Notes under the pieces: model-generated | Database searches by the model: none | What the model was told of the DNA's origin: nothing | What the model saw: the letters and a program-made list of their open reading frames with translations, nothing else | Shown: piece after piece, positions 1 to 64,000 of the stretch | Layout: each line of letters begins with the position of its first letter | Position numbering within the stretch: the first letter of the stretch is position 1 | Origin: Brumimicrobium glaciale | Lineage (GTDB): Bacteria > Bacteroidota > Bacteroidia > Flavobacteriales_D > Crocinitomicaceae | Assembly (NCBI RefSeq): GCF_004152935.1 | Contig: NZ_SETE01000005.1 | Coordinates: 310,001-374,000, forward strand | Length of the DNA: 64,000 bases | Reading direction: 5' to 3' | Made by a program: the position numbers and the translations under genes

Positions 1-195
1 TTACAAGGGAATCTTGATCCGTGTGCTTTATATTCTTCACACAGTGAAATCGAGCAGCTAACTAATAATATGTTAGATAGTTTCAAAAGTAAAAGACATA
101 TTGTAAATTTGGGTCATGGAGTTTATCCAGATATCGATCCTGAAAAGGTTAAAACATTTATTAAAACTGTAAAAAACTATGAAATCAAAAACTAG
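1..195 (+). CDS. hemE: Uroporphyrinogen decarboxylase, C-terminal end (partial)
   Basis: The window opens inside a frame encoding LQGNLDP near its start and [17 protein letters not shown] further on, both recognisable near the C-terminus of uroporphyrinogen decarboxylase. The family converts uroporphyrinogen III to coproporphyrinogen III in cytoplasmic heme synthesis. Only the last 64 codons are present; the start lies outside the window. The TAG stop at 193-195 falls inside the next gene, whose ATG is at 179, so the two overlap by 17 bases and are probably co-transcribed. The assignment rests on the short conserved C-terminal motifs only. Confidence 0.85.
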
Positions 196-1360
196 AAAAT
201 TAAAAGGCTTGCTTTACACGCTGCCTTTAGCCTTACTTTCGTTATCAACGATTGCACAAGAAGCCGAGAACTTGGTCGTAAACCCAAGTTTCGAAGATGC
301 ACAAAGCAGAAAGATTCGCAGAATTGGCGATATTGAAAAAGCTGAAGGATGGTCTTCTGCGACAGGAAGTAGAGCAGATTTATTTTCTTCAGAAGCAGGA
401 GCACCTGATGTATTAACTCCAGATAACATTTACGGGAGAGAAGAACCGAAAAGTGGTGTTAACTATGCAGGAGTGATTTCATATTCTTATCGTGAAAAAG
501 AGAACAGAAGTTATTTAACATCTCAACTTTCAACTTCTTTGAAAAAGGGAATGCGTTATAAAGTTCAATTTTATGCTTCTTTAGCAGAGCTTTCTAAATA
601 CTCATCAAACAGATTAGGTGCTCATATTTCTAAAAAAGGATTAGGAACAGATGATAAAATTCCAGCGATTATTGCTGAAACTCATATTGAACATCCGAAA
701 AGAGAAGCATTTGATGGAATGTATGGATGGGATTTAGTTTGCGGAGAATATGTTGCAACTGGAAAAGAAAAATATATTACAATAGGTAATTTTTCTGAAG
801 ATGCTGACATTAAAGGTGACCGTGCAAGAAAACCAAGAGACATGAGTGGAAAGCAGATAATTGCTGCTTACTATTATATTGATGATGTTTCTGTACAATT
901 ATTAGGTCCAAATGAAACATGTGAATGTGATTATGGAGATGAATCTCAACAAGTTGCTTCAACAGTTTACCAACGTTCTCCAGAGATTACAAAAGACATG
1001 GATTTAAGTGCAATGGTAAATCAATATAATATTTACTATGCAGGTGGAAGATATGACGTAAAAATAGATGGAGAAAAAACTTTGGATAAACTTGCGTCAA
1101 TGATGGAAGAGAATCCAAAGATGAAACTTCAATTAACAGGTCACTCCGATGCAACAGAAGCTGCAAGTGCAACAGACAATGTTCTTTCGATGCGAAGAGC
1201 AGAATATGTTAAAAAACTTCTAGAAGAAAAAGGAGTTGCTGGAGACAGATTGATTATTGAAGACGCTAAAGATGGAATAGATTCTGAGTATATTACTGAA
1301 AGTGATGATGACACTTTGAGAGATGCTAAAAACAGAAGAGTAACATTTAGAGTTCTCTAA
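179..1360 (+). CDS. OmpA-family cell-envelope protein
   Basis: A 393-residue exported protein. A signal peptide ends near residue 26 (LSLSTIAQ). The N-terminal half begins [10 protein letters not shown], the opening of a carbohydrate-binding-like beta-sandwich often seen in Bacteroidota surface proteins. The C-terminal 110 residues form an OmpA-type peptidoglycan-binding domain, with [10 protein letters not shown] and a terminal NRRVTFRVL. The central CECDYG segment may hold a disulfide or mark a domain joint. By family it probably links the outer membrane or a surface structure to peptidoglycan; the ligand of the N-terminal domain is unknown. The start overlaps hemE, and a strong terminator follows. 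Confidence 0.8.
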
Positions 1361-1383
1361 GAACCAAAAACTATAAATTTATT

Positions 1384-1419
1384 AAATACGCTTCAATCTT
1401 GGAGCGTATTTTTTTTTTT
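1384..1419 (+). terminator. Intrinsic terminator after the OmpA-family gene
   Basis: Perfect 9-bp arms AAATACGCT (1384-1392) and AGCGTATTT (1403-1411) enclose a 10-nt loop and run into an unbroken T tract ending at 1419. It lies 24 bases after the stop of the hemE/ompA-like transcription unit. Confidence 0.85.
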
Positions 1420-1725
1420 GCGATGATTTTTTTACATTTTGCTAAGTTTGACTTTTTGCAGCAAAAAACAACAAGTAAAATTTTTCATCGTAATTAATGA
1501 CTATGCCAGATGTAAAAGTAATTGTGTTATGAAAATGTCTGAAAAATGCAATAATTTAAAGAACAACAATACATCTATCAAGCTAAAATCATGTTCAAAA
1601 AACCGTACGAATTCTTTCTAGCCATTGACTTTAGTCCATGGCTAATACACTAACAATCACTAGAGCTATTAAAACTAAACTCCAACCTTTAAAAATTCCG
1701 AAAATTCAACATTCATAATTCATAA
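1420..1725. other. Intergenic stretch with no recognisable gene
   Basis: AT-rich spacer between a plus-strand terminator and the 3' end of the minus-strand HD gene. A 60-codon open frame at 1439-1621 has no recognisable domain, signal peptide or promoter and is not called. The right edge (about 1708-1728) carries CATAATTCATAATT, one form of the short AT-rich repeats found beside many stop codons in this window. Confidence 0.5.
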
Positions 1726-2367
1726 TTACCCACCCCATTCTTCATAAAACTGATCTAAAAACTCCTCCATAAAAAGTGTTCGCTTTTCGGCAATTACTTT
1801 TCCCGAATGGGTATGCATTCTGTCTTTTAGAATCAGAAGCTTTTCGTAGAAGTGATTTACAGTATGCGTTCTCTCCTTAATGTAACTTTCTTTAGATTGT
1901 TTAATTTTTGGAGGAATCGCTGGATCATAAATTGGTTGTCCAATTGAACCACCGTAGGCGAAAGTCCTGGCAACTCCAATTGCTCCAATGGCATCAATTC
2001 TATCGGCATCTTGAACAATTTTTCCTTCTAGGGAATCCATGGTATCTTTCTCACCACTTCCTTTGAAAGAAACATACTTTACAATTAATGCCACAGCTAA
2101 TTTTGTTTCAATATTTACATTTAAATGATCTAATATCTGACTTGCCACTTCAGCTCCTTTTTCAAAATCTCCGCCATTGAATTTATGATCTGATATATCA
2201 TGTAATAATGCTGCTAATTCAATTACCTCTCTATTCCCACCTTCTTTTTCTTGAATTTTTAAGGCGATATTTCTTACTCGGTCTATATGAAACCAATCAT
2301 GTCCAGTACCTTCATTTTCAAATAGTTTTTTCACCTGTTGTTCAACTGCTTGTATAACTTCTTTCAT
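1726..2367 (-). CDS. HD-domain phosphohydrolase
   Basis: A 213-residue cytoplasmic protein of the HD superfamily, the small YedJ/YpgQ-like group. Metal-binding landmarks are GHDWFHIDRVRNIA near the N-terminus, LAALLHDISDHKF (the HD pair) and QDADRIDAIGAIG, where the last Asp usually completes the site. Members hydrolyse phosphate esters, sometimes nucleotides; the substrate here is unknown. I chose the ATG at 2365-2367 (MKEVIQAVEQQ) over an upstream ATG at 2418 because the extra 17 residues are hydrophobic and unlike the family. The gene diverges from acetyl-CoA synthetase. Confidence 0.8.
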   Translation of the reverse strand: MKEVIQAVEQQVKKLFENEGTGHDWFHIDRVRNIALKIQEKEGGNREVIELAALLHDISDHKFNGGDFEKGAEVASQILDHLNVNIETKLAVALIVKYVSFKGSGEKDTMDSLEGKIVQDADRIDAIGAIGVARTFAYGGSIGQPIYDPAIPPKIKQSKESYIKERTHTVNHFYEKLLILKDRMHTHSGKVIAEKRTLFMEEFLDQFYEEWGG

Positions 2368-2461
2368 ATTTTCTTTTATAATTATAATCAAAACCTCCGT
2401 AAATGAAATTAATCTCAAACAATATTAGTAAATTTAACTTCCATCTTAAAAATAATGAGCC

Positions 2462-4366
2462 ATGAAATATATAGTTAAAAATCTTCCAGAATATTTTAAG
2501 TATCAAGAAAAAGCTCTTCAAGATCCCGAAAAATTTTGGAGTGAAATAGCTGAAAGTTTCAAATGGAAGAAAAGATGGTCCAGTGTTCTAAATGCCGACA
2601 TGCACAAAGCAGATATAAAATGGTTTGAAGGCGGTCAATTAAACATTACTGAAAATTGTATAGATAGACATTTAGAGGAAAAAGGAGATCAAACAGCAAT
2701 TATTTTTGAACCTAATTCAACTGATGAAAAAGCAGAGCACATTACCTTTAACAAATTATCTGAAGAGGTAAATAAAATCGCCAATGTTCTCAAGCAAAAA
2801 GGTATTCAAAAAGGAGATCGAATTTGTATTTACTTACCAATGATTCCAGAATTAGCTTATTCAATGCTCGCTTGTGCAAGAATTGGAGCAATTCATTCTG
2901 TTGTATTCGCAGGATATTCATCAACAGCCATTTCATCTCGTGTAAATGATGCAAGCTGTAAAATGCTGATTACCGCAGATGGTTCTTATCGTGGAGCGAA
3001 AGAAATTAACCTAAAGAACATTGTTGACAAAGCACTGGTTGACTGTCCAACAGTAGAAAGCGTTCTTGTAGTTAAACGTACCCACTGCGAAATTAAAATG
3101 GAAGCAGAAAGAGATTTTTATTTAGCTGACTTAACAAAAAGCGCAAGTACAGACTGTCCAGCGGAAACGATGGAAGCAGAAGATCCATTATTCATTCTTT
3201 ACACTTCTGGTTCTACCGGAAAACCTAAAGGAATGGTTCACACAACTGGAGGATATATGGTTTATACAGCGCATACATTCAAAAATGTTTTCCAATATGA
3301 AAATGGAGAAATTTATTGGTGTACAGCTGATATTGGTTGGATCACGGGACATTCATACATACTTTACGGTCCATTATTGAATGGAGCAACAACTATTATA
3401 TTTGAAGGTGTTCCTTCTTATCCAGATCATAATCGATTTTGGGAAGTTATTGAAAAACATAAAGTCAATCAATTTTATACAGCACCAACAGCTATTCGTT
3501 CATTGGCAAAACAAGATATTTCACATGTTGAAAAACACGATTTATCTTCATTAAAAGTTTTGGGTTCAGTTGGAGAACCTATAAATGTCGAAGCTTGGAA
3601 TTGGTATGATCATCACATTGGTCAACAACGCTGTCCGATAGTTGATACGTGGTGGCAGACAGAAACTGGAGGGATTTTAATTTCACCTATTCCATTCTCT
3701 ACACCTACGAAAGCAACATTTGCTACTTTTCCACTTTTAGGAATTCAACCTGTTTTGATGAGTGAAGAAGGAAAAGAATTAGAAGGAAATCTTGTGAATG
3801 GTAATTTATGTATCAAAACACCATGGCCAGGAATAGCGCGAACCATTTGGAACGATCACAAGCGCTATCACGAAACTTATTTCTCCGCTTATCCAGGATA
3901 TTACTTTTCTGGCGATGCAGCATTGAGAGATCCGGTAGGATATTATAGAATTACTGGTCGCGTTGATGATGTCGTAATTGTTTCAGGTCATAATTTAGGA
4001 ACTGCGCCAATTGAAAACACGATCAACGAGCATCAAATAGTTGCTGAATCGGCTATTGTTGGCTATCCTCATGACGTAAAAGGAAATGCTTTATTTGGAT
4101 TTGTGACATTAAAACGACCAATCAGCGATGAAGAAAAAGAAGCATTAAAAATCGCAATAAACGAATCAATTTCAGATCAAATTGGTCCGATAGCAAAACT
4201 ATCTAAGATTCAATTTACATTTAGCTTACCTAAAACAAGATCTGGAAAAATTATGCGTCGTATTTTAAGAAAAATCGCGTCTAATGAATTCACAGATTTA
4301 GGTGATACTTCTACCCTATTAAATCCAGAAGCAGTTGATGAAATAATCAAAAATAGAGAAAAATGA
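2462..4366 (+). CDS. acs: Acetyl-CoA synthetase (acetate--CoA ligase, AMP-forming)
   Basis: A 634-residue ANL-superfamily enzyme, the usual length for Acs, which activates acetate with ATP to acetyl-AMP and then acetyl-CoA in the cytoplasm. It shows the phosphate-binding loop YTSGSTGKPKG, the acetate-pocket motif VDTWWQTETGG, GYYFSGDAA and the C-terminal LPKTRSGKIMRR, whose lysine (K596) is the residue acetylated in characterised Acs. The Trp in the acetate motif argues for acetate rather than a longer acyl group, though propionate cannot be excluded. Its stop overlaps the next gene by ATGA. Confidence 0.9.
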   Translation: MKYIVKNLPEYFKYQEKALQDPEKFWSEIAESFKWKKRWSSVLNADMHKADIKWFEGGQLNITENCIDRHLEEKGDQTAIIFEPNSTDEKAEHITFNKLSEEVNKIANVLKQKGIQKGDRICIYLPMIPELAYSMLACARIGAIHSVVFAGYSSTAISSRVNDASCKMLITADGSYRGAKEINLKNIVDKALVDCPTVESVLVVKRTHCEIKMEAERDFYLADLTKSASTDCPAETMEAEDPLFILYTSGSTGKPKGMVHTTGGYMVYTAHTFKNVFQYENGEIYWCTADIGWITGHSYILYGPLLNGATTIIFEGVPSYPDHNRFWEVIEKHKVNQFYTAPTAIRSLAKQDISHVEKHDLSSLKVLGSVGEPINVEAWNWYDHHIGQQRCPIVDTWWQTETGGILISPIPFSTPTKATFATFPLLGIQPVLMSEEGKELEGNLVNGNLCIKTPWPGIARTIWNDHKRYHETYFSAYPGYYFSGDAALRDPVGYYRITGRVDDVVIVSGHNLGTAPIENTINEHQIVAESAIVGYPHDVKGNALFGFVTLKRPISDEEKEALKIAINESISDQIGPIAKLSKIQFTFSLPKTRSGKIMRRILRKIASNEFTDLGDTSTLLNPEAVDEIIKNREK

Positions 4367-4590
4367 AAATCACTTTAAAAGTCTTATTTGTAATGAAAGG
4401 CTTCGTAATTGCAGGGCTAGTTATTTGGGGAGTATTTCTTGCAAAAAGCAAAACAGAATTACAATTAGAAAATTATGAATTAACAGAGAGATATAATTAT
4501 TTAGAAGCTTTTAATGAAATTTTACAATACGATTTAGAAACTTCTAGAGATAGTGTTAGAATATTGGAGAAGAGAATTGATGATTACTAA
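4363..4590 (+). CDS. Small membrane-anchored coiled-coil protein
   Basis: A 75-residue protein that I do not recognise. Residues about 8-27 form one hydrophobic membrane segment (MKGFVIAGLVIWGVFLAK) and the rest is a charged helix likely to be coiled coil, ending RILEKRIDDY. It overlaps the acs stop through ATGA, so translation is probably coupled. It may tether or regulate something at the membrane, but nothing links it to acetate metabolism beyond position. Confidence 0.6.
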   Translation: MKITLKVLFVMKGFVIAGLVIWGVFLAKSKTELQLENYELTERYNYLEAFNEILQYDLETSRDSVRILEKRIDDY

Positions 4591-4625
4591 TTGTTAATGT
4601 TTAATTGTTAATGTTTAACGAATTG
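4591..4625 (+). repeat. Short AT-rich 3'-end repeat
   Basis: Right after the stop codon the sequence repeats TTGTTAATGTTTAA in phased 7-bp steps. Similar tracts sit directly beside stop codons at about 12806, 31173, 34632, 41840, 45530, 48537 and 49962. Confidence 0.6.
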
Positions 4626-4705
4626 ATATCGAAACGATAACACATGGAAATCGAGGTGATATTTGTCAGTATACACGCAACGCAATTGATTTAATTCGCA
4701 ATTGA

Positions 4706-5443
4706 TCAATAAGTGATTTGTCCGTTCATAAATACTTTAATTTCATTTTGAAATTGAACAATTAGTTCTCCTGAATCGGTGGTCGTTTGAATTTCACCTT
4801 CGGTAATCTGATCATTAATTGTAAATGGATGAGGCATATTTAATTTCCAGAGTTGCTTATTATATTCATTATGCATCCATTTTTCTCCTTTTTCATGATA
4901 TAAGTTAATGAAATGATTAAATGCGTCGATTACTTCATAAATTAATTCTTTTGGGTTATAGTTTTTTCCTGTTTCCAAACTTAAAGAAGTAGCTCTTGGT
5001 GCGTCAAAATTTTGTTGATTGATATTCACACCAAAGCCAATAACAGAATTCCTTTGATTTGAAGTAATAAAAGATTCAATTAAAATTCCAACGGCTTTTT
5101 TATCATTAATCATAATATCGTTGGGCCATTTTATTTTAACATTATCTATGTGTTTGAGCAAAAATGATTGCAAAGCTAAAGCAGTAACATGATTAAGGGA
5201 AATCATATTGTTAATTTTCCACATATTAATGTCGGCAGCAATGCTCACTATCAAATTAGAAAATGCGTCAGATTGCCACTCTTTTCCACGCTGCCCTCTG
5301 CCATTTGTTTGAATGTCTGTCAGAATTACCGAGCCTGAATCAATAGCACCTGATTTGAACACCTTGGCAGTATAGTTGTTAGTACTGTCAGTGCGATCAA
5401 GATAAATTATTTTCTGACCTACAAACACATTTTGTATATCCAT
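4706..5443 (-). CDS. birA: Biotin--[acetyl-CoA carboxylase] ligase
   Basis: A 245-residue monofunctional biotin protein ligase that makes biotinyl-AMP and transfers biotin to the carboxyl-carrier lysine. It has LDRTDSTNNYT near the N-terminus, the adenylate-binding loop GRGQRGKEW (about residues 48-56) and KWPNDIMINDKKAVGILIES. There is no N-terminal winged helix, so it should not act as a DNA-binding repressor like E. coli BirA. The short C-terminal SH3-like cap is present. It is transcribed divergently from rsfS, with back-to-back promoter boxes between them. Confidence 0.9.
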   Translation of the reverse strand: MDIQNVFVGQKIIYLDRTDSTNNYTAKVFKSGAIDSGSVILTDIQTNGRGQRGKEWQSDAFSNLIVSIAADINMWKINNMISLNHVTALALQSFLLKHIDNVKIKWPNDIMINDKKAVGILIESFITSNQRNSVIGFGVNINQQNFDAPRATSLSLETGKNYNPKELIYEVIDAFNHFINLYHEKGEKWMHNEYNKQLWKLNMPHPFTINDQITEGEIQTTTDSGELIVQFQNEIKVFMNGQITY

Positions 5444-5466
5444 GAAACAGTTTAAAAGTAAGGGCG

Positions 5467-5474
5467 CAAAATTA
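5467..5474 (-). promoter_or_regulatory. birA promoter -7 box
   Basis: On the minus strand this reads TAATTTTG, matching the Bacteroidota -7 consensus TAnnTTTG, 23 bases before the birA ATG. It is back to back with the rsfS box, so the two units share a very short divergent control region. Confidence 0.5.
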
Positions 5475-5483
5475 AAATTTAAT

Positions 5484-5491
5484 TAGCTTTG
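5484..5491 (+). promoter_or_regulatory. rsfS promoter -7 box
   Basis: TAGCTTTG matches TAnnTTTG and lies 17 bases before the rsfS ATG, which implies a very short leader. No clear -33 element is visible. Confidence 0.55.
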
Positions 5492-5508
5492 TAAGCAATT
5501 ATTATAGA

Positions 5509-5883
5509 ATGATAAAAATAGTAAAAGAAATTAGTGCAGAAAAACTTTGCGAGGTAATCGTTGAAGGGATGCAAGACAACAAAGCAGAGGATATTGTTGT
5601 AATAGATTTAAGAGACGTAGAAAGTGCAGTAACAGACTTTTTTGTAATCGGAAGCGGCGATTCAACTACCCAAGTTGATGGAATTGCAAACGCGATTGTA
5701 CGTGCTACTCGAAAAACTTTAAAAGAAAAACCTTGGCACCAAGAAGGTAAAAACAGCTCACAATGGGTTTTATTGGATTATGTAAACGTTGTTGCGCATA
5801 TTTTCCACAAAGATGTTCGTGAATATTATGAATTAGAAGATTTATGGGCTGATGGTAAGAAACGTCAGATTGAAAATCTATAA
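5509..5883 (+). CDS. rsfS: Ribosome silencing factor RsfS (Iojap family)
   Basis: A 124-residue cytoplasmic protein covering the whole Iojap/RsfS domain. Characteristic stretches are VVIDLRDVESAVTDFFVI, WHQEGKNSSQWVLLDY and VVAHIFHKDVREYYELEDLW. By family it binds ribosomal protein uL14 and blocks subunit joining when nutrients are low. It stands first in the cluster with ftsH, nine bases before the ftsH ATG, an arrangement common in Bacteroidota. Confidence 0.9.
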   Translation: MIKIVKEISAEKLCEVIVEGMQDNKAEDIVVIDLRDVESAVTDFFVIGSGDSTTQVDGIANAIVRATRKTLKEKPWHQEGKNSSQWVLLDYVNVVAHIFHKDVREYYELEDLWADGKKRQIENL

Positions 5884-5892
5884 ATATTAGAA

Positions 5893-8040
5893 ATGGCAAA
5901 AGAAAACAAAGAGAATCAAAACAAGAATAAGCCCACTAAGAAGAATCCTTATTCTATTTATTGGATTTATGCAGCAATTGGAATTGCGATAATTGGGATC
6001 CAGTTATTCATGAGTTCCTCAACAACAAAGGAATTACAATCCAAACAAACTTTCTTAACCTTAATGGAAGAAGGTTTTGTTGAAAACACTATCCTCTGGA
6101 GAAATGTAGGAAGAGTAGATTTTAAAATCAACGAATCTGGAATTACAGCTGTAAATCAGGGTGATTTTTCAGGATCAGATTTCGAAGTTATGAGACGTGC
6201 GATGAACAATTCAGGGAAAACCTTGGGTACTGCTTCACCGCAATTTTCATTTGATATCGCGTCAACCGAAGCTTTTATAAAGGAATTTGAAACCGTCAAT
6301 GACAAGCGAAAAGCAGATGGATTTGATGTTATTTCTTATCGTGTGGATGAAGAGCACAATTATATAGGACAAATATTCAGTTTCTTATTGCCAATCATTA
6401 TCATTATAGCCATTTGGATGTTCATCATGAAGAGAATGTCTGGCGGAGGTGCTGGTGGTGCTGGAGGTCAAATCTTCAACATTGGTAAATCGAAAGCTAA
6501 AGTTTTTGAGAAAGGAAAAGGAACAGACGTTACATTTAAAGATGTAGCAGGACTTGAAGGAGCAAAAGAAGAAGTCGAGGAAATCGTGAACTTCTTGAAG
6601 AATCCTTCAAAATACACAGAATTAGGAGCTAAAATTCCAAAAGGAGCAATTTTAGTTGGCCCTCCAGGAACAGGTAAAACTTTATTAGCGAAAGCTGTAG
6701 CAGGTGAAGCAGATGTCCCATTCTTCTCGTTATCAGGATCTGATTTCGTAGAGATGTTTGTTGGTGTTGGAGCGTCTCGTGTTAGAGATTTATTCAAGCA
6801 AGCAAAAGAGAAAGCACCTTCAATTATCTTTATTGATGAGATTGATGCAATTGGTAGAGCGCGTGGTAAGAACAACAACATGGGTTCTAACGACGAACGT
6901 GAAAATACATTGAACCAACTACTGACAGAAATGGATGGATTTGGAACAAACTCTGGTGTTATTATTCTTGCAGCAACTAACCGTGCAGATGTATTGGATA
7001 AAGCATTGATGCGTGCAGGGCGTTTTGACCGTCAGATTTATGTTGACATGCCAGATTTAAACGAAAGAAGAGCAATCTTTAAAGTTCATTTAAAGCCTAT
7101 TAAAACGGACAAAGAAATGGATGTTGAATTCTTGGCAAAACAAACACCAGGATTCTCAGGAGCAGATATTGCAAACCTTTGTAATGAAGCAGCATTAATT
7201 GCAGCCCGTAAAGACAAAAAGGCAGTTGAGAAACAAGATTTCTTAGACGCTGTAGACAGAATCGTTGGTGGATTAGAGAAGAAAAACAAGATTATTACTA
7301 AAGATGAGAAACGATCTATTGCATTCCACGAAGCTGGACACGCAGCTGTTTCTTGGTTAGCTGAACACGCTCACCCATTAGTAAAAGTTACAATTGTACC
7401 CCGTGGTCAATCACTAGGTGCTGCTTGGTATTTACCAGAAGAAAGAAGCATAACCACAACTGAGCAATTATTAGATGAGATGTGTGCTGCTTTAGGTGGA
7501 CGTGCTGCTGAGGAAATTACATTTGGTAAGATTTCTACTGGAGCATTAAGCGATTTAGAGAAAGTAACTAAACAAGCTTATGCAATGGTTTCTGTTTATG
7601 GACTGAACAAAGTAGTAGGAAATATTTCTTTCTATGACTCACAAGGTCAGAACCAGTTTACAAAGCCATATTCTGAAGAAACTGCTCGAATTATTGACCA
7701 AGAGGTGAGTAAATTAATTGAGGAGCAATACCAAAGAGCGAAAGATATTCTTACAGCAAATCAAGATAAACTTAATCTTTTAGCAAGTAAGCTATTAGAA
7801 AAAGAAGTTATCTTCAAAGAAGATTTAATTGCTATATTTGGTGAGCGTCCTTGGGATAAACTTTCTGATATTGAGAAAATCAAATTAGCAGGAGAACATG
7901 CTGAGGTTTCTGCAGATGATGCAAATGTAATTGAAGATGATGCTGAAAAGCCAGCTTCCACAAATGGATCTGTAAATACTGAAAACAGCGATAAAAACTC
8001 AAATGAAGATGTGGAAGAGGATAAAAAAATGGATTCGTAA
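5893..8040 (+). CDS. ftsH: ATP-dependent zinc metalloprotease FtsH
   Basis: A 715-residue membrane AAA+ protease that extracts and degrades membrane and some soluble proteins. Order of parts: hydrophobic segment at about 22-42, a periplasmic domain, second membrane segment at about 160-180, a Gly-rich linker, Walker A GPPGTGKT (256-263), Walker B IIFIDEID (311-318), and the zinc motif HEAGH (479-483). The last 50 residues are acidic and low in complexity. The 3' end overlaps the next gene by 38 bases in another frame. All catalytic residues are intact. Confidence 0.95.
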   Translation: MAKENKENQNKNKPTKKNPYSIYWIYAAIGIAIIGIQLFMSSSTTKELQSKQTFLTLMEEGFVENTILWRNVGRVDFKINESGITAVNQGDFSGSDFEVMRRAMNNSGKTLGTASPQFSFDIASTEAFIKEFETVNDKRKADGFDVISYRVDEEHNYIGQIFSFLLPIIIIIAIWMFIMKRMSGGGAGGAGGQIFNIGKSKAKVFEKGKGTDVTFKDVAGLEGAKEEVEEIVNFLKNPSKYTELGAKIPKGAILVGPPGTGKTLLAKAVAGEADVPFFSLSGSDFVEMFVGVGASRVRDLFKQAKEKAPSIIFIDEIDAIGRARGKNNNMGSNDERENTLNQLLTEMDGFGTNSGVIILAATNRADVLDKALMRAGRFDRQIYVDMPDLNERRAIFKVHLKPIKTDKEMDVEFLAKQTPGFSGADIANLCNEAALIAARKDKKAVEKQDFLDAVDRIVGGLEKKNKIITKDEKRSIAFHEAGHAAVSWLAEHAHPLVKVTIVPRGQSLGAAWYLPEERSITTTEQLLDEMCAALGGRAAEEITFGKISTGALSDLEKVTKQAYAMVSVYGLNKVVGNISFYDSQGQNQFTKPYSEETARIIDQEVSKLIEEQYQRAKDILTANQDKLNLLASKLLEKEVIFKEDLIAIFGERPWDKLSDIEKIKLAGEHAEVSADDANVIEDDAEKPASTNGSVNTENSDKNSNEDVEEDKKMDS

Positions 8041-8266
8041 GATCCTTCCTGAAGAAACTGAATTTGAGAAAAATAAATTAGTCTACCGTACTTCACAAGT
8101 ACACATGGCTAATATCATGAAATTAAAACTTGAAGAAGAAGGTGTCCATGTTATTGTAATAAATAAGATGGACACTTCTTATAACAACTTTGGTCAGATA
8201 GAAATCTATGTTAACCAAAATGATGTTATTCGAGCAAAATACATCATAGAAAAACCCTATGAATAA
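8003..8266 (+). CDS. DUF2007 domain protein
   Basis: An 87-residue soluble protein matching the DUF2007 pattern (putative signal-transducing protein): VYRTSQVHMANIMKLKLEEE, a central NKMDTSYNNFGQIEIYV, and ending AKYIIEKPYE. Its biochemical role is not known. The first 15 residues are basic. It begins inside ftsH (38-base overlap; a second ATG at 8009 is equally possible) and overlaps cdsA by 8 bases, so it is probably translationally coupled to both. Position suggests a link to membrane homeostasis, which is inference. Confidence 0.75.
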   Translation: MKMWKRIKKWIRKILPEETEFEKNKLVYRTSQVHMANIMKLKLEEEGVHVIVINKMDTSYNNFGQIEIYVNQNDVIRAKYIIEKPYE

Positions 8267-9074
8267 CATTATTACGCGTGCCGTTTGGGGAGCTTTGTTT
8301 GTGGTTATCACCATCAGCTCTTTTATTGTTGGAGCCTATGCAGCAGCCACTGTGTTAGGCTTTTTTATGTGTATAGGTGTTTTTGAATTTTATCGATTCT
8401 TCGAAAAATCCAACATCGTCCAACCTAAGTCTTACAGTGGGATTTTGGGTGCACTCCTTCTCTATATTCTACTTACCTTAAAACAAATAGGTATAATTCA
8501 ATTCCCGATTGAATTGGTATTGATTCCTATTGTTTTCCTACCCTTCTTATTCGTTATTTTCAGTAAGCAAAAAAATCCGCTACTTGATTTAACAGTTACC
8601 TTTTTCCCCTGGATTTATGTGATGTTTCCGTTCTATTTGATGTTCTCAATATATAACTTTGAAACAAGTACAGAACCTCAATGGACTTACATTATAGGTC
8701 TCTTTATCTTGGTTTGGACCAATGATACTTTTGCCTACTTGGCAGGCCGATCATTTGGAAAGCATAAACTTTTTGAACGTATTTCTCCAAAGAAAACTTG
8801 GGAAGGAACGATTGGAGGATTTGTATTTACCATTCTAGCAGGATGGATTTATGCTTTCTTAATGGATGGAGATATGATCTTCTGGATAGTAGCAGCTGTA
8901 ATAATCTCTCCAACAAGTGTTTTGGGAGACTTGATAGAATCAAAATTCAAAAGAATTGTAAATGTAAAAGACTCCGGAACTATACTGCCAGGACATGGTG
9001 GAATTTTGGACCGTTTTGACGCTGTTATTTATGCTACGCCATTTTTCTATTTGTTGTTGACTACGTTTGGGTAA
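8259..9074 (+). CDS. cdsA: Phosphatidate cytidylyltransferase
   Basis: A 271-residue integral membrane protein with about seven or eight hydrophobic helices. The C-terminal signature KDSGTILPGHGGILDRFDA is the diagnostic CTP:phosphatidate cytidylyltransferase motif with its catalytic Asp residues. The enzyme makes CDP-diacylglycerol, the precursor of phosphatidylserine and so of the substrate for the psd product encoded just downstream. The ATG overlaps the DUF2007 gene by 8 bases, and a set of half-palindromes follows the stop. Confidence 0.93.
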   Translation: MNNIITRAVWGALFVVITISSFIVGAYAAATVLGFFMCIGVFEFYRFFEKSNIVQPKSYSGILGALLLYILLTLKQIGIIQFPIELVLIPIVFLPFLFVIFSKQKNPLLDLTVTFFPWIYVMFPFYLMFSIYNFETSTEPQWTYIIGLFILVWTNDTFAYLAGRSFGKHKLFERISPKKTWEGTIGGFVFTILAGWIYAFLMDGDMIFWIVAAVIISPTSVLGDLIESKFKRIVNVKDSGTILPGHGGILDRFDAVIYATPFFYLLLTTFG

Positions 9075-9084
9075 TTAATTCATT

Positions 9085-9136
9085 GAACGTTTGAATAATA
9101 GGACGTTTTGCATATTAGGACGTTTGCAAAACGTCC
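9085..9136. repeat. Half-palindrome copies ending in a palindrome (locus A)
   Basis: GAACGTTTG at 9085 and GGACGTTTTG at 9101 are followed, 16-17 bases apart, by a complete hairpin at 9118-9136: GGACGTTT, loop GCA, AAACGTCC. GGACGTTTTGC (9101-9111) also pairs perfectly with 9126-9136. It lies 10 bases after the cdsA stop and lacks a T tract, so it is not a typical terminator. Confidence 0.75.
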
Positions 9137-9218
9137 CTTCATACAAAACGTTTTTCACGAAAGGTGTTTAAACCGAATAATACATTAAATTTACACCTTT
9201 TAAAATAAAATTACATAA

Positions 9219-9884
9219 ATGAAATTACACAGAGAGGGATATCTCATCATAACAATCGGATTAATAATATTGATCGCTATACAAGTACTAAATTATTATT
9301 TATGGACAATAATTGGATATTGGTGGCTATATGCTTTACTTACATTGGGAGTTATTGTGATGGCTTACTTGATTATTCAATTCTTTCGTGTTCCTAAAAT
9401 TACTTACGTTGAAAAAACGAATGAAATTATTTGCCCGGCAGATGGAAAAGTTGTGGTAATTGAAGAAGTTGAAGAAACGGAATATTTTAAAGACAAAAGA
9501 ATTCAAATTTCTATTTTCATGTCGCCTTTAAACGTGCATGCGAACTTTAATCCTATTTCTGGATTGATGAAATATGCGAAATACCACAAAGGATTATTTT
9601 TAGTAGCATGGCATCCAAAGAGCTCAACGGACAATGAAAGAACTACTTTTGTTATAGAGCACGAAGGCGGAAAAGAAGTGCTTTTTAGACAAATTGCTGG
9701 AGCAGTGGCAAGAAGAATTTGCTATTATGTTCAACCCGGAGATAAAGTAAAAGCAGCTGAAGAATTTGGATTTATTAAATTCGGATCAAGAATCGATTTA
9801 TTGTTACCACTTGACACAAAGATTGATGTGAAAATTGGAGATGTAGTAAAAGGAAGAATCACAAAAATTGGTGAATTAAAATAA
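9219..9884 (+). CDS. psd: Phosphatidylserine decarboxylase proenzyme
   Basis: A 221-residue short-type (PSD-A) decarboxylase with two N-terminal hydrophobic segments at about 8-27 and 33-55. The self-cleavage site is FGSR within FIKFGSRIDL, where the Gly189-Ser190 bond would break and Ser190 become the pyruvoyl cofactor. ICPADGKVVVI and SPLNVHANFNPISG are typical of the family. It produces phosphatidylethanolamine at the inner membrane, in the same pathway as the preceding cdsA. The 144-base gap with repeats suggests its own promoter. Confidence 0.93.
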   Translation: MKLHREGYLIITIGLIILIAIQVLNYYLWTIIGYWWLYALLTLGVIVMAYLIIQFFRVPKITYVEKTNEIICPADGKVVVIEEVEETEYFKDKRIQISIFMSPLNVHANFNPISGLMKYAKYHKGLFLVAWHPKSSTDNERTTFVIEHEGGKEVLFRQIAGAVARRICYYVQPGDKVKAAEEFGFIKFGSRIDLLLPLDTKIDVKIGDVVKGRITKIGELK

Positions 9885-9890
9885 TTAAGC

Positions 9891-9898
9891 TATTTTTG
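9891..9898 (+). promoter_or_regulatory. Promoter -7 box of the Lys/Cys-rich peptide gene
   Basis: TATTTTTG fits the TAnnTTTG consensus and lies 23 bases before the ATG at 9922, just after the psd stop, suggesting separate transcription. Confidence 0.5.
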
Positions 9899-9921
9899 GT
9901 TAGATTATAAAACTATAGACA

Positions 9922-10173
9922 ATGAAAAAAGGATTAATGGTATTGACAATGGGATTGTTTTTTGGAACAATCGGATACACTTCTACAGCAACTGCAGGTG
10001 AACCTGTAAAAACTGAAAAGAAAGATTGTAAAGAAGATTGTAAGAAAGACTGTTGTAAAGACAAAAAATCAGAAGCTAAAACTGAAGGAAAAACAACAGA
10101 AGCAAAATCTTGTGCAAGCAAGGAAGGTAAAAAAGCTTGTTGTAGTAAAGGAAAAACTGAGAAAAAAGACTAG
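9922..10173 (+). CDS. Small exported Lys/Cys-rich protein
   Basis: An 83-residue protein I cannot assign to a family. A signal peptide ends near residue 25 (TSTATA). The mature part is almost wholly Lys, Asp, Glu, Thr and Ser with seven cysteines (36, 40, 44, 45, 64, 73, 74), arranged as CKEDCKKDCC, SCAS and ACCS. The paired and spaced cysteines suggest metal binding or disulfide cross-linking in the periplasm; this is inference from composition. It has its own promoter box and a strong terminator, so it is a single-gene unit. Confidence 0.65.
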   Translation: MKKGLMVLTMGLFFGTIGYTSTATAGEPVKTEKKDCKEDCKKDCCKDKKSEAKTEGKTTEAKSCASKEGKKACCSKGKTEKKD

Positions 10174-10192
10174 TCTTTTCTTAATAGATATT

Positions 10193-10226
10193 AAAAACGG
10201 AATCATTTATTTGATTCCGTTTTTTG
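10193..10226 (+). terminator. Intrinsic terminator after the Lys/Cys-rich gene
   Basis: CGGAATCA (10198-10205) and TGATTCCG (10212-10219) form a perfect 8-bp stem with a 6-nt loop, preceded by an A tract and followed by six Ts. It could act in both directions between convergent genes. The following 217 bases to 10443 hold nothing I recognise. Confidence 0.85.
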
Positions 10227-10443
10227 TTTGAATACGTTTTGTTAGTCAAAGAAAATAGCACTTGGAAATCTCAATGGATAGATCATAGAGATGATTTCTC
10301 CAGCATATTTGTTGGCTGATGTTTACTTATAAAGCTTTTCAAAACTCCCTATTTTTTTTTTAATAGACCATTAAAAACAAAGTCATAAAATTAAGTCAGT
10401 TTTTTTACTCTCCATTTGTAACTATTAATTTTTCATTTTAAAC

Positions 10444-10998
10444 TTACTCATCTTCCACCGCACGAATTCCATTCTCAGGATGCTTTCCTCTAAATTGACT
10501 CAATTGCTTTTTGATAAATGCGATATCCTTAATGACATCCCCAGTTGGAGTAAACAACTCTAAGAATCCACCTGTTTTTGTTGGGTAATCCATGTATCCA
10601 ATATAAATTGGAACTTTTGCTCTTAACGCGATATAATAAAAACCTTTTTTCCAATTTGGATTATAACTTCTCGTTCCTTCAGGTGTAAAAACCATATACA
10701 TTGATTCATTTTCGTTGAAGTGTTTTACCGCTTGGTCTGTAAATTTGTTGTTTTTATTGCGGTGAACTGGAATTCCACCAATTCCTTTTAAAAACCAACC
10801 TAATGGAGGGAAAAACAATTCGCTTTTGATCAAATAACGCCCCCTCACACCGTAGTGCATAAAGGCTAATTTACCAACAATAAAATCCCAATTGCTCGTA
10901 TGTGGTCCCATAACAATAACTGCTTTATCAACCCCTTCTGGACTATCTTGAATATTCCATCCCATCATTTTCAATATCCACAATGCAAATTTCCCCAT
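10444..10998 (-). CDS. PlsC-like acyltransferase
   Basis: A 184-residue protein of the glycerolphosphate acyltransferase superfamily. The catalytic HX4D motif is HTSNWD, the second block is PVHRNKNN and the substrate-binding block is FTPEGTRS. It is shorter than most PlsC proteins and has no long membrane helix beyond a hydrophobic N-terminus. It probably transfers an acyl chain to a lysophospholipid or similar acceptor at the membrane face; the acceptor cannot be read from sequence. A TATCTTTG box at 11088-11095 (minus) may be its promoter, though it is distant. Confidence 0.8.
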   Translation of the reverse strand: MGKFALWILKMMGWNIQDSPEGVDKAVIVMGPHTSNWDFIVGKLAFMHYGVRGRYLIKSELFFPPLGWFLKGIGGIPVHRNKNNKFTDQAVKHFNENESMYMVFTPEGTRSYNPNWKKGFYYIALRAKVPIYIGYMDYPTKTGGFLELFTPTGDVIKDIAFIKKQLSQFRGKHPENGIRAVEDE

Positions 10999-11122
10999 AA
11001 TTATCTAATGAAATATCAATAATACTATTCTACTCCTTAATTTTGTGCTGGTTATTGATTAAATTTACCAACACAGTAATTCAATTACAAAGATAATTTT
11101 TTCAAACGAATACCCTTCGCAA

Positions 11123-12451
11123 GTGCAGAAATATAAACGTGTATTTAGCTTCTCAATTGTTCTACTCTTCTTAATTGGATTTTGGATTATTATTGGATTT
11201 GTAAATTTCACAACAGCAAAGGAAAGTACTTCGAATAGTAGTCTACTGCCTAGCGATATTGACATGGTAATGAGTGTGAATACCCAAGAACTTATTCATA
11301 CATTCCTATTTGATCTATTATTCCAAGCAGATATAGATGAGAAAACTGCTCAACTCTTCATGCCAGAGGAAAGCCAAGAGATTAGTAAATTAGGAGCAGA
11401 CTTAAGTGCTGAGGTTGTGGTTTTTTACGACAATTGGAACAATAGCTCAGCAAAAGGAGTTGTATTGAACATTTCAAATGAAGGAGATTTTAAAAGATAT
11501 CAAATAGATGGCGAAAACACTATAAAATTTAGCAATTCAAAATATGGAGTTTTGATTTATTTAGATGACAAAGCATCTTCTGAAACGGTAACTCATTATA
11601 CTCAATTGGCAGAGAAGATTGTAAATTCTAAAAAAATAGAAAATGGAAAATTCAATTCAAGAGGGTTAATCAATTTAGCTTATCAAGGAAACGATGGAAC
11701 TTATCTCAAAGCCTTGAATCTTGATTTAAACATTAAAAACCAAACAATATCTATTAAGGGTAAAGGAAAACTTATTGATAATGCTGTTTCTAGTTCTTCA
11801 AAACAAAACATACTAAATCTGCCTACTTCTCAAAAATATTTTCAGATTCAAACAAGCGAGGTCCCTGAGGACGCAATGAATTACTTGGCTACTTCGTTTA
11901 ATAAATTAGGAATTGAAGTTCCCGCAGTAAAGTCTATGCAGTTATTGATTTATGGTGTCGCAATAGATGAATATAAAGGGTCGATGGCCGTTTTGCCTAA
12001 CTTAGATTGGATTTTAAGATTCAAAGAACCCTTTCAAATTGATTCTGTTGTTAAGAATCTCCATCCTAATTATAAATCGTTAATTGATTTTGAAAATAGA
12101 AGAATCACTATTGGAAATGTAAAATATAATTACAAACAAATATCAGAAAATGAAATTTACATTGGCTTAACTGAAATGCCTGATTATGTTGAAACAGAAA
12201 TAAAACCCTACTATTCAGCGAGTGGTTATCCATCTGCTGTTTTAGAAATCGATGGACAAGGATTTGTTGCTGGCTTTATTAAAATGATGCCGCCAGTGAA
12301 GCTTTCAAAACAGTTTTTGGAAGATGTTAGCTATTTTGATATTCGCGCAGAGCAAGTTGGAGATTCATTAGAAATTAAAGGAGAGATTAGCGTCAAGGAA
12401 GGAAAGTTGATGACTGTGGAAATGGCAAAATATGTGATGTTGTTATTATAA
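11123..12451 (+). CDS. Membrane-anchored protein of unknown function
   Basis: A 442-residue protein that I do not recognise. One hydrophobic segment at residues about 9-30 (SIVLLFLIGFWIIIGFV) is an uncleaved anchor or signal; the remainder is predicted extracytoplasmic, rich in beta-prone stretches, with no cysteine-based lipobox. LLPSDIDMVMSVNTQEL resembles the opening of DUF3352/DUF4836-like envelope proteins, but the match is too loose to name. Neighbours are unrelated and it is likely monocistronic. There is no catalytic motif. Confidence 0.6.
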   Translation: MQKYKRVFSFSIVLLFLIGFWIIIGFVNFTTAKESTSNSSLLPSDIDMVMSVNTQELIHTFLFDLLFQADIDEKTAQLFMPEESQEISKLGADLSAEVVVFYDNWNNSSAKGVVLNISNEGDFKRYQIDGENTIKFSNSKYGVLIYLDDKASSETVTHYTQLAEKIVNSKKIENGKFNSRGLINLAYQGNDGTYLKALNLDLNIKNQTISIKGKGKLIDNAVSSSSKQNILNLPTSQKYFQIQTSEVPEDAMNYLATSFNKLGIEVPAVKSMQLLIYGVAIDEYKGSMAVLPNLDWILRFKEPFQIDSVVKNLHPNYKSLIDFENRRITIGNVKYNYKQISENEIYIGLTEMPDYVETEIKPYYSASGYPSAVLEIDGQGFVAGFIKMMPPVKLSKQFLEDVSYFDIRAEQVGDSLEIKGEISVKEGKLMTVEMAKYVMLLL

Positions 12452-12819
12452 TTTTTAATGCTTATCGGCATTGTTTACCTGTAAAGTAATAATTTCAGAA
12501 CTATCCCCCACACAATTGTTTCACGCTGTAATGGCACGCGGATGAAACGGATGCAAGCAACGCGGATACTCGCGGATTTTTCACATCAGGTGAATGCGGA
12601 TTATAGCGGATTTCTTACGATTACTGCTGTAACTGAATTCTCATCTTTTAATTAAACAAACATCACATCTAATTAATTAGGAAAATCTAAGGTCTTGATG
12701 CTGGATGGTATTTTAACTCTATATTTACTGGTAGAGTATCCGATAGGCATTTAATTTTTATTTTGTAGAATCGTAAGACAGCGCTATTCTACGAAATAAC
12801 AATCATCAATTGTCAATTG
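12452..12819. other. Intergenic region with dispersed CGGAT motifs
   Basis: No gene is visible in these 368 bases. Between 12537 and 12611 the motif CGGAT recurs six times, three times as CGCGGAT, at irregular spacing, which looks like a decayed repeat element. The right end (12806-12833) carries the AATTGTTAATT 3'-end repeat next to the stop of the minus-strand gene. Confidence 0.5.
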
Positions 12820-13599
12820 TTAATTGTTAATTATCCTTTCCATCAACCCTTTCAGATATTTCGGAGCATTAATTAATCGTGAACCATACCAAGTAAAATA
12901 CTCTCCATCCACCAACATAATTTTAGCATTCGGAAAGTACTTTTGTAATTCTGAAAAATGCTTTTCTTTAAAAGGATAAGGTTCTGTGCTCAGAAAAAGA
13001 TAATCCAACTCTGGCAGATTCTCAATGTCTAATTCAGGATAACGCACTTGATTTCCAAGAACATTTTCCATTCCCATGTGGTCTGTTAAAACAGTGTCAA
13101 TAAAAGTAGCTGAACCCACACCCATAAATGGATCTTTCCATATCAAATAGGCAACTTTTGGTTGATCTGTGAATGGAATAATGGTTTTGAAATTGGTTTG
13201 AATTTGCTCAACGATTGCTGCACCTCGCTTTCCGACATTACAAATTTCAGCAACTTGAGCAATCATTTCTAGACTATCCGCTAAATTAAAAATATCACTC
13301 ATATATACAGGAGCAATTTTCCTTAAGGCTTCAATATCTTCTTTGGTGTTTTCTTCTTTGTTCCCAATGATTAAATCAGGTTTTAATCGGGTGATTTTTT
13401 CAATATCAGCATCTTTTGTTCCTCCAATTCTTTCTTTGGAACGGAACCATTCGTTGGGATGAATGCAAAATTTTGTGATGCCTACTACTCTATCACCTAA
13501 ACCTAAATCATAGAGCAATTCTGTTTGAGAAGGAACCAATGAGACAATTCTCATCGGTTCCTTTTCTAAATGTATTGTATTTCCTAATTGGTCAATCAC
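12820..13599 (-). CDS. Helical-backbone metal-receptor protein without signal peptide
   Basis: A 259-residue protein of the TroA/BtuF-like substrate-binding superfamily (COG0614 type): RIVSLVPSQTELLYDLGLGDRVVG, KPDLIIGN, and a C-terminal half beginning PKVAYLIWKDPFMG. Transport receptors of this family normally carry a signal peptide or lipobox. This one starts at a GTG (13597-13599) with MIDQLGNTIHL, already the first strand of the fold, so it should be cytoplasmic. It lies 9 bases after the cystathionine beta-synthase stop, in one operon. A cytosolic cobalamin, heme or metal-chelate carrier is possible but unproven. Confidence 0.75.
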   Translation of the reverse strand: MIDQLGNTIHLEKEPMRIVSLVPSQTELLYDLGLGDRVVGITKFCIHPNEWFRSKERIGGTKDADIEKITRLKPDLIIGNKEENTKEDIEALRKIAPVYMSDIFNLADSLEMIAQVAEICNVGKRGAAIVEQIQTNFKTIIPFTDQPKVAYLIWKDPFMGVGSATFIDTVLTDHMGMENVLGNQVRYPELDIENLPELDYLFLSTEPYPFKEKHFSELQKYFPNAKIMLVDGEYFTWYGSRLINAPKYLKGLMERIINN

Positions 13600-13608
13600 T
13601 TTTAAAAA

Positions 13609-14970
13609 CTAAGCCATTGCACCAATTACATCGTGTCTTGTAATAATGTGGTATTTATTGTCTCCAAGGTCAACCAAAACTGCTGGCACATCCTTATTGA
13701 TCAACTTAGACAATTCTTTAATCGTTGCGTTTGGCTTAACAACAGGAAGTTTAGGTCCCATGATTTTACCAATCGCTTCATCTTTTATTTGTTCATTTCC
13801 AACAATCTGATTAATCAAAGCAGTCTCGTCAATCAATCCAACAAATTCTCCATCTTTCGTTACCGGAATTTGAGAAATTTTATATTGTCTCATCTTTGCA
13901 ACAGCGTGAGAAACCAATTCCTCTACACCGATAGTTACCAAAGGATGATCTTTGTGATTTTCTAATAAATCATCAGCAGATTTGTGACCTTCTTCCAAGA
14001 AACCTCTTTCTCTCATCCATTCATCGTTGAACATTTTTCCAACATAACGACTTCCATGGTCATGAAATAATACCACAACAACATCGTCTTTCTTGAACAT
14101 ATCCTTCATTTGAAGAATCCCTTTGATTGCAGAACCAGCAGAGTTTCCAACAAATATTCCTTCTTCAAGCGCTAATTTACGTGTGTAAATTGCAGCATCT
14201 TTATCCGTTACTTTTTCGAAATGATCAATTACATCAAAATCAACGTTTTTTGGTAGAATATCTTCTCCAATTCCTTCTGTGATGTAAGGATAAATTTCGT
14301 TCTCATCAAAAAATCCAGTTTCGTGGTATTTCTTAAATACAGAACCATAAGTATCAATTCCGATAATTTTAACATCAGGATTCTTTTCTTTCAAGTATTT
14401 CCCAACACCAGAAATTGTTCCTCCAGTACCAACACCTACAACAAAATGCGTGATTTTACCATCGGTTTGTTCCCAAATTTCTGGTCCAGTAGATTCGTAA
14501 TGTGCATCACGATTTGCTAAATTATCATATTGATTTACATACCAAGAATTTGGTGTTTCGGTAGCCAATCTTTTTGAAACAGAATAATAAGAACGAGGAT
14601 CATCTGGTTCAACATTCGTTGGACAAACAACAACTTCAGCACCAACAGCACGAAGAATATCCATTTTCTCTTTACTTTGCTTATCGCTCAACACACAAAT
14701 CAATTTGTATCCTCTAATGATAGCAACTAAAGCAAGTCCCATTCCAGTGTTTCCAGAAGTTCCTTCAATGATTGTTCCACCGGGTTGAATCAAGCCTTTC
14801 TTTTCCGCTTCATCAACCATTTTCACAGCCATTCTGTCCTTAGCTGAATTCCCTGGGTTTGTCGTTTCTACTTTAGCTAAAACGGTCGCATCTATGGATT
14901 TCGTTAGTTTATTAATCCTAACCAAAGGCGTATTTCCAATCGTCTCTAATATGTTGTTGTATACTTTCAT
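13609..14970 (-). CDS. cbs: Cystathionine beta-synthase
   Basis: A 453-residue fold-type II PLP enzyme with a C-terminal CBS-domain pair. The PLP lysine is K44 in NPGNSAKDR; the phosphate loop is GTSGNTG (70-76); VVGVGTGGTISGVGKYLKE follows. Residues about 340-453 form two CBS motifs that usually bind adenosyl ligands and regulate activity. It should condense serine with homocysteine to cystathionine; cysteine synthase activity is the main alternative. There is no heme-binding N-terminal extension as in animals. A promoter box precedes it, and the metal-receptor-like gene follows in the same operon. Confidence 0.88.
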   Translation of the reverse strand: MKVYNNILETIGNTPLVRINKLTKSIDATVLAKVETTNPGNSAKDRMAVKMVDEAEKKGLIQPGGTIIEGTSGNTGMGLALVAIIRGYKLICVLSDKQSKEKMDILRAVGAEVVVCPTNVEPDDPRSYYSVSKRLATETPNSWYVNQYDNLANRDAHYESTGPEIWEQTDGKITHFVVGVGTGGTISGVGKYLKEKNPDVKIIGIDTYGSVFKKYHETGFFDENEIYPYITEGIGEDILPKNVDFDVIDHFEKVTDKDAAIYTRKLALEEGIFVGNSAGSAIKGILQMKDMFKKDDVVVVLFHDHGSRYVGKMFNDEWMRERGFLEEGHKSADDLLENHKDHPLVTIGVEELVSHAVAKMRQYKISQIPVTKDGEFVGLIDETALINQIVGNEQIKDEAIGKIMGPKLPVVKPNATIKELSKLINKDVPAVLVDLGDNKYHIITRHDVIGAMA

Positions 14971-14985
14971 TCAATTTGTTTTTTG

Positions 14986-14993
14986 CAAAGATA
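14986..14993 (-). promoter_or_regulatory. cbs promoter -7 box
   Basis: On the minus strand this reads TATCTTTG, a full match to TAnnTTTG, 15 bases before the cbs ATG. No clear -33 TTG is seen at the usual distance. Confidence 0.55.
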
Positions 14994-15000
14994 AGAAGTA

Positions 15001-15428
15001 GTTGGGGAAGAATTAATTATTAATGGTTAATTATTAATTGTTAACGGAAAAAAGACGAATGTTGTGAATTATGAACAATACCTTTATAACTTGAATCGAG
15101 TTTTCTTTATTTGAAGTAAATATTTTTGGGGATTACCTTCACCATTCCATTGAACCAATAGAGTTAGGAGCCTATACGACTAATTTAGCTGATATTAAAA
15201 TCACTGCACACCACTTTTAGCGGTAATAAAGTATCGTGAGATGTCAGTTTTTTACATCCCATTTCGACAAGCTCAATGCAGCGCATTGAGAACTCTAGAC
15301 TAAGTGTTTTTTTCTTTCAAATGAATTTTTTCTCACTATTAATAAGTTGGGATTATTCACCCTATATTTGTTTAGCAAAGCATTAGTAGGGTTTTATACA
15401 AAAAAGCAATTATTGAAGAAATAACATC
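15001..15428. other. Intergenic region with repeat remnants
   Basis: No intact gene. At 15008-15047 there is a copy of the TTAATTATTAATGG-type AT repeat. At 15260-15290 the sequence TTTCGACAAGCTCAATGC runs into a hairpin with 8-bp arms, CTCAATGC (15272-15279) and GCATTGAG (15283-15290), a motif I associate with dispersed intergenic repeats of Bacteroidota. TATATTTG at 15363-15370 fits a promoter box for the following toxin-antitoxin relic. Confidence 0.5.
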
Positions 15429-15638
15429 ATGAAAGAAATTACATTAAAAGTTCCCGAAACTAAATTAAGCTTCTTTATGGAGCTCGTTAATCAGCTTGGT
15501 TTAGATGTTAAGGATGATTAAATAAATATTCCTTTAGAACAGCAACAAGAAGCTCAAAGCCGATTAGAACTTGTACAAGAAGGCAAAATGAAAACAAGAA
15601 GTTGGAGTGAAGCCAAACAAGATGTTTTTAATCAATAA
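15429..15638 (+). pseudogene. Antitoxin gene with in-frame stop (decayed TA module)
   Basis: One frame reads MKEITLKVPETKLSFFMELV, reaches a TAA at 15519-15521, and continues in the same frame with IPLEQQQEAQ and RSWSEAKQDVFNQ to a TAA at 15636-15638. The whole resembles the roughly 70-residue antitoxins paired with ParE/RelE-type toxins in Bacteroidota, which have a MKxIxLKVP start and a C-terminal SWxEAK segment. The internal stop (codon 31) removes the toxin-binding half. Its end overlaps the toxin ATG (TAATG), the normal TA arrangement. Confidence 0.75.
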
Positions 15639-15924
15639 TGGAATATTCTTTATCTATTTCAGAAGCTGCCGAGCTTGATACCAGAAATGCATTTCTTTGG
15701 TATGAAGATCAAAAAGACGATTTAGGTCTCAGGTTTGAAAACATATCTCCAGAACCATCCAAAATATTCAGAAAAACCCCCTGAAGATTCAAATTCGGTA
15801 CAATCAAACTAGAGTGGCATTTTTACAGAAATTTCCCTACGGTGTGCATTTTAATGTTCGTGAAAATGAAATAATTATTGTTGCTGTTTTTCATACTTCT
15901 AGAAGTCCACAGAAGTGGGAGTAA
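15638..15924 (+). pseudogene. ParE/RelE-type toxin gene, frameshifted
   Basis: The N-terminal frame reads SISEAAELDTRNAFLWYEDQ then LGLRF, the conserved start of ParE-like plasmid-stabilisation toxins, and stops at the TGA at 15782-15784. From about 15781 another frame supplies the family C-terminus: IRYNQTRVAFLQKFPYGVHF, then IIIVAVFHTSRSPQKWE, ending at the TAA at 15922-15924. A small indel between about 15735 and 15780 has therefore broken the gene. It overlaps the damaged antitoxin, so the whole module is inactive as sequenced. Confidence 0.82.
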
Positions 15925-16078
15925 AAGGTAAAACGCATTAGTACAACTGCAGCGCAGTGGGGTATTGGTCAAGAAGAAATGCACTCCTTTGAAGTGGATC
16001 TAGTGCGCAAGAAAACCTAAGAAAAGCCTACGAATTAAGACCTAAAGTAGACCCTAAAAAGAAAAAATAACCGCAGCA

Positions 16079-16429
16079 ATGAAAACTACTAAACCTTTCG
16101 AAGTAATCTATATAACTGGTATTGTTACGCCAACAGCTGAGGATGGAGATGTTTTAACCTTTCTTGCTTTAGATGATTATTCCAAATTCCTGTTTCCTCC
16201 TCAAATGAAAAAAACAGAGAGTACCGACACCGAGTTTATTGATCTACTTGTAAAGTTCTTTAATGGAATAAATGAAACGTATGATAGAAAAATTCATGCG
16301 TAAAGTACGATCTACTACACCGACCTAACCAAGCCTTTTCAGCCCTTCATGTCTAGTGTGATCATGAAAGATGATAAGCTTTTATTTAAACCTGAGCTTG
16401 TAGAAAAAGTCTTTTCAACCTATTATTAA
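16079..16429 (+). pseudogene. Unrecognised gene with in-frame stop
   Basis: One frame runs from an ATG at 16079 (KPFEVIYITGIVTPTAEDGD, then LALDDYSKFLFPPQMKKTES), meets a TAA at 16301-16303, and continues in frame with TIYYTDLTKPFQPFM to a TAA at 16427-16429. DDYSKFLF faintly recalls a DDE integrase core, but I cannot assign the family. Just upstream, 16002-16070 encodes the tail of another frame, ENLRKAYELRPKVDPKKKK, ending 8 bases before this ATG, so two adjacent genes may have decayed together. Confidence 0.5.
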
Positions 16430-16462
16430 AGATTTTGGTTTTAAAAAATGAATAAAAAAACA

Positions 16463-16495
16463 CACCGCGAACGAGATTGAATCTCGTAACAGCGG
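16463..16495. repeat. CGAG-stem hairpin
   Basis: ACGAGATT (16471-16478) and AATCTCGT (16480-16487) form a perfect stem around one G; outside them ACCGC and GCGG give partial extension. It is one of three similar hairpins in the window (also near 31071 and 35925). Confidence 0.65.
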
Positions 16496-16536
16496 GGGAG
16501 ATTATTTGGAGTATACAAAGTTACTCTAAAGTAGCA

Positions 16537-16746
16537 TTACCATTTATCAAATAAATTCATATAAACTAAATAAATCGCCCAAATTATGCAAGCAAGACCT
16601 CCTACTATTGAAGACATTAATGGTTGAAATGGTGAATTTCTGTTTCTAATTTGCTCAGTCTTAAAAATTGCAGTGTACAGTAGATATATACCAATTAAAA
16701 AAGTTAAAAAATTTCCCCAATAGTTATAAATAAAAAAATCTTTCAT
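16537..16746 (-). CDS. Small two-helix membrane protein
   Basis: A 69-residue protein that I do not recognise, with two hydrophobic segments at about 10-28 (WGNFLTFLIGIYLLYTAIF) and 44-63 (SSIVGGLACIIWAIYLVYM) joined by a basic loop. It starts 18 bases after the stop of the RHS core remnant on the same strand. Small membrane proteins directly downstream of RHS or polymorphic-toxin tips are often immunity proteins, but the remnant upstream has no visible toxin domain, so this is only a possibility. Confidence 0.5.
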   Translation of the reverse strand: MKDFFIYNYWGNFLTFLIGIYLLYTAIFKTEQIRNRNSPFQPLMSSIVGGLACIIWAIYLVYMNLFDKW

Positions 16747-16764
16747 ATTTTGAAATATAATAGT

Positions 16765-16995
16765 TTAAGGCTCTTCACCAGTAGAAATAGTTTCAGCTTC
16801 AATAACATCACCACCCTTTCTTAAGGTTTGATTTGTAATATATTCTAATGATTTCGAATCTGTGGAGCCTTTGGTAACGAGACCGACTATTGGGTCGTGC
16901 ATTCTATACTTGTAATTAATTGAGTTTCCCTCGCCTTTAACGTTATCATCTTTCTCCATTCCATTGAAGCCATATCGATAAGCGCCTATTTCCCA
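16765..16995 (-). pseudogene. RHS-repeat core fragment
   Basis: An open frame of 76 codons reads GAYRYGFNGMEKDDNVKGEG then NSINYKYRMHDPIVG, which closely follows the RHS repeat-associated core consensus (YRYGFNGKEKDDEVKGEG...RMYDPRVGR). Normally this core lies at the end of a protein of over a thousand residues and is followed by a variable tip. Here it has no upstream RHS repeats, begins after a TGA at 16996-16998, diverges immediately after DPIVG, and ends 40 residues later. It abuts the 3' end of the T9SS gene and is best read as a relic. Confidence 0.75.
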
Positions 16996-17000
16996 TCACA

Positions 17001-18860
17001 TTACTTCGAAACAACAATCTTCTCCACTCTCATAAAACTCTCTTTCCCTATCCTCACCAAATAAACTCCATTGGATAAACCGGTTTTGTCAAATGATGCT
17101 GACATTTTACCTTCTATTGTTTCCTTGGTTTGTCTTTCAATTAATTTTCCACTGATGTCAAATAAATCTATGTACATCTCTTTTGAATTGGGTAAGTAAC
17201 TTCCTTCAATCAAAATGCTTTCGTCGTTTTGCATTAGAATCAGTGTTGGATCGTTGTCCATTGATTCATCTTTTACACCAACCTGACTTTGAAGATTGAA
17301 AGAGAATATCCTAGTTTTTCTTGATCCTCCAGAACCAATATACTCACCAGTGTACCAAAATTCTTGTCCGTTTGGTGATAGAGACATGTGTGAATAATCA
17401 CCATAACGATTGGCTTGTGATTGAAAAGTCACTCCTTTTTTGGCCCAAGTTTCAGTAAAAGTAAATTTCCCTAATTCATCTCCGGCGAAACGACCTGTTG
17501 CAGCTAATCCAGGAAATTCAGTAGGACCAGAAACAGAATAACCCATTCCAATATGTCCATTGTAGTCCATTGATATACTTCCTAAAAAACGACTATTTCC
17601 ATCAGCAATAGAATAAGTTCCTTGCTGATAAATTGCCCAATCGTCATTATCTGTATCTTGTCTTAATTCATACCAACGAATACCTGCTGTATTGGTATTG
17701 TCGATGTCTACAACATTACATAACAAGACCGTATTATATGTTGGCCATTTTAAATATTGCGCTCTGTAATTGAATATAGAAGCAATTGCATCTAATTTTT
17801 GATTTGTTCCTTTTTGCTTAATATCGTCCCAAGAATTAGTAAAAGTTGAATTAAAAGGAGCTGTACTAATTTCTTGATCTATTACAATCGTTGTATTGCT
17901 GGGCGTAATCCAATCAACATTCATTTTTAGCACTTTAATATGATCTTCGGTTACTGAAGCGCTCCAAGAATCATCTTGAAATAAAAACATACTGATTGGT
18001 GTTCCGTAAGGTGGTAAATCTCCATCAGCATCAGCAGGTAGTACACTTTTGAATCCATATTGTGATGCAAAAACAGGAATATCTAAAGCTATCATTGAAG
18101 CAGTTGCATCACCAACTAACATTTTATCGCGCTCAAAAGCAACAATATCATCACCTTGCGTGTTTGAAGTCATATAATAACCATCAGACCAAACAGAATA
18201 TTTCGGATAATCTGGAAAATCGTTGAATTGAAAAGAATACGTATAATAAGCTCCAGTAGGATCAGAAGTTTCTGAAACAGCAATTAAAATTTCGTTTGAA
18301 CCTGTTTGGAATTGGGTAACGAAAAATCTTTCTGCATGTCTGTCCCAAAGCACAATTGGGTCTCCAGAATTAGTTGATCCTAGCCATAAATCTTTCAATT
18401 GAATAATTCCTGTTGCTGGTGTACCATCCAAATTATAAACTCTATAAGCAACATTTACTGCTTGCACATAATAATCTTCACTCACTGCCCCTGAAGGATC
18501 TGGTGGAAAAGCACCATTCATTCCGTTAAAATTTTGAATAAGATTTACTTCTCCTCGTGATTTTTCAGCGGAACCAGAAGCCTTTGTTACAAAATTTTGA
18601 ACAAGCGGATCGTATTTCTTAGGTAAAGCAGTAGAATCCATATAAACAGGACGCACTCTATTCTTGCGCACTTTTGCTTCATCGTTATAGTAAACCATTG
18701 AACTTTCATCATGAATTTGAGGCATGTCTCTTAATGGTTTCGAAAGTCCAAGATAAGTACCTTGTTTTTTAATAACATTTGACTCTCCAGCTACTTGTCC
18801 AAAAGAAAAGGATGAACCTGCTAAAAATAAAATCGTGATAAATAAATATAAATTCTTCAT
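17001..18860 (-). CDS. Secreted protein with T9SS type A sorting domain
   Basis: A 619-residue protein with a signal peptide (LFLAGSSFSFGQ, cleavage near 22) and a C-terminal type IX secretion sorting domain of about 75 residues: YIDLFDISGKLIERQ, LSNGVYLVRIG, VEKIVVSK. Between them is a beta-rich domain (NGAFPPDPSGAVSEDYYVQA, DPIVLWDRHAERFFVTQF) seen in Bacteroidota surface proteins of beta-propeller appearance; no catalytic motif was found. It should cross the outer membrane by the Por system and be anchored or released. Its function is unknown. A RHS relic follows directly and a tandem array lies upstream. Confidence 0.8.
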   Translation of the reverse strand: MKNLYLFITILFLAGSSFSFGQVAGESNVIKKQGTYLGLSKPLRDMPQIHDESSMVYYNDEAKVRKNRVRPVYMDSTALPKKYDPLVQNFVTKASGSAEKSRGEVNLIQNFNGMNGAFPPDPSGAVSEDYYVQAVNVAYRVYNLDGTPATGIIQLKDLWLGSTNSGDPIVLWDRHAERFFVTQFQTGSNEILIAVSETSDPTGAYYTYSFQFNDFPDYPKYSVWSDGYYMTSNTQGDDIVAFERDKMLVGDATASMIALDIPVFASQYGFKSVLPADADGDLPPYGTPISMFLFQDDSWSASVTEDHIKVLKMNVDWITPSNTTIVIDQEISTAPFNSTFTNSWDDIKQKGTNQKLDAIASIFNYRAQYLKWPTYNTVLLCNVVDIDNTNTAGIRWYELRQDTDNDDWAIYQQGTYSIADGNSRFLGSISMDYNGHIGMGYSVSGPTEFPGLAATGRFAGDELGKFTFTETWAKKGVTFQSQANRYGDYSHMSLSPNGQEFWYTGEYIGSGGSRKTRIFSFNLQSQVGVKDESMDNDPTLILMQNDESILIEGSYLPNSKEMYIDLFDISGKLIERQTKETIEGKMSASFDKTGLSNGVYLVRIGKESFMRVEKIVVSK

Positions 18861-18966
18861 GTTATAAAAATAACGAAAAATTATAAATGAAAAATGAAAA
18901 ATTTAAGGATTCATTGATTTAAAGACATAAGTTCCTTTGGAATAGAGATTTTTATTTTTATTTAAT

Positions 18967-19190
18967 GTTATGATTTGAACTGAGGTGGGCGATTTACTTT
19001 TAATAATTAAAGGTAGTGCTTTAGACTGTGGTGGATGATTTGCTTTTAATAATTAAAGGTAGTGCTTTAGACTGAGGAGGATGATTTGCTTTTAATAATT
19101 AAAGGTAGTGCTTTAAACTGTGGTGGACGATTTGCTTTTAGTAATTAAAGGTAGTGCTTTAAACTGTGGTGGACGATTTGCAAATCGTCC
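18967..19190. repeat. 46-bp tandem repeat array ending in a 20-bp palindrome (locus B)
   Basis: Units start at 18967, 19013, 19059, 19105 and 19151, exactly 46 bases apart; the fifth is incomplete. Each holds AACTGTGGTGGACGATTTGC or a near variant, followed by TTTTAATAATTAAAG and GTAGTGCTTT. In the last unit the half-site is completed to the perfect palindrome GGACGATTTGCAAATCGTCC (19171-19190) and the array stops. There is no gene within it. Confidence 0.9.
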
Positions 19191-19204
19191 GTACTGGGAT
19201 ATGG

Positions 19205-19309
19205 CTTTTGCCGGTGGCAAAAGAAGGAAAAAGAAAAAAGCCATCCTCAAAGAGAATGGCTTTTTAAAATATGAAAATTTAGAAATTCGTAACCCGATAA
19301 CTATCGGGT
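19205..19309. terminator. Cluster of three hairpins downstream of rny
   Basis: Three perfect stems precede the rny stop: CTTTTGCC/GGCAAAAG (19205-19223), AAAAAGCCAT/ATGGCTTTTT (19235-19265), and ACCCGATA/TATCGGGT (19292-19309). The middle one has A and T tracts on both sides and should terminate transcription in either direction, including rny on the minus strand. Confidence 0.7.
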
Positions 19310-19333
19310 CGCAATTAAATATTTCGTAATTAT

Positions 19334-20866
19334 CTATTTCGCGTAATTCACAGATCTTCTTTCACGAATCAAAGTCACTTTTACTTGACCTGGATACGTC
19401 ATTTCAGTTTGAATTTTTTGTGAGATGGCAAAAGAAAGTTCATCAGCTTTTAAATCTGATACTTTCTCACTTTCTACCATAACGCGTAATTCTCTACCTG
19501 CTTGAATAGCGTAGGCTTTAATTACACCATCATACGAAAGTGCATGGTTCTCTAATTCTTTAATTCTGTTGATGTACGATTCTACAACTTCGCGACGTGC
19601 TCCTGGACGTGCTCCAGAAATAGCATCCGCTATCTGAACAAGTGGAGAAATCATTGTTGTCATTTCAATTTCATCGTGGTGAGCTCCAATTGCATTACAA
19701 ACATCTGGTTTTTCACCAAATTTTTCTGCAATTTTCATCCCCAAAATAGCGTGTGGCAATTCTGGTTCGTCCTCTGGAACTTTTCCAATATCGTGAAGCA
19801 ATCCAGCACGTTTCGCCAATTTCACGTTCAATCCTAACTCTGCAGCCATGATTGCACAAATATTTGCTACTTCTCTACTGTGTTGCAATAGGTTTTGTCC
19901 ATAAGAAGAACGGTATTTCATTCGACCTACCATTTTCAATAACTCAGGATGTAAACCATGAATTCCTAAATCGATACAAGTACGGCGACCTGTTTCAGCG
20001 ATTTCATCATCTAAAGATTTTCTTGTTTTAGCAACAACTTCTTCAATTCTTGCTGGGTGAATACGTCCATCAGAAACCAATTGGTGCATTGCTAATCTCG
20101 CGATTTCTCTTCTCACTGGGTCAAAGCATGAAAGTAAAATTGCTTCTGGTGTATCATCTACAACGATTTCAACTCCTGTAGCAGCTTCTAAGGCACGGAT
20201 ATTTCTACCTTCACGACCAATAATTCTACCTTTTACCTCATCTGAGTCAATGTTAAAGACAGAAACGGCATTTTCAACTGCTTGCTCATGTGCAACCCTT
20301 TGAATTGCTTGAATAATAATTTTCTTCGCCTCTTTGTTGGCGTTCAATTTAGCTTCATCAACGATGTCTTTAATATGAGACATTGCGCCTGTTCGGGCTT
20401 CGTCTTTCAATGCTTCCATCAATTGTTTCTTCGCTTCTTCAACATCCATTCCTGAAATACGCGACAATTCTAAAACACGCTTGTCTTGCATTTTCTCAAG
20501 CTCATCATGCTTTGCTTGCGTCAATTGAATTTTCTCTTCTAATGTTGCATCCTTCGAATCGACTGACTTTTCCTTGCGGTTTATTTCTTCAATCTTTTTA
20601 GATAAATTTTTCTCTTTCGCTTTCGCTCTGTCCTCTGCTGATTGAAGTTTGCGTTCACGATCTTTCATTGTGTTCTCGTGGTCCTCTTTCAAGTTTAAAA
20701 ACTTCTCTTTGGCTTGAATAATCTTATCTTTTCTGATAGATTCCCCTTCGATTTCAGCCTCTTTTATGATTTGTTCTTTTCTTTTCTTCAATAATACATT
20801 CTGTACTATCACGGCAAGTATGACTCCTATTATCAGTCCTATACTTACTCCTATTATTATTTCCAT
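19334..20866 (-). CDS. rny: Ribonuclease Y
   Basis: A 510-residue membrane-anchored endoribonuclease that starts mRNA decay. Residues 4-25 form the N-terminal anchor, followed by a long charged coiled coil to about 200, the KH RNA-binding loop [12 protein letters not shown], and the HD nuclease domain with [12 protein letters not shown] and [10 protein letters not shown]. Length and domain order are normal. It follows zapA on the same strand after 91 bases that hold a strong hairpin, so its expression may be partly uncoupled from the division genes. Confidence 0.93.
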
Positions 20867-20869
20867 AGT

Positions 20870-20928
20870 TCTTAAAAATTAAAAATCCCACATCTTTTAA
20901 GAGCAGTATTGCTCTTAAAAAAAATGGG
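20870..20928 (-). terminator. Hairpin between zapA and rny
   Basis: TTTTAAGAGCA (20894-20904) and TGCTCTTAAAA (20909-20919) make a perfect 11-bp stem with a 4-nt loop; TCCCA (20885-20889) and TGGGA (20924-20928) extend it. On the minus strand it is followed by a U-rich run, so it can act as a terminator or attenuator, ending only 18 bases before the rny ATG. Confidence 0.65.
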
Positions 20929-20957
20929 AAACGTTTATAACAAAAAATGCAAGTTTA

Positions 20958-21245
20958 TTACTCTACTTCTATATTTTGAGACAATACTTTCAAGGCATCT
21001 AGCATTTCAGTTTTCAATACACGCTCTTTTCCATCTGAAGGAGCTGTATTTGCACGTGTTGCCAATTGCAATGAAGTCATCGCTAATAAATCTTGCATAT
21101 CTTTTACTGCATAACTCTCTTGTAGCTTTTGAACATTGGTATTGATATCTTCCACAGCTTTACGAACCAATTCCTCTTCACCTTCATTAATGGTGAGCGG
21201 ATAATTGCGTCCGGCAATAACTATTTTAATTGATACTTTACTCAT
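20958..21245 (-). CDS. zapA: Cell division protein ZapA
   Basis: A 95-residue protein matching ZapA: MSKVSIKIVIAGRNYPLTI at the start, then EEELVRKAVEDINTNVQKL, and a helix with LLAMTSLQLA. ZapA dimers bundle FtsZ filaments at the division ring. It is preceded by a coiled-coil gene after a 6-base gap and followed by rny. Start and length are typical for Bacteroidota. Confidence 0.9.
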   Translation of the reverse strand: MSKVSIKIVIAGRNYPLTINEGEEELVRKAVEDINTNVQKLQESYAVKDMQDLLAMTSLQLATRANTAPSDGKERVLKTEMLDALKVLSQNIEVE

Positions 21246-21251
21246 ATATAT

Positions 21252-21548
21252 TTATGCTTTCAATCGACCTATACAGTCATCTATTTCCCTTACTAGTGCG
21301 TCAATCTGAACTTCGTTCCCTTTTTTGCTTTGATTTTCAAGCGAAAGGCGTTCCTCATGTTGACGCATTAAATCATCGTACTTGTCTCTGAAATCTTTAA
21401 CTTCTTCAGCGCGTTGACTCAATTTCTCATTAAGCAACTGCACTTCTGATGTCAATTCATTATTTTCAGATTTAACATCAACAAGCGAAGTCCGCATTTT
21501 TGCGACCTTTGACTCTATTTCTGCTATGACTTTTTGAATTTCTTCCAT
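21252..21548 (-). CDS. ZapB-like coiled-coil protein
   Basis: A 98-residue protein predicted to be almost wholly coiled coil (IAEIESKVAKMRTSLVDVKS ... LLNEKLSQRAEEVKDF ... ALVREIDDCIGRLKA). It lies 6 bases upstream of zapA. In E. coli, ZapB is a coiled coil that works with ZapA, and a short coiled-coil gene beside zapA is common in Bacteroidota; homology to ZapB cannot be shown from a coiled coil alone. It likely helps organise the Z ring. A near-canonical promoter precedes it. Confidence 0.7.
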   Translation of the reverse strand: MEEIQKVIAEIESKVAKMRTSLVDVKSENNELTSEVQLLNEKLSQRAEEVKDFRDKYDDLMRQHEERLSLENQSKKGNEVQIDALVREIDDCIGRLKA

Positions 21549-21564
21549 TTTTGTACGAATAACA

Positions 21565-21595
21565 CAAAGATAATACTTGCATGGATATAAAGCAA
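21565..21595 (-). promoter_or_regulatory. Promoter of the zapB-like/zapA operon
   Basis: On the minus strand TTG (21593-21595) is followed after 20 bases by TATCTTTG (21565-21572), the best match in the window to the two-part Bacteroidota promoter, and the ATG comes 16 bases later. Confidence 0.7.
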
Positions 21596-21632
21596 TTATT
21601 TTTTGGAATGATTTTCATCAATGTTTTGTGCA

Positions 21633-21827
21633 ATGTGACCAATGGTTTTACCGAATGGTAATACGCGATGGTTATACCCAATAGTTATACGCGATGGTTT
21701 TTTTAATGTGGTGGCGCAAATGCCCAACTGTGGTGGCGCAATGTTCAATTGTGGTGGTGCAATGTCCAATTGTGGTGGCGCAAATATCCAACTGTGGAGG
21801 CGCAATGCATTGCGCCTCTACAGTTGG
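21633..21827. repeat. Compound tandem repeat ending in a 40-bp palindrome (locus C)
   Basis: Five imperfect 13-bp units (21633-21697; for example TTATACGCGATGG) are followed by five 21-22-bp units starting at 21708, 21730, 21751, 21772 and 21794, each with GTGGTGGCGCAA or a close variant. The last unit is the left half of a 40-bp palindrome (arms 21788-21807 and 21808-21827, core GGCGCAATGCATTGCGCC) with one G-T mismatch pair. It starts 6 bases after the icmF stop on the minus strand. Confidence 0.9.
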
Positions 21828-21832
21828 GAATA

Positions 21833-24800
21833 TTACATATTTCTCCTATACTGCCCTCCAACATTAAACAAAGCATTTGTAATTTGTCCTAATGAACAGA
21901 ACTTACTTGCTTCCATTAATTTTTCGAACATATTCTCGTTGTTGATTGCTGCTTCTTGAAGAATTGCTAACCATTTTTCGGATTCGTCTTTGCGTGCTAC
22001 TTTTAATTCAGTAAGCATTTCAATTTGATATTGCTTTTCTTCTTCTGTTGCACGAATTACTTCTTTCGGAATAATTGTTGGCGAACCTGCTGCACTCTTG
22101 AAGGTATTTACTCCAATAATTGGAAATTCACCAGTGTGTTTCAATGTCTCGTAATGCAACGATTCTTCTTGAATTTTAGAACGCTGATACATTGTTTCCA
22201 TTGCACCAAGCACTCCACCTCTTTCTGTAATTCTATCGAATTCTGTTAAAACAGCTGCTTCAACTAAATCGGTTAATTCTTCAATGATGAATGAACCTTG
22301 AATTGGATTTTCGTTTTTCGCTAAACCTAACTCTTTGTTAATGATCAACTGAATTGCCATTGCTCTACGTACAGAATCTTCTGTAGGTGTTGTAATTGCT
22401 TCATCATAAGCGTTTGTATGCAATGAGTTACAGTTGTCATATATTGCGTAAAGCGCTTGAAGCGTCGTACGAATATCGTTGAAGTTAATTTCTTGTGCAT
22501 GTAATGAACGCCCAGATGTTTGAATGTGGTATTTCAACATTTGAGCACGTTTGTTCGCTCCGTATTTCTCACGCATTGCTTTCGCCCAAATTCTTCTTGC
22601 AACTCTACCAATAACGGCATATTCTGGATCAACTCCATTAGAAAAGAAGAAAGAAAGGTTTGGACCAAACTCGTTGATGTCCATTCCACGGCTTAAGTAA
22701 TATTCAACATACGTAAATCCGTTAGAAAGTGTCAATGCCAATTGTGTAATTGGATTTGCTCCTGCTTCCGAAATATGGTATCCTGAAATTGATACGGAAT
22801 AGAAGTTACGTACTTTTTCTTTGATGAAATATTCTTGAACATCTCCCATTAAACGCAATGCAAATTCTGTGGAGAAAATACATGTGTTTTGTGCTTGATC
22901 TTCTTTTAAAATATCTGCTTGAACTGTTCCACGAACTACTGAAAGTGTATCTTTCTTAATTTGAGCGTAAACATCTGCTGGTAAAACTTGATCTCCTGTT
23001 ATTCCTAATAACATCAAACCTAAACCATCATTTCCTTGAGGAAGTTCACCTTGATAAACAGGCTGTTTCGTTCCTAAAGCATCAAAAATTGACTTTATTT
23101 TTTCACGAACTTCGTCTTCTAATTCATTTGCAACAATGTATTTCTCACATGCTTGATCAATCGCCGTATTCATGAAATAACCTAGCAACATAGGCGCTGG
23201 ACCATTAATGGTCATAGAAACCGATGTTTTAGGATCACTTAAATCGAAACCAGAATATAATTTCTTAGCATCATCTAAACAACAGATAGAAACACCTGAA
23301 TTACCGATTTTACCATAAATATCTGGACGATCAGCAGGATCGTTTCCGTATAATGTTACCGAGTCAAACGCTGTTGAAAGACGTTTTGCTGGCATTCCTA
23401 AACTTACATAATGGAAACGCTTATTTGTACGTTCCGGTCCTCCTTCACCTGCAAACATTCTTGTTGGATCTTCTCCTTCACGTTTGAATGGGAATAATCC
23501 CGCAGTGTAAGGAAATTCTCCCGGTACATTTTCTTGCAATAACCATCTTAAAATATCTCCCCAAGAAGAATATTTTGGTAAAGCTATTTTAGGAATCTGT
23601 AAATGAGAAAGTGATTCAGTATGTGTTTGAATTTTTAATTCTTTATCACGCACTTTGAAAGTAAACTCTGGGTCTTTGTACTTCTGTACTTTATCTCCCC
23701 AAGTTTCAATTGCCTCCATATTGTGAGGATTCAAGTCCATTTTTAAAGTCTCAAAAGTCTCCGTTAATCTTTTTACCAAACGGTCTTTGTCTTCTAATTC
23801 ACTTTCTGAAATCGTATCAATTGTTCCTTGAATATTGTACAATTTATCTGCAACGATAACTTGCGCATCTACCCAACGGTCATACGCACGGTTGCTTTCA
23901 GATATTTCAGATAAGTAACGTGTTCTTTCTGGTGGAATAACAAATATCTTCTCAGACATTTCGTCTGTAATCTCAAAAGTAGAAACTAATTTTGTATCCG
24001 TTTTATCCTGTAAAGTTTGTAAAATCACTTTGTATAATTGATTCATTCCTGGATCGTTAAACTGCGATGCAATTGTTCCAAAAACAGGCATTGAATCTAC
24101 TGGCTTATCAAAAAGCACATGATTTCTTTGGTATTGCTTACGTACATCTCTCAATGCATCTAAAGCTCCACGTTTGTCAAATTTATTAAGCGCTATAACA
24201 TCAGCGAAGTCCAACATGTCAATTTTCTCTAATTGAGTTGCTGCTCCGTATTCTGGCGTCATTACATATAAACTCACATCGGAGTGGTCCATAATTTCAG
24301 TATCCGATTGACCGATTCCAGAAGTTTCCAAAATAATCAAATCAAATTCTGCTGCTTTCAACACCAATAATGTCTCCCCAACATACTTTGACAATGCCAA
24401 GTTGGATTGTCTAGTCGCCAAAGAACGCATGTAAACCCTATCGTCTGAAATTGAATTCATACGAATTCTATCTCCCAATAAAGCTCCTCCAGTTTTTCTT
24501 TTGGAAGGATCTACAGAAACAACTGCAATTCTTTTGTCATCGAAATCTATAAGAAAACGACGCACCAATTCATCCACCAAAGAAGATTTTCCAGAACCAC
24601 CCGTTCCAGTAATTCCTAAAACAGGAACATTTGCTTTTTCGGCTAAAATGTGCATTTCGTCCAATAAAGCTTTTGACTCTTCAGGATAATTTTCAGCTGC
24701 TGAAATCACTTTTGCGATATCTGCATCTTTCTTATTCTTTAAAATCTTTGGATCAATATTAACGTTTTGTCCAACTGGAAAGTCAGATTTCTCGATTAAA

Positions 24801-25213
24801 TCATTGATCATTCCTTGCAAGCCCATCTCACGACCATCATCTGGATGATAAATTCGTGTGATACCGTAAGCTTGTAATTCTTCAATTTCAGAAGGTAGAA
24901 TTGTTCCTCCACCTCCTGCAAAGATTTTAATTTGTGGCGCTCCTCTTTCCTGAAGCAAATCGTACATGTATTTTAAATATTCTGTATGTCCTCCTTGGTA
25001 AGAAGTCATTGCGATTGCCTGAACATCTTCTTGAATTGCACAGTTCACCACCTCATCAACACTTCTATCGTGTCCAAGGTGAATCACTTCACAACCGGAA
25101 GCTTGAATGATTCTACGCATTACGTTAATAGCCGCATCGTGGCCATCAAAAAGTGATGCTGCAGTAACTATTCTAACTTTATTCTTCGTTTTATAAGGTA
25201 ATATTTTCTCCAT
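21833..25213 (-). CDS. icmF: Fused isobutyryl-CoA mutase (IcmF)
   Basis: A 1126-residue fusion in IcmF order: B12-binding domain (1-145, DGHD at 23-26 with His25 as the expected cobalt ligand), MeaB-like GTPase chaperone (about 195-410, GTGGSGKS at 203-210, [16 protein letters not shown]), and mutase barrel (about 530-1126). The substrate region reads [20 protein letters not shown], typical of IcmF rather than methylmalonyl-CoA mutase. The family interconverts isobutyryl-CoA and n-butyryl-CoA with adenosylcobalamin; some also act on isovaleryl/pivalyl-CoA. It implies B12 use. It has its own promoter, and a large palindrome follows the stop. Confidence 0.92.
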
Positions 25214-25236
25214 AATTTCAAAATGCTGAATACCCG

Positions 25237-25244
25237 CAAATATA
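25237..25244 (-). promoter_or_regulatory. icmF promoter -7 box
   Basis: On the minus strand TATATTTG, a perfect TAnnTTTG match, lies 23 bases before the icmF ATG. Confidence 0.6.
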
Positions 25245-25473
25245 ATGAGTTTATGTTGAAAAGTGGTGGGTTTGGTTGGGTAATTTTAAAATTTGGTGGA
25301 AGGAGACGGATATTGATTAAATAGTAAAGCTTGAAGCTAAATAGGTGTATTTCCATTTGTTAAAACGTCAACAATTAAAACCTTAGTAGTTGAGAAGTTG
25401 AACAAGTTAGCTAGGTTTATTTTGTCATTTGAATTAATAAACTGTAAATTCATATTTTAAACAAACCTACATT

Positions 25474-25968
25474 ATGAAAAATCTACTCTTTATCTTACTC
25501 ATTGCTTTCCTTGCATTGGGTTGTAAGAAAGAAAAGAAAATCGAAAAGAACTTATGGAAACAAGGAGGTGAATGGGAAATTAAGTCATTTGAAGAATCCT
25601 ACTATAAAATTCCCGCCTCACAATTTGATTATTCTAGTACAATAAATAATGGTGGTTCTATTCAATTTAATAAAGATGGCACTGGAAAATTCAACTACTC
25701 TGCAGAATTAGCGGAATATTTGGAGAATGTTATTTATGAAGAGCAAATCAACGCTGAATTTACGTATCACTTTACTGAAAATTCGATTTTCTTTATTTTC
25801 ACAGATGTTGAAGGTGCAGCATTTGATTTAGAATGGGAAAAAGACAAAATGACTTACAGCTACAATGAATCGAAAGTTCATTATGATCTGGATCAAAATA
25901 ATGACACGATTCCAGGATCAAAAGAAACAACTGTTTATGCATTGAAATTTAATTGTGAGAAAAAGTAA
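25474..25968 (+). CDS. Lipoprotein, lipocalin-like, paralogue 1
   Basis: A 164-residue SPII lipoprotein with lipobox LALGC (Cys17) followed by KKEKKIEKNLWKQGGEWEI. The body is beta-rich with GGSIQFNKDGTGKF, resembling the small lipocalin-like lipoproteins of Bacteroidota; no ligand or enzyme motif is seen. The next gene shares the N-terminal layout (KEKKIE(K/R)NLWK, FxKDGTG), so the two are tandem duplicates. Confidence 0.7.
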   Translation: MKNLLFILLIAFLALGCKKEKKIEKNLWKQGGEWEIKSFEESYYKIPASQFDYSSTINNGGSIQFNKDGTGKFNYSAELAEYLENVIYEEQINAEFTYHFTENSIFFIFTDVEGAAFDLEWEKDKMTYSYNESKVHYDLDQNNDTIPGSKETTVYALKFNCEKK

Positions 25969-25993
25969 TACTCAAACACTAAAATCATTAAAC

Positions 25994-26440
25994 ATGAAAC
26001 GTTTATTATTTATACTCCTTGCGCTATTCGTATTATTCTCGTGTAGCAAAGAAAAGAAAATTGAAAGAAACCTTTGGAAGAATGGAGGTAAATGGGACAT
26101 CGTAAAATATGAAGAAATTGTAACTTCAACTTGGCCTGCAAATGAGAAGAATGAAGTAAACGAAAATATTGGAATCCTACAATTTGAAAAAGATGGAACA
26201 GGATGGATGTTAGACTCAGACGGATATGATGCCCAAAAATTAAATTTTAAATACACAAATTCTGAAACAGAGTTAATATTAGATTTCTATGAATTTGAAT
26301 CAACACGCACTTATGACTTAGATTGGGAGGAAAATTCATTTACGCTTACTCAAAGTGGCACACATACCTATACACCTGGAGGTTCTACAGAAGAAATTAC
26401 TGACCATCGATTATATAGACATACTTGTAAGAAAGAGTGA
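25994..26440 (+). CDS. Lipoprotein, lipocalin-like, paralogue 2
   Basis: A 148-residue lipoprotein with lipobox LFSC (Cys17) and then SKEKKIERNLWKNGGKWDI, clearly related to the preceding gene. The internal block GILQFEKDGTGWM matches IQFNKDGTGKF of paralogue 1. I chose the ATG at 25994 because it starts a normal signal sequence (MKRLLFILLALFVLFSC); an in-frame upstream ATG at 25955 would add 13 polar residues and overlap the previous gene. Function unknown; probably an envelope lipoprotein in one operon with its twin. Confidence 0.7.
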   Translation: MKRLLFILLALFVLFSCSKEKKIERNLWKNGGKWDIVKYEEIVTSTWPANEKNEVNENIGILQFEKDGTGWMLDSDGYDAQKLNFKYTNSETELILDFYEFESTRTYDLDWEENSFTLTQSGTHTYTPGGSTEEITDHRLYRHTCKKE

Positions 26441-26791
26441 TTTTGTGAAATGGATAAAATAAAGATATTGAAATTCAAGAAAATTTCGTCTTATGAGAAT
26501 ATTTGGATATTTGGATATTAGAGGTTAGATGTTAGACAAAAAGACATTAGACTTTTTGTCAATGCCTGAAATCTAAAATCTATTGTTTGATATGAAACTT
26601 TTTATAAGCTAAAACTAGATGTACTAAAGTACATAGTTCTAACTATTTCTGAGACCAATAAATACTCCCCAACGGGAAACCCAATTGTGTCCAAAAACAA
26701 CCAGTTGACGACATAAATTCCACTTTCAAGTTGCAAAAGTCTCAATTGGGTTCTTTATTCTTTATTTTAACGGAAAATTATACTATTCGTT
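26441..26791. other. Intergenic region with a long-range inverted repeat
   Basis: No gene visible. AACCCAATTG (26678-26687) and CAATTGGGTT (26743-26752) are perfect 10-bp inverted arms 55 bases apart, ending 39 bases before the protease ATG. They could fold in the leader or bind a regulator. The rest is AT-rich without recognisable signals. Confidence 0.5.
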
Positions 26792-29700
26792 ATGAAGAAA
26801 CTTTCGTCTGTACTTTTTGCACTTTTATTTTGTTTTTCAATCTTAGCTCAAGATTCACCTCGAAATCACATTATTCATTTGGGAGAAAAGCCTTTTCAAA
26901 TTGAGGGTTCTATTGCTCAAAATTGGGAGAATATTCAAAATACTAATAATGAATTTGAAGGAGAATTAATTGTTTTGGTTCAGTTCAATGCTATTCCATC
27001 AGAAGAAAATAAAGCTACATTGTTATCGAATGGAATAGAATTGTTAAAATACATTCCTAATTTTAGTTGGGTCGCTCGTGTAAAACCGACAGCAACAGCT
27101 GAAATTCTGATGGCGAATAACGTTCGTAATATTTCTGAAATTAAATCTGAATGGAAAATCTCTTCTGCTATACAAGCTGGAAACATTCCTTCCTACTCAG
27201 GTACAAATGATAATGCACAAGTGAGAATCCTATTTTTTGCTACTCCTAAAAATGCTTCCTTCACATCTATTTTAGGTGAATATGAAGTAACAATTGGTCA
27301 AGTCGATAATACATTGAATAGTGTTAAACTAAGTGCATCTGCAACAGAATTGATTAAATTATCGGCGCATCCATTGGTTCAATACATTGAATTTATTGAA
27401 CCGCCGATTGAGAATGAAACTATTCTTCAAGAATCGGAGCGCATTATGAGTACTTATATTTCAAATAATCCGGCTAAGAATTACTTCTTCAATGGTTCAG
27501 GAGCGAATATAGCAGTTGATGAAAGTGGAACATTCGATCCAATAGAAAATCCTAATTTACGAGGTCGAATTGACAGAACGTTTGAAACCCCTGGAGCTCC
27601 AAGTGGACACAAAACCAATGTTGGAATGCGAATGGCAAAAGCAGGCAACATTGATCCAACGCAACAAGGAACAGCTTTTGGAGCAACTTTATATTCAGGT
27701 GGATTTAGTACGCAAGATGCTGCATCAAATGGAATAAACATCGTGAATCGATCTTATGGTTGGGGATGTCCAACAGGTCCAGAGACTTATAACGGAACTT
27801 CTGCCAATTATGATTTTTATGTGCGTACAAATCCTACATTTATAATTACACATTCAGCAGGAAATATTGGTGAAAGCACATGTTATGCTGGATCACCAGG
27901 CTGGGGAAACATTACAGGAATGCCTAAAATGGCAAAAAACATATTCAACGTTGGCTCTTCTGGTGATAATGGAGAATTAACCGATTTTAGTAGCAGAGGA
28001 CCAGCCAAAGACGGTAGATTATTGCCGCATATTGTTTCTCCTGGTCAAGGTGGAACATCTTATGCATCACCCAATTTGGCAGGTGTATTTGCCCAATTGA
28101 TTGAAGCGTATCGCTTTCATAACAATAACATTACTCCTGATGCTGGACTTTTAAAAGCGATAATTATGAATACCGCTGACGATATGCTCAATCCAGGACC
28201 AGATTTTCAAACTGGATTTGGACATGTAAATGCAAGACGCGCTTATGAAGTAGTGAATGAAGGAAACCATCTTGAAGCATCAATAACAAATGGCGCAAAT
28301 AACAACCACAATATTTCTGTTCCAGCAAATGTGAAAGAATTGAAAGTGATGGTTTATTGGGTAGATTGGGAAGCTTCAGCAGGGATTTCAACGAGAACAC
28401 TTGTCAACGATTTAGACATTACGTTAACAGATCCAAGTTCAGCTAGTTTTCAACCTTGGGTTTTGAATCCAACTTTCAATGCTATTGCATTAGATGAAAT
28501 TGCAGTGCGGGCCACAGACACCTTAAACAATAATGAGCAAATAACAATTGATAATCCACAATCGGGATCATATCAATTAAACGTTCAAGGAACAATGGTA
28601 CCGCAAGGTCCACAAACTTACTATATGACTTACGAGTTTGTTTTTGATGAAGTCATAGTAACTCATCCACATGGAGGAGAAAAATTTGTTCCTGGTGATT
28701 TAGAGCGTATTCGTTGGGATGCAACAAGCACTGGGCAGAGTTTTGCCATTTCTTACAGTCAGAATAACGGAACTTCTTGGAGCAGCATAGCCACTGGAGT
28801 TGGATCAAATGACCGCTATTATGATTGGAATGTACCACAAGATTTAACAAACGATGCACTTATTAGAATTGAGAGAGGAAATTTGGAAGGACAAAGCGAT
28901 GCTACTTTCATTATTTCTCAACAACCAGATGATTTCTCACTGGCGTGGTCTTGTGCTGATTCTTCCTTGTTTTCATGGGATGCGCTGCCAAATGCAGATG
29001 GCTATATTGTTTATCGAATTGTTGGAGACTATATGGATTCTGTAGATTACACGACTACAAATGCAGTAATTCTTAATGGACTTTCATTAACAGCAACTGA
29101 ATATGTTTCCATCTCAGCGGTTGTGAATGGTGTAAAAAGCAGAAGAGTTACAGCAGTTGAGAGAGCACCTTCAGATTTGAATTGTAACGAAAATGATATT
29201 GGATCGATACAAATTTTAACACCAGGCGTTGCGAACCTTCCGAGCTGTATGAGTTCTAATTTATCTGTCAAAATAAAATTACGGAATTGGGGCGTAAACT
29301 CAGTAGACACTCTGCCCGTTAGTTACCGCTTAAATGGAGGAATTATAAATATTGATACTGTTTTTGTAAACGTTCCATCGGCTAGTGAATATGATTTTAC
29401 CTTCACTCCTGTTTTCAATCTTCTAACTGGAAGCAACACAATTGAAGTCTGGACTAGTTTAAACGGAGATTTGATCACGATGAATGATTCTATCATAAGC
29501 AATATAATGGTTTATCAGAGTGTGGGCGCAGGTGCGAATCTAATGCAAGATTTCGATAACTTTTCTAATTGCAGTAACGCTAATAATTGTGAACTAACGA
29601 ATTGTAGTTTACAAGATGGTTGGTACAATATTCCGAATGGATCAGGAGATGATATCGACTGGAGAACGAACAACGGATCGACCTTATCATCAGGAACAGG

Positions 29701-31036
29701 ACCTTCATCAGACCACACTTCTGGATCAGGTAAATATTTATACATTGAAGGTTCGGGGCCTTGTAATAACAGTTCTGCGCGTCTTTATTCTCCATGCATA
29801 GATTTAACGGGAATAAACAATGCTCAGCTTTCATTTTGGTATCACGCACTTGGTAGTTCGATTGGAGAATTACATGTTGATGCTATAGCAAATGGAGAGT
29901 TTTATGAAGATATAATGACTCCTATTGTTGGAGAGAAAGGCGATCAGTGGATAAATCAGGTTGTAGATCTTTCGCAATTTAGTAATCAAAATATTGTATT
30001 GATTATTCGAGGTTCGAATGGACCAAATAGTTGGTATTCTGATTTAGCTATTGACGATATTAATATTACGACATTGCCTATTGCTGATTTCTCGGTGAAT
30101 GAAACTGAATTATGCGCTGATGAGATTATAACGATTTCAAATACATCGGCTAATGCTGATACTTACGAATGGAATTTCCTACCAAACACAGTAAATTATG
30201 AGGCAGGAACGAATAACAATTCGATTAATCCACAAGTAAGTTTCAATGCTCCAGGTTTTTATTCTATTGAACTTATTGCTTCAAATGCTAATGGAGATGA
30301 TGCATTAAGCTTTACAGACTTTATTTATGTTTGGGAAGAACAGCCTCAACTTTCTGGCAATCCTTTTTGTAGTAGCGATTCTATAATTATTCAGGCAAAT
30401 AACAGAGGTACGTTCGTTGAATATTATTTGAATGGAAGTGTTGTTTATTCTGGAACAGACTCTTCTTTCTTTTTCGAAAATGCTGTAGAATCAGATGAAA
30501 TATTCATCACTTATTCTATTAATAGCAATTGTAAAATTTATTCTGACACCTTGACCATTACTTATGTTGATGTAGAAGTTGGAATTACCCAAATTGAAGA
30601 TCAAGTTAATGCTGTGGCGATTGATGCTCAATATCAATGGATAAATTGCTTCAATGATTCTCTGCCTATAATTGGAGATACCAATAATATTTTCACTCCT
30701 TCAGAAAATGGAGCGTATGCTTTGGAAGTTACTGAAAATGGTTGTACTGAAAGGTCTGAATGCTTTGAGTTTATTCTTCCGCCGTATATCAATTATGCCA
30801 GCGACAGCATTAATATTTTTCCAAATCCAACTAAGAATAATGTGACACTTCAGTTTGGAGTTGAAAAAGAATTTATTGATATTCAGATTTATACCGTTTT
30901 GGGTCAACTGATTTCAAAAATGACTGCACAAAACACGAGTATGGTTGAGATTGATTTGCCTGAAACATCAACGGTTTATATGATTCATGTTGAATCGGAG
31001 GATGTAAATCGTGTTTTTAGGATTGTAAAGGATTAG
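26792..31036 (+). CDS. Secreted subtilisin-like (S8) protease with T9SS sorting domain
   Basis: A 1414-residue exported protein. Signal peptide to about 19 (FCFSILAQ); propeptide-like region to about 220; S8 protease domain with the probable triad D243 (AVDESG), H273 (GHKTN) and S423 (GTSYASP); then Ig-like/fibronectin-like segments, a MAM-like jelly-roll (about 940-1100, ending SDLAIDDINI), a PKD domain beginning PIADFSVNE, and a C-terminal type A sorting domain (INIFPNPTKNNVTLQF). It should leave the cell by the type IX system and degrade proteins outside. The Asp motif is unusual for S8 (VDESG, not IDTG). Confidence 0.88.
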   Translation: MKKLSSVLFALLFCFSILAQDSPRNHIIHLGEKPFQIEGSIAQNWENIQNTNNEFEGELIVLVQFNAIPSEENKATLLSNGIELLKYIPNFSWVARVKPTATAEILMANNVRNISEIKSEWKISSAIQAGNIPSYSGTNDNAQVRILFFATPKNASFTSILGEYEVTIGQVDNTLNSVKLSASATELIKLSAHPLVQYIEFIEPPIENETILQESERIMSTYISNNPAKNYFFNGSGANIAVDESGTFDPIENPNLRGRIDRTFETPGAPSGHKTNVGMRMAKAGNIDPTQQGTAFGATLYSGGFSTQDAASNGINIVNRSYGWGCPTGPETYNGTSANYDFYVRTNPTFIITHSAGNIGESTCYAGSPGWGNITGMPKMAKNIFNVGSSGDNGELTDFSSRGPAKDGRLLPHIVSPGQGGTSYASPNLAGVFAQLIEAYRFHNNNITPDAGLLKAIIMNTADDMLNPGPDFQTGFGHVNARRAYEVVNEGNHLEASITNGANNNHNISVPANVKELKVMVYWVDWEASAGISTRTLVNDLDITLTDPSSASFQPWVLNPTFNAIALDEIAVRATDTLNNNEQITIDNPQSGSYQLNVQGTMVPQGPQTYYMTYEFVFDEVIVTHPHGGEKFVPGDLERIRWDATSTGQSFAISYSQNNGTSWSSIATGVGSNDRYYDWNVPQDLTNDALIRIERGNLEGQSDATFIISQQPDDFSLAWSCADSSLFSWDALPNADGYIVYRIVGDYMDSVDYTTTNAVILNGLSLTATEYVSISAVVNGVKSRRVTAVERAPSDLNCNENDIGSIQILTPGVANLPSCMSSNLSVKIKLRNWGVNSVDTLPVSYRLNGGIINIDTVFVNVPSASEYDFTFTPVFNLLTGSNTIEVWTSLNGDLITMNDSIISNIMVYQSVGAGANLMQDFDNFSNCSNANNCELTNCSLQDGWYNIPNGSGDDIDWRTNNGSTLSSGTGPSSDHTSGSGKYLYIEGSGPCNNSSARLYSPCIDLTGINNAQLSFWYHALGSSIGELHVDAIANGEFYEDIMTPIVGEKGDQWINQVVDLSQFSNQNIVLIIRGSNGPNSWYSDLAIDDINITTLPIADFSVNETELCADEIITISNTSANADTYEWNFLPNTVNYEAGTNNNSINPQVSFNAPGFYSIELIASNANGDDALSFTDFIYVWEEQPQLSGNPFCSSDSIIIQANNRGTFVEYYLNGSVVYSGTDSSFFFENAVESDEIFITYSINSNCKIYSDTLTITYVDVEVGITQIEDQVNAVAIDAQYQWINCFNDSLPIIGDTNNIFTPSENGAYALEVTENGCTERSECFEFILPPYINYASDSINIFPNPTKNNVTLQFGVEKEFIDIQIYTVLGQLISKMTAQNTSMVEIDLPETSTVYMIHVESEDVNRVFRIVKD

Positions 31037-31070
31037 GGCGAATATAAAATCGCTACGACGAGATAAGTAC

Positions 31071-31107
31071 AACCGTTACCACGAGATACAATCTCGCTGT
31101 AACGGTT
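31071..31107. repeat. CGAG-stem hairpin after the protease gene
   Basis: Arms 31071-31087 and 31091-31107 pair over 17 bases with two mismatches around loop ACA (AACCGTTAC...GTAACGGTT outside, CGAGAT/ATCTCG inside). A lone half-copy, CGACGAGAT, lies just before it at 31056-31064. There is no T tract. Confidence 0.7.
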
Positions 31108-31198
31108 TTGCAAAAGAGTTAAAATTCTAATTTTAAAATTTTGAACTATTCGATTAATTTAAAACTAGAATTCGTAATTATCAATTGTTAATTATCAA

Positions 31199-32275
31199 TT
31201 ATCTTTCGGGATTCATCACCTTCGTCTGATGACGAATAGATTCTTGGTGAATGGCATCTAAAATACTTCTTAAAAAGTCAATGCTCAATTCAAGCTCTTT
31301 GGCTTTTGCTAAGCGTTGATCTATCATTTTCTTCCAATGTTCAGATTGTAGAATGGTGATGTTATTTTCCTTTTTGTAGACACCAATATCTCTTACAATT
31401 TGCATTCTTTCTTTCAGCAAGTCAAACATTTGATTATCGATTTCAGCAATTTTTCCACGCTGAATTCCAATAAAATCTACTCCTTCTAATTGAATATTTG
31501 CTTTTCTAAGCACCAATTGATTTAATAATTCTTTTAATTGAATTGGCGTAATTTGCTGTTCAGCATCCGACCAAGCTTTATCAGGATTATTATGTGTTTC
31601 AATCATTAATCCGGCAAAGTTTAAATCCATTGCTTTTTGGGCAACATTTAGCAATCCATCTCTTCTTCCTGAAATATGACTTGGATCGCAAATCACTGGA
31701 ATATCTGGCATTTCTTCTGTTAAACCAATAGGAATTTCCCAATTGGGTACATTTCTATAACGTGGATGCTTATAAACTGAGAAACCTCTGTGAATGGCAA
31801 CTAAATCATTAATTCCCGCTTTTTGCAAACGTTCAAAAGCACCAATCCACAACATTAAATCTGGATTAATTGGATTCTTTACCATTACGGTAATTTCCGT
31901 TCCTTTTATAGCATCCGCAATTTCTTGAACAGCAAAAGGATTTACGGTAGTCCTCGCTCCTACCCACAAAACATCAACTCCAGCTTTCAATGCGGCTTCA
32001 ACATGTTTTGCATTGGCCACTTCTGTTGTTACAGGAACACCGATTTCTTTTCCGGCATTCACCAACCAAGGCAAACCAATCGCTCCTACTCCTTCAAAAG
32101 AATCTGGTCTTGTTCTTGGCTTCCATATTCCACCACGAATTAAAGCAGGTTTAGTTTCCGCAGCAATAGCTTTTGCAACATTCATTACTTGCTCCTCACT
32201 TTCAACACTGCAAGGTCCAGCAATCAGAAATGGTCGCTTGTATTTTTTAAGATTGTTTTGTAGATCCAATTTCAT
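31199..32275 (-). CDS. Bifunctional DAHP synthase / chorismate mutase
   Basis: A 358-residue fusion. Residues 1-260 are a type I-beta 3-deoxy-7-phosphoheptulonate synthase (LIAGPCSVES, RGGIWKPRTRPDSFEG, VICDPSHISGRRDG), the first shikimate step from PEP and erythrose-4-phosphate. Residues about 270-358 are an AroQ-type chorismate mutase helix bundle (IAEIDNQMFDLLKERMQIVR, KKENNITILQSEHWKKMID). This architecture is common in Bacteroidota and lets the mutase domain, bound by prephenate or a similar ligand, regulate the synthase. It is last in a minus-strand run with a small membrane protein and a lipoprotein upstream. Confidence 0.92.
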   Translation of the reverse strand: MKLDLQNNLKKYKRPFLIAGPCSVESEEQVMNVAKAIAAETKPALIRGGIWKPRTRPDSFEGVGAIGLPWLVNAGKEIGVPVTTEVANAKHVEAALKAGVDVLWVGARTTVNPFAVQEIADAIKGTEITVMVKNPINPDLMLWIGAFERLQKAGINDLVAIHRGFSVYKHPRYRNVPNWEIPIGLTEEMPDIPVICDPSHISGRRDGLLNVAQKAMDLNFAGLMIETHNNPDKAWSDAEQQITPIQLKELLNQLVLRKANIQLEGVDFIGIQRGKIAEIDNQMFDLLKERMQIVRDIGVYKKENNITILQSEHWKKMIDQRLAKAKELELSIDFLRSILDAIHQESIRHQTKVMNPER

Positions 32276-32376
32276 AGGTTTTCTTTCAGCTTATTATCAT
32301 TATTGCTTGGTCTTAACCACAACAACTTTAAAATAGATTTGTTTTGGATCAATTCTTATAAATAAAGAGGAGTTAT

Positions 32377-32529
32377 TTAGACCTTGTTTTTATTCAAGGC
32401 CATGAAAATTGCAAGGGCTGCAATTCCTAGAAAGATGGCATGTTTAAAATGAAATCCAGCTACGATAATATCATAAACTGTAATAGCCACTAAACCTAAT
32501 CCTAATATAACGCGAAAATTCAATTTCAT
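32377..32529 (-). CDS. 50-residue hydrophobic membrane protein
   Basis: A short gene, ATG at 32527-32529 and TAA at 32377-32379. The product begins MKLNFRVILGLGLVAITVYD, has a second hydrophobic segment AIFLGIAALAIFMAL and ends NKNKV, so it is a two-helix hairpin with a basic C-terminus. It lies 5 bases after the upstream lipoprotein stop, which supports real translation. I do not recognise it; nothing in it suggests catalysis. Confidence 0.6.
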   Translation of the reverse strand: MKLNFRVILGLGLVAITVYDIIVAGFHFKHAIFLGIAALAIFMALNKNKV

Positions 32530-32534
32530 TTTTT

Positions 32535-33047
32535 CTACCAATTAATTTTTGAAAACTGTGCATCTGTAACCGCTAAAGTATCAATTACACTTCCATTTTT
32601 ATTAAAATTTAAAGTAAAAAATCCTGATAAGTAGTTTTCTGTATTGTCTATTTCAGCCAAAACGACTGTTCCATTCTGTAAATCAGGATAATTCACTCCA
32701 TTGATCGTTCCAAAAGAATAATTCGAAATAATTGGTCGACCTCCCAAAGAATCTCCGTCACCAAAATTCACATTAAAATATAAACTGTCATTTTGGAAAG
32801 TTAAAATCCATTCTGGAGCTTTTGACAAACTGTAATCAGAAAATGAAATTAGTTCACCGTTTATCTTGGCAGATAAATAAGTATCAACAACTGTTGGCAC
32901 AAAATCGCATGGCGGACAAACGCCACCACAATCTGTTTTCACTTCTTTTTCGGGTGTAAAAATACCATCGGAACAAGATTGCTCTTCTTTCTTACAGGAG
33001 AAAATCAATAATGTAAATACTAGAAACATCGTTAATCTGGTCTTCAT
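32535..33047 (-). CDS. Cysteine-motif lipoprotein
   Basis: A 170-residue SPII lipoprotein (LLIFSC, Cys18). Just after the lipid anchor comes CSDGIFTPEKEVKTDCGG followed by VCPPC, the short Cys-rich CxDGxxxxxExxxDCGGxCxxC motif seen near the N-terminus of many Bacteroidota envelope proteins, where it probably forms disulfides. The remaining 120 residues look like a beta-sandwich (SFGTINGVNYPDLQNGTVVL). Function unknown. A TATTTTTG box at 33085-33092 on the minus strand, 38 bases upstream, is a plausible promoter. Confidence 0.7.
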   Translation of the reverse strand: MKTRLTMFLVFTLLIFSCKKEEQSCSDGIFTPEKEVKTDCGGVCPPCDFVPTVVDTYLSAKINGELISFSDYSLSKAPEWILTFQNDSLYFNVNFGDGDSLGGRPIISNYSFGTINGVNYPDLQNGTVVLAEIDNTENYLSGFFTLNFNKNGSVIDTLAVTDAQFSKINW

Positions 33048-33067
33048 AAATTCAGCGATTACTTTAT

Positions 33068-33075
33068 TATATTTG
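33068..33075 (+). promoter_or_regulatory. yigZ promoter -7 box
   Basis: TATATTTG is a perfect TAnnTTTG match. Transcription would begin near 33081, leaving almost no leader before the likely start region of the yigZ frame at 33090-33099. Confidence 0.5.
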
Positions 33076-33092
33076 CATAAAAATCAAAAATA

Positions 33093-33707
33093 CTGAAAAT
33101 ACCCACAACATACAAAACATTAAAAGGCACTTCTGAAGGTCAATATAAGGAGAAGGGATCCAAATTTATTGGAATCGCTATCAATTGTGAGGACGAAGAA
33201 GAAGCAAAGCAACTTTTGGCTAAGTGGAAAAATGACCACCATCAAGCCAGGCATTTGTGTTATGCATATCGTTTTGGTATAAATAAGGATGTTTATCGCG
33301 CAAATGACGACGGAGAACCGAGTAATTCTGCTGGTGCACCTATTTTAGGACAAATTCAATCTTTTGATTTAACGAATGTTTTAATTGGAGTTGTACGTTA
33401 TTATGGCGGAACGAAATTGGGAGTCGGTGGACTAATTAACGCTTACCGAACTGCTGCAAAAGAAGCGGTCGAAAACGGAAGAATCATTGAAGAAGTTGTA
33501 AAAGACCGATTTGAATTGTTCTTTAGCTATCAAGATATGGCTTTGATTATGGATGTTGTAAAAGACAGCGATGCGTTTATCAATAAACAAATTTTTGAAA
33601 ACGATTGTTATTTAAAAATAGCGATTAAAATAGAATCTACAGAATTATTATTATCAAAATTAGAATCATTTGATTCACTAAAAATTGAAAAAATTGGCAC
33701 ATTTTAA
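33093..33707 (+). CDS. yigZ: YigZ/IMPACT family protein with non-ATG start
   Basis: The protein matches the YigZ/IMPACT family over its whole length: TYKTLKGTSEGQYKEKGSKF, HHQARHLCYAYRFG, NDDGEPSNSAGAPILGQI, VGVVRYYGGTKLGVGGLINA. The conserved N-terminus lies upstream of the first TTG (33216), yet the frame between the stop at 33078-33080 and 33216 has no ATG, GTG or TTG. CTG at 33093 or ATA at 33090 or 33099 must serve as start, unless there is a sequence error; I list CTG. The molecular role is poorly defined. Its end overlaps the aminopeptidase start by 23 bases. Confidence 0.8.
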   Translation: MKIPTTYKTLKGTSEGQYKEKGSKFIGIAINCEDEEEAKQLLAKWKNDHHQARHLCYAYRFGINKDVYRANDDGEPSNSAGAPILGQIQSFDLTNVLIGVVRYYGGTKLGVGGLINAYRTAAKEAVENGRIIEEVVKDRFELFFSYQDMALIMDVVKDSDAFINKQIFENDCYLKIAIKIESTELLLSKLESFDSLKIEKIGTF

Positions 33708-34635
33708 ACCAGAATTATTAGAACAACTGATTGAAGTACGTGGTGCTTCAGGAAACGAAGAAAACATCAGAGATTTTATTCTTGATTACATTGAGAAAAA
33801 CAAAAAATCGTGGAAAAGCGAAGTTACCATTCATTCTGGAGAAGGATTTCAGGATGCAATTGTCTTGATTTTCGGAAAACCAAAAACGGCTGTTTTCGCA
33901 CATATTGACACCATAGGATTCACAACAGCTTATGATTTCAATCTCATTAAAATTGGTGGTCCAAAAACCATTGACGGAATGAAACTCGTGGGTAGCGATA
34001 GTCAAGGAGAAATCGAAACTGAATTGATGATTATCGAAGACGATGAAGGCCATAAAAGTTTGAAATACGTTTTCGATAGAGAAATTGACAGAGGGACAGA
34101 TTTAACATTCAAACCCAATTTTAATTTAACTGAGCAATATGTTCAAACGCCTTATTTAGATAATCGTTTGGGTGTTTTAAATGCTTTAACTATTGCTGAA
34201 GATTTAGAAAATGGAGCAATTGTTTTTTCCACTTATGAAGAACATGGCGGAGGATCAGTTGGATTCTTAGGTCGCTTTTTATATGACAAATACAATGTTC
34301 ATCAAGCTTTAATTTCTGATATTACTTGGGTAACAGAAGGAGTTCAACACGGCGGAGGAGTTGCGATTTCAATGCGTGATAAAGCTGTTCCAAGAAAGAG
34401 TTTTTTAAATAGAATTATTGCTATTGCAAAAGAAAATGACATTCAGTTTCAGTTGGAAGTTGAGTCGGCTGGAGGAAGTGATGGATCGATGTTACAAGAC
34501 ACAGACTTACCGTTTGATTGGTGTTTTATTGGAGCGCCAGAAGATAATGTTCACTCTCCAACTGAGAAGGTTTTCTTGAGTGATATTGAAGCAATGATGG
34601 AGTTGTATGGAGTTTTGATGAAAGAGTTGAATTAA
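33685..34635 (+). CDS. Metallo-aminopeptidase (M42/M20-like)
   Basis: A 316-residue di-zinc peptidase of the MH clan. Candidate metal ligands are His in FAHIDTIG, Asp in YLDNRLG, Glu pair in TYEEHGGGSVG, Asp in LISDITW and His in NVHSPTEKV. The N-terminal LEQLIEVRGASGNEENIRDF is typical of M42/M20 enzymes. It probably removes N-terminal residues from cytoplasmic peptides. The start is a TTG at 33685 inside yigZ, read in another frame, so the two genes should be translationally coupled. AT-rich repeats follow the stop. Confidence 0.8.
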   Translation: MKKLAHFKPELLEQLIEVRGASGNEENIRDFILDYIEKNKKSWKSEVTIHSGEGFQDAIVLIFGKPKTAVFAHIDTIGFTTAYDFNLIKIGGPKTIDGMKLVGSDSQGEIETELMIIEDDEGHKSLKYVFDREIDRGTDLTFKPNFNLTEQYVQTPYLDNRLGVLNALTIAEDLENGAIVFSTYEEHGGGSVGFLGRFLYDKYNVHQALISDITWVTEGVQHGGGVAISMRDKAVPRKSFLNRIIAIAKENDIQFQLEVESAGGSDGSMLQDTDLPFDWCFIGAPEDNVHSPTEKVFLSDIEAMMELYGVLMKELN

Positions 34636-34867
34636 TTATTAATGGTAAATTATTAATGTTTAACGCCCGTGGATATTGAATTTCTACACATTAGAAATTA
34701 TGGTTAATTTTCCGAAAGTAGTGTACAGCGCAAACCCGTTAACCATTAAACCTTAAACATTAATAATTAAAAACGTCCAGCGCAATTCACGTTAACCATT
34801 AAACCTTAAACATTAATAATTATAACAGCGCAAACCACGTTAAACATTAAACAATAATAATTAATCA
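34636..34867. repeat. AT-rich repeats, including a three-unit tandem
   Basis: After the aminopeptidase stop comes TTATTAATGGTAAATTATTA (34636-34660). Then three imperfect units begin with CAGCGCAA at 34726, 34778 and 34826 (52 and 48 bases apart), each continuing ACGTTAAnCATTAAAC and ending ATTAATAATTA. The two parts are in opposite orientation and could pair. No gene is present up to 34938. Confidence 0.75.
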
Positions 34868-34898
34868 TTAGAAACCCTTTCAATACTCTCAAATTCTG

Positions 34899-34906
34899 TA
34901 TATTTG
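34899..34906 (+). promoter_or_regulatory. Promoter -7 box of the OmpA lipoprotein
   Basis: TATATTTG matches TAnnTTTG exactly, 32 bases before the ATG at 34939. Confidence 0.6.
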
Positions 34907-34938
34907 ATACAATTAGAACAATAAACTTATAATAAACT

Positions 34939-35901
34939 ATGAAAAATAGAAATTTCGCATTCCTAATTATGGGTGCTTTATTTACTCTTGCTTCTTGTGC
35001 TCCCGTTTATAAATGTGGAGAACCAAGACCAGAAGGTGGAATAGCAGGAAGTAGCCGATTGAACGATGTGGTAATTGAGCGTGATGAACTTTGCGAAAAC
35101 TTAGGTATCAAAACTGAAGAAAATGAATTCTTGATTAAGAACAATCAAAAATTGGGCTTTGTTAATGATAGTTTATCTACTACAAATAAAAAACTGAATG
35201 AGGAAAATGCTATTTCTAGCAAGAAATTGAAAAATCTTGAAGTTGAGCATTTAGAATTGAGTGAGCGTTTTTCAAAAGCAATTACAGAAAAACTAAATCA
35301 AGGTCATTTATATGATGAAAGATTAAAAGAAAAAGAGCGTCACTTGGCTGGAAAAGAAAATGATTTAGCGGAGAGAGAAAGAGAAATCAAAAAATTGGAG
35401 GACGAAATTGCTCGTCAGGATTCAATTGCGAACAGATTAAATTCTTTATTGCGTGAGGCTTTACTTGGATTTGATGGAGATGAATTGACAACCGAAATCA
35501 AAAACGGGAAGATTTATGTTTCGATGTCAGACAAATTGATGTTCCAATCAGGAAAAGCAAATGTTCAAGAAAAGGGACAAGAAGCTTTAAGAGCATTAGC
35601 TAGCGTTTTAACAAAAAACAAAGAATTTCAAATTTTGATTGAAGGTCACACAGATAATGTTCCGATTAAAACGGCACAATACAAAGACAATTGGGATTTA
35701 AGTGTTGCACGTGCAACCTCGATGGTAAGAATTTTACAAGATGAGCACAAACTTCACCCGGATAGACTGACTGCATCAGGTCGTGGAGAATATGATCCAA
35801 AAGCGAGCAATGATTCTGCGGATGGAAGAGCAAAAAACAGAAGAACTGAAATTATTTTATCTCCAGATTTAACGGAGGTAATGAAGTTTTTAGGAAAATA
35901 A
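34939..35901 (+). CDS. OmpA-family peptidoglycan-binding lipoprotein
   Basis: A 320-residue lipoprotein (FTLASC, Cys20). Residues about 45-170 are a long charged coiled coil (KKLNEENAISSKKLKNLEVE, LAEREREIKKLEDEIARQDS). The C-terminal 130 residues are an OmpA domain with FQILIEGHTDNVPI, WDLSVARATSMVRIL, LTASGRGEYDPKASN and RAKNRRTEIILSP. It should span from the outer membrane to peptidoglycan, as Pal-like proteins do, with the coiled coil as a spacer. It has its own promoter and terminator and is monocistronic. Confidence 0.88.
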   Translation: MKNRNFAFLIMGALFTLASCAPVYKCGEPRPEGGIAGSSRLNDVVIERDELCENLGIKTEENEFLIKNNQKLGFVNDSLSTTNKKLNEENAISSKKLKNLEVEHLELSERFSKAITEKLNQGHLYDERLKEKERHLAGKENDLAEREREIKKLEDEIARQDSIANRLNSLLREALLGFDGDELTTEIKNGKIYVSMSDKLMFQSGKANVQEKGQEALRALASVLTKNKEFQILIEGHTDNVPIKTAQYKDNWDLSVARATSMVRILQDEHKLHPDRLTASGRGEYDPKASNDSADGRAKNRRTEIILSPDLTEVMKFLGK

Positions 35902-35950
35902 AAGTATGCTTTTAACCACGAGTGAAAACTCGCGGCAGCATACTTTTAAA
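35900..35950 (+). terminator. Nested hairpin terminator after the OmpA lipoprotein
   Basis: AAAAGTATGCT (35900-35910) pairs perfectly with AGCATACTTTT (35937-35947); inside, CCACGAGT and ACTCGCGG form a second stem around GAAA. The outer stem begins within the TAA stop codon. The inner part belongs to the CGAG-stem hairpin family. Confidence 0.75.
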
Positions 35951-36077
35951 TATAAAATTAGAATTGTTTAGAATTAAGGAGCAACAGAAATGTTGCTCTT
36001 TTTTTATAAGCTTATGTTGAAATTTAATTTAATTCTTCAGATAATAACTCAATTCAAGACTCTCTGCCCAAAAATCC

Positions 36078-36542
36078 CTACTGAATTTCACTCATCTGAG
36101 TAAATCCTGGAATTTCTTCAAAATATTGAATTGCTCCTGTTGATTGATTTACAAAAGCGACAATGGTTTGTAAACCGTTAGTAAGAATTAACCAATTAAC
36201 ACGTAACTTGAAATTGTATTGCGCTATTTGGTGCAGAACAGCTTCTGAGAGTTTTATTTGTGGTGCTTTGCATTCTATGATTGCGATTGCTTTTCCTTCT
36301 CGGTTAAAAATCACGCCATCACATCTGCGTACCATTTTATTGACTTCGATTGGATATTCTGCAGCGATTAAGGGTGCTGGAACTTCCTTGTTGTTAATCA
36401 AGAAATGCAATACATGTTGTCTAACCCACTCTTCTGGTGTGAGTAAAAGTTTCCTTTTTCTAAAAATATCCCATACGTAAATTTCCTCTCCTTTTTTAGA
36501 AAGTTTTAATGGTGTTTTGGGGAAATTTAAAGGCGTTAACAT
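36078..36542 (-). CDS. Stand-alone HsdR N-terminal-like (PD-(D/E)XK) protein
   Basis: A 154-residue protein matching the HSDR_N_2 family, the nuclease-fold N-terminal part of type I restriction subunits. The core reads YPIEVNKMVRRCDGVIFNRE with a candidate catalytic Asp, then AIAIIECKAPQIKLSEAV, where E and K of ECK complete a PD-(D/E)XK site. No helicase or methyltransferase gene is nearby, so it is not part of a restriction system here. Stand-alone versions are widespread in Bacteroidota with unknown function; nuclease activity is plausible but unproven. Confidence 0.75.
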   Translation of the reverse strand: MLTPLNFPKTPLKLSKKGEEIYVWDIFRKRKLLLTPEEWVRQHVLHFLINNKEVPAPLIAAEYPIEVNKMVRRCDGVIFNREGKAIAIIECKAPQIKLSEAVLHQIAQYNFKLRVNWLILTNGLQTIVAFVNQSTGAIQYFEEIPGFTQMSEIQ

Positions 36543-36802
36543 CGGGTAAAAATAGTATTAAAAAAGGAATTTTATGGTTTGTTTATGTAGGCTTGTCCTA
36601 ATAGGCAAAGCCTAGATGTGCAACAAACCATTTAAATTCACCAATCACTTGGCAGAACAAATCATTTCAACTACCTTACAAATACATTTTTAAGACAATT
36701 CGTCAGAGTAAATAAACGCCACGCGCCATATTGTCATTGAGATGCAGCGATTTCACCATTGGATAGTTATTTGATACTATCTCATCAAAACAAGATAAAA
36801 AT

Positions 36803-39430
36803 ATGGATACTAATAAATGGACAACTAAAACGCAGATGGCTGTACAAAAAGGGCAAGAAATTGCGCTAGAAGGTGGTCAACAAGCGATTGAAACTGGACA
36901 TGTTTTGCGCGGCATGATTCAGGTCGATGATAGTGTTCTTCCCTTTATATTTAAAGAATTAAATAGTGATTTAGCCATATTCACAAGTGCTTTGGATAGC
37001 ATAATAAAAAACTATCCGAAAGTTCAAGGTGGAGGCGCACCCTATTTAAGTAACACGCTACAACGTGTTTTCAATTACGGGATGAACGAGATGCGCAACT
37101 TTAAGGACGAGTTTCTTTCACTGGAAGTTTTACTTTATGCATTGATGGACGGAAACGATTCAGTGGCGAGTTTGATGAAAGACAACAAGTTCAAAAAATC
37201 AACTTTAAAAGACGCAATTATGAAATTAAGAGATGGAGAATCTGTGGATTCACAAGGTAAGGATGGAACTTATAAATCCTTGGATAAATTTGCCAATAAC
37301 TTAAATGAAATGGCGAAAAACGGGAAGTTAGACCCGATTATTGGTCGTGATGAAGAGATTCGTCGTGTACTGCAAATTCTAACGCGAAGAACGAAGAACA
37401 ATCCAATTATGATTGGTGAACCTGGTGTGGGTAAAACAGCAATTGCTGAAGGAATAGCACAAAGAATTGTTTCGGAGGATGTTCCTGAAAATCTAAAATC
37501 TAAAATTGTTTATGCTTTAGATATGGGAGCTTTAATTGCCGGAGCGAAATACAAAGGAGAATTTGAAGAGCGTTTAAAAGCTGTGGTTAACGAGGTGATA
37601 AAATCGGATGGAGAAATTATTCTTTTCATTGATGAGATTCACACGCTTGTTGGTGCTGGTGCTGGAGAAGGCGCAATGGATGCAGCGAATATTCTAAAAC
37701 CTGCTTTGGCACGTGGAGAATTGAGAGCTGTTGGAGCAACAACTTTGGATGAATACCAAAAACACTTTGAAAAAGACAAAGCTTTGGTTCGCCGTTTCCA
37801 AACGGTTTTAATTGACGAGCCAACAGCGGATGATGCAATTTCTATTCTTCGTGGAATTAAAGGAAAATATGAAAATCACCACAAGGTTTTAATCAAAGAT
37901 GAAGCGATAATTGCTGCGGTGGAACTTTCACAACGCTATATTACCGACAGACAATTGCCAGATAAAGCGATTGACTTAATTGATGAAGCAGCTTCAAAAT
38001 TGAGAATGGAAATCAACTCAAAACCAGCAGAACTGGATGAGATTGAAAGAAAAATCATGCAACTAGAAATTGAGCGTGAAGCAATAAAACGTGAAGATGA
38101 TCATCAAAAACTAGCAGGTTTAAAAGCTGAGTTAGCAAATCTTTCAGAAAAACGCGATGAATTCATGGCGAAATGGAAAGCAGAGAAAGATGTAATTGAT
38201 GTTATTCAAAATGCTAAAGAAGAAATTGAACAAGTTAAACTGAAAGCAGATCAAGCAGAACGTGCTGGAGATTATGGAAAAGTAGCGGAATTACGTTATG
38301 GAAAGATCAAAGAACTAGAGGCGGAAGTAGAAAAAGGAAAAGAGGACCTTTCTAAACTTCAAGCCAATAGTAAAATGATTAAGGAAGAAGTGGACGCTGA
38401 GGAAATTGCAGATGTAGTTTCTAAATGGACAGGAATTCCAGTTAATAAAATGTTGGAAAGTGAACGTGCGAAACTCTTGCGATTAGAAGATGAATTGCGA
38501 TTAAGAGTCGTGGGTCAGGAAGAAGCAATTGAAGCAGTTTCAGATGCTGTTAGAAGAAACAAAGCTGGATTACAAAACCCTAGCAGACCAATTGGTTCGT
38601 TCCTTTTCATGGGAACAACTGGAGTTGGGAAAACTGAGTTAGCCAAAACATTAGCGGCCTATTTATTCAACGATGAAAACGCTATGACGCGTATTGACAT
38701 GAGTGAATACCAAGAAAAGCACAGTGTGAGCAGGTTGGTTGGAGCACCTCCGGGATATGTTGGTTACGACGAAGGCGGACAATTGACGGAAGCTGTTCGA
38801 AGACGTCCCTACTCTATTATTTTGTTAGACGAAATCGAGAAAGCACATCCAGATGTGTTCAACGTATTACTGCAAGTTTTAGATGATGGAAGATTAACAG
38901 ACAATAAAGGTCGATTGGTGAATTTCAAAAATACGATCATAATCATGACAACAAATATGGGTGCTGAAATCATTCAAAACAACTTTGAAGGAGCAACTGA
39001 AGCGGAACTTCCAAGAATAAAAGAGAAAACAAAGATGGAAATGAGTGAGTTCTTAAAACAACACATTCGTCCAGAGTTCTTGAATAGAATTGATGAACAA
39101 ATCTTGTTTACTCCTTTGACAAAAGAAGATACACGTCAAATTGTAGAAATTCAGTTGAACAACTTGAAAAAGCAATTAGAGCAGCACGATATCAGATTGG
39201 TCGTAAAAGAAGAAGCTGTAAATTGGATTGCCGAAACAGGTTATGATCCGCACTTTGGTGCTAGACCAGTGAAAAGGGTAATTCAGAAAAGCATTTTGAA
39301 TGAGTTATCGAAAGATTTACTTGCACAGAAAATTGACAAAACGCAGAATGTAGTTGTTGATTTGCTAGGTGATAAAATTGTGTTTAGAAAACCGATAACT
39401 GAAGAAGAGGAAGAAGAAGCTGCGATTTAA
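36803..39430 (+). CDS. clpB: ATP-dependent chaperone ClpB
   Basis: An 875-residue Hsp100 disaggregase that, with DnaK, pulls proteins out of aggregates. Parts in order: N domain (1-145), first AAA module with GEPGVGKT (205-212), [14 protein letters not shown] and [10 protein letters not shown], the coiled-coil middle domain (about 405-525), second module with GTTGVGKT (604-611), [19 protein letters not shown] and LLDEIEKAH, and a Glu-rich tail. The long middle domain distinguishes it from ClpA/ClpC. No CIRCE-type operator was seen upstream. A terminator follows. Confidence 0.93.
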
Positions 39431-39451
39431 ATAGTGGAATAATAATGTAGG

Positions 39452-39488
39452 AAATCCCTTGTACTGAAAAGTATGAGGGATTTTTATT
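39452..39488 (+). terminator. clpB terminator
   Basis: AAATCCCT (39452-39459) and AGGGATTT (39476-39483) form an 8-bp stem followed by a T-rich run, 21 bases after the clpB stop. A small extra hairpin, CTCCCT/AGGGAG, lies at 39574-39589. Confidence 0.8.
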
Positions 39489-39715
39489 TGGAAAAAAGAT
39501 TACAAATTAAACCCGCTTTAAGACAGAAAACTAACTTATAATGAATCGTTTTGCATTTATCCTCCCTCTGTATCTCCCTCCAAAGGGAGAAACGCTTTGA
39601 ACTATGCTGAAAGCTATGCCTAACTATCTTCTCTTAAATTAGAAAAGATAATCTACTTTGATATCGCCTCAAACCTCTCACACTCCCTCGAAACTGAAAT
39701 ATATAAATCGGAGAT

Positions 39716-40198
39716 TTATATATTTCTCATTGCTTCTACAATTCTACTTGCAGCAGGACAGATTTCAGCATTTGTTAAAGTAAGCGGGATAATTTGAAAC
39801 ATCTTTTTTCTATCGGTGTGCGGATATTCACTACAGGCTCTTGGTCTATCTTCATAAACGCTACATGAATTATCATCGAAAAGGAAAGGACAAGGTTCAG
39901 CTAATTTCAAAACATAATCTTCGTCTTCATCTACTCTAAGATATTGATCGATAAATTGAATTGGCTTTACTCTGAATCGCTTAGCTAATTTTTTAATGTC
40001 AACATCTCTAAATATCGGACTGGTTGTTTTGCAGCAATTTGCACATTCTAAGCAATCAATATCTTGAAATGCTTTTTCGTGTTCTGCATGGAAAATTTCA
40101 TCGAGCTTCCTTTCTGGAGTTCGTCTCATTTGTTTTCCCAACCTTTTATTGTCAGCTTTATTCTCCTGGGCAATGTCTAAATCCTCTTGATATTTCAT
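39716..40198 (-). CDS. YkgJ-family cysteine cluster protein
   Basis: A 160-residue cytoplasmic protein with the CxxC-CC cluster family pattern: DCLECANCCKTTSPIF, then EPCPFLFDDNSCSVYEDRPR and ACSEYPHTDRK. The eight or so cysteines should bind zinc or iron; the precise function of this family is not known. The charged helical N-terminus (residues 1-45) precedes the metal site. It is a single gene, and no neighbour suggests a partner. Confidence 0.82.
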   Translation of the reverse strand: MKYQEDLDIAQENKADNKRLGKQMRRTPERKLDEIFHAEHEKAFQDIDCLECANCCKTTSPIFRDVDIKKLAKRFRVKPIQFIDQYLRVDEDEDYVLKLAEPCPFLFDDNSCSVYEDRPRACSEYPHTDRKKMFQIIPLTLTNAEICPAASRIVEAMRNI

Positions 40199-40374
40199 TA
40201 CTGCAAAGTTAGGGGAATAATATTTAGTTGTTAGAAAAAATATTGTTTTATCACTATCTCAAAATATCCTTTAAAAAATGAGAAAGCTATTCTAAAACAA
40301 ATATGCTACCTCTATTTAACAACAAAGACTTTATCTTTGGCTTCAGACTTGTAACAAAAAGAAAAACTAAAATA

Positions 40375-40836
40375 ATGAAAAACATACTCTTATTTACTTT
40401 CATTCTTTTTTCATTTGTGCTTTCAGCACAAACTAAAGTTTACAAAGGAAATTCTACGAGTCATTTTGATTGTCTTTACACAATTGAGAACGAAAAAGTT
40501 TATCGCGGGAATTCAACAAGTTTTACTGATATTATTTTTACGATTTCTGAAAACAAAGTCTACCAAGGAAATTCGACAAGTTTTACCGATTGCCGTTACA
40601 CAATAAAAGACAATAAAGTATATTTAGGGAGGTCTACGAATTTTACAGACTGTATCTACACTTTAAAAGACGGAAAGGTTTACCTCGGAAATTCATCAAG
40701 TTTTACCGCTTGTTTACTTACCATTTCGGGAGGAGAAATATATCATGGAAACTCAACAAGCTTCACAGATTGTATTGCAAAAGTTGAAAAATCACTTGAT
40801 TTAGCTTTAATTGCGGTTTTGTTTGGTCCTTATTAG
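40375..40836 (+). CDS. Exported protein of six exact 20-residue repeats
   Basis: A 153-residue protein with a signal peptide to about residue 19 (FSFVLSAQ). Residues 21-140 are six uninterrupted 20-residue repeats of consensus KVYxGNSTSFTDCIYTIKDN, with Cys at position 13 in five of six. The last 13 residues (LDLALIAVLFGPY) are hydrophobic. The even register suggests a beta-solenoid, beta-propeller-like or flower fold; I cannot assign a family or ligand. The ATG at 40375 is preferred over one at 40303 because it opens a clean signal peptide. A MITE-like element follows the TAG. Confidence 0.75.
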   Translation: MKNILLFTFILFSFVLSAQTKVYKGNSTSHFDCLYTIENEKVYRGNSTSFTDIIFTISENKVYQGNSTSFTDCRYTIKDNKVYLGRSTNFTDCIYTLKDGKVYLGNSSSFTACLLTISGGEIYHGNSTSFTDCIAKVEKSLDLALIAVLFGPY

Positions 40837-40914
40837 TTTAGGGCATCTCTAAAAACTCTACCTTGGTTGCTAACTTGTTATTTTTTCCAACAGAGTTATT
40901 AGAGATGCCCTTTA
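40837..40914. mobile_element. 70-bp MITE-like element with TTTA duplication
   Basis: Terminal inverted repeats of 19 bp, GGGCATCTCTAAAAACTCT (40841-40859) and AGAGTTATTAGAGATGCCC (40892-40910), match in 18 of 19 positions around a 32-bp centre. The element is flanked on both sides by TTTA (40837-40840 and 40911-40914), as a target-site duplication would be. It encodes nothing. It directly follows the stop of the repeat protein, so a terminator role is an alternative. Confidence 0.65.
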
Positions 40915-41133
40915 CAAATTCATTAAATATTTCACAATATCTTCGCTAGAATCCAATTGAATTTTCTTTCTAACTCTTCCTTTAATTCCTTGAACGGCTC
41001 TATGAGAAATTGCTATTTCATTAGAAGTTAAATTCATTCTAATTTAAGCACAAAAACGAATATCTTTTGGTGTTAAACCTGGAGATAAGGCATTGAATTT
41101 ATCAAAGAAACCTTGGTCTTTGAACAGAGATTT
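40912..41133 (-). pseudogene. LuxR-type HTH C-terminal relic
   Basis: On the minus strand one frame reads FDKFNALSPGLTPKDIRFCA, a TAA at 41044-41046, then IRMNLTSNEIAISHRAVQGI and KGRVRKKIQLDSSEDIVKYL, ending at 40912. This is the C-terminal LuxR/GerE-type helix-turn-helix of large Bacteroidota sensor-regulators (LTPxDLRxCAxIRMNLSxKEIA...). The in-frame stop, the loss of several residues before SHRAVQ and the missing upstream sensor show it is dead. The open frame begins after a TAA at 41134-41136. Confidence 0.7.
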
Positions 41134-41136
41134 TTA

Positions 41137-41403
41137 TTTTTAAACTAATATTTTCCACTTTCACTCCTCTTCTATTTTGTTCTTAAAGCCTTTTCTAACT
41201 TAGAATATTCACTTTAATCAATTTTTTGATTTAAATTTTACTCACAATTATTCCTTTAACTAACTTTAAATCAAGGCACTTATACAAATCATTTAGAATC
41301 GAAACTAAAATCTGTTCTATTAACCATAAAACTTGGCAACCTTTTTGAACATTCACAAATCATTAACTATGCATACATACAAATATGCAGTTAAAGAAAA
41401 GTC
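41137..41403. other. Intergenic region without recognisable features
   Basis: AT-rich spacer between the LuxR-type relic and the DUF2141 gene. No coding frame, stem or promoter box stands out. Confidence 0.5.
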
Positions 41404-41838
41404 ATGAAATCTCTAATTTTAATACTATTTACAACATTTGGATTAAGCAACCAATCTACATTATTCGCTCAAGAAACATTCGACGTCAAAGTTATTGTGA
41501 CAAATATTAACTCACAAAAAGGAAAGGTTCGTTTAGGCATTTTCAACAGTTCTAAAACGTTTTTAGATCAAGGAAAAGAATACAAAACCTATTCTGAAAG
41601 TCCAGATGGAAAAACTTTGACATTTTATCTTAATGACTTCACGAAAGGTGAATATGCAATTTCACTTTATCATGATATCAACTCAGACAACAAGTGTAAT
41701 TTGAGTTTCCTTTTAAGACCTTCAGAGCCTTATGGATTTTCAAATAATGTGAAGCTGAAACTTTTTAAACCTGATTTTGAAGATTGTAAGGTTTTAGTTG
41801 ATGGAGATAAGACGGTTAGGATTGAATTGGTGGAGTAG
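41404..41838 (+). CDS. DUF2141 domain exported protein
   Basis: A 144-residue protein with a signal peptide to about residue 23 (NQSTLFAQ). The mature part follows DUF2141: NINSQKGKVRLGIFNSSKTF, then FTKGEYAISLYHDINSDNKC and PSEPYGFSNNVK. Members are small periplasmic or outer-membrane beta-sandwich proteins of unknown function. It is a single gene; an AT-rich 3'-end repeat follows the stop. Confidence 0.8.
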   Translation: MKSLILILFTTFGLSNQSTLFAQETFDVKVIVTNINSQKGKVRLGIFNSSKTFLDQGKEYKTYSESPDGKTLTFYLNDFTKGEYAISLYHDINSDNKCNLSFLLRPSEPYGFSNNVKLKLFKPDFEDCKVLVDGDKTVRIELVE

Positions 41839-42247
41839 GTATTTAATTGTTAATGGTAAATTATTAATGGTAAACGTCGTGGATGGCTTTAATTATTAAT
41901 ATGGGCTACCCATTTGAAACACAGGATTAAATTCAAATTTTATGTAAATATCCTCACCGGAATAAGTAGCTATTAATTAGTAGGTTAAAAAAGAATATTC
42001 AATCCAAAAATCAATATTTTATGGATTTTACGAAGGATCTATTTTACTTATGGAATACTAAATCCTTAGAGCATCAACTACCTTATTAATAGATTTCATA
42101 TCTTCAACCTAGGTAAGGAAACTAAGGAAAAATACTGATATTTAAATAGTTAACCCTATTTTTAATTATTACTTAGTTGTTGATCAAGTTGATTGATTAT
42201 TTATATCAATTTTGTTACATTTAGATGAATTACTATTTTATTAACTA
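41839..42247. other. Intergenic region with 3'-end repeat
   Basis: The first 45 bases are AATTGTTAATGGTAAATTAT-type repeat sequence next to the stop codon. The remaining roughly 360 bases are AT-rich with no convincing coding frame, hairpin or promoter. Confidence 0.5.
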
Positions 42248-43624
42248 ATGGAAAAACAAAACACCGAAGAACAACTTAAAGAGGTTATTGAGAAAGCTAC
42301 TCATAAAGAATTAATAAAATTCATTGAAGTTCAATGTGGGGTGAATGAACAATTTAAAAACTTATTCCTTTCAAGTTTCGCTCATTTGAATGATAATCAA
42401 TCTAAAGAATTTTACAATCAACAAATAAGATTGGTATTAGAATCTGTTATGGATCGACACGATTTTATAGGCTGGTATCAAATGAAATATCTTTTAAGAG
42501 GAATAGACCCAATAGTTGCCATTTCAGAAAACCAATTCAAAAATGAAAATTATAAAGTTGCCATCAATATATGTTCAGCACTTTTAGAAGAGATGACTGA
42601 AGCTATCCAATTCAGCGATGATAGCGGAGGAGACATTGGAGGTATTATTGAAAATGCATATCAAATGCTTCTCGATATTTCAACGAAAAACATATCAGCT
42701 GATTTAAAAAAGGAGCTTTTTGATTATTGCATCTTTACTTTTAATAAAGGATTATTCAAAGGCTGGAGCTGGCATATTGGAATGCTTACCATAGCCTACA
42801 ATCTAATAGATTCAATAACCGATATTGATATAATCCTTAATTGTTTAGACACTATGCAGGATAAATATGAAAGGAAAAATGCTCAAAATTTTAAACTTGA
42901 AATATTAGAAAAGCACAAAGGGAAAGAAGAAGTTCAAAATTTCATTGAACTGCATATTGATAACCCTACAATCAGAAAAGATGAGATTGAAAAAGCAGTA
43001 GAAAACCAAGATTTTAACCGCGCAAAACAACTTTTATTGGATGGAATTAAGTTTGATCAAGAAGATCGTCCAGGTTTAGTAAATGAATGGTACGACTTGC
43101 TTTTAAAAATCGCTCAATTTCAAAATGATAAATCTAAACTTATAGAATATGCTCGATATTTATTCATAAATTCTTTCAAACCGAAAGTTGATTATTATGA
43201 AATTTTGAAACAGAATGTAGCCAAAAAGGAATGGAAAGAATTATTAGAAGACTTAATTTCAGAAATTTCCCCTAAAAAAAGCTGGAACTACAGTGAAAAA
43301 GTTAGAAGCATATTTATCAAGGAACAATGGTGGGACAGACTGTTTTTAATGTTGAAAGAAAATCTTTCTTTAGAAAACATTGCTAACAACGAAGAGTATT
43401 TATCAAAAGATTATAATGAAGAACTAATAAAACTTTATAAGGAGAGAATATCAAGTTATTTGGAGAGATTTGAAGGTAGAAACAATTACAAAACCGCTTG
43501 CTCCTATTTAAAAAGAATGAAAAAATTAAGCGACCTTGAAGGTTTTATTGCCTTTGTGAACTCAATAAAAACAACCTATCCTAAACGCAAAGCATTATTG
43601 GATGAATTAAATAAGTTGGTTTGA
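42248..43624 (+). CDS. Helical-repeat protein resembling SWIM zinc-finger protein C-termini
   Basis: A 458-residue, wholly helical cytoplasmic protein without signal peptide. The C-terminal half (KAVENQDFNRAKQLLLDGIK, LVNEWYDLLLKIAQFQND, LIEYARYLF, EQWWDRLF, GRNNYKTACSYLKRMKKL, YPKRKALLDEL) resembles the TPR-like region I know from the C-terminal part of SWIM zinc-finger proteins in Bacteroidota. No SWIM CxCx-CxH motif is present here, so this is either that domain alone or a distant relative. It may be a protein- or DNA-binding scaffold. It is flanked by AT-rich spacers as a single gene. Confidence 0.55.
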   Translation: MEKQNTEEQLKEVIEKATHKELIKFIEVQCGVNEQFKNLFLSSFAHLNDNQSKEFYNQQIRLVLESVMDRHDFIGWYQMKYLLRGIDPIVAISENQFKNENYKVAINICSALLEEMTEAIQFSDDSGGDIGGIIENAYQMLLDISTKNISADLKKELFDYCIFTFNKGLFKGWSWHIGMLTIAYNLIDSITDIDIILNCLDTMQDKYERKNAQNFKLEILEKHKGKEEVQNFIELHIDNPTIRKDEIEKAVENQDFNRAKQLLLDGIKFDQEDRPGLVNEWYDLLLKIAQFQNDKSKLIEYARYLFINSFKPKVDYYEILKQNVAKKEWKELLEDLISEISPKKSWNYSEKVRSIFIKEQWWDRLFLMLKENLSLENIANNEEYLSKDYNEELIKLYKERISSYLERFEGRNNYKTACSYLKRMKKLSDLEGFIAFVNSIKTTYPKRKALLDELNKLV

Positions 43625-43720
43625 ATTGAACAAATTTCTTTATGATATTTTGAATACTAATTTTTAACACCCAAATTAGTGGAAATTAACAGCATACAGA
43701 ACAAACCAAAACACTAAACA

Positions 43721-44005
43721 ATGAAGCTCTATTTAACAATATTCCTACTTTCTACTTTATTGATATTTATAAGCTGCAACAAAGTAAAAGAAGATAGTCA
43801 TATAAAAAACTATTTCAATGAAATTACCCAAAGCTGTATTAAGATTCAACTGGGTTATTTCGACTTAAATGCTTTTAAAGGAGACACAAACATAAATTGG
43901 GTAAGACCTCGGAAAATTACACCTCAAAATAACGATTCACCGCGAATGTATTTGGATGATGTTGGTTCTGAAATTATCTCTTTCCATAATGGTATGATAA
44001 AATAA
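43721..44005 (+). CDS. Small lipoprotein
   Basis: A 94-residue protein with lipobox LIFISC (Cys19) and a short mature part that I do not recognise (HIKNYFNEITQSCIKIQLGY, FKGDTNINWVRPRK). It may be intact or a truncated copy of a longer lipoprotein. The next gene, also exported, starts 45 bases downstream, so the two may share a transcript. Confidence 0.5.
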   Translation: MKLYLTIFLLSTLLIFISCNKVKEDSHIKNYFNEITQSCIKIQLGYFDLNAFKGDTNINWVRPRKITPQNNDSPRMYLDDVGSEIISFHNGMIK

Positions 44006-44050
44006 TAATGCAACTTTAAAGAAATATTTGATAAACAAAAACTTAAAACA

Positions 44051-44587
44051 ATGAAAAATTCAGCAAAGATTATAGTATTATCCCTATCTATCTTGTTATC
44101 AATTAATTTAAACGCACAATCTGAGAAAAACGGAATTGGTATTGGATTCCATGTGAATCAAATTCAAAATGATTTTGGGATTGGAATAGATATCATCAGT
44201 CCATATTTTGCGAATTCGATAGTTGCAATAAAAATAGGTGGTAGTTTAAAGTGGCTGCAGCACTCAACATTAACTTCAACTACTTGGACCCCCTATCAAA
44301 ATGTTCAATTAGGAATTAGAAGTCGTAATTTTATTATTGATGACAAATTTTTCATCTACGGAGAAGGTGGTGGAATAGTACTTATCCCAAATTCAATATT
44401 TTCTTCCGAAGAATTTAGAGGTGGAGGTTACGGACTTTTTGGTTTTGAGTTTAGAACCAGTTCTAAAATTGGATTCTATTTTGAACTTGGTGGAGTTGGA
44501 ACAGGAGCAAGAGCAGATAAAATAGTTAAAAGTCCAATTTACTCCAATGGATTTTTAACGAATGTAGGGTTTAGAATTACCCTATAA
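44051..44587 (+). CDS. Exported outer-membrane-like beta protein
   Basis: A 178-residue protein with a signal peptide to about residue 22 (LSINLNAQ). The mature sequence alternates hydrophobic and glycine-rich strands (GIGIGFHVNQIQNDFGIGID, FIYGEGGGIVLIP, GFYFELGGVG, FLTNVGFRITL) and ends with an aromatic/aliphatic strand typical of small outer-membrane barrels. No family is recognised. It may be co-transcribed with the preceding lipoprotein. Confidence 0.6.
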   Translation: MKNSAKIIVLSLSILLSINLNAQSEKNGIGIGFHVNQIQNDFGIGIDIISPYFANSIVAIKIGGSLKWLQHSTLTSTTWTPYQNVQLGIRSRNFIIDDKFFIYGEGGGIVLIPNSIFSSEEFRGGGYGLFGFEFRTSSKIGFYFELGGVGTGARADKIVKSPIYSNGFLTNVGFRITL

Positions 44588-44667
44588 TACTTTAATTTAT
44601 ATTGTACTTTTTAATATTTAATCCAACATTTAGCAAGAATCGGGTTTTAAATAATTAAAAACCTTTC

Positions 44668-44675
44668 TATTTTTG
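44668..44675 (+). promoter_or_regulatory. Promoter -7 box of the ada-like gene
   Basis: TATTTTTG fits TAnnTTTG and lies 21 bases before the ATG at 44697. Confidence 0.5.
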
Positions 44676-44696
44676 AGGTAATCAAATTTCTCATAA

Positions 44697-45536
44697 ATGA
44701 ATGAACAGCAAATTCTAAATTACCAGCGCATAGCAGAAGCAATTGAATTCATTCAACAGAATTATAAAGACCAACCTACACTTGACGAAATTGCTGATAA
44801 AGTTAATTTAAGTCCATTTCATTTTCAACGTTTATTTACTGATTGGGCTGGTGTGAGTCCAAAGAAATTCTTGCAATTCATCAGTGTTCAACATGCCAAA
44901 CAAATGCTAGGAAATAATCAAGCTACATTATTTGACACTGCATCAGAAGCTAGACTTTCTGGTACTGGCAGACTACATGATTTATTCGTAAAAATTGAGG
45001 GAATGACTCCGGGAGAATATAAAAACAAAGGAGAAAACCTCATCATTAACTATAGTTTTTCGGACAGTCATTTTGGAAGAATATTGGTTGCTTCAACGAA
45101 TAAAGGAATTTGTTATATGGGTTTTTCAGATGATGATGAAATTGCTTTTTCAGAATTAAAAACCCGTTTTCCGAATGCAAAGTTCAAAGAGCAATCTGAT
45201 ACTATTCAAGAAAATGCATTGAAGATCTATTCCGAAGATTGGACAGAAATAGATAAAATCAAACTGCATTTAAAAGGAACTGATTTTCAGCTTAAAGTTT
45301 GGGAAGCACTTTTAAAGATTCCAACAGGAAGGCTTTCAACTTACGGAGAAATAGCAACAAAAATAGAAAAACCAAAAGCAGCTAGAGCAGTTGGAACAGC
45401 GATTGGTAGTAATCCGATAGCATTTTTGATTCCTTGTCACAGGGTAATTCAAGCGACTGGTGCTTTTGGTGGATATATGTGGGGAACGACTCGGAAAACG
45501 GCAATTATTGGATGGGAAATGGCAATTGATAGTTGA
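44697..45536 (+). CDS. ada: AraC-type regulator fused to methylated-DNA--protein-cysteine methyltransferase
   Basis: A 279-residue fusion. Residues 1-110 form an AraC-type HTH pair (TLDEIADKVNLSPFHFQRLF, GMTPGEYKNKG). Residues about 115-279 are the O6-alkylguanine transferase domain with the active-site motif IPCHRVI (Cys247), GRLSTYGEIA and a C-terminal GGYMWGTTRKTAIIGWE. Unlike E. coli Ada there is no N-terminal zinc domain for methylphosphotriester repair, so any methylation switch must use another signal. It removes O6-alkyl groups in a suicide reaction and may regulate its own gene. Confidence 0.9.
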   Translation: MNEQQILNYQRIAEAIEFIQQNYKDQPTLDEIADKVNLSPFHFQRLFTDWAGVSPKKFLQFISVQHAKQMLGNNQATLFDTASEARLSGTGRLHDLFVKIEGMTPGEYKNKGENLIINYSFSDSHFGRILVASTNKGICYMGFSDDDEIAFSELKTRFPNAKFKEQSDTIQENALKIYSEDWTEIDKIKLHLKGTDFQLKVWEALLKIPTGRLSTYGEIATKIEKPKAARAVGTAIGSNPIAFLIPCHRVIQATGAFGGYMWGTTRKTAIIGWEMAIDS

Positions 45537-45799
45537 TAATTGATAATTGAAAACTAATGATTAATGTTAAATTATTAATGATTAACGTCAGCAAAGAGGA
45601 ATTTTGAATGATGAATGTTGAATTGTGTTTAGTGAGAAATTTATGGTTTGGGTAGTTATGAATGAAAAAAAAACTTAAAAGGCGGTTATTGTTGGTTGAT
45701 AAGCGGCAAGAGTTAATGAATTTACTTTTTTAATATCTAGACACAAAATATTTGTTCACAATACCATAAATTGGTATTTTAATAAATAAATTTACAAAA
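45537..45799. repeat. AT-rich 3'-end repeat and spacer
   Basis: From the stop region, 45530-45592, the sequence is TTGATAATTGATAATTGA, then ATTAATGTTAAATTATTAAT, the 7-bp-phased repeat. The rest of the spacer up to the antitoxin has no clear signal. Confidence 0.55.
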
Positions 45800-46045
45800 A
45801 TGGCTAAAAACACTTCATTTACAATTGGGAATCACTTCAATGAGTTTATTTCAAATCAAGTGAAATCTGGGCGATTTTCTTCAACAAGCGAAGTTATTAA
45901 AGCTGCTTTAAAACTTCTAGAATATGAAGAAACCCATAAAGAAAAACTATTAAGCGCATTGGAGCAAGGAGAGAAGTCAGGCTTTATTGAAGATTTTGAT
46001 CGAACAACTTACATGAAAAAACTTCATGAAAAATATGACAAGTAA
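45800..46045 (+). CDS. parD: ParD-family antitoxin
   Basis: An 81-residue type II antitoxin. The N-terminal half (TSFTIGNHFNEFISNQVKSG, RFSSTSEVIKAALKLLEYEE) is the ribbon-helix-helix DNA-binding domain of the CC2985/ParD family; the C-terminal helix (LLSALEQGEKSGFIEDFD) binds the toxin. Its stop overlaps the toxin ATG (TAATG). The gene looks intact although its toxin partner is broken, so it may persist as an antidote to other toxins or as a repressor. Confidence 0.85.
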   Translation: MAKNTSFTIGNHFNEFISNQVKSGRFSSTSEVIKAALKLLEYEETHKEKLLSALEQGEKSGFIEDFDRTTYMKKLHEKYDK

Positions 46046-46346
46046 TGAAGTACAAAATATCGGTAAGAGGTTTAATTGACCTTGACGAAATTTGGCTTTA
46101 TACATTCGAAGAATGGTCTATTGAACAAGCTGACATTTATATAAATTCAATTTTAGATAAAATAGATTTTTTAAGTAAAACCCTTTTCAAGGAGATGATT
46201 ATAGTAATATTAAAAATGGATATTATAGATCAAAAATAAATTCACACTATATTTTCTACAAAGTAAATAGTATTGGAAATAAAATTGAAGTAATTAGAGT
46301 TCTTCATGAAGTTAGGGATATTAAAAGCCATTTACGAAAATATTAA
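46045..46346 (+). pseudogene. parE: ParE toxin gene with one-base frameshift
   Basis: The frame from 46045 reads KYKISVRGLIDLDEIWLYTF and EEWSIEQADIYINSILDKID, the ParE N-terminus, but after FLSK it leaves the family and stops at 46239. Shifting by -1 at the AAAA run (46177-46180) restores the conserved C-terminus: NPFQGDDYSNIKNGYYRSKI, HYIFYKVN, IEVIRVLHEVRDIKSHLRKY, ending TAA 46344-46346. One base was therefore probably lost at the run. The toxin should be inactive unless ribosomes slip there; the site does not resemble a classical slippery heptamer. Confidence 0.85.
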
Positions 46347-46388
46347 GCCAAAATAGAATGAGATATCTGATAAAATTTGAATATTAAA

Positions 46389-47858
46389 ATGAGACAGCGA
46401 TTCATAAGTACTTTTATTATTCTTTTTGTAATCTGCACTGCTGGTTTTTCACAAATAGTAGGAATCGATTACATTCTAAATCAAGAAATTGAGAAAATTG
46501 AAGATTTTAATAAAGAGAAACTTAAATTTTACCAAACCTCTTTAGAAACAGGTTTTAATGAATTTAAAATTCAGGATACAGCAACGATTAAAAAATTAGA
46601 GGATAAAACAATTTACAAAGTTGAACTCTACTACTCTAGTTACAAAGAATCTGATGGTTTTTCTCAAAGAGAATTGAACGAGAAAAGATTAGCTTATTTA
46701 AGACAAGTTTTACCTTTTGTGTTTGAAAACAATGCAATTGAATGGAAACTAATGAATCAAATCGAGAATGAAGACAAATCTAAAGCTCAAAATTTATTTC
46801 ACGGATTCGTTTTTTATTCCAGAGAGCCGGTTATAGAATTAAAAGATGGAACACTGATCACGATTACAACCAAAGATGAAATTAACATCATAAAAAGTGG
46901 ATTAGGCGAAATGATACCTAGAGATTCCTCAACCGCTTTATCAAAATTATGCATGAATATTTGTGATTCCATTGGTGTGGATACATTGATAAACTACAGA
47001 GGACAGACAGTTTATTCAGGTAAATACTGGCCAAACAATGCAAGAAGAAAAGCAAAAGGGAAGTTATTAAACAAAGAAAGCATTTGGAGGAGAGAAGCTG
47101 AATACAAGATAATTAAAGACCGCGCTATTACGATTAGAATCAAATCCGAGTGCTACGGTGATGCACTCAAAGATATTCTAAGAGATTATAGAACTTATTT
47201 TGGTCCAGCATCAAGAGATTCTAAAGCTTCAGATACTGTTGTTAAACAAACATTGAACAATAATTTTTGGGAAAATGCATTGGTAGTTGAAGATGTTACG
47301 GGAAGTATGTATCCATATATAACGCAAACATTGCAATGGAGAAGATTAAAAATCGCCAGCACGAATTTAGATAATTTTGCTTTTTTTAATGACGGCGACA
47401 ACAAACCAGATGGAAAAATTGGGAAATCTGGTGGCGTGTATGAAGTTTATTCTGACAGTATTAAAGAAGTAGAAGAAACTGCTTTTTCCACAATGCGCAA
47501 GGGAAATGGCGGTCGTGGTCCTGAAAATGATATTGAAGCCATGATTCGAGGAGTAGATCAAACTGAAATGAAAGTTGAAAATATAGTTTTGATAGCAGAT
47601 AACTTTGCATCGGTCAGAGACATGGCAATTCTAGATATATTAATTGAAAAGAATATTCCTATTTCGGTGATTGTATGTGGTTCACTTCGTGGCAGAATAA
47701 GTTATCAATATATTGATATTGCTAGAATTTCAGGTGGTAAATTATTTACAATTGAGGAGGATATTGACTTTACAATTCCCTTGGCAGAAGGAGCGAAAAT
47801 CAAAATTGGTATGCAAACATTTCTTATAAGAAAAGGAGAATTAGTTTTGATAAAATGA
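46389..47858 (+). CDS. Exported VWA-like (MIDAS) protein
   Basis: A 489-residue protein with a signal peptide to about residue 22 (LFVICTAGFSQ). The C-terminal third begins ENALVVEDVTGSMYPYI, where DVTGS (D302) is the expected MIDAS metal site of a von Willebrand A fold, and continues ENIVLIADN and ISVIVCGS. The N-terminal two thirds show LNEKRLAYLRQVLPFVFENN and a zone with a Cys pair (LCMNICDS). It probably binds a partner through a divalent metal in the periplasm or at the surface. I prefer the ATG at 46389 over the in-frame TTG at 46377. A 59-residue membrane protein follows. Confidence 0.65.
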   Translation: MRQRFISTFIILFVICTAGFSQIVGIDYILNQEIEKIEDFNKEKLKFYQTSLETGFNEFKIQDTATIKKLEDKTIYKVELYYSSYKESDGFSQRELNEKRLAYLRQVLPFVFENNAIEWKLMNQIENEDKSKAQNLFHGFVFYSREPVIELKDGTLITITTKDEINIIKSGLGEMIPRDSSTALSKLCMNICDSIGVDTLINYRGQTVYSGKYWPNNARRKAKGKLLNKESIWRREAEYKIIKDRAITIRIKSECYGDALKDILRDYRTYFGPASRDSKASDTVVKQTLNNNFWENALVVEDVTGSMYPYITQTLQWRRLKIASTNLDNFAFFNDGDNKPDGKIGKSGGVYEVYSDSIKEVEETAFSTMRKGNGGRGPENDIEAMIRGVDQTEMKVENIVLIADNFASVRDMAILDILIEKNIPISVIVCGSLRGRISYQYIDIARISGGKLFTIEEDIDFTIPLAEGAKIKIGMQTFLIRKGELVLIK

Positions 47859-47890
47859 TTAAACTTGCCAACTAAGCACATTAAGAAAAA

Positions 47891-48070
47891 ATGAAATTAA
47901 GCAAAGCAACCACACTTTTAATATCTGGACTATTTCTAACGTTTTTGAGTTTAAGTGATTTAGATAATTTTAGTATTCTATTACATGGCTTTTTTCTATT
48001 AATTGGACTCACAGCAATTGTCATGTCAGTAATTGTGCATGTTAAATCTAGAAACGAAACAGATAATTGA
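47891..48070 (+). CDS. 59-residue two-helix membrane protein
   Basis: A short gene (ATG 47891-47893, TGA 48068-48070). The product has two hydrophobic segments, TTLLISGLFLTFLSL and ILLHGFFLLIGLTAIVMSVI, with a charged end VKSRNETDN. It lies 32 bases after the VWA-like gene and 23 bases before mepB, on the same strand, so the three may be an operon. I do not recognise it. Confidence 0.6.
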   Translation: MKLSKATTLLISGLFLTFLSLSDLDNFSILLHGFFLLIGLTAIVMSVIVHVKSRNETDN

Positions 48071-48093
48071 CAATTCACAATTGATAATTTTAA

Positions 48094-48555
48094 ATGAAGA
48101 CTCCTGAAATAGAACTCATCGATTCACAGCTTTTTAAACCACAAGGAAGAAAGCTAAGCAATATTAAAATAGAACCAGAAAGCAAAGAATATTTGGCACA
48201 TACTTTTCATTTGGACGGACAAAAAGTAGTCTTCCGAAAAGCTAAAATCACTCCAACAAAAACGGGTCAATTCGTTACCATTTGGAAGCGCAACCAAAAG
48301 GGAATTACTGCTCCTTTTAGCATTACAGATGATTTTGAGTCTATGATTATCTTAACTCAAAAACAAGATTCTATCGGCGTTTTTATATTTCCAAAAGCTG
48401 TTTTACATCAGAATAAAATAATTTCAGACGATAAAAAAGACGGAAAACGTGGAATCAGGGTTTATCCTCCTTGGGATATTCCAACAAGCAAGCAAGCCTT
48501 AAAAACTCAGGAATGGCAGACTAAATACTTTTTTGAATTGATAATTGATAATTGA
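48094..48555 (+). CDS. MepB family protein
   Basis: A 153-residue cytoplasmic protein matching MepB: VVFRKAKITPTKTGQFVTIW, then KRNQKGITAPFSITDDFESM, and GVFIFPKAVLHQNKIIS. MepB was first seen beside the S. aureus MepRA efflux genes; its own activity is not established. No transporter or MarR regulator is next to it here. The frame ends at a TGA within the TTGATAATTGATAATTGATA repeat. Confidence 0.8.
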   Translation: MKTPEIELIDSQLFKPQGRKLSNIKIEPESKEYLAHTFHLDGQKVVFRKAKITPTKTGQFVTIWKRNQKGITAPFSITDDFESMIILTQKQDSIGVFIFPKAVLHQNKIISDDKKDGKRGIRVYPPWDIPTSKQALKTQEWQTKYFFELIIDN

Positions 48556-48561
48556 TAATTT
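48540..48561 (+). repeat. TGATAAT heptamer repeat at the mepB stop
   Basis: Three perfect copies of TGATAAT overlap the end of mepB and supply its stop codon. A 7-bp step puts stop triplets in all three frames. Confidence 0.75.
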
Positions 48562-48696
48562 AAAAAACCTAAACCATACCAACTAATTATTTGGAAATGA
48601 TAACAGGATTTATTCTAACATAAAAACGCTGGTGTTCACTCAGCCAAGAGTTTAGTTCTAAACTGAATGAACGACACGTTAATAATTAACCATTAT

Positions 48697-49647
48697 TTAT
48701 TTATCCTTATCGTAAAAGTTCGTCTTATAAGTTTCATAATCAACTTGCTGAATAGAAACCTTTTTGGCATGTTCAGACGGACGAATTGGTCTTCCTTTGT
48801 AGATCATTATTGCTCTAGTTATTTCGGCGCCAATCAGAATTACTACGGTTGAATAATAAACCCAAATCAATAAAACTACGATTGACCCGGCAGCTTGGTA
48901 TGTTTCGGCAAAATTACTTGTTGACAAATAATATTGAATTGCATATTTACCAAAAATGAACAATCCTGAAGTAATTAAAGCCGCCAAACCAACATCTTTC
49001 CATCTTAATTGTACATCTGGTAAGAATTTGAATATCATTCCTATGATTACAAATACAATTGCGAAGGACACAACACTGCTTGTTATATTTAAAAGCAAAC
49101 TTGGTTCGCTTCCAATTATACTTTGAATTTTCCCAAAGAATAGCTCAAGTAGGGTATCACTAATCAAAGAAACAATTAAAATAAAACCCATTCCTACTAT
49201 CATTCCTAGTGATAAAACTCTATTTATAAGAAATTTGACAAATCCTCTTTTAGGTTGAGCAACAACATCCCAGATTTTATTCAAACCTTCTTGTAAACTC
49301 ATGAAAATAGTCGTTGCAGAGAAAACCAATGTTCCAACACCAAATATTGTTTGAAAGGTATTATCGTCCGACATATCAACTTGAATGATAATTTCAGAAA
49401 TAGAATTGGCTATATCTGGTCCTATAAATTCGCTTAATTGCATAGTTAATTCACCAGTTGCCGCCTCTCTCCCAAGAAAAACTCCTGCCACAACAATAAT
49501 CGTCACAATTAGTCCAGGAAGTGAAAAAATAGTATAAAATGCAATAGCTGCTGCAAAGGTCATTAAGCTGTGTGATCCAATTCCTGCAATAATCGTTTTT
49601 ATAACTTCAATAACTGGATTTAGGAATTTCTTTATTTTTTCGAACAT
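48697..49647 (-). CDS. YihY/BrkB-family inner membrane protein
   Basis: A 316-residue protein with six hydrophobic segments in the YihY pattern: SLMTFAAAIAFYTIFSLPGL, a loop with AATGELTMQLSEFIG, GVGTLVFSATTIFMSLQEGL, KIWDVVAQPKRG, FKFLPDVQLRWKDVGLAALI and QAAGSIVVLLIWVYYSTVVI. It is often annotated as RNase BN, but that is a historical mistake; it is more likely a transporter or envelope protein of unknown substrate. It is a single gene. Confidence 0.87.
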   Translation of the reverse strand: MFEKIKKFLNPVIEVIKTIIAGIGSHSLMTFAAAIAFYTIFSLPGLIVTIIVVAGVFLGREAATGELTMQLSEFIGPDIANSISEIIIQVDMSDDNTFQTIFGVGTLVFSATTIFMSLQEGLNKIWDVVAQPKRGFVKFLINRVLSLGMIVGMGFILIVSLISDTLLELFFGKIQSIIGSEPSLLLNITSSVVSFAIVFVIIGMIFKFLPDVQLRWKDVGLAALITSGLFIFGKYAIQYYLSTSNFAETYQAAGSIVVLLIWVYYSTVVILIGAEITRAIMIYKGRPIRPSEHAKKVSIQQVDYETYKTNFYDKDK

Positions 49648-49998
49648 ATAGTGTTATTAATTAGAGTTTATGTTAAAAATTAATCTGCTAGTAAATATAA
49701 AATATTTCCAATACGCTTCTTAGTAATGTTATACAAAAAAATATAAAACCATGACATTTTGTATCAGAAAAACATATCCACGAGTGTTTTACTAACTATT
49801 ATGGAGAAATCAATAAAAATAAGTAAAACCATATCTAAACACTATACACTCATATCTAATTTCAAAACTAAACAAAAAAAGCTCCGACGATTATGTCGGA
49901 GCTCCCAATACTAAACAATTCCAATAATTTGTAAATCTTAATTAAAAGTCATCCAAATAATTATCAATTGTTAATTATCAATTGTTAATTATCAATTT
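49648..49998. other. Intergenic region before the lon 3' end
   Basis: Apart from the lon terminator at 49873-49905 and the AATTATCAATTGTTAATTAT repeat at 49961-49998, this spacer shows no gene and no further structure. Confidence 0.55.
49873..49905 (-). terminator. lon terminator
   Basis: AGCTCCGAC (49880-49888) and GTCGGAGCT (49895-49903) form a perfect 9-bp GC-rich stem with a 6-nt loop. On the minus strand it is followed by seven Ts, as expected for the lon transcript. Confidence 0.85.
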
Positions 49999-52446
49999 TC
50001 AATTAACCAAAACCGCATCTTCAACCTTAACCTTAGTTAAAGCGATATCCAAAACTTCTCTCATGTTACTCACATAATGAAAAGTTAATCCAGTCAAATA
50101 TTCTTGTTTAATTTCATCTATATCTTGCTTGTTCTTATCACAAAGAATGATCTCTTTAATATCCGCACGTTTTGCAGCTAAGATTTTTTCTTTCAATCCT
50201 CCAACTGGTAAAACATCTCCACGTAAAGTAATTTCACCTGTCATGGCAAGGTTTTTCTTTACTTTTCTTTGCGTAAACAATGAAGCCAAAGAAGTCAACA
50301 TTGTGATACCAGCTGATGGTCCATCTTTTGGCGTTGCTCCTTCCGGAACGTGCATGTGAACATCGTAGTTATTGAATACATCTGCTTCAACTCCTATCCA
50401 TTGTGGATGCGCTTTTAAGAATTGTAACGCAATCGTTGCTGATTCTTTCATTACATCTCCTAAATTTCCAGTCAACGTTAATTTACCTTTTCCTTTAGAT
50501 AAAGAAGATTCAATAAATAAAATATCTCCTCCCATTGAAGTCCAAGCAAGACCAGTTACCACTCCAGCAACGTTATTGTTAGCATACTTGGTTTTTGGTC
50601 TCCCAGGCCCCATAATGTCCACTAAATCATCTGCAGTTATCGTTTTCTTGAACTCTTCCTCCATTGCAATTTGACGCGCACGGTTCCTTACCAGTTTCGC
50701 AACGGCTTTGTCCAAACCACGAACACCAGATTCGTGCGTATATTCTTCAATCAATTTTTCTAAAGCAACTTTTCCAATAGAAATATCTGATTTCTTAATT
50801 CCATGTTCCTTAATTTGGTCTGGAAGCAAGTGTCTTTTTGCAATTTCAATTTTCTCTTCAACAGTATAACCAGAAACTTCAATCAATTCCATACGGTCGC
50901 GCAATGGACCTTGAATTGTCGATAAATCATTTGCTGTTGCAATAAATAACACCTTCGATAAATCGTATTCTGTTTCTATATAGTTATCGTAAAATTCATT
51001 ATTTTGTTCTGGATCTAGCACCTCAAGCATTGCACTTGATGGATCTCCATGATTTGAACGTGAAATTTTATCAATCTCATCCAATACAAAAACAGGATTT
51101 GACGTTCCCGCCTTTTTAATGTTTTGCATCACACGTCCTGGCATTGCACCAATGTATGTTTTACGGTGACCACGAATTTCACTTTCATCATGAATTCCAC
51201 CCAATGACATTCTCACATATTTTCTACCCAATGCTTCTGCAACAGATTTTCCTAAAGAAGTTTTCCCCACTCCTGGAGGTCCATAAAAACAAAGAATAGG
51301 CGATTTCATATCTTTCTTCAACTTCAATACCGCCAAGTATTCAAGAATACGTTTCTTCACTTTTTCTAATCCGTAATGATCACGTTCCAAAATCTTTTCA
51401 GCACGTTTCAAGTCAAGATTGTCCTTTGTATAATCATCCCAAGGTAAATCCAATAACAAGTCTAAATAGTTCAATTGAACAGTATATTCAGCGCCTTGGG
51501 GATTCGAACGTTGTAAACGATTCAATTCTTTGTGGAACATTTCCTCCACTTTCTTTGACCATTTTTTCTTTGAAGCACGTTCACGCATTTTCTCCACATC
51601 TTGTTCTTGTGGATTTCCGCCTAACTCTTCCTGAATGGTCTTGATTTGTTGATTCAAGAAATATTCACGTTGTTGTTTGTCTAAATCAACCTTAACACGT
51701 GTTTGAATTTCGTTACGCATTTCCAATTGTTGTGCTTCAACAGTTAAATGTTGAAGTACAGACATTGCACGTTTCTTCAAATCCATTTCATCCAGCATCT
51801 TTTGCTTTGTCGCAACGTCAGCATTCATATTAGAAGAAATGAAGTTGATTAAGAAACTTGGACTATCAATATTCTTGATCGCAAATTGTGCTTCAGAAGG
51901 AATATTTGGTGATTCTTTAATAATCTTCAACGACAATTCTTTCATTGATTGAATAATCGCTGTAAATTCCTTACTCTTTTTAGGAGCCTTTGCTTCTTTA
52001 CACAATTTTATTTTCCCACGTAAAAATGGTTTCTCTTGTGTAATTTCTTCCAGTTCAAATCTTCTTTTCCCTTGAATAATAACAGTAGAAGTTCCATCAG
52101 GCATTTTCAGCAAACGAAGAATCGTTGCTACAGTACCAATTTTATGCAGGTCTTTTCCCTCTGGATCCTCAATTTCAGGATTCATTTGTGAAACTACTCC
52201 CACAACTTTATCACTTCCGTTGGCGTGCTTGATTAAATCAATTGATTTATCTCGTCCAACAGTAATTGGAATCACAACTCCAGGAAATAAAACATTATTT
52301 CTCAGTGGTAAAATCGGAATATCCGAAGGGAATTTTGCGTTGTGCATATCATCTTCCTCCTCTTGTGTAATTAGCGGGATGAATTCTGCATCTGAATCAT
52401 CTGGTGATCCCATTGTAATTATGCCTTTATCGAAAATATCATTCAT
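49999..52446 (-). CDS. lon: ATP-dependent Lon protease
   Basis: An 815-residue cytoplasmic AAA+ serine protease. It has the N-terminal substrate domain ([20 protein letters not shown]), Walker [13 protein letters not shown], Walker B FVLDEIDK, and the proteolytic domain with TPKDGPSAG (Ser711) and GGLKEK (Lys752), the catalytic dyad. An acidic N-terminal extension of about 38 residues ([20 protein letters not shown]) is longer than in enteric Lon and usual in Bacteroidota. It degrades damaged and regulatory proteins. It ends in TGATAA-type repeats and a strong terminator. Confidence 0.94.
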
Positions 52447-52744
52447 ATCTTATGTGCGCTTTTGCGTCAATGTGTCAGTTAGTACTTATAATTAAGTTAA
52501 GGATATTAATTAAATGTCCTACTATAATTGTGGAAAGTAATTGTTCAAGACTTATGCCATAATAAAAAACTGTCAAATTTGACAGTTTTTCACAGTATCG
52601 AGGAAGAGTTTTGAGTATTGAGGCACTTCGCATTAAAATTTACGTAAATGAAAACCCCAGCGGGATGGTGTATTTCCGCATTGGGATTTATCCCAATGAC
52701 CAATGATTATTTGATTTTTTGTTTTTTGTTTTTTTTAAAATTTT
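52447..52744. other. Spacer with two hairpins
   Basis: A perfect 26-bp palindrome, AAAAACTGTCAAA followed by TTTGACAGTTTTT (52565-52590), can terminate in both directions and probably ends the arginase-argS-glmU-like operon. A second stem, ATTGGGA/TCCCAAT (52680-52697), lies closer to that operon's last stop. Confidence 0.75.
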
Positions 52745-53893
52745 CTATTTCCCTGGAAATAAATAATTCAAAATTTTCAAATCACTTTCTGTGATTTGCT
52801 TCCCTCTTCTCACCATCATCTGGTTTGCTGCATCTACTGCTCTGTCCAATTCATAAACCGGGGAATCTTTCTCACCTCCCCAAGAGAAATTCGGGACGAA
52901 CTTCGGCGGGAAACCTGATGTAAATAAATTTGCACAAACTCCAATTACTGTGGCAGTATTGAGCATTGTATTGATACTTGTTTTGGAATGATCACCCATG
53001 GAAACTCCCATAAACATCAACTCTGTTTGTTCCATTCCTTTCGTTAAATAACTGTAGGTTTTCACATTTCCGTAGTTATTCTTAAGGTTAGAACTGTTCG
53101 TATCTGCTCCGAGATTACACCATTCTCCTATCACTGAGTTCCCTAAAAATCCGTCGTGTCCTTTGTTAGAATACGCTTGGAAAATTACGTTATTCACTTC
53201 TCCACCAACTTTACAATGTGGCCCTAGTGAAACTGCTCCGTAAACTTTTGTTGATAGCTTTAAAGCACTACTTTCTGCCATTGCCAAAGCTCCTCGAACA
53301 ACACTTCCTTCCATTATTTCGGCATTTTTACCGACGTAAATTGGGCCAGACTTCACATTCAGAATCGCACATTCTACAGTGGCTCCTTCTTCAAGAAAAA
53401 GTTGACTAGCATCTCCAATTAATGTATTCGTCTCTGAAAGTGGAGCACTTTTCTTTCCTTTGGTATAAGCTATAAAATCGGCAGTTAAAATAACATCATT
53501 CAATTGATATAAATCCCAACGGTTTTCTAAAATCACTAAATCTTTTATCGTTTCTGAAATACTGTTTTTTGGTTCAAATTGTTCTCCTCTATGCGCCATA
53601 AAAACACCTTTCATATACAAAGTTTGATTCATCTCCAATTGCTGAACCAACTCTACCAATCGTGCATTTGGAATTACAGAAGCATTTATCCAAAAATTAT
53701 CTTTCGTTTGCTTTACTGGAAATTTATCCGACAAATACGCTTCCGTTTTAAACGAAATTTCAGCTTCTGGAATATAAAATTGCCAACGTTCATCATTAGT
53801 CCAAATTCCTGTTCGAAGATTCCCAACCGGACGTGTGAGTGACAAAGGTGCAAATGTTAAATGATTCGATAAATCGTGTAGGATGATGTTCAT
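52745..53893 (-). CDS. GlmU-like sugar nucleotidyltransferase/acetyltransferase (Bacteroidota type)
   Basis: A 382-residue protein matching the alternative GlmU family of Bacteroidota. The N-terminal part (NIILHDLSNHLTFAPLSLTR, PVGNLRTGIWTNDERW) replaces the usual pyrophosphorylase start; the C-terminal part is a left-handed beta-helix with hexapeptide repeats (IYVGKNAEIMEGSVV, VSLGPHCKVGGEVNN, VIGEWCNLGADTNSSNLKNN). It is thought to make UDP-GlcNAc for cell wall and LPS, but this is by family. It is third in the operon, 11 bases after argS. Confidence 0.82.
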   Translation of the reverse strand: MNIILHDLSNHLTFAPLSLTRPVGNLRTGIWTNDERWQFYIPEAEISFKTEAYLSDKFPVKQTKDNFWINASVIPNARLVELVQQLEMNQTLYMKGVFMAHRGEQFEPKNSISETIKDLVILENRWDLYQLNDVILTADFIAYTKGKKSAPLSETNTLIGDASQLFLEEGATVECAILNVKSGPIYVGKNAEIMEGSVVRGALAMAESSALKLSTKVYGAVSLGPHCKVGGEVNNVIFQAYSNKGHDGFLGNSVIGEWCNLGADTNSSNLKNNYGNVKTYSYLTKGMEQTELMFMGVSMGDHSKTSINTMLNTATVIGVCANLFTSGFPPKFVPNFSWGGEKDSPVYELDRAVDAANQMMVRRGKQITESDLKILNYLFPGK

Positions 53894-53904
53894 GATTTTG
53901 GTTT

Positions 53905-55815
53905 TTACATTCTATTCGGAACGTTAATTCCTAACAAACGCATTGCTGTATGGATTACTTTCCCTGTATTTTGACTGATTAATATTCGTGCATTTTTCAA
54001 TGCTATATTTTCTTCTTTCATCACACTAAATGCCTGATAAAATGAATTGTAATTTTTAACTAATTCGAAAGTATAATTCGCAATTAATGCTGGACTGTAA
54101 TTCTGTCCTGCCTCTTTAATTACCACTGGAAATTCACTCAATTGTTTAATTAATTCCTTTTCTGCATGATCAATTGCCATTTCCTTTTCAGGATTTACCA
54201 ATTCAACTTTCGTCATTAATGAATTAATTCTTGCGTAAGCATACTGAATAAATGGTCCAGTATTTCCGTTTAATTCAATTGATTCATCTGGATTAAACTT
54301 CATGCGTTTTTGTGGATCAACTTTCAGTAAATAATACTTCAACCCACCCATTCCAATCATTTCGTAAAGACTTTCACGCTCGGCATCCGTCATTCCATCA
54401 AGGTGACCACGTTCCTTCGTGCTTTCTTTCGCCATTGAAACAACTTCTTCCATCAAATCATCAGCATCCACTACTCTACCTTCACGAGATTTCATTTTAC
54501 CATCTGGCAAATCTACCATTCCATAAGATAAATGGAAACAGTTTTTTGCCCAGTCGTAACCGAGTTTCTTGAGAATTAAAAACAATACTTGAAAGTGATA
54601 ATCTTGTTCGTTTCCAACCGTATAGATTACTCCATTCAAATTTGGAAAATCTTTGAAACGATCAATTGCAGTCCCAATATCTTGGGTCATATAAACTGCT
54701 GTTCCGTCGGCACGTAAAACTAATTTTTCATCTAAACCTTCGTCTGTTAAGTCAACCCAAACAGAGCCATCGTCTTTTTTAAAGAAAACACCTTTTTCTA
54801 AACCTTCTGTTACATGATCTTTTCCAATCAAGAATGTTTCAGATTCATAATAGATCTTATCGAAATCAACTTCCATTCGGTTATAGGTCTTATCAAAACC
54901 AACATAAACCCAATTATTCATTGTTTCCCAAAGTTTTCTTGCTGCTGGTTCGTTGGCTTCCCATTTCAACAACATTTCACTTGCATCTTTGGTCAATTGA
55001 GCAAACGGAACAGCAAAAGCTGCAATTTTTCGATAAATCCCTTCTTTCTTTTTGTCGTCTTCTGAAGCTTCGTAAGCTGTAAACAAACCTGGTAATTTTT
55101 CTTTTGCTTCTTCTGGAATTGTAGAATTCGAATAATTATTCTCTTTCCATTGAGAAGTCATTTCGAATCCTTGAAGCGTAACTTGCTTATCAAATTCGAT
55201 ATAATATTTCCCTACAAAATGATCACCTTTCATTCCATTTGTTTCAGGAGTTTCTCTTTTACCACTTGCATCTTTCGTTGCAAATTGCTCCCAAGCCACC
55301 ATACTTTTACAAATATGAATTCCACGGTCGTTAATAATTTGTGTTTTAACCACCTCGTGACCATTTGCTTTTAAAATCTCAGAAACACTATATCCTAAAA
55401 AGATATTACGCATGTGACCCAAATGCAATGGTTTGTTTGTATTTGGCGAAGAATATTCTACCATAAACATCTTACCAGAAAGCGCTGCTGCACAACCGAA
55501 GTTTTTGTCCTCTGTCATTTTAAAAAGTTCATTCTTCCAAAATGCATTGGTCAAATTAAGGTTCAAAAATCCACTTACGACATTATAACTTTCAACTTCT
55601 TCTAATTCTTCTTTCAGAAAACGTCCGATATCTTCACCAACTATTGCAGGAGAAGATTTCAATATTTTCACAAATGGAAAAACAACCAAAGTCATATCTC
55701 CATCTACATCTTTTCTTGTCTTTTGAAATTGAATTAATTTCTCGTCAATTTTTACTCCAAAAACCGACAGACTATTCTCAAGCAATAATGCTTTAATTTT
55801 GTTTTCCATTTTCAA
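53905..55815 (-). CDS. argS: Arginyl-tRNA synthetase
   Basis: A 636-residue class I synthetase charging tRNA-Arg. The HIGH-equivalent is HLGH in PNTNKPLHLGHMRNI, the KMSKS-like loop is KMKSREG, and the C-terminus is a DALR anticodon-binding domain (NGNTGPFIQYAYARINSLM, ending RLLGINVPNRM). The N-terminal Arg-S domain is present. It is longer than the usual 550-590 residues, with an insertion around 180-290 (ASGKRETPETNGMKGDHFVG) typical of Bacteroidota forms. It follows the arginase gene by 5 bases. Confidence 0.93.
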   Translation of the reverse strand: MKMENKIKALLLENSLSVFGVKIDEKLIQFQKTRKDVDGDMTLVVFPFVKILKSSPAIVGEDIGRFLKEELEEVESYNVVSGFLNLNLTNAFWKNELFKMTEDKNFGCAAALSGKMFMVEYSSPNTNKPLHLGHMRNIFLGYSVSEILKANGHEVVKTQIINDRGIHICKSMVAWEQFATKDASGKRETPETNGMKGDHFVGKYYIEFDKQVTLQGFEMTSQWKENNYSNSTIPEEAKEKLPGLFTAYEASEDDKKKEGIYRKIAAFAVPFAQLTKDASEMLLKWEANEPAARKLWETMNNWVYVGFDKTYNRMEVDFDKIYYESETFLIGKDHVTEGLEKGVFFKKDDGSVWVDLTDEGLDEKLVLRADGTAVYMTQDIGTAIDRFKDFPNLNGVIYTVGNEQDYHFQVLFLILKKLGYDWAKNCFHLSYGMVDLPDGKMKSREGRVVDADDLMEEVVSMAKESTKERGHLDGMTDAERESLYEMIGMGGLKYYLLKVDPQKRMKFNPDESIELNGNTGPFIQYAYARINSLMTKVELVNPEKEMAIDHAEKELIKQLSEFPVVIKEAGQNYSPALIANYTFELVKNYNSFYQAFSVMKEENIALKNARILISQNTGKVIHTAMRLLGINVPNRM

Positions 55816-55820
55816 TTAAT

Positions 55821-56780
55821 CTATGCTTTTTTTTCAGCAACTTCTAAAACTTCTTTCATTAAATGATAAGCTACCTCGGCCATGTGATTTGTTTTTTCAT
55901 CCAAACAAGGGTTCACTTCAACAAATTCAATACACTTCACTTTTGGATGAGCAGCATAATACCTTAATAATGCACTTGCTTCTTCGGGTGTTAAACCATG
56001 AGGAACAGGAGTTCCAGTTCCGTGAGATACGATATCTGGATCCATAGAGTCTACATCAAAAGAAATATAAATCTCATCGCATGCAGCATACTTCAATTCC
56101 AGACGATCAATGACTTTCTGGACACCTACTGTTCTTAGTTCATCAACAGAAATATTCTTAATTCCTTTGCGCTCCATTAGTTCAACCTCTGGAGTTTCAA
56201 GGTCACGCAAACCTATAAAACCAAGATCCTCTGCTAATATTTTCGGAGCAATGCCACCTGTGTTTTTTAATTCATTCCAAAATTTAATAGTATCTGGAAG
56301 TGGATCATTTTGTTTTGATTCTAAATTATCTTCATTTAAAGCTGTTGCCAAAGGCATTCCGTGCATATTTCCAGAAGGAGTTGTGTATGGTGTATGCAAA
56401 TCTCCATGCGCATCAATCCATAAAGCACCCAATCTATTTTGAGGATTTGCTACTTTCAACCCAGCAATTGTTCCACCTGCAGAACCATGATCTCCAGCAA
56501 TTACAATTATAAAATCGTTCTTTTTTCGTTCTCTACTAACAACCTCAGCCACATTTTTATATACAGTGGCCAATCCGTCTGCTCTTTTCCCCCATTTTAA
56601 AATAGTTGGTTGATCCAACAAATGATTCATCGTTTTCACGTAATGAATAGGATATTTGGAAAATAAAAAATTTCCTGAATTATCGTCTGCAACACGTATC
56701 GCACCAGGACCTAAACTTGCTCCACGTGTTCCTGCTGAAATTTCTGAATCGTTGATGATATATGCTATTGATTTTGCCAT
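55821..56780 (-). CDS. Arginase
   Basis: A 319-residue ureohydrolase with the binuclear manganese ligands of the family: GDHGSAGG, WIDAHGDLHTP and SFDVDSMDP. The motif TPSGNMHGMPLA and VSHGTGTPVPHGLTPEEA favour arginase over agmatinase or formimidoylglutamase. It would convert arginine to ornithine and urea in the cytoplasm. It is first in a minus-strand operon with argS 5 bases downstream, an unusual pairing of arginine breakdown with arginine charging. A promoter box lies upstream. Confidence 0.87.
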   Translation of the reverse strand: MAKSIAYIINDSEISAGTRGASLGPGAIRVADDNSGNFLFSKYPIHYVKTMNHLLDQPTILKWGKRADGLATVYKNVAEVVSRERKKNDFIIVIAGDHGSAGGTIAGLKVANPQNRLGALWIDAHGDLHTPYTTPSGNMHGMPLATALNEDNLESKQNDPLPDTIKFWNELKNTGGIAPKILAEDLGFIGLRDLETPEVELMERKGIKNISVDELRTVGVQKVIDRLELKYAACDEIYISFDVDSMDPDIVSHGTGTPVPHGLTPEEASALLRYYAAHPKVKCIEFVEVNPCLDEKTNHMAEVAYHLMKEVLEVAEKKA

Positions 56781-56812
56781 GACAATATGTTTTCTTTGAG
56801 TTTGAATTAATG

Positions 56813-56820
56813 CAAAGATA
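56813..56820 (-). promoter_or_regulatory. Arginase operon promoter -7 box
   Basis: On the minus strand TATCTTTG, an exact TAnnTTTG match, lies 32 bases before the arginase ATG. Confidence 0.55.
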
Positions 56821-56877
56821 AAAAAATCATAGTTAATTTCTTCATAAAGTGAGACGCGAATAACTTCTCCGTGAAGA

Positions 56878-56911
56878 TTTGAAACTTAGGCGAAAATTTG
56901 TTTTAAATTTG
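56878..56911 (+). promoter_or_regulatory. Promoter of the DUF4412 lipoprotein
   Basis: TTTG at 56878-56881 is followed after 22 bases by TAAATTTG (56904-56911), close to the Bacteroidota two-part promoter; the ATG follows 27 bases later. Confidence 0.6.
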
Positions 56912-56938
56912 TCAAGAAATATTCATCTTTAATTCTTC

Positions 56939-57571
56939 ATGATAAAAGCACTTTCATACATAGTTTTACTTTTTATTTTCATCGCTTGTTCTACTCCTAA
57001 GCCAAGTATTGAAAACTTTGAAGGGAAATTGGTTTACACTATTTCTTCGGACCTAAATAATCCAGACATAACAGACAGCATCAACTACCAAGTGATTTAT
57101 GCAAAGGATTCTATGCTAAGAATTGATAATTTCACTCCTATCGGAAAACAAGTTTACATTAAACATATCCCGAAAAACAAAGCTTATATTTTAATGGATA
57201 TAGGAATGAAAAAAGTGGCCATTCAAACCATAGCTGATACTTTAGAAAACGATAATAGATATTTATTTAAGAAAGCTTTTGGAAAAGATAAATTTGCTGG
57301 CAGGAAGGCTAAGAATATTCACGTTACCGATACGATGTATGACACTACAATGACTATGAACTATTTGGAGGGAATTCCTGCTAAATATTCAACAGCAATA
57401 GATGGAATGCCTGGTTTACCAGTAAACTATTCAATTAACTCTAGTGGAATGTGGATCAATTACCAACTTAAAACTATTGAAGAACGCGCTATAGACATTG
57501 ATATTTTTGGAATTCCATCGGAATATGAAATCATCACATTGGATGAGTTCATCAACTTAATAAAGGACTAA
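56939..57571 (+). CDS. DUF4412-like lipoprotein
   Basis: A 210-residue SPII lipoprotein (FIFIAC, Cys17). The body resembles DUF4412-type proteins: FEGKLVYTISSDLNNP, AKDSMLRIDNF, KAYILMDIGMKKVAI, KAFGKDKFAGRKAKNIHVTD. It is probably a periplasmic beta-sheet protein anchored to a membrane; function unknown. It lies just upstream of ftsK but has its own promoter. Confidence 0.7.
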   Translation: MIKALSYIVLLFIFIACSTPKPSIENFEGKLVYTISSDLNNPDITDSINYQVIYAKDSMLRIDNFTPIGKQVYIKHIPKNKAYILMDIGMKKVAIQTIADTLENDNRYLFKKAFGKDKFAGRKAKNIHVTDTMYDTTMTMNYLEGIPAKYSTAIDGMPGLPVNYSINSSGMWINYQLKTIEERAIDIDIFGIPSEYEIITLDEFINLIKD

Positions 57572-57626
57572 CAGCAAATTGTGAATAGCCTTAGGGGAAC
57601 TTCTATAAACTAACGAATTCATTCCT

Positions 57627-57634
57627 TATATTCG
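57627..57634 (+). promoter_or_regulatory. ftsK promoter -7 box (variant)
   Basis: TATATTCG differs from TAnnTTTG at one position and lies 24 bases before the ftsK ATG. Confidence 0.4.
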
Positions 57635-57658
57635 CAAAATAAATCTGCAGCAAATCGA

Positions 57659-60217
57659 ATGGCAAAAGGAAACGTATTAAAACAAAAAGACAAGAAAAAG
57701 ATAAAAGAGACTACTGCTAAATCTAAAAATAGCAGATCTTTCTCTTCTCTTTACGCTAAAGTTGACCGCAGAAAAGCAAAATCAATAAGTGGTGCTATCC
57801 TTCTTTTGCTCTCAATTTATCTATTTATCGCGTTCACTTCTTACTTATTTAGTTGGAAAGAAGATCAAGATTTAATTATTTCTACAACATTTTTTAATTT
57901 TATTTTTAGTAGCCCAGATATCGAAGTAACCAACTGGCTAGGTAAATTTGGTGCGTGGACAGCTCATCTTTTCATGTTCAAATGGTTTGGAATAGCATCG
58001 TTTGCATTTAGCTTTTTATTATTAATTACAGGAGTTAGACTTTTACTTAACATCAGAATATTACCTCTTCGCAAAACGTACCTTGTAACTTTCATCGGAA
58101 TCATTTGGTTTTCTACCTTTTTAGGATTGATGACTTCTCGTGTTAATTATTTAGGTGGATCATTTGGTTATGCAATAAAGGAATGGTTAACCTCTGCTCT
58201 GGGACTTTTCGGAGCTATCCTATTAATTCTTGTTTTATTGTTTGTAGCTGTTGTAGCGCTTTTCAATCCTGATTTTAAAGCAATATTCCAAAAGTACTTT
58301 CCTAAAAAAGAAAACTCAACTTCCGCAGACAAAAATAATAATGCATTTGCTCATAGTGAAGAAGAAGACGATTTAGACGAAGAGGAAATCGATGAGGAAG
58401 ATCTAGAAGAAGATGAAGAGTATGAAGTCTCTTTTAAAGACGACAATATTGACCAAGACGAGCAGGAAGACGACGAGGAAGATATAGAAGAAAATGAGGA
58501 GGAGAACATTGAAATTGATGAAGAAGCTGAAAGTGACGATGACTTTGAGGTTATAACAAAGAAAGAAGAACAAGAATCTCCGATTGTTAAGCCACAAAGT
58601 GAAATTGAAGAAAATGAGGCCGATGAAAACGAATTTTCTGTTGAAGTTCCTAAAAACGAAAAAGAGCTTACTGATAAAGATTTAAACAAAATGGTTGAAG
58701 ATTTTGGACCGTATGATCCAAAACTTGACCTAGCTAGCTACACTCCGCCAACAATAGATCTATTAAGAAAATTTGAAAGTAATCAAGGAGGTGTAACGAA
58801 AGAAGAACTAGAACAGAATAAGGACAACATTGTAAATACTTTAGCGAATTATAAAATTGATATCGCGAAGATTAAGGCGACAATTGGTCCTACAGTGACA
58901 TTATATGAAATTGTTCCAGCACCAGGGGTTAGAATTTCTAAAATAAAGAATCTTGAAGATGATATTGCCTTGAGTTTAGCTGCTCTTGGAATTCGTATTA
59001 TTGCTCCTATTCCTGGGAAAGGAACAATTGGAATTGAGGTTCCAAACAGTAATCCGGAAATTGTGAGTATGCGTTCTTTAATCGCCTCTGAGAAATTCCA
59101 AAGCTCAAAAGCTGAACTACCTATTGTATTAGGAAAGACAATAACAAACGAAACATTCACCTTTGATTTGGCTAAAATGCCTCACCTGTTAGTAGCTGGA
59201 GCAACTGGTCAAGGTAAATCTGTTGGATTAAATGCTATTCTTGTTTCCTTACTATATAAGAAACACCCATCTCAAGTAAAATTCGTTTTAATTGACCCGA
59301 AGAAAGTAGAGTTAACCCTATTTAATAAAATTGAGCGTCATTTCTTAGCCAAATTACCTGGAGAAGAAGAAGCTATAATAACGGATACTTCAAAAGTAGT
59401 GAATACCTTAAATTCATTATGTATTGAAATGGATGAACGTTATGATTTATTGAAACTTGCGCAAACGAGAAACATAAAAGAATACAACGATAAATTTGTT
59501 CAACGAAAATTAAATCCTGAAAATGGTCACCGCTATATGCCTTATATAGTAGTACTCATTGATGAGTTTGCAGATTTGATCATGACAGCAGGAAAAGAAG
59601 TTGAACATCCAATAGCTCGTTTAGCACAACTTGCTCGTGCAATTGGAATTCACTTAATCGTTGCAACTCAACGTCCGTCTGTAAACGTAATTACGGGTAT
59701 GATTAAAGCTAACTTCCCAGCCAGAATTGCTTTCCGTGTACTATCTAAAATTGATTCTCGAACTATTTTGGATACCTCTGGAGCAGATCAATTAATTGGA
59801 AAAGGGGATATGTTAATCTCTACAGGAAATGAAGTTATTCGTTTACAATGTGGATTTGTTGACACACCTGAGGTAGAAGCAATTTGTGATTTCATAGGAA
59901 ACCAAAGAGGTTATCCAGAAGCAATGATGCTACCTGAGTATGTTGGAGAAGGTGCTGAAGGAACCACTTTAGATGTTGATGACGAACTTGACGAAAAATT
60001 CTTTGATGCTGCTCAAATTATTGTAACACACCAGCAAGGTTCGGCAAGTTTACTTCAGCGAAAATTAAAGTTGGGATACAATCGTGCTGGAAGAATTGTT
60101 GATCAATTGGAAGCACATGGAATAATTGGACCATTCCAAGGAAGTAAAGCCAGAGACGTACTTATACCGACAGATGAAGCACTAAATCAACACCTTAACG
60201 AGAAAGGTTTGCGTTAA
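57659..60217 (+). CDS. ftsK: DNA translocase FtsK
   Basis: An 852-residue divisome DNA pump. Four membrane helices lie within residues 40-200, followed by a linker of about 100 residues that is almost all Asp/Glu (about 225-330), then the motor with LLVAGATGQGKSVGLNAI (Walker A GATGQGKS 514-521) and VVLIDEFADLIM (Walker B). The C-terminal gamma domain is a winged helix (ASLLQRKLKLGYNRAGRIVD) for reading orienting sequences. It clears chromosome ends from the closing septum. lolA follows, as is common in Bacteroidota. Confidence 0.94.
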   Translation: MAKGNVLKQKDKKKIKETTAKSKNSRSFSSLYAKVDRRKAKSISGAILLLLSIYLFIAFTSYLFSWKEDQDLIISTTFFNFIFSSPDIEVTNWLGKFGAWTAHLFMFKWFGIASFAFSFLLLITGVRLLLNIRILPLRKTYLVTFIGIIWFSTFLGLMTSRVNYLGGSFGYAIKEWLTSALGLFGAILLILVLLFVAVVALFNPDFKAIFQKYFPKKENSTSADKNNNAFAHSEEEDDLDEEEIDEEDLEEDEEYEVSFKDDNIDQDEQEDDEEDIEENEEENIEIDEEAESDDDFEVITKKEEQESPIVKPQSEIEENEADENEFSVEVPKNEKELTDKDLNKMVEDFGPYDPKLDLASYTPPTIDLLRKFESNQGGVTKEELEQNKDNIVNTLANYKIDIAKIKATIGPTVTLYEIVPAPGVRISKIKNLEDDIALSLAALGIRIIAPIPGKGTIGIEVPNSNPEIVSMRSLIASEKFQSSKAELPIVLGKTITNETFTFDLAKMPHLLVAGATGQGKSVGLNAILVSLLYKKHPSQVKFVLIDPKKVELTLFNKIERHFLAKLPGEEEAIITDTSKVVNTLNSLCIEMDERYDLLKLAQTRNIKEYNDKFVQRKLNPENGHRYMPYIVVLIDEFADLIMTAGKEVEHPIARLAQLARAIGIHLIVATQRPSVNVITGMIKANFPARIAFRVLSKIDSRTILDTSGADQLIGKGDMLISTGNEVIRLQCGFVDTPEVEAICDFIGNQRGYPEAMMLPEYVGEGAEGTTLDVDDELDEKFFDAAQIIVTHQQGSASLLQRKLKLGYNRAGRIVDQLEAHGIIGPFQGSKARDVLIPTDEALNQHLNEKGLR

Positions 60218-60300
60218 TTGATGTTAATGTCATTTATTTAGGAAATATTACCATTAAATTTGGCATAGTTTATGTCATAACCATTTCAAAATTATAAAAT

Positions 60301-60939
60301 ATGAAACACTTATTAATTGCAGTTTTGTTTATCACAAGTTCAATATTTGCGCAATCAGATCAAAAATCTGAGCAAATTCTTAGCGAAATGTCTTCTGAGA
60401 TCAAGAAGATGAATTCGTTTTATATTGAATTTACAATGAACGTCAAAAACCCAGCAACGGGAGAAGATTCAAATCAAAAAGGAATAGGTTATGTGAAAGG
60501 TAATAAATACTACGCTTCACTAGGTCAAAACACTTTGGTTTCTAATGCTGTAAAAAACTGGACCATTGTTAAGGAAGAGAAAGTAACATATCAAAGTGAT
60601 GTTGATTTAGACAATGACGAATCGATGAATCCTAAAAAACTAATGACTATTTGGGAAGAAGGTTTTAAAAACAAGTACGATCAAGAAACTACGATGAACG
60701 GTAAAAAGGTTCACCAAATAAGTCTCTACCCTCTTAAACCAAGTGAGGTAAACTATCATACAATTGTTTTATACGTTGAAGCAAGCAATAACCAATTGCT
60801 AAAAGCAATTATGAAAACAAAGGATGGAAGTACAATGACCTACTCAATCGACGTATTTGAAAAAAACAAATCGGTTCCTGATAGCAAATTTGTTTACAAT
60901 CCACAAAACTTCCCAGGATACCAACTGATTAGAGATTGA
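60301..60939 (+). CDS. lolA: Outer membrane lipoprotein carrier protein LolA
   Basis: A 212-residue periplasmic protein with a signal peptide to about residue 17 (FITSSIFAQ). The fold pattern of LolA is visible: ILSEMSSEIKKMNSFYIEFT, GIGYVKGNKYYASL, a central region with LMTIWEEGFKNKY, and LLKAIMKTKDGSTMTYSIDV. It should ferry lipoproteins from the inner to the outer membrane, which fits the many lipoproteins encoded in this window. It lies 83 bases after ftsK, and a strong terminator follows. Confidence 0.87.
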   Translation: MKHLLIAVLFITSSIFAQSDQKSEQILSEMSSEIKKMNSFYIEFTMNVKNPATGEDSNQKGIGYVKGNKYYASLGQNTLVSNAVKNWTIVKEEKVTYQSDVDLDNDESMNPKKLMTIWEEGFKNKYDQETTMNGKKVHQISLYPLKPSEVNYHTIVLYVEASNNQLLKAIMKTKDGSTMTYSIDVFEKNKSVPDSKFVYNPQNFPGYQLIRD

Positions 60940-60948
60940 TAGATATTT

Positions 60949-60986
60949 AACAAGACCATTTCCCTAATAAAAATGGTCTTGTTATC
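60949..60986 (+). terminator. Terminator after lolA
   Basis: AACAAGACCATTT (60949-60961) and AAATGGTCTTGTT (60971-60983) form a perfect 13-bp stem with a 9-nt loop, the strongest simple stem in this part of the window. The long T tract is missing. Confidence 0.8.
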
Positions 60987-61162
60987 CTTCAAAAACCTTT
61001 TCATTCTAGGTAAAAGTCTAAATCTTCTAATTTTAGATAATTGATCATTACATTAAGTAAACTTATCACACCCTTTAATAACTAAGCAGAACATATTGAC
61101 AACATTTTCAACTTATTGAGAAACTGAGGAGTTCAAATAAATTCTTATAAAGTAAAATTGTT

Positions 61163-61170
61163 TATATTTG
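61163..61170 (+). promoter_or_regulatory. Promoter -7 box of the polysaccharide export locus
   Basis: TATATTTG is an exact TAnnTTTG match 19 bases before the ATG at 61190, where a probable exopolysaccharide operon begins. Confidence 0.6.
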
Positions 61171-61189
61171 CCATCTTGAAATAACTTTT

Positions 61190-61972
61190 ATGTACAAATC
61201 AATTACTCTTTCTATTCTCCTAATCAATCTTATATTGCTTAGCTCTTGCGGTACACATAAAAGAATGGTGTATTTCCAAACACATCAAGAAGACAGCACT
61301 GAAGTTCAAAACTCACAATATACACCAACATTTAAGCCCGATGACTTTATATCAGTTGTCGTGACAGCTAACGATTTACAAAGTGTTGTTCCATTTAACT
61401 TCCCTGCTACTGGAGGTACTCAAACTACGCAATCAGGATATTCATCAGGTTCACCAGCGAAACTGGGTTACTTAATTGATCCAGAAGGAATAGTTAATCT
61501 TCCAATATTGGGAAAAGTTAAACTAGGTGGTTTAAGTAGAACAGAAGCAACTGACCTTATTGAAAATAGACTTAGTAGTTTCTTAAAAAGTCCGGTTGTC
61601 AATATTCAGATTCAAAATTATAAAATAACGGTTTTAGGAGATGTTACCAAACCAGGTACCTACACTATACCCAATGAAAGAATTACTATTCTTGAAGCTA
61701 TTGGACTGTCTGGTGATCTCGGTATTACTGGTGTAAGGAATAACATACTTGTTATTCGAGATGAAAATGGAGAAAAAAAACAATACAGAGTAGATTTAAC
61801 TACAGATGAAGTGCTTACTTCACCGGTTTATTATCTTGAACAAAATGATGTTGTATACGTTGAGCCAAATAGCGCCAAAAGAACTGAAGGAACGTTTTGG
61901 AGATCCTCTGGAGGAATAATAATATCTTTGACCTCGTTAGTAATTACAACCATTACCCTAATCGTTAAATAG
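61190..61972 (+). CDS. Polysaccharide export outer-membrane lipoprotein (Wza-like)
   Basis: A 260-residue lipoprotein (LILLSSC, Cys20). It contains the polysaccharide-export domain (FKPDDFISVVVTANDLQSVV, GYLIDPEGIVNLPILGKVKL, then TEATDLIENRL) and an SLBB domain (ITVLGDVTKPGTYTIPNERI). A C-terminal hydrophobic helix (GGIIISLTSLVITTITLIV) spans the outer membrane in the Wza manner. It should form the exit channel for capsule or exopolysaccharide. The kinase/co-polymerase gene starts 5 bases after its stop. Confidence 0.9.
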   Translation: MYKSITLSILLINLILLSSCGTHKRMVYFQTHQEDSTEVQNSQYTPTFKPDDFISVVVTANDLQSVVPFNFPATGGTQTTQSGYSSGSPAKLGYLIDPEGIVNLPILGKVKLGGLSRTEATDLIENRLSSFLKSPVVNIQIQNYKITVLGDVTKPGTYTIPNERITILEAIGLSGDLGITGVRNNILVIRDENGEKKQYRVDLTTDEVLTSPVYYLEQNDVVYVEPNSAKRTEGTFWRSSGGIIISLTSLVITTITLIVK

Positions 61973-61977
61973 CCAAA

Positions 61978-64000
61978 ATGCAACAGCAAATGTTTGAACA
62001 ACAACCTGAAGAAAATATAAATATTCAGGAAATTATTTGGAAATACTTACAGCATTGGAAGTGGATTTTACTTTTTACGTTTGTGTTCTGTGGTATTGCA
62101 TATTTATATTTAAAAGGACAACCTTCAATTTATAAAAGTACTTCCACAGTCCTAGTGAAAGACGAGAAAAACGGGAGTTTAGGTGCGGAATTAGATATAT
62201 TTTCAGATTTAGGCTTATCAAAAGGGAATTCTAATTTACACAATGAAATAGAAGTTTTTAAATCTAGAGACCTGGTAATGAAGGTAGTTAAAAAACTAGA
62301 ACTGAACACTCAACTCACGCAACAAAACAATACACTTAGTCCAGATAGATATTACTACAGCGACAACGCTCCATTTACTTTCAAATTTAAAGATACTACC
62401 GACGAACATTATAACATAACATTCGCTTTAGAATTGACGAAAGTAAAAGAAGATAAGTTTTTAGTTCATCAAACGTACAATGATAACCAAAGCGAAAACA
62501 ATGATTTATTAGGAGAGTTTAAGTATGATCAAGTTTTTGAAACACTTGGTGGTAAAGTGAGTATTTCAAAAACTGATTTCTTTAACGAAAATCACATAAA
62601 TAGTAAATTCACGTATAACTTTTACTCACTTTCTTGCGCTACCAATAAATGGAAGTCGAGTTTTGAAGTGAATACAGTAAATAAAGATGCCTCTGTATTG
62701 GTATTATCTGCAACAGGATTAATAAAACAAGCAAATAACGATTTTATAAATCAGTTAATAATTGAACATGAAGAAAATGCTATTTCAGATAAAAACGAAA
62801 TAACGAAGAACACCAGTGCATTTATTGCTGAAAGAATGGACGTTATTCAAGATGAGTTATCTGAAGTTGAAAGTATTAACGAGAAATTTAAAACGGACAG
62901 AAAATTAGTTGATGTTGAAAAGAATGCTGAAATGTTTCTTGAGCAAGAAGGATCAATTGAAACCATTATTATTGAAACAAACATTCAGTTAAGTTTAGCA
63001 CAATATATGGTTGAGTACCTTGACAAGTATGATGATGTTAACACATTACTACCAGCTAATTTAGGGTTTACTGACCAAAATATTAATACGGTTACTCAAG
63101 AGTACAATAAGTTAGTAATGGAACGCAACAAATTGATTGAAGGTTCAAGTCAAACAAATCCATTAGCTATTCAGATTGAAAACCAACTAAATGGTTTAAA
63201 AAAGAGTGTTAAAAGAAGTCTCAAAAATGCCCAAGAAAGCATGGAGATGAAAATGAAAGAACTTCAAAGACAATCTTCTAAATACAAAAAGAGAATTGCT
63301 GATATTCCAGAATTTGAAAGACGTTACAGAGAAATTCAACGTCAGCAACAAATTAAAGAAACACTTTATTTATACCTTCTTCAAAAAAGAGAGGAAAATG
63401 AAATCGCAATGGCTTCTACTATAGGTAATGTTAAAATCATTGATATTGCATACCCTCTTAGTTCACCTGTAGGTCCAAAGAAAAACATCGTATTTTTAGC
63501 CGCTTTTATATTAGGAATTGCTATTCCAATAGCCTTTATATATCTAAAAGACTTATTGGATAATAAAATTCGTTCAGTCGAAGAACTTGAAGCAACCGAT
63601 ATTTCTGTAGTTGCAGATATCCCAATGGATAAATCAAAAGAAACTTTAGTTACCAAAAAAGGGGAAAGAACAGTTATTTCAGAGGCTTATCGAATGTTAA
63701 GAACAAATATGAAGTTTTTACTCGAGAAGAAAGATGAAGGTCAACTGATTTACTTAAGCTCAACTTTACCTAGCGAGGGAAAAACCTTTACCTCCATAAA
63801 TCTAGCTAATTCTTTAGCACTCACAGATAAAAAAGTAGTCTTAGTTGGTTTAGATCTTAGAGCGCCGAAACTATCTCAATATTTGAATCACGAAGAAAGT
63901 TTACTTGGAGCATCCAATTATCTAGCGAATCCTGATATTACATTAGAATCAATAATTTATCAATCAAATGATGATATAAGTTTTGATTATATTTTCTCAG
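61978..64000 (+). CDS. Wzc-like polysaccharide co-polymerase / BY-kinase (partial)
   Basis: The first 674 codons are present; the frame runs off the window. ATG at 61978. Parts: Wzz-type N-terminus (NIQEIIWKYLQHWKWILLFT; membrane segment about 23-44), a long periplasmic coiled coil, the Pro-rich second membrane segment at about 501-523 (NIVFLAAFILGIAIPIAFIY), then the tyrosine kinase domain with SEAYRMLRTNMKFL, Walker A PSEGKT (about 598-603) and Walker A' VVLVGLDLRAPKLS. It should control chain length and export with the Wza-like channel. The tyrosine-rich tail lies beyond the window. Confidence 0.9.
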   Translation, partial: MQQQMFEQQPEENINIQEIIWKYLQHWKWILLFTFVFCGIAYLYLKGQPSIYKSTSTVLVKDEKNGSLGAELDIFSDLGLSKGNSNLHNEIEVFKSRDLVMKVVKKLELNTQLTQQNNTLSPDRYYYSDNAPFTFKFKDTTDEHYNITFALELTKVKEDKFLVHQTYNDNQSENNDLLGEFKYDQVFETLGGKVSISKTDFFNENHINSKFTYNFYSLSCATNKWKSSFEVNTVNKDASVLVLSATGLIKQANNDFINQLIIEHEENAISDKNEITKNTSAFIAERMDVIQDELSEVESINEKFKTDRKLVDVEKNAEMFLEQEGSIETIIIETNIQLSLAQYMVEYLDKYDDVNTLLPANLGFTDQNINTVTQEYNKLVMERNKLIEGSSQTNPLAIQIENQLNGLKKSVKRSLKNAQESMEMKMKELQRQSSKYKKRIADIPEFERRYREIQRQQQIKETLYLYLLQKREENEIAMASTIGNVKIIDIAYPLSSPVGPKKNIVFLAAFILGIAIPIAFIYLKDLLDNKIRSVEELEATDISVVADIPMDKSKETLVTKKGERTVISEAYRMLRTNMKFLLEKKDEGQLIYLSSTLPSEGKTFTSINLANSLALTDKKVVLVGLDLRAPKLSQYLNHEESLLGASNYLANPDITLESIIYQSNDDISFDYIFS

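Follow-up and report, generated by a model that had tools for sequence, protein, structure and literature searches.

Locus-specific palindromic arms and half-element arrays at a putative RAYT-type REP behind icmF in Brumimicrobium

RAYTs of subclass 2.4 (group 4 of Bertels) occur in Bacteroidetes, Cyanobacteria and scattered phyla together with double-foot REPs, which begin with GT[AG]G, end with C[TC]AC, and lie near the RAYT gene as well as in frame inside it, between HuH and Y (PMC6006769). Other REPs carry a GTAG foot, sometimes GTGG, sit just past the stop codons of genes in convergent or unidirectional arrangement, and form clusters that include flanking DNA (PMC3733652); in the accessible part of that report the GTAG repeats come from Proteobacteria, Cyanobacteria, Chloroflexi and PVC bacteria, and Bacteroidetes are listed only for CGTC repeats. 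REPINs, palindromic RAYT-linked elements built of two REPs around an element-owned spacer, show compensatory hairpin changes and tandem clusters that take in flanking sequence (PMC3116915). Template switching, in which inverted copying makes or repairs stems and leaves multi-base compensatory changes, has been argued for RNA genes (PMC8794818), with no tie to REPs or tandem half-units in the portion of that paper available to us.

Here we compare these systems with a palindrome of Brumimicrobium glaciale, found in a window of 64,000 nucleotides (the whole stretch analysed; NZ_SETE01000005.1, positions 310,001 to 374,000). The palindrome spans 40 bp (21788-21827) and has two arms of 20 bp (21788-21807 and 21808-21827) that are 95% complementary with a spacer of 0. 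It sits behind the stop of icmF (21833..25213, minus strand, in the ORF list), a fused isobutyryl-CoA mutase/GTPase (the IcmF model NF045497 scores 1766.9 bits, above its cut-off of 1500); the gene ends at 21833, and five bases separate its stop codon from the palindrome. The next gene downstream in the same direction encodes 98 aa with no Pfam family (21252..21548, minus strand) and is followed by zapA (20958-21245).

The centre of the palindrome is a strandless 28-bp core, GTGGAGGCGCAATG joined directly to CATTGCGCCTCTAC (21794..21821), that has one mismatch against the GTAG..CTAC form; its feet, GTGG..CTAC, fit the GT[AG]G 5′ and C[TC]AC 3′ pattern. The outer parts are a left arm, ccaact (21788..21793), which pairs with 21822-21827 and is unlike the arms of other copies, and a right arm on the icmF side, agttgg (21822..21827), which differs from its orthologue in congener G002 jointly with the left arm; neither arm has a strand assigned. 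A sequence-only reading of this DNA had described a 40-bp palindrome with one G-T pair and no loop. The missing loop stands, but the odd pair is G.T on the plus strand only and becomes A.C in icmF mRNA, where the fold leaves it open. That reading had also expected a very stable hairpin just past the stop, and the minus-strand mRNA bears this out (-29.7 kcal/mol, z = -8.28; 0/200 shuffles equally stable); protection of icmF mRNA by this putative 3′ hairpin is a possible role. Membership of an Rfam RNA family was rejected, with 0 matches at gathering score in the 64-kb window.

Two tandem blocks adjoin the palindrome. The first, a plus-strand array found by TRF at 21707..21807 (period 21, 4.7 copies, 83% matches), was scanned with the 14-nt palindrome half GTRGWGRCGCAATG. 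Four plus-strand half-element units were found ahead of the palindrome, at 21708..21721 (GTGGTGGCGCAAAT, with an extra A ahead of the final G; 12/14), 21730..21743 (14/14), 21751..21764 (13/14) and 21772..21785 (12/14), and the palindrome's own left half at 21794 scores 14/14. Judged by this run of scores, the block is a stack of half-elements set head-to-tail, with spacers of ~7-8 nt, plus the local arm. The second block (21641..21699, no strand) has a period of 13, 4.5 copies, 73% matches and 12% indels in TRF, or alternatively a period of 26 over 21642-21699 (2.2 copies, 87% matches). It shows no significant likeness to the half-element (P = 0.15 and 0.22) and is absent from the icmF site of G002 and G003. 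The palindrome and both adjoining blocks claimed in the sequence-only reading are thus real, but the 21-bp block ends in a unit that is itself the palindrome's left half, which makes block and palindrome a single structure, and the supposed 13-bp repeat is weak as such. What that reading missed is the RAYT-type REP identity of the element, the half-REP nature of the 21-bp block and the locus-specific outer part of the palindrome.

In the window the core matches only the icmF palindrome (100 shuffles average 0.00). Genome-wide, GTRGAGRCGCAATGCATTGCGYCTCYAC has 17 copies in 4.27 Mb at up to three mismatches, and the reversed pattern has 0. A core unique in the genome would have refuted the sequence-only reading; it is instead repeated here and, by the wider scan given next, across Bacteroidota, as that reading had suspected. 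The core is found in three of ten genus genomes, with 15, 6 and 18 copies (at most two mismatches from a slightly wider pattern), and a sample of 299 genomes from the order has it in 18. The exact 28 bp are present in at least 117 GTDB stretches; among the matches listed, 81 are Bacteroidota by title and 36 are not (Planctomycetaceae 11, Desulfamplus 10, Fibrimonadales 4, Chitinispirillia 4, Kuenenia 2, Balneolia 2, Wallbacteria 1, Anaerolineales 1 and another bacterium 1). GTRG/CYAC feet stand at both core ends. The A/T form of the core had 0 exact matches in viral_contigs, 21700-21840 was unmatched among plasmids, and the exact core letters had no match in the text of the open-access literature searched. 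No target-site duplication was seen at 34/39 genus copies or 127/140 other copies; the remainder show short flank duplications (2 bp at 5/39 and 2-4 bp at 13/140, respectively), which we take to be chance. Copies closer to the end of a locus or contig than a limit of 45 to 300 nt, set separately in each script, and same-context duplicates were excluded from the arm, array, position and flank counts, as were two extra core-like sites (L034 and L037); one own copy (C5:180394) lies outside the array, foot, orthologue, RAYT-order and position counts, which therefore use 16 own copies.

A gene for a 174-aa RAYT (C1:565143-565664) stands at a distance of 89 bp from one core copy, that at C1:565754. 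Its only NCBIfam match is REP_Tyr_transpos (NF047646; 51.4 bits, E = 1.1e-13), under the cut-off of 80, and Pfam gives a sub-threshold Y1_Tnp match (E = 0.22). When a profile of eight relatives was compared with solved structures, the top match was 4er8, TnpArep (1.3e-6); the sole other structure match, Atg17 (4.9e-4), is taken to be chance. In the RAYT alignment (A1) neither the HuH histidines nor the tyrosine varies, and NH[IFV]H, a motif shared with the subclass 2.4 system, is present in 8/8 sequences (NHIH in the own RAYT). Agreement with that system (PMC6006769) is incomplete: WQ is found in 6/8 and YIxNNP in 4/8, the own RAYT having WK, as does that of G003, and YIIENP, and no REP lies between HuH and Y of the own-genome gene. 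Outside the genus, the element sits in frame at that position in 12/16 distinct RAYT genes (by eye, among the matches listed), where its translation is RDAMHCVST, VETQCIASL or something close to these.

RAYT and core are also associated across genomes. Within the genus, a close RAYT (E = 1.5e-66 or better) is found in the same 3/10 genomes as the core, the next congener reaching 8.3e-28, and RAYT orthologues stand beside the core in G003 and in G002, where the gene spans two frames. In the order sample, a RAYT match at 1e-10 or better is present in 14/18 core-bearing and 54/281 other genomes (P = 4.5e-7, an optimistic value given that related genomes are not independent), leaving 4/18 core-bearing genomes with none at that threshold. 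RAYTs were found at 11 of the 117 GTDB loci listed and 6 of 15 new order-sample loci (L191 being weak, and L094 and L189 one place). For each of the nine Y1 transposases found through Pfam, the fetched locus lacks any core half (GGCGCAATG, GACGCAATG or complements). Because its feet, the RAYT 89 bp away and the in-frame copies in RAYT genes match the published system, we assign the element, on sequence features, to the known double-foot REP/RAYT subclass 2.4 kind; it is not new in itself. In a Paludibacter bin (L113:7319-7500), half-elements recur every 27 bp in frame inside a RAYT gene and yield repeated RDAMHDDNC peptides, and a second own-genome RAYT-like ORF (L024:1479-2310) has a long repeated stretch ahead, translated in the ORF as HHPTSTTQHPPPN repeats.

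What surrounds the core is less familiar. At genus copies the palindrome extends 6-16 bp into site-specific flanking DNA, and 27/39 copies have exact arms of at least 6 bp, against 0.7% when flanks of different copies are cross-paired. Outside the genus, among the matches listed, 18/140 copies have such arms (control 0.2%) and 122/140 fall under 6 bp. Arm DNA is thus site-specific though the core is fixed, and copies in other hosts mostly have bare ends. With host groups that were named after the arm data had been seen, presence or absence of arms of at least 5 bp splits largely by host: arms are found in the Saprospiraceae ACE_BAC21 (4/5) and MAG-37 (3/3), one Chitinophagaceae bin (3/3), four single-copy bins (4/4) and order relatives (7/14), in contrast to Planctomycetaceae (0/12), Desulfamplus (0/10), Mucilaginibacter (0/9), Parapedobacter (1/7), three further single-copy bins (0/3) and the rest (0/70). 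On whether arms track RAYT clade, 11/15 inner branches of a RAYT tree are open.

Orthologous copies show how the arms change. Thirteen sites are common to two or three congeners (the L011 site, with G000 and G003, and the pairs L044/L067 and L045/L046 lie outside these) and give 15 orthologue comparisons at ten arm positions each. Of the 150 positions, 106 pair in each of the two orthologues; among these, 79 have stayed the same and 27 differ on both sides. A further 38 pair in just one of the two, and 6 do not pair at all. At icmF, the arms are tccaact/agttggg in this genome and ttttataat/gatttaaaat in that of G002, and beyond them, on the icmF side, the two sequences are near-identical. Adjacent multi-base arm differences separate the orthologues L062/L068, L013/L044 and L008/L047. 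The arms are inverted copies of each other that change in concert, as would be expected of a template-switch product. Four RAYT genes (L108, L195, L196 and L197) also have arms of 5-10 bp around the in-gene copy, and therefore neither a terminator nor a 3′ UTR can explain the arms there.

Half-unit arrays likewise vary between orthologues. The icmF-site copy has four half-units here and one in G002, and in G003 decay has left it a single good half. Two additional half-units of L004 are absent from its orthologue L061, L059 has a degenerate array absent from L007, and L067 has two units absent from L013 and L044. In the own genome a half-unit search hit 43 places, 5 of them away from any core, compared with 4 for the reversed pattern; arrays therefore occur at cores. 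Half-units adjoin 10/21 GTGG ends, 5/53 GTAG ends and 1/6 other ends (GTGG versus GTAG, P = 6e-4, at a score cut-off of 11 with a shuffled control of 0.4%; an earlier cut-off of 9 gave P = 0.19). Distal array spacers are like the inverted opposite arm in 4/16 cases (combined P = 0.013), which lends weak support to snap-back, the process set out below.

We infer that the icmF palindrome is a double-foot REP copy that was moved, now or formerly, by a subclass 2.4 (group 4) RAYT, and that would have settled behind icmF before the species split from two congeners. At such a loop-less 28-bp palindrome the nascent strand could snap back during replication and copy the flank of the opposite side. One event of this sort would overwrite one flank with the other in inverted form, producing locus-specific arms, and re-priming of the strand at the palindrome centre would add an extra half-element with its arm, hence the 21-bp array. 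As a whole explanation, a RAYT-type REP with snap-back growth of arms and array is, in our judgement, probably correct. Snap-back (template-switch) synthesis would account best for both arms and array; it is the simplest route to an inverted flank, to a concerted multi-base change and to a reiterated half-element plus arm.

Parts of this pattern have precedents, since REPIN clusters include flanks and REPINs show compensatory changes (PMC3116915). The differences lie in the layout: here the core lacks a loop and stays constant, and the outer arms consist of host DNA, whereas the REPIN spacer belongs to the element, and the GTAG-tagged REPs, which share the GTAG/GTGG foot, the position behind stops and clusters with flanking DNA, have in the available part of PMC3733652 the tag on one end and whole REPs as cluster units. 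The accessible text on subclass 2.4 (PMC6006769), which agrees in both feet and in REPs near and inside the RAYT gene, leaves locus-specific arms and half-element arrays unmentioned, and we found no report of the two in the open-access literature searched.

Several observations tell against snap-back. No direct event was seen among the orthologues, and the adjacent multi-base differences lack a close ancestor; the 38/150 arm positions paired in one orthologue only also speak against it, as do arms with T-runs and little G that are unlike random flanks, the poor match of distal array spacers to the inverted opposite arm (4/16), and half-arrays that favour GTGG feet, which the model does not predict. 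Since most copies in other hosts lack arms, the palindrome cannot suffice by itself. With these points in mind we propose tentatively, at somewhat less than even confidence, that the 28-bp REP acts as a seed at which the host writes inverted copies of adjoining DNA, giving new locus-specific hairpins and half-arrays at gene ends; pairing would be kept by repeated snap-back and not by selection, and this would happen only in some host lineages despite the identical element.

A serious rival, if an unlikely one, is selection for an mRNA 3′ hairpin, under which compensated arm changes are kept because the stem protects mRNA or separates convergent transcripts. The position of the copies speaks for it. 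In the genus, 38/40 analysed copies sit between predicted genes (convergent in 18 cases, tandem in 14 and divergent in 6), the median distance past the stop being 16.5 nt, and the two inside ORFs (L002 and L056) fall in ORFs of 100 and 180 aa that are possibly spurious; convergent sites make up 18/38, compared with 8/41 intergenic sites in a baseline drawn from the window only (P = 0.016). Recurrence of T-run/A-run arms points the same way. Read toward the core, genus flanks have T-runs at about -6 to -10 and are C-rich and almost G-free next to the core; within 20 nt, T5 occurs on 40/80 and A5 on 8/80 flanks, compared with 4/35 and 6/35 in the 30 nt after ordinary window stops, and with 34/286 and 16/286 in other lineages among the matches listed. 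Arms of this composition are found also on other GTAG-footed hairpins of core-free congeners (L216:1908-1954, L217:1305-1353 and L226:2039-2078; 2/3 with T-run/A-run arms), namely at the same sites in G001 and G004, but not on the GTAG hairpin of G009. Three of ten long hairpins in 66.6 kb hold GTAG, while permuted tetramers average 0.55. Shared GTAG hairpins with such arms suggest that the elements either favour the same targets or serve the same RNA function, and the T-run, G-poor flanks of the genus fit neither snap-back nor RNA selection well. Against RNA selection, wobble-type and other mismatches are equally rare (8 and 8 arm cells, next to 374 Watson-Crick), adjacent positions change together in the three orthologue pairs named above, arms surround in-gene copies, and in most other hosts the same element lacks them.

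The foot preference of the half-units, which implies that the foot matters, could instead mean that the RAYT itself makes the array, cleaving and rejoining single-stranded half-elements beside a resident copy. A model of REP arrays arising from RAYT processing has been reported (PMC3733652), but the units hold local flank DNA besides the element, and the family's majority foot is GTAG, not GTGG; we regard this origin as improbable. Less probable still is a preference of the element for inserting into pre-existing palindromes such as terminator loops. Canonical terminators do stand in G009 at the L011 site and in G004 at the L013 site, but the L011 site of G001 lacks a hairpin of this sort, in-gene copies carry arms, and at genus copies the T-run comes before the stem whichever strand is read, the opposite of a terminator. 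That the palindrome is the intrinsic terminator of icmF is least likely of all: a stable GC-rich hairpin lies directly past the stop, but, as the sequence-only reading had said of the T tract, none follows the stem on either strand, and 0 terminator-like sites were found at 21500-21900 on both strands.

Snap-back thus remains the preferred reading, and the contrast between hosts gives it wider interest: identical 28-bp elements carry concerted locus-specific stems in certain hosts but end bare elsewhere. They supply natural replicates by the dozen that could separate mutational stem-making by template switching from RNA-structure selection, a question raised for RNA genes (PMC8794818), and compensatory changes at such hairpins alone do not prove RNA function.

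Further repeats were seen near these elements and elsewhere in the window. Outside the arms at L011:1460-1580 lies another inverted pair, GGCATTT ... AAATGCC, together with what remains of a half-REP; it was not seen there in G002, G003 or G001 and resembles the product of a second snap-back. An array of period 46 (18974-19181, 4.5 copies), whose unit holds GTGGTGG, follows the stop of rny (RNase Y, 19334-20866), and an array of period 48 (34725-34875, 3 copies) lies between two plus-strand ORFs.
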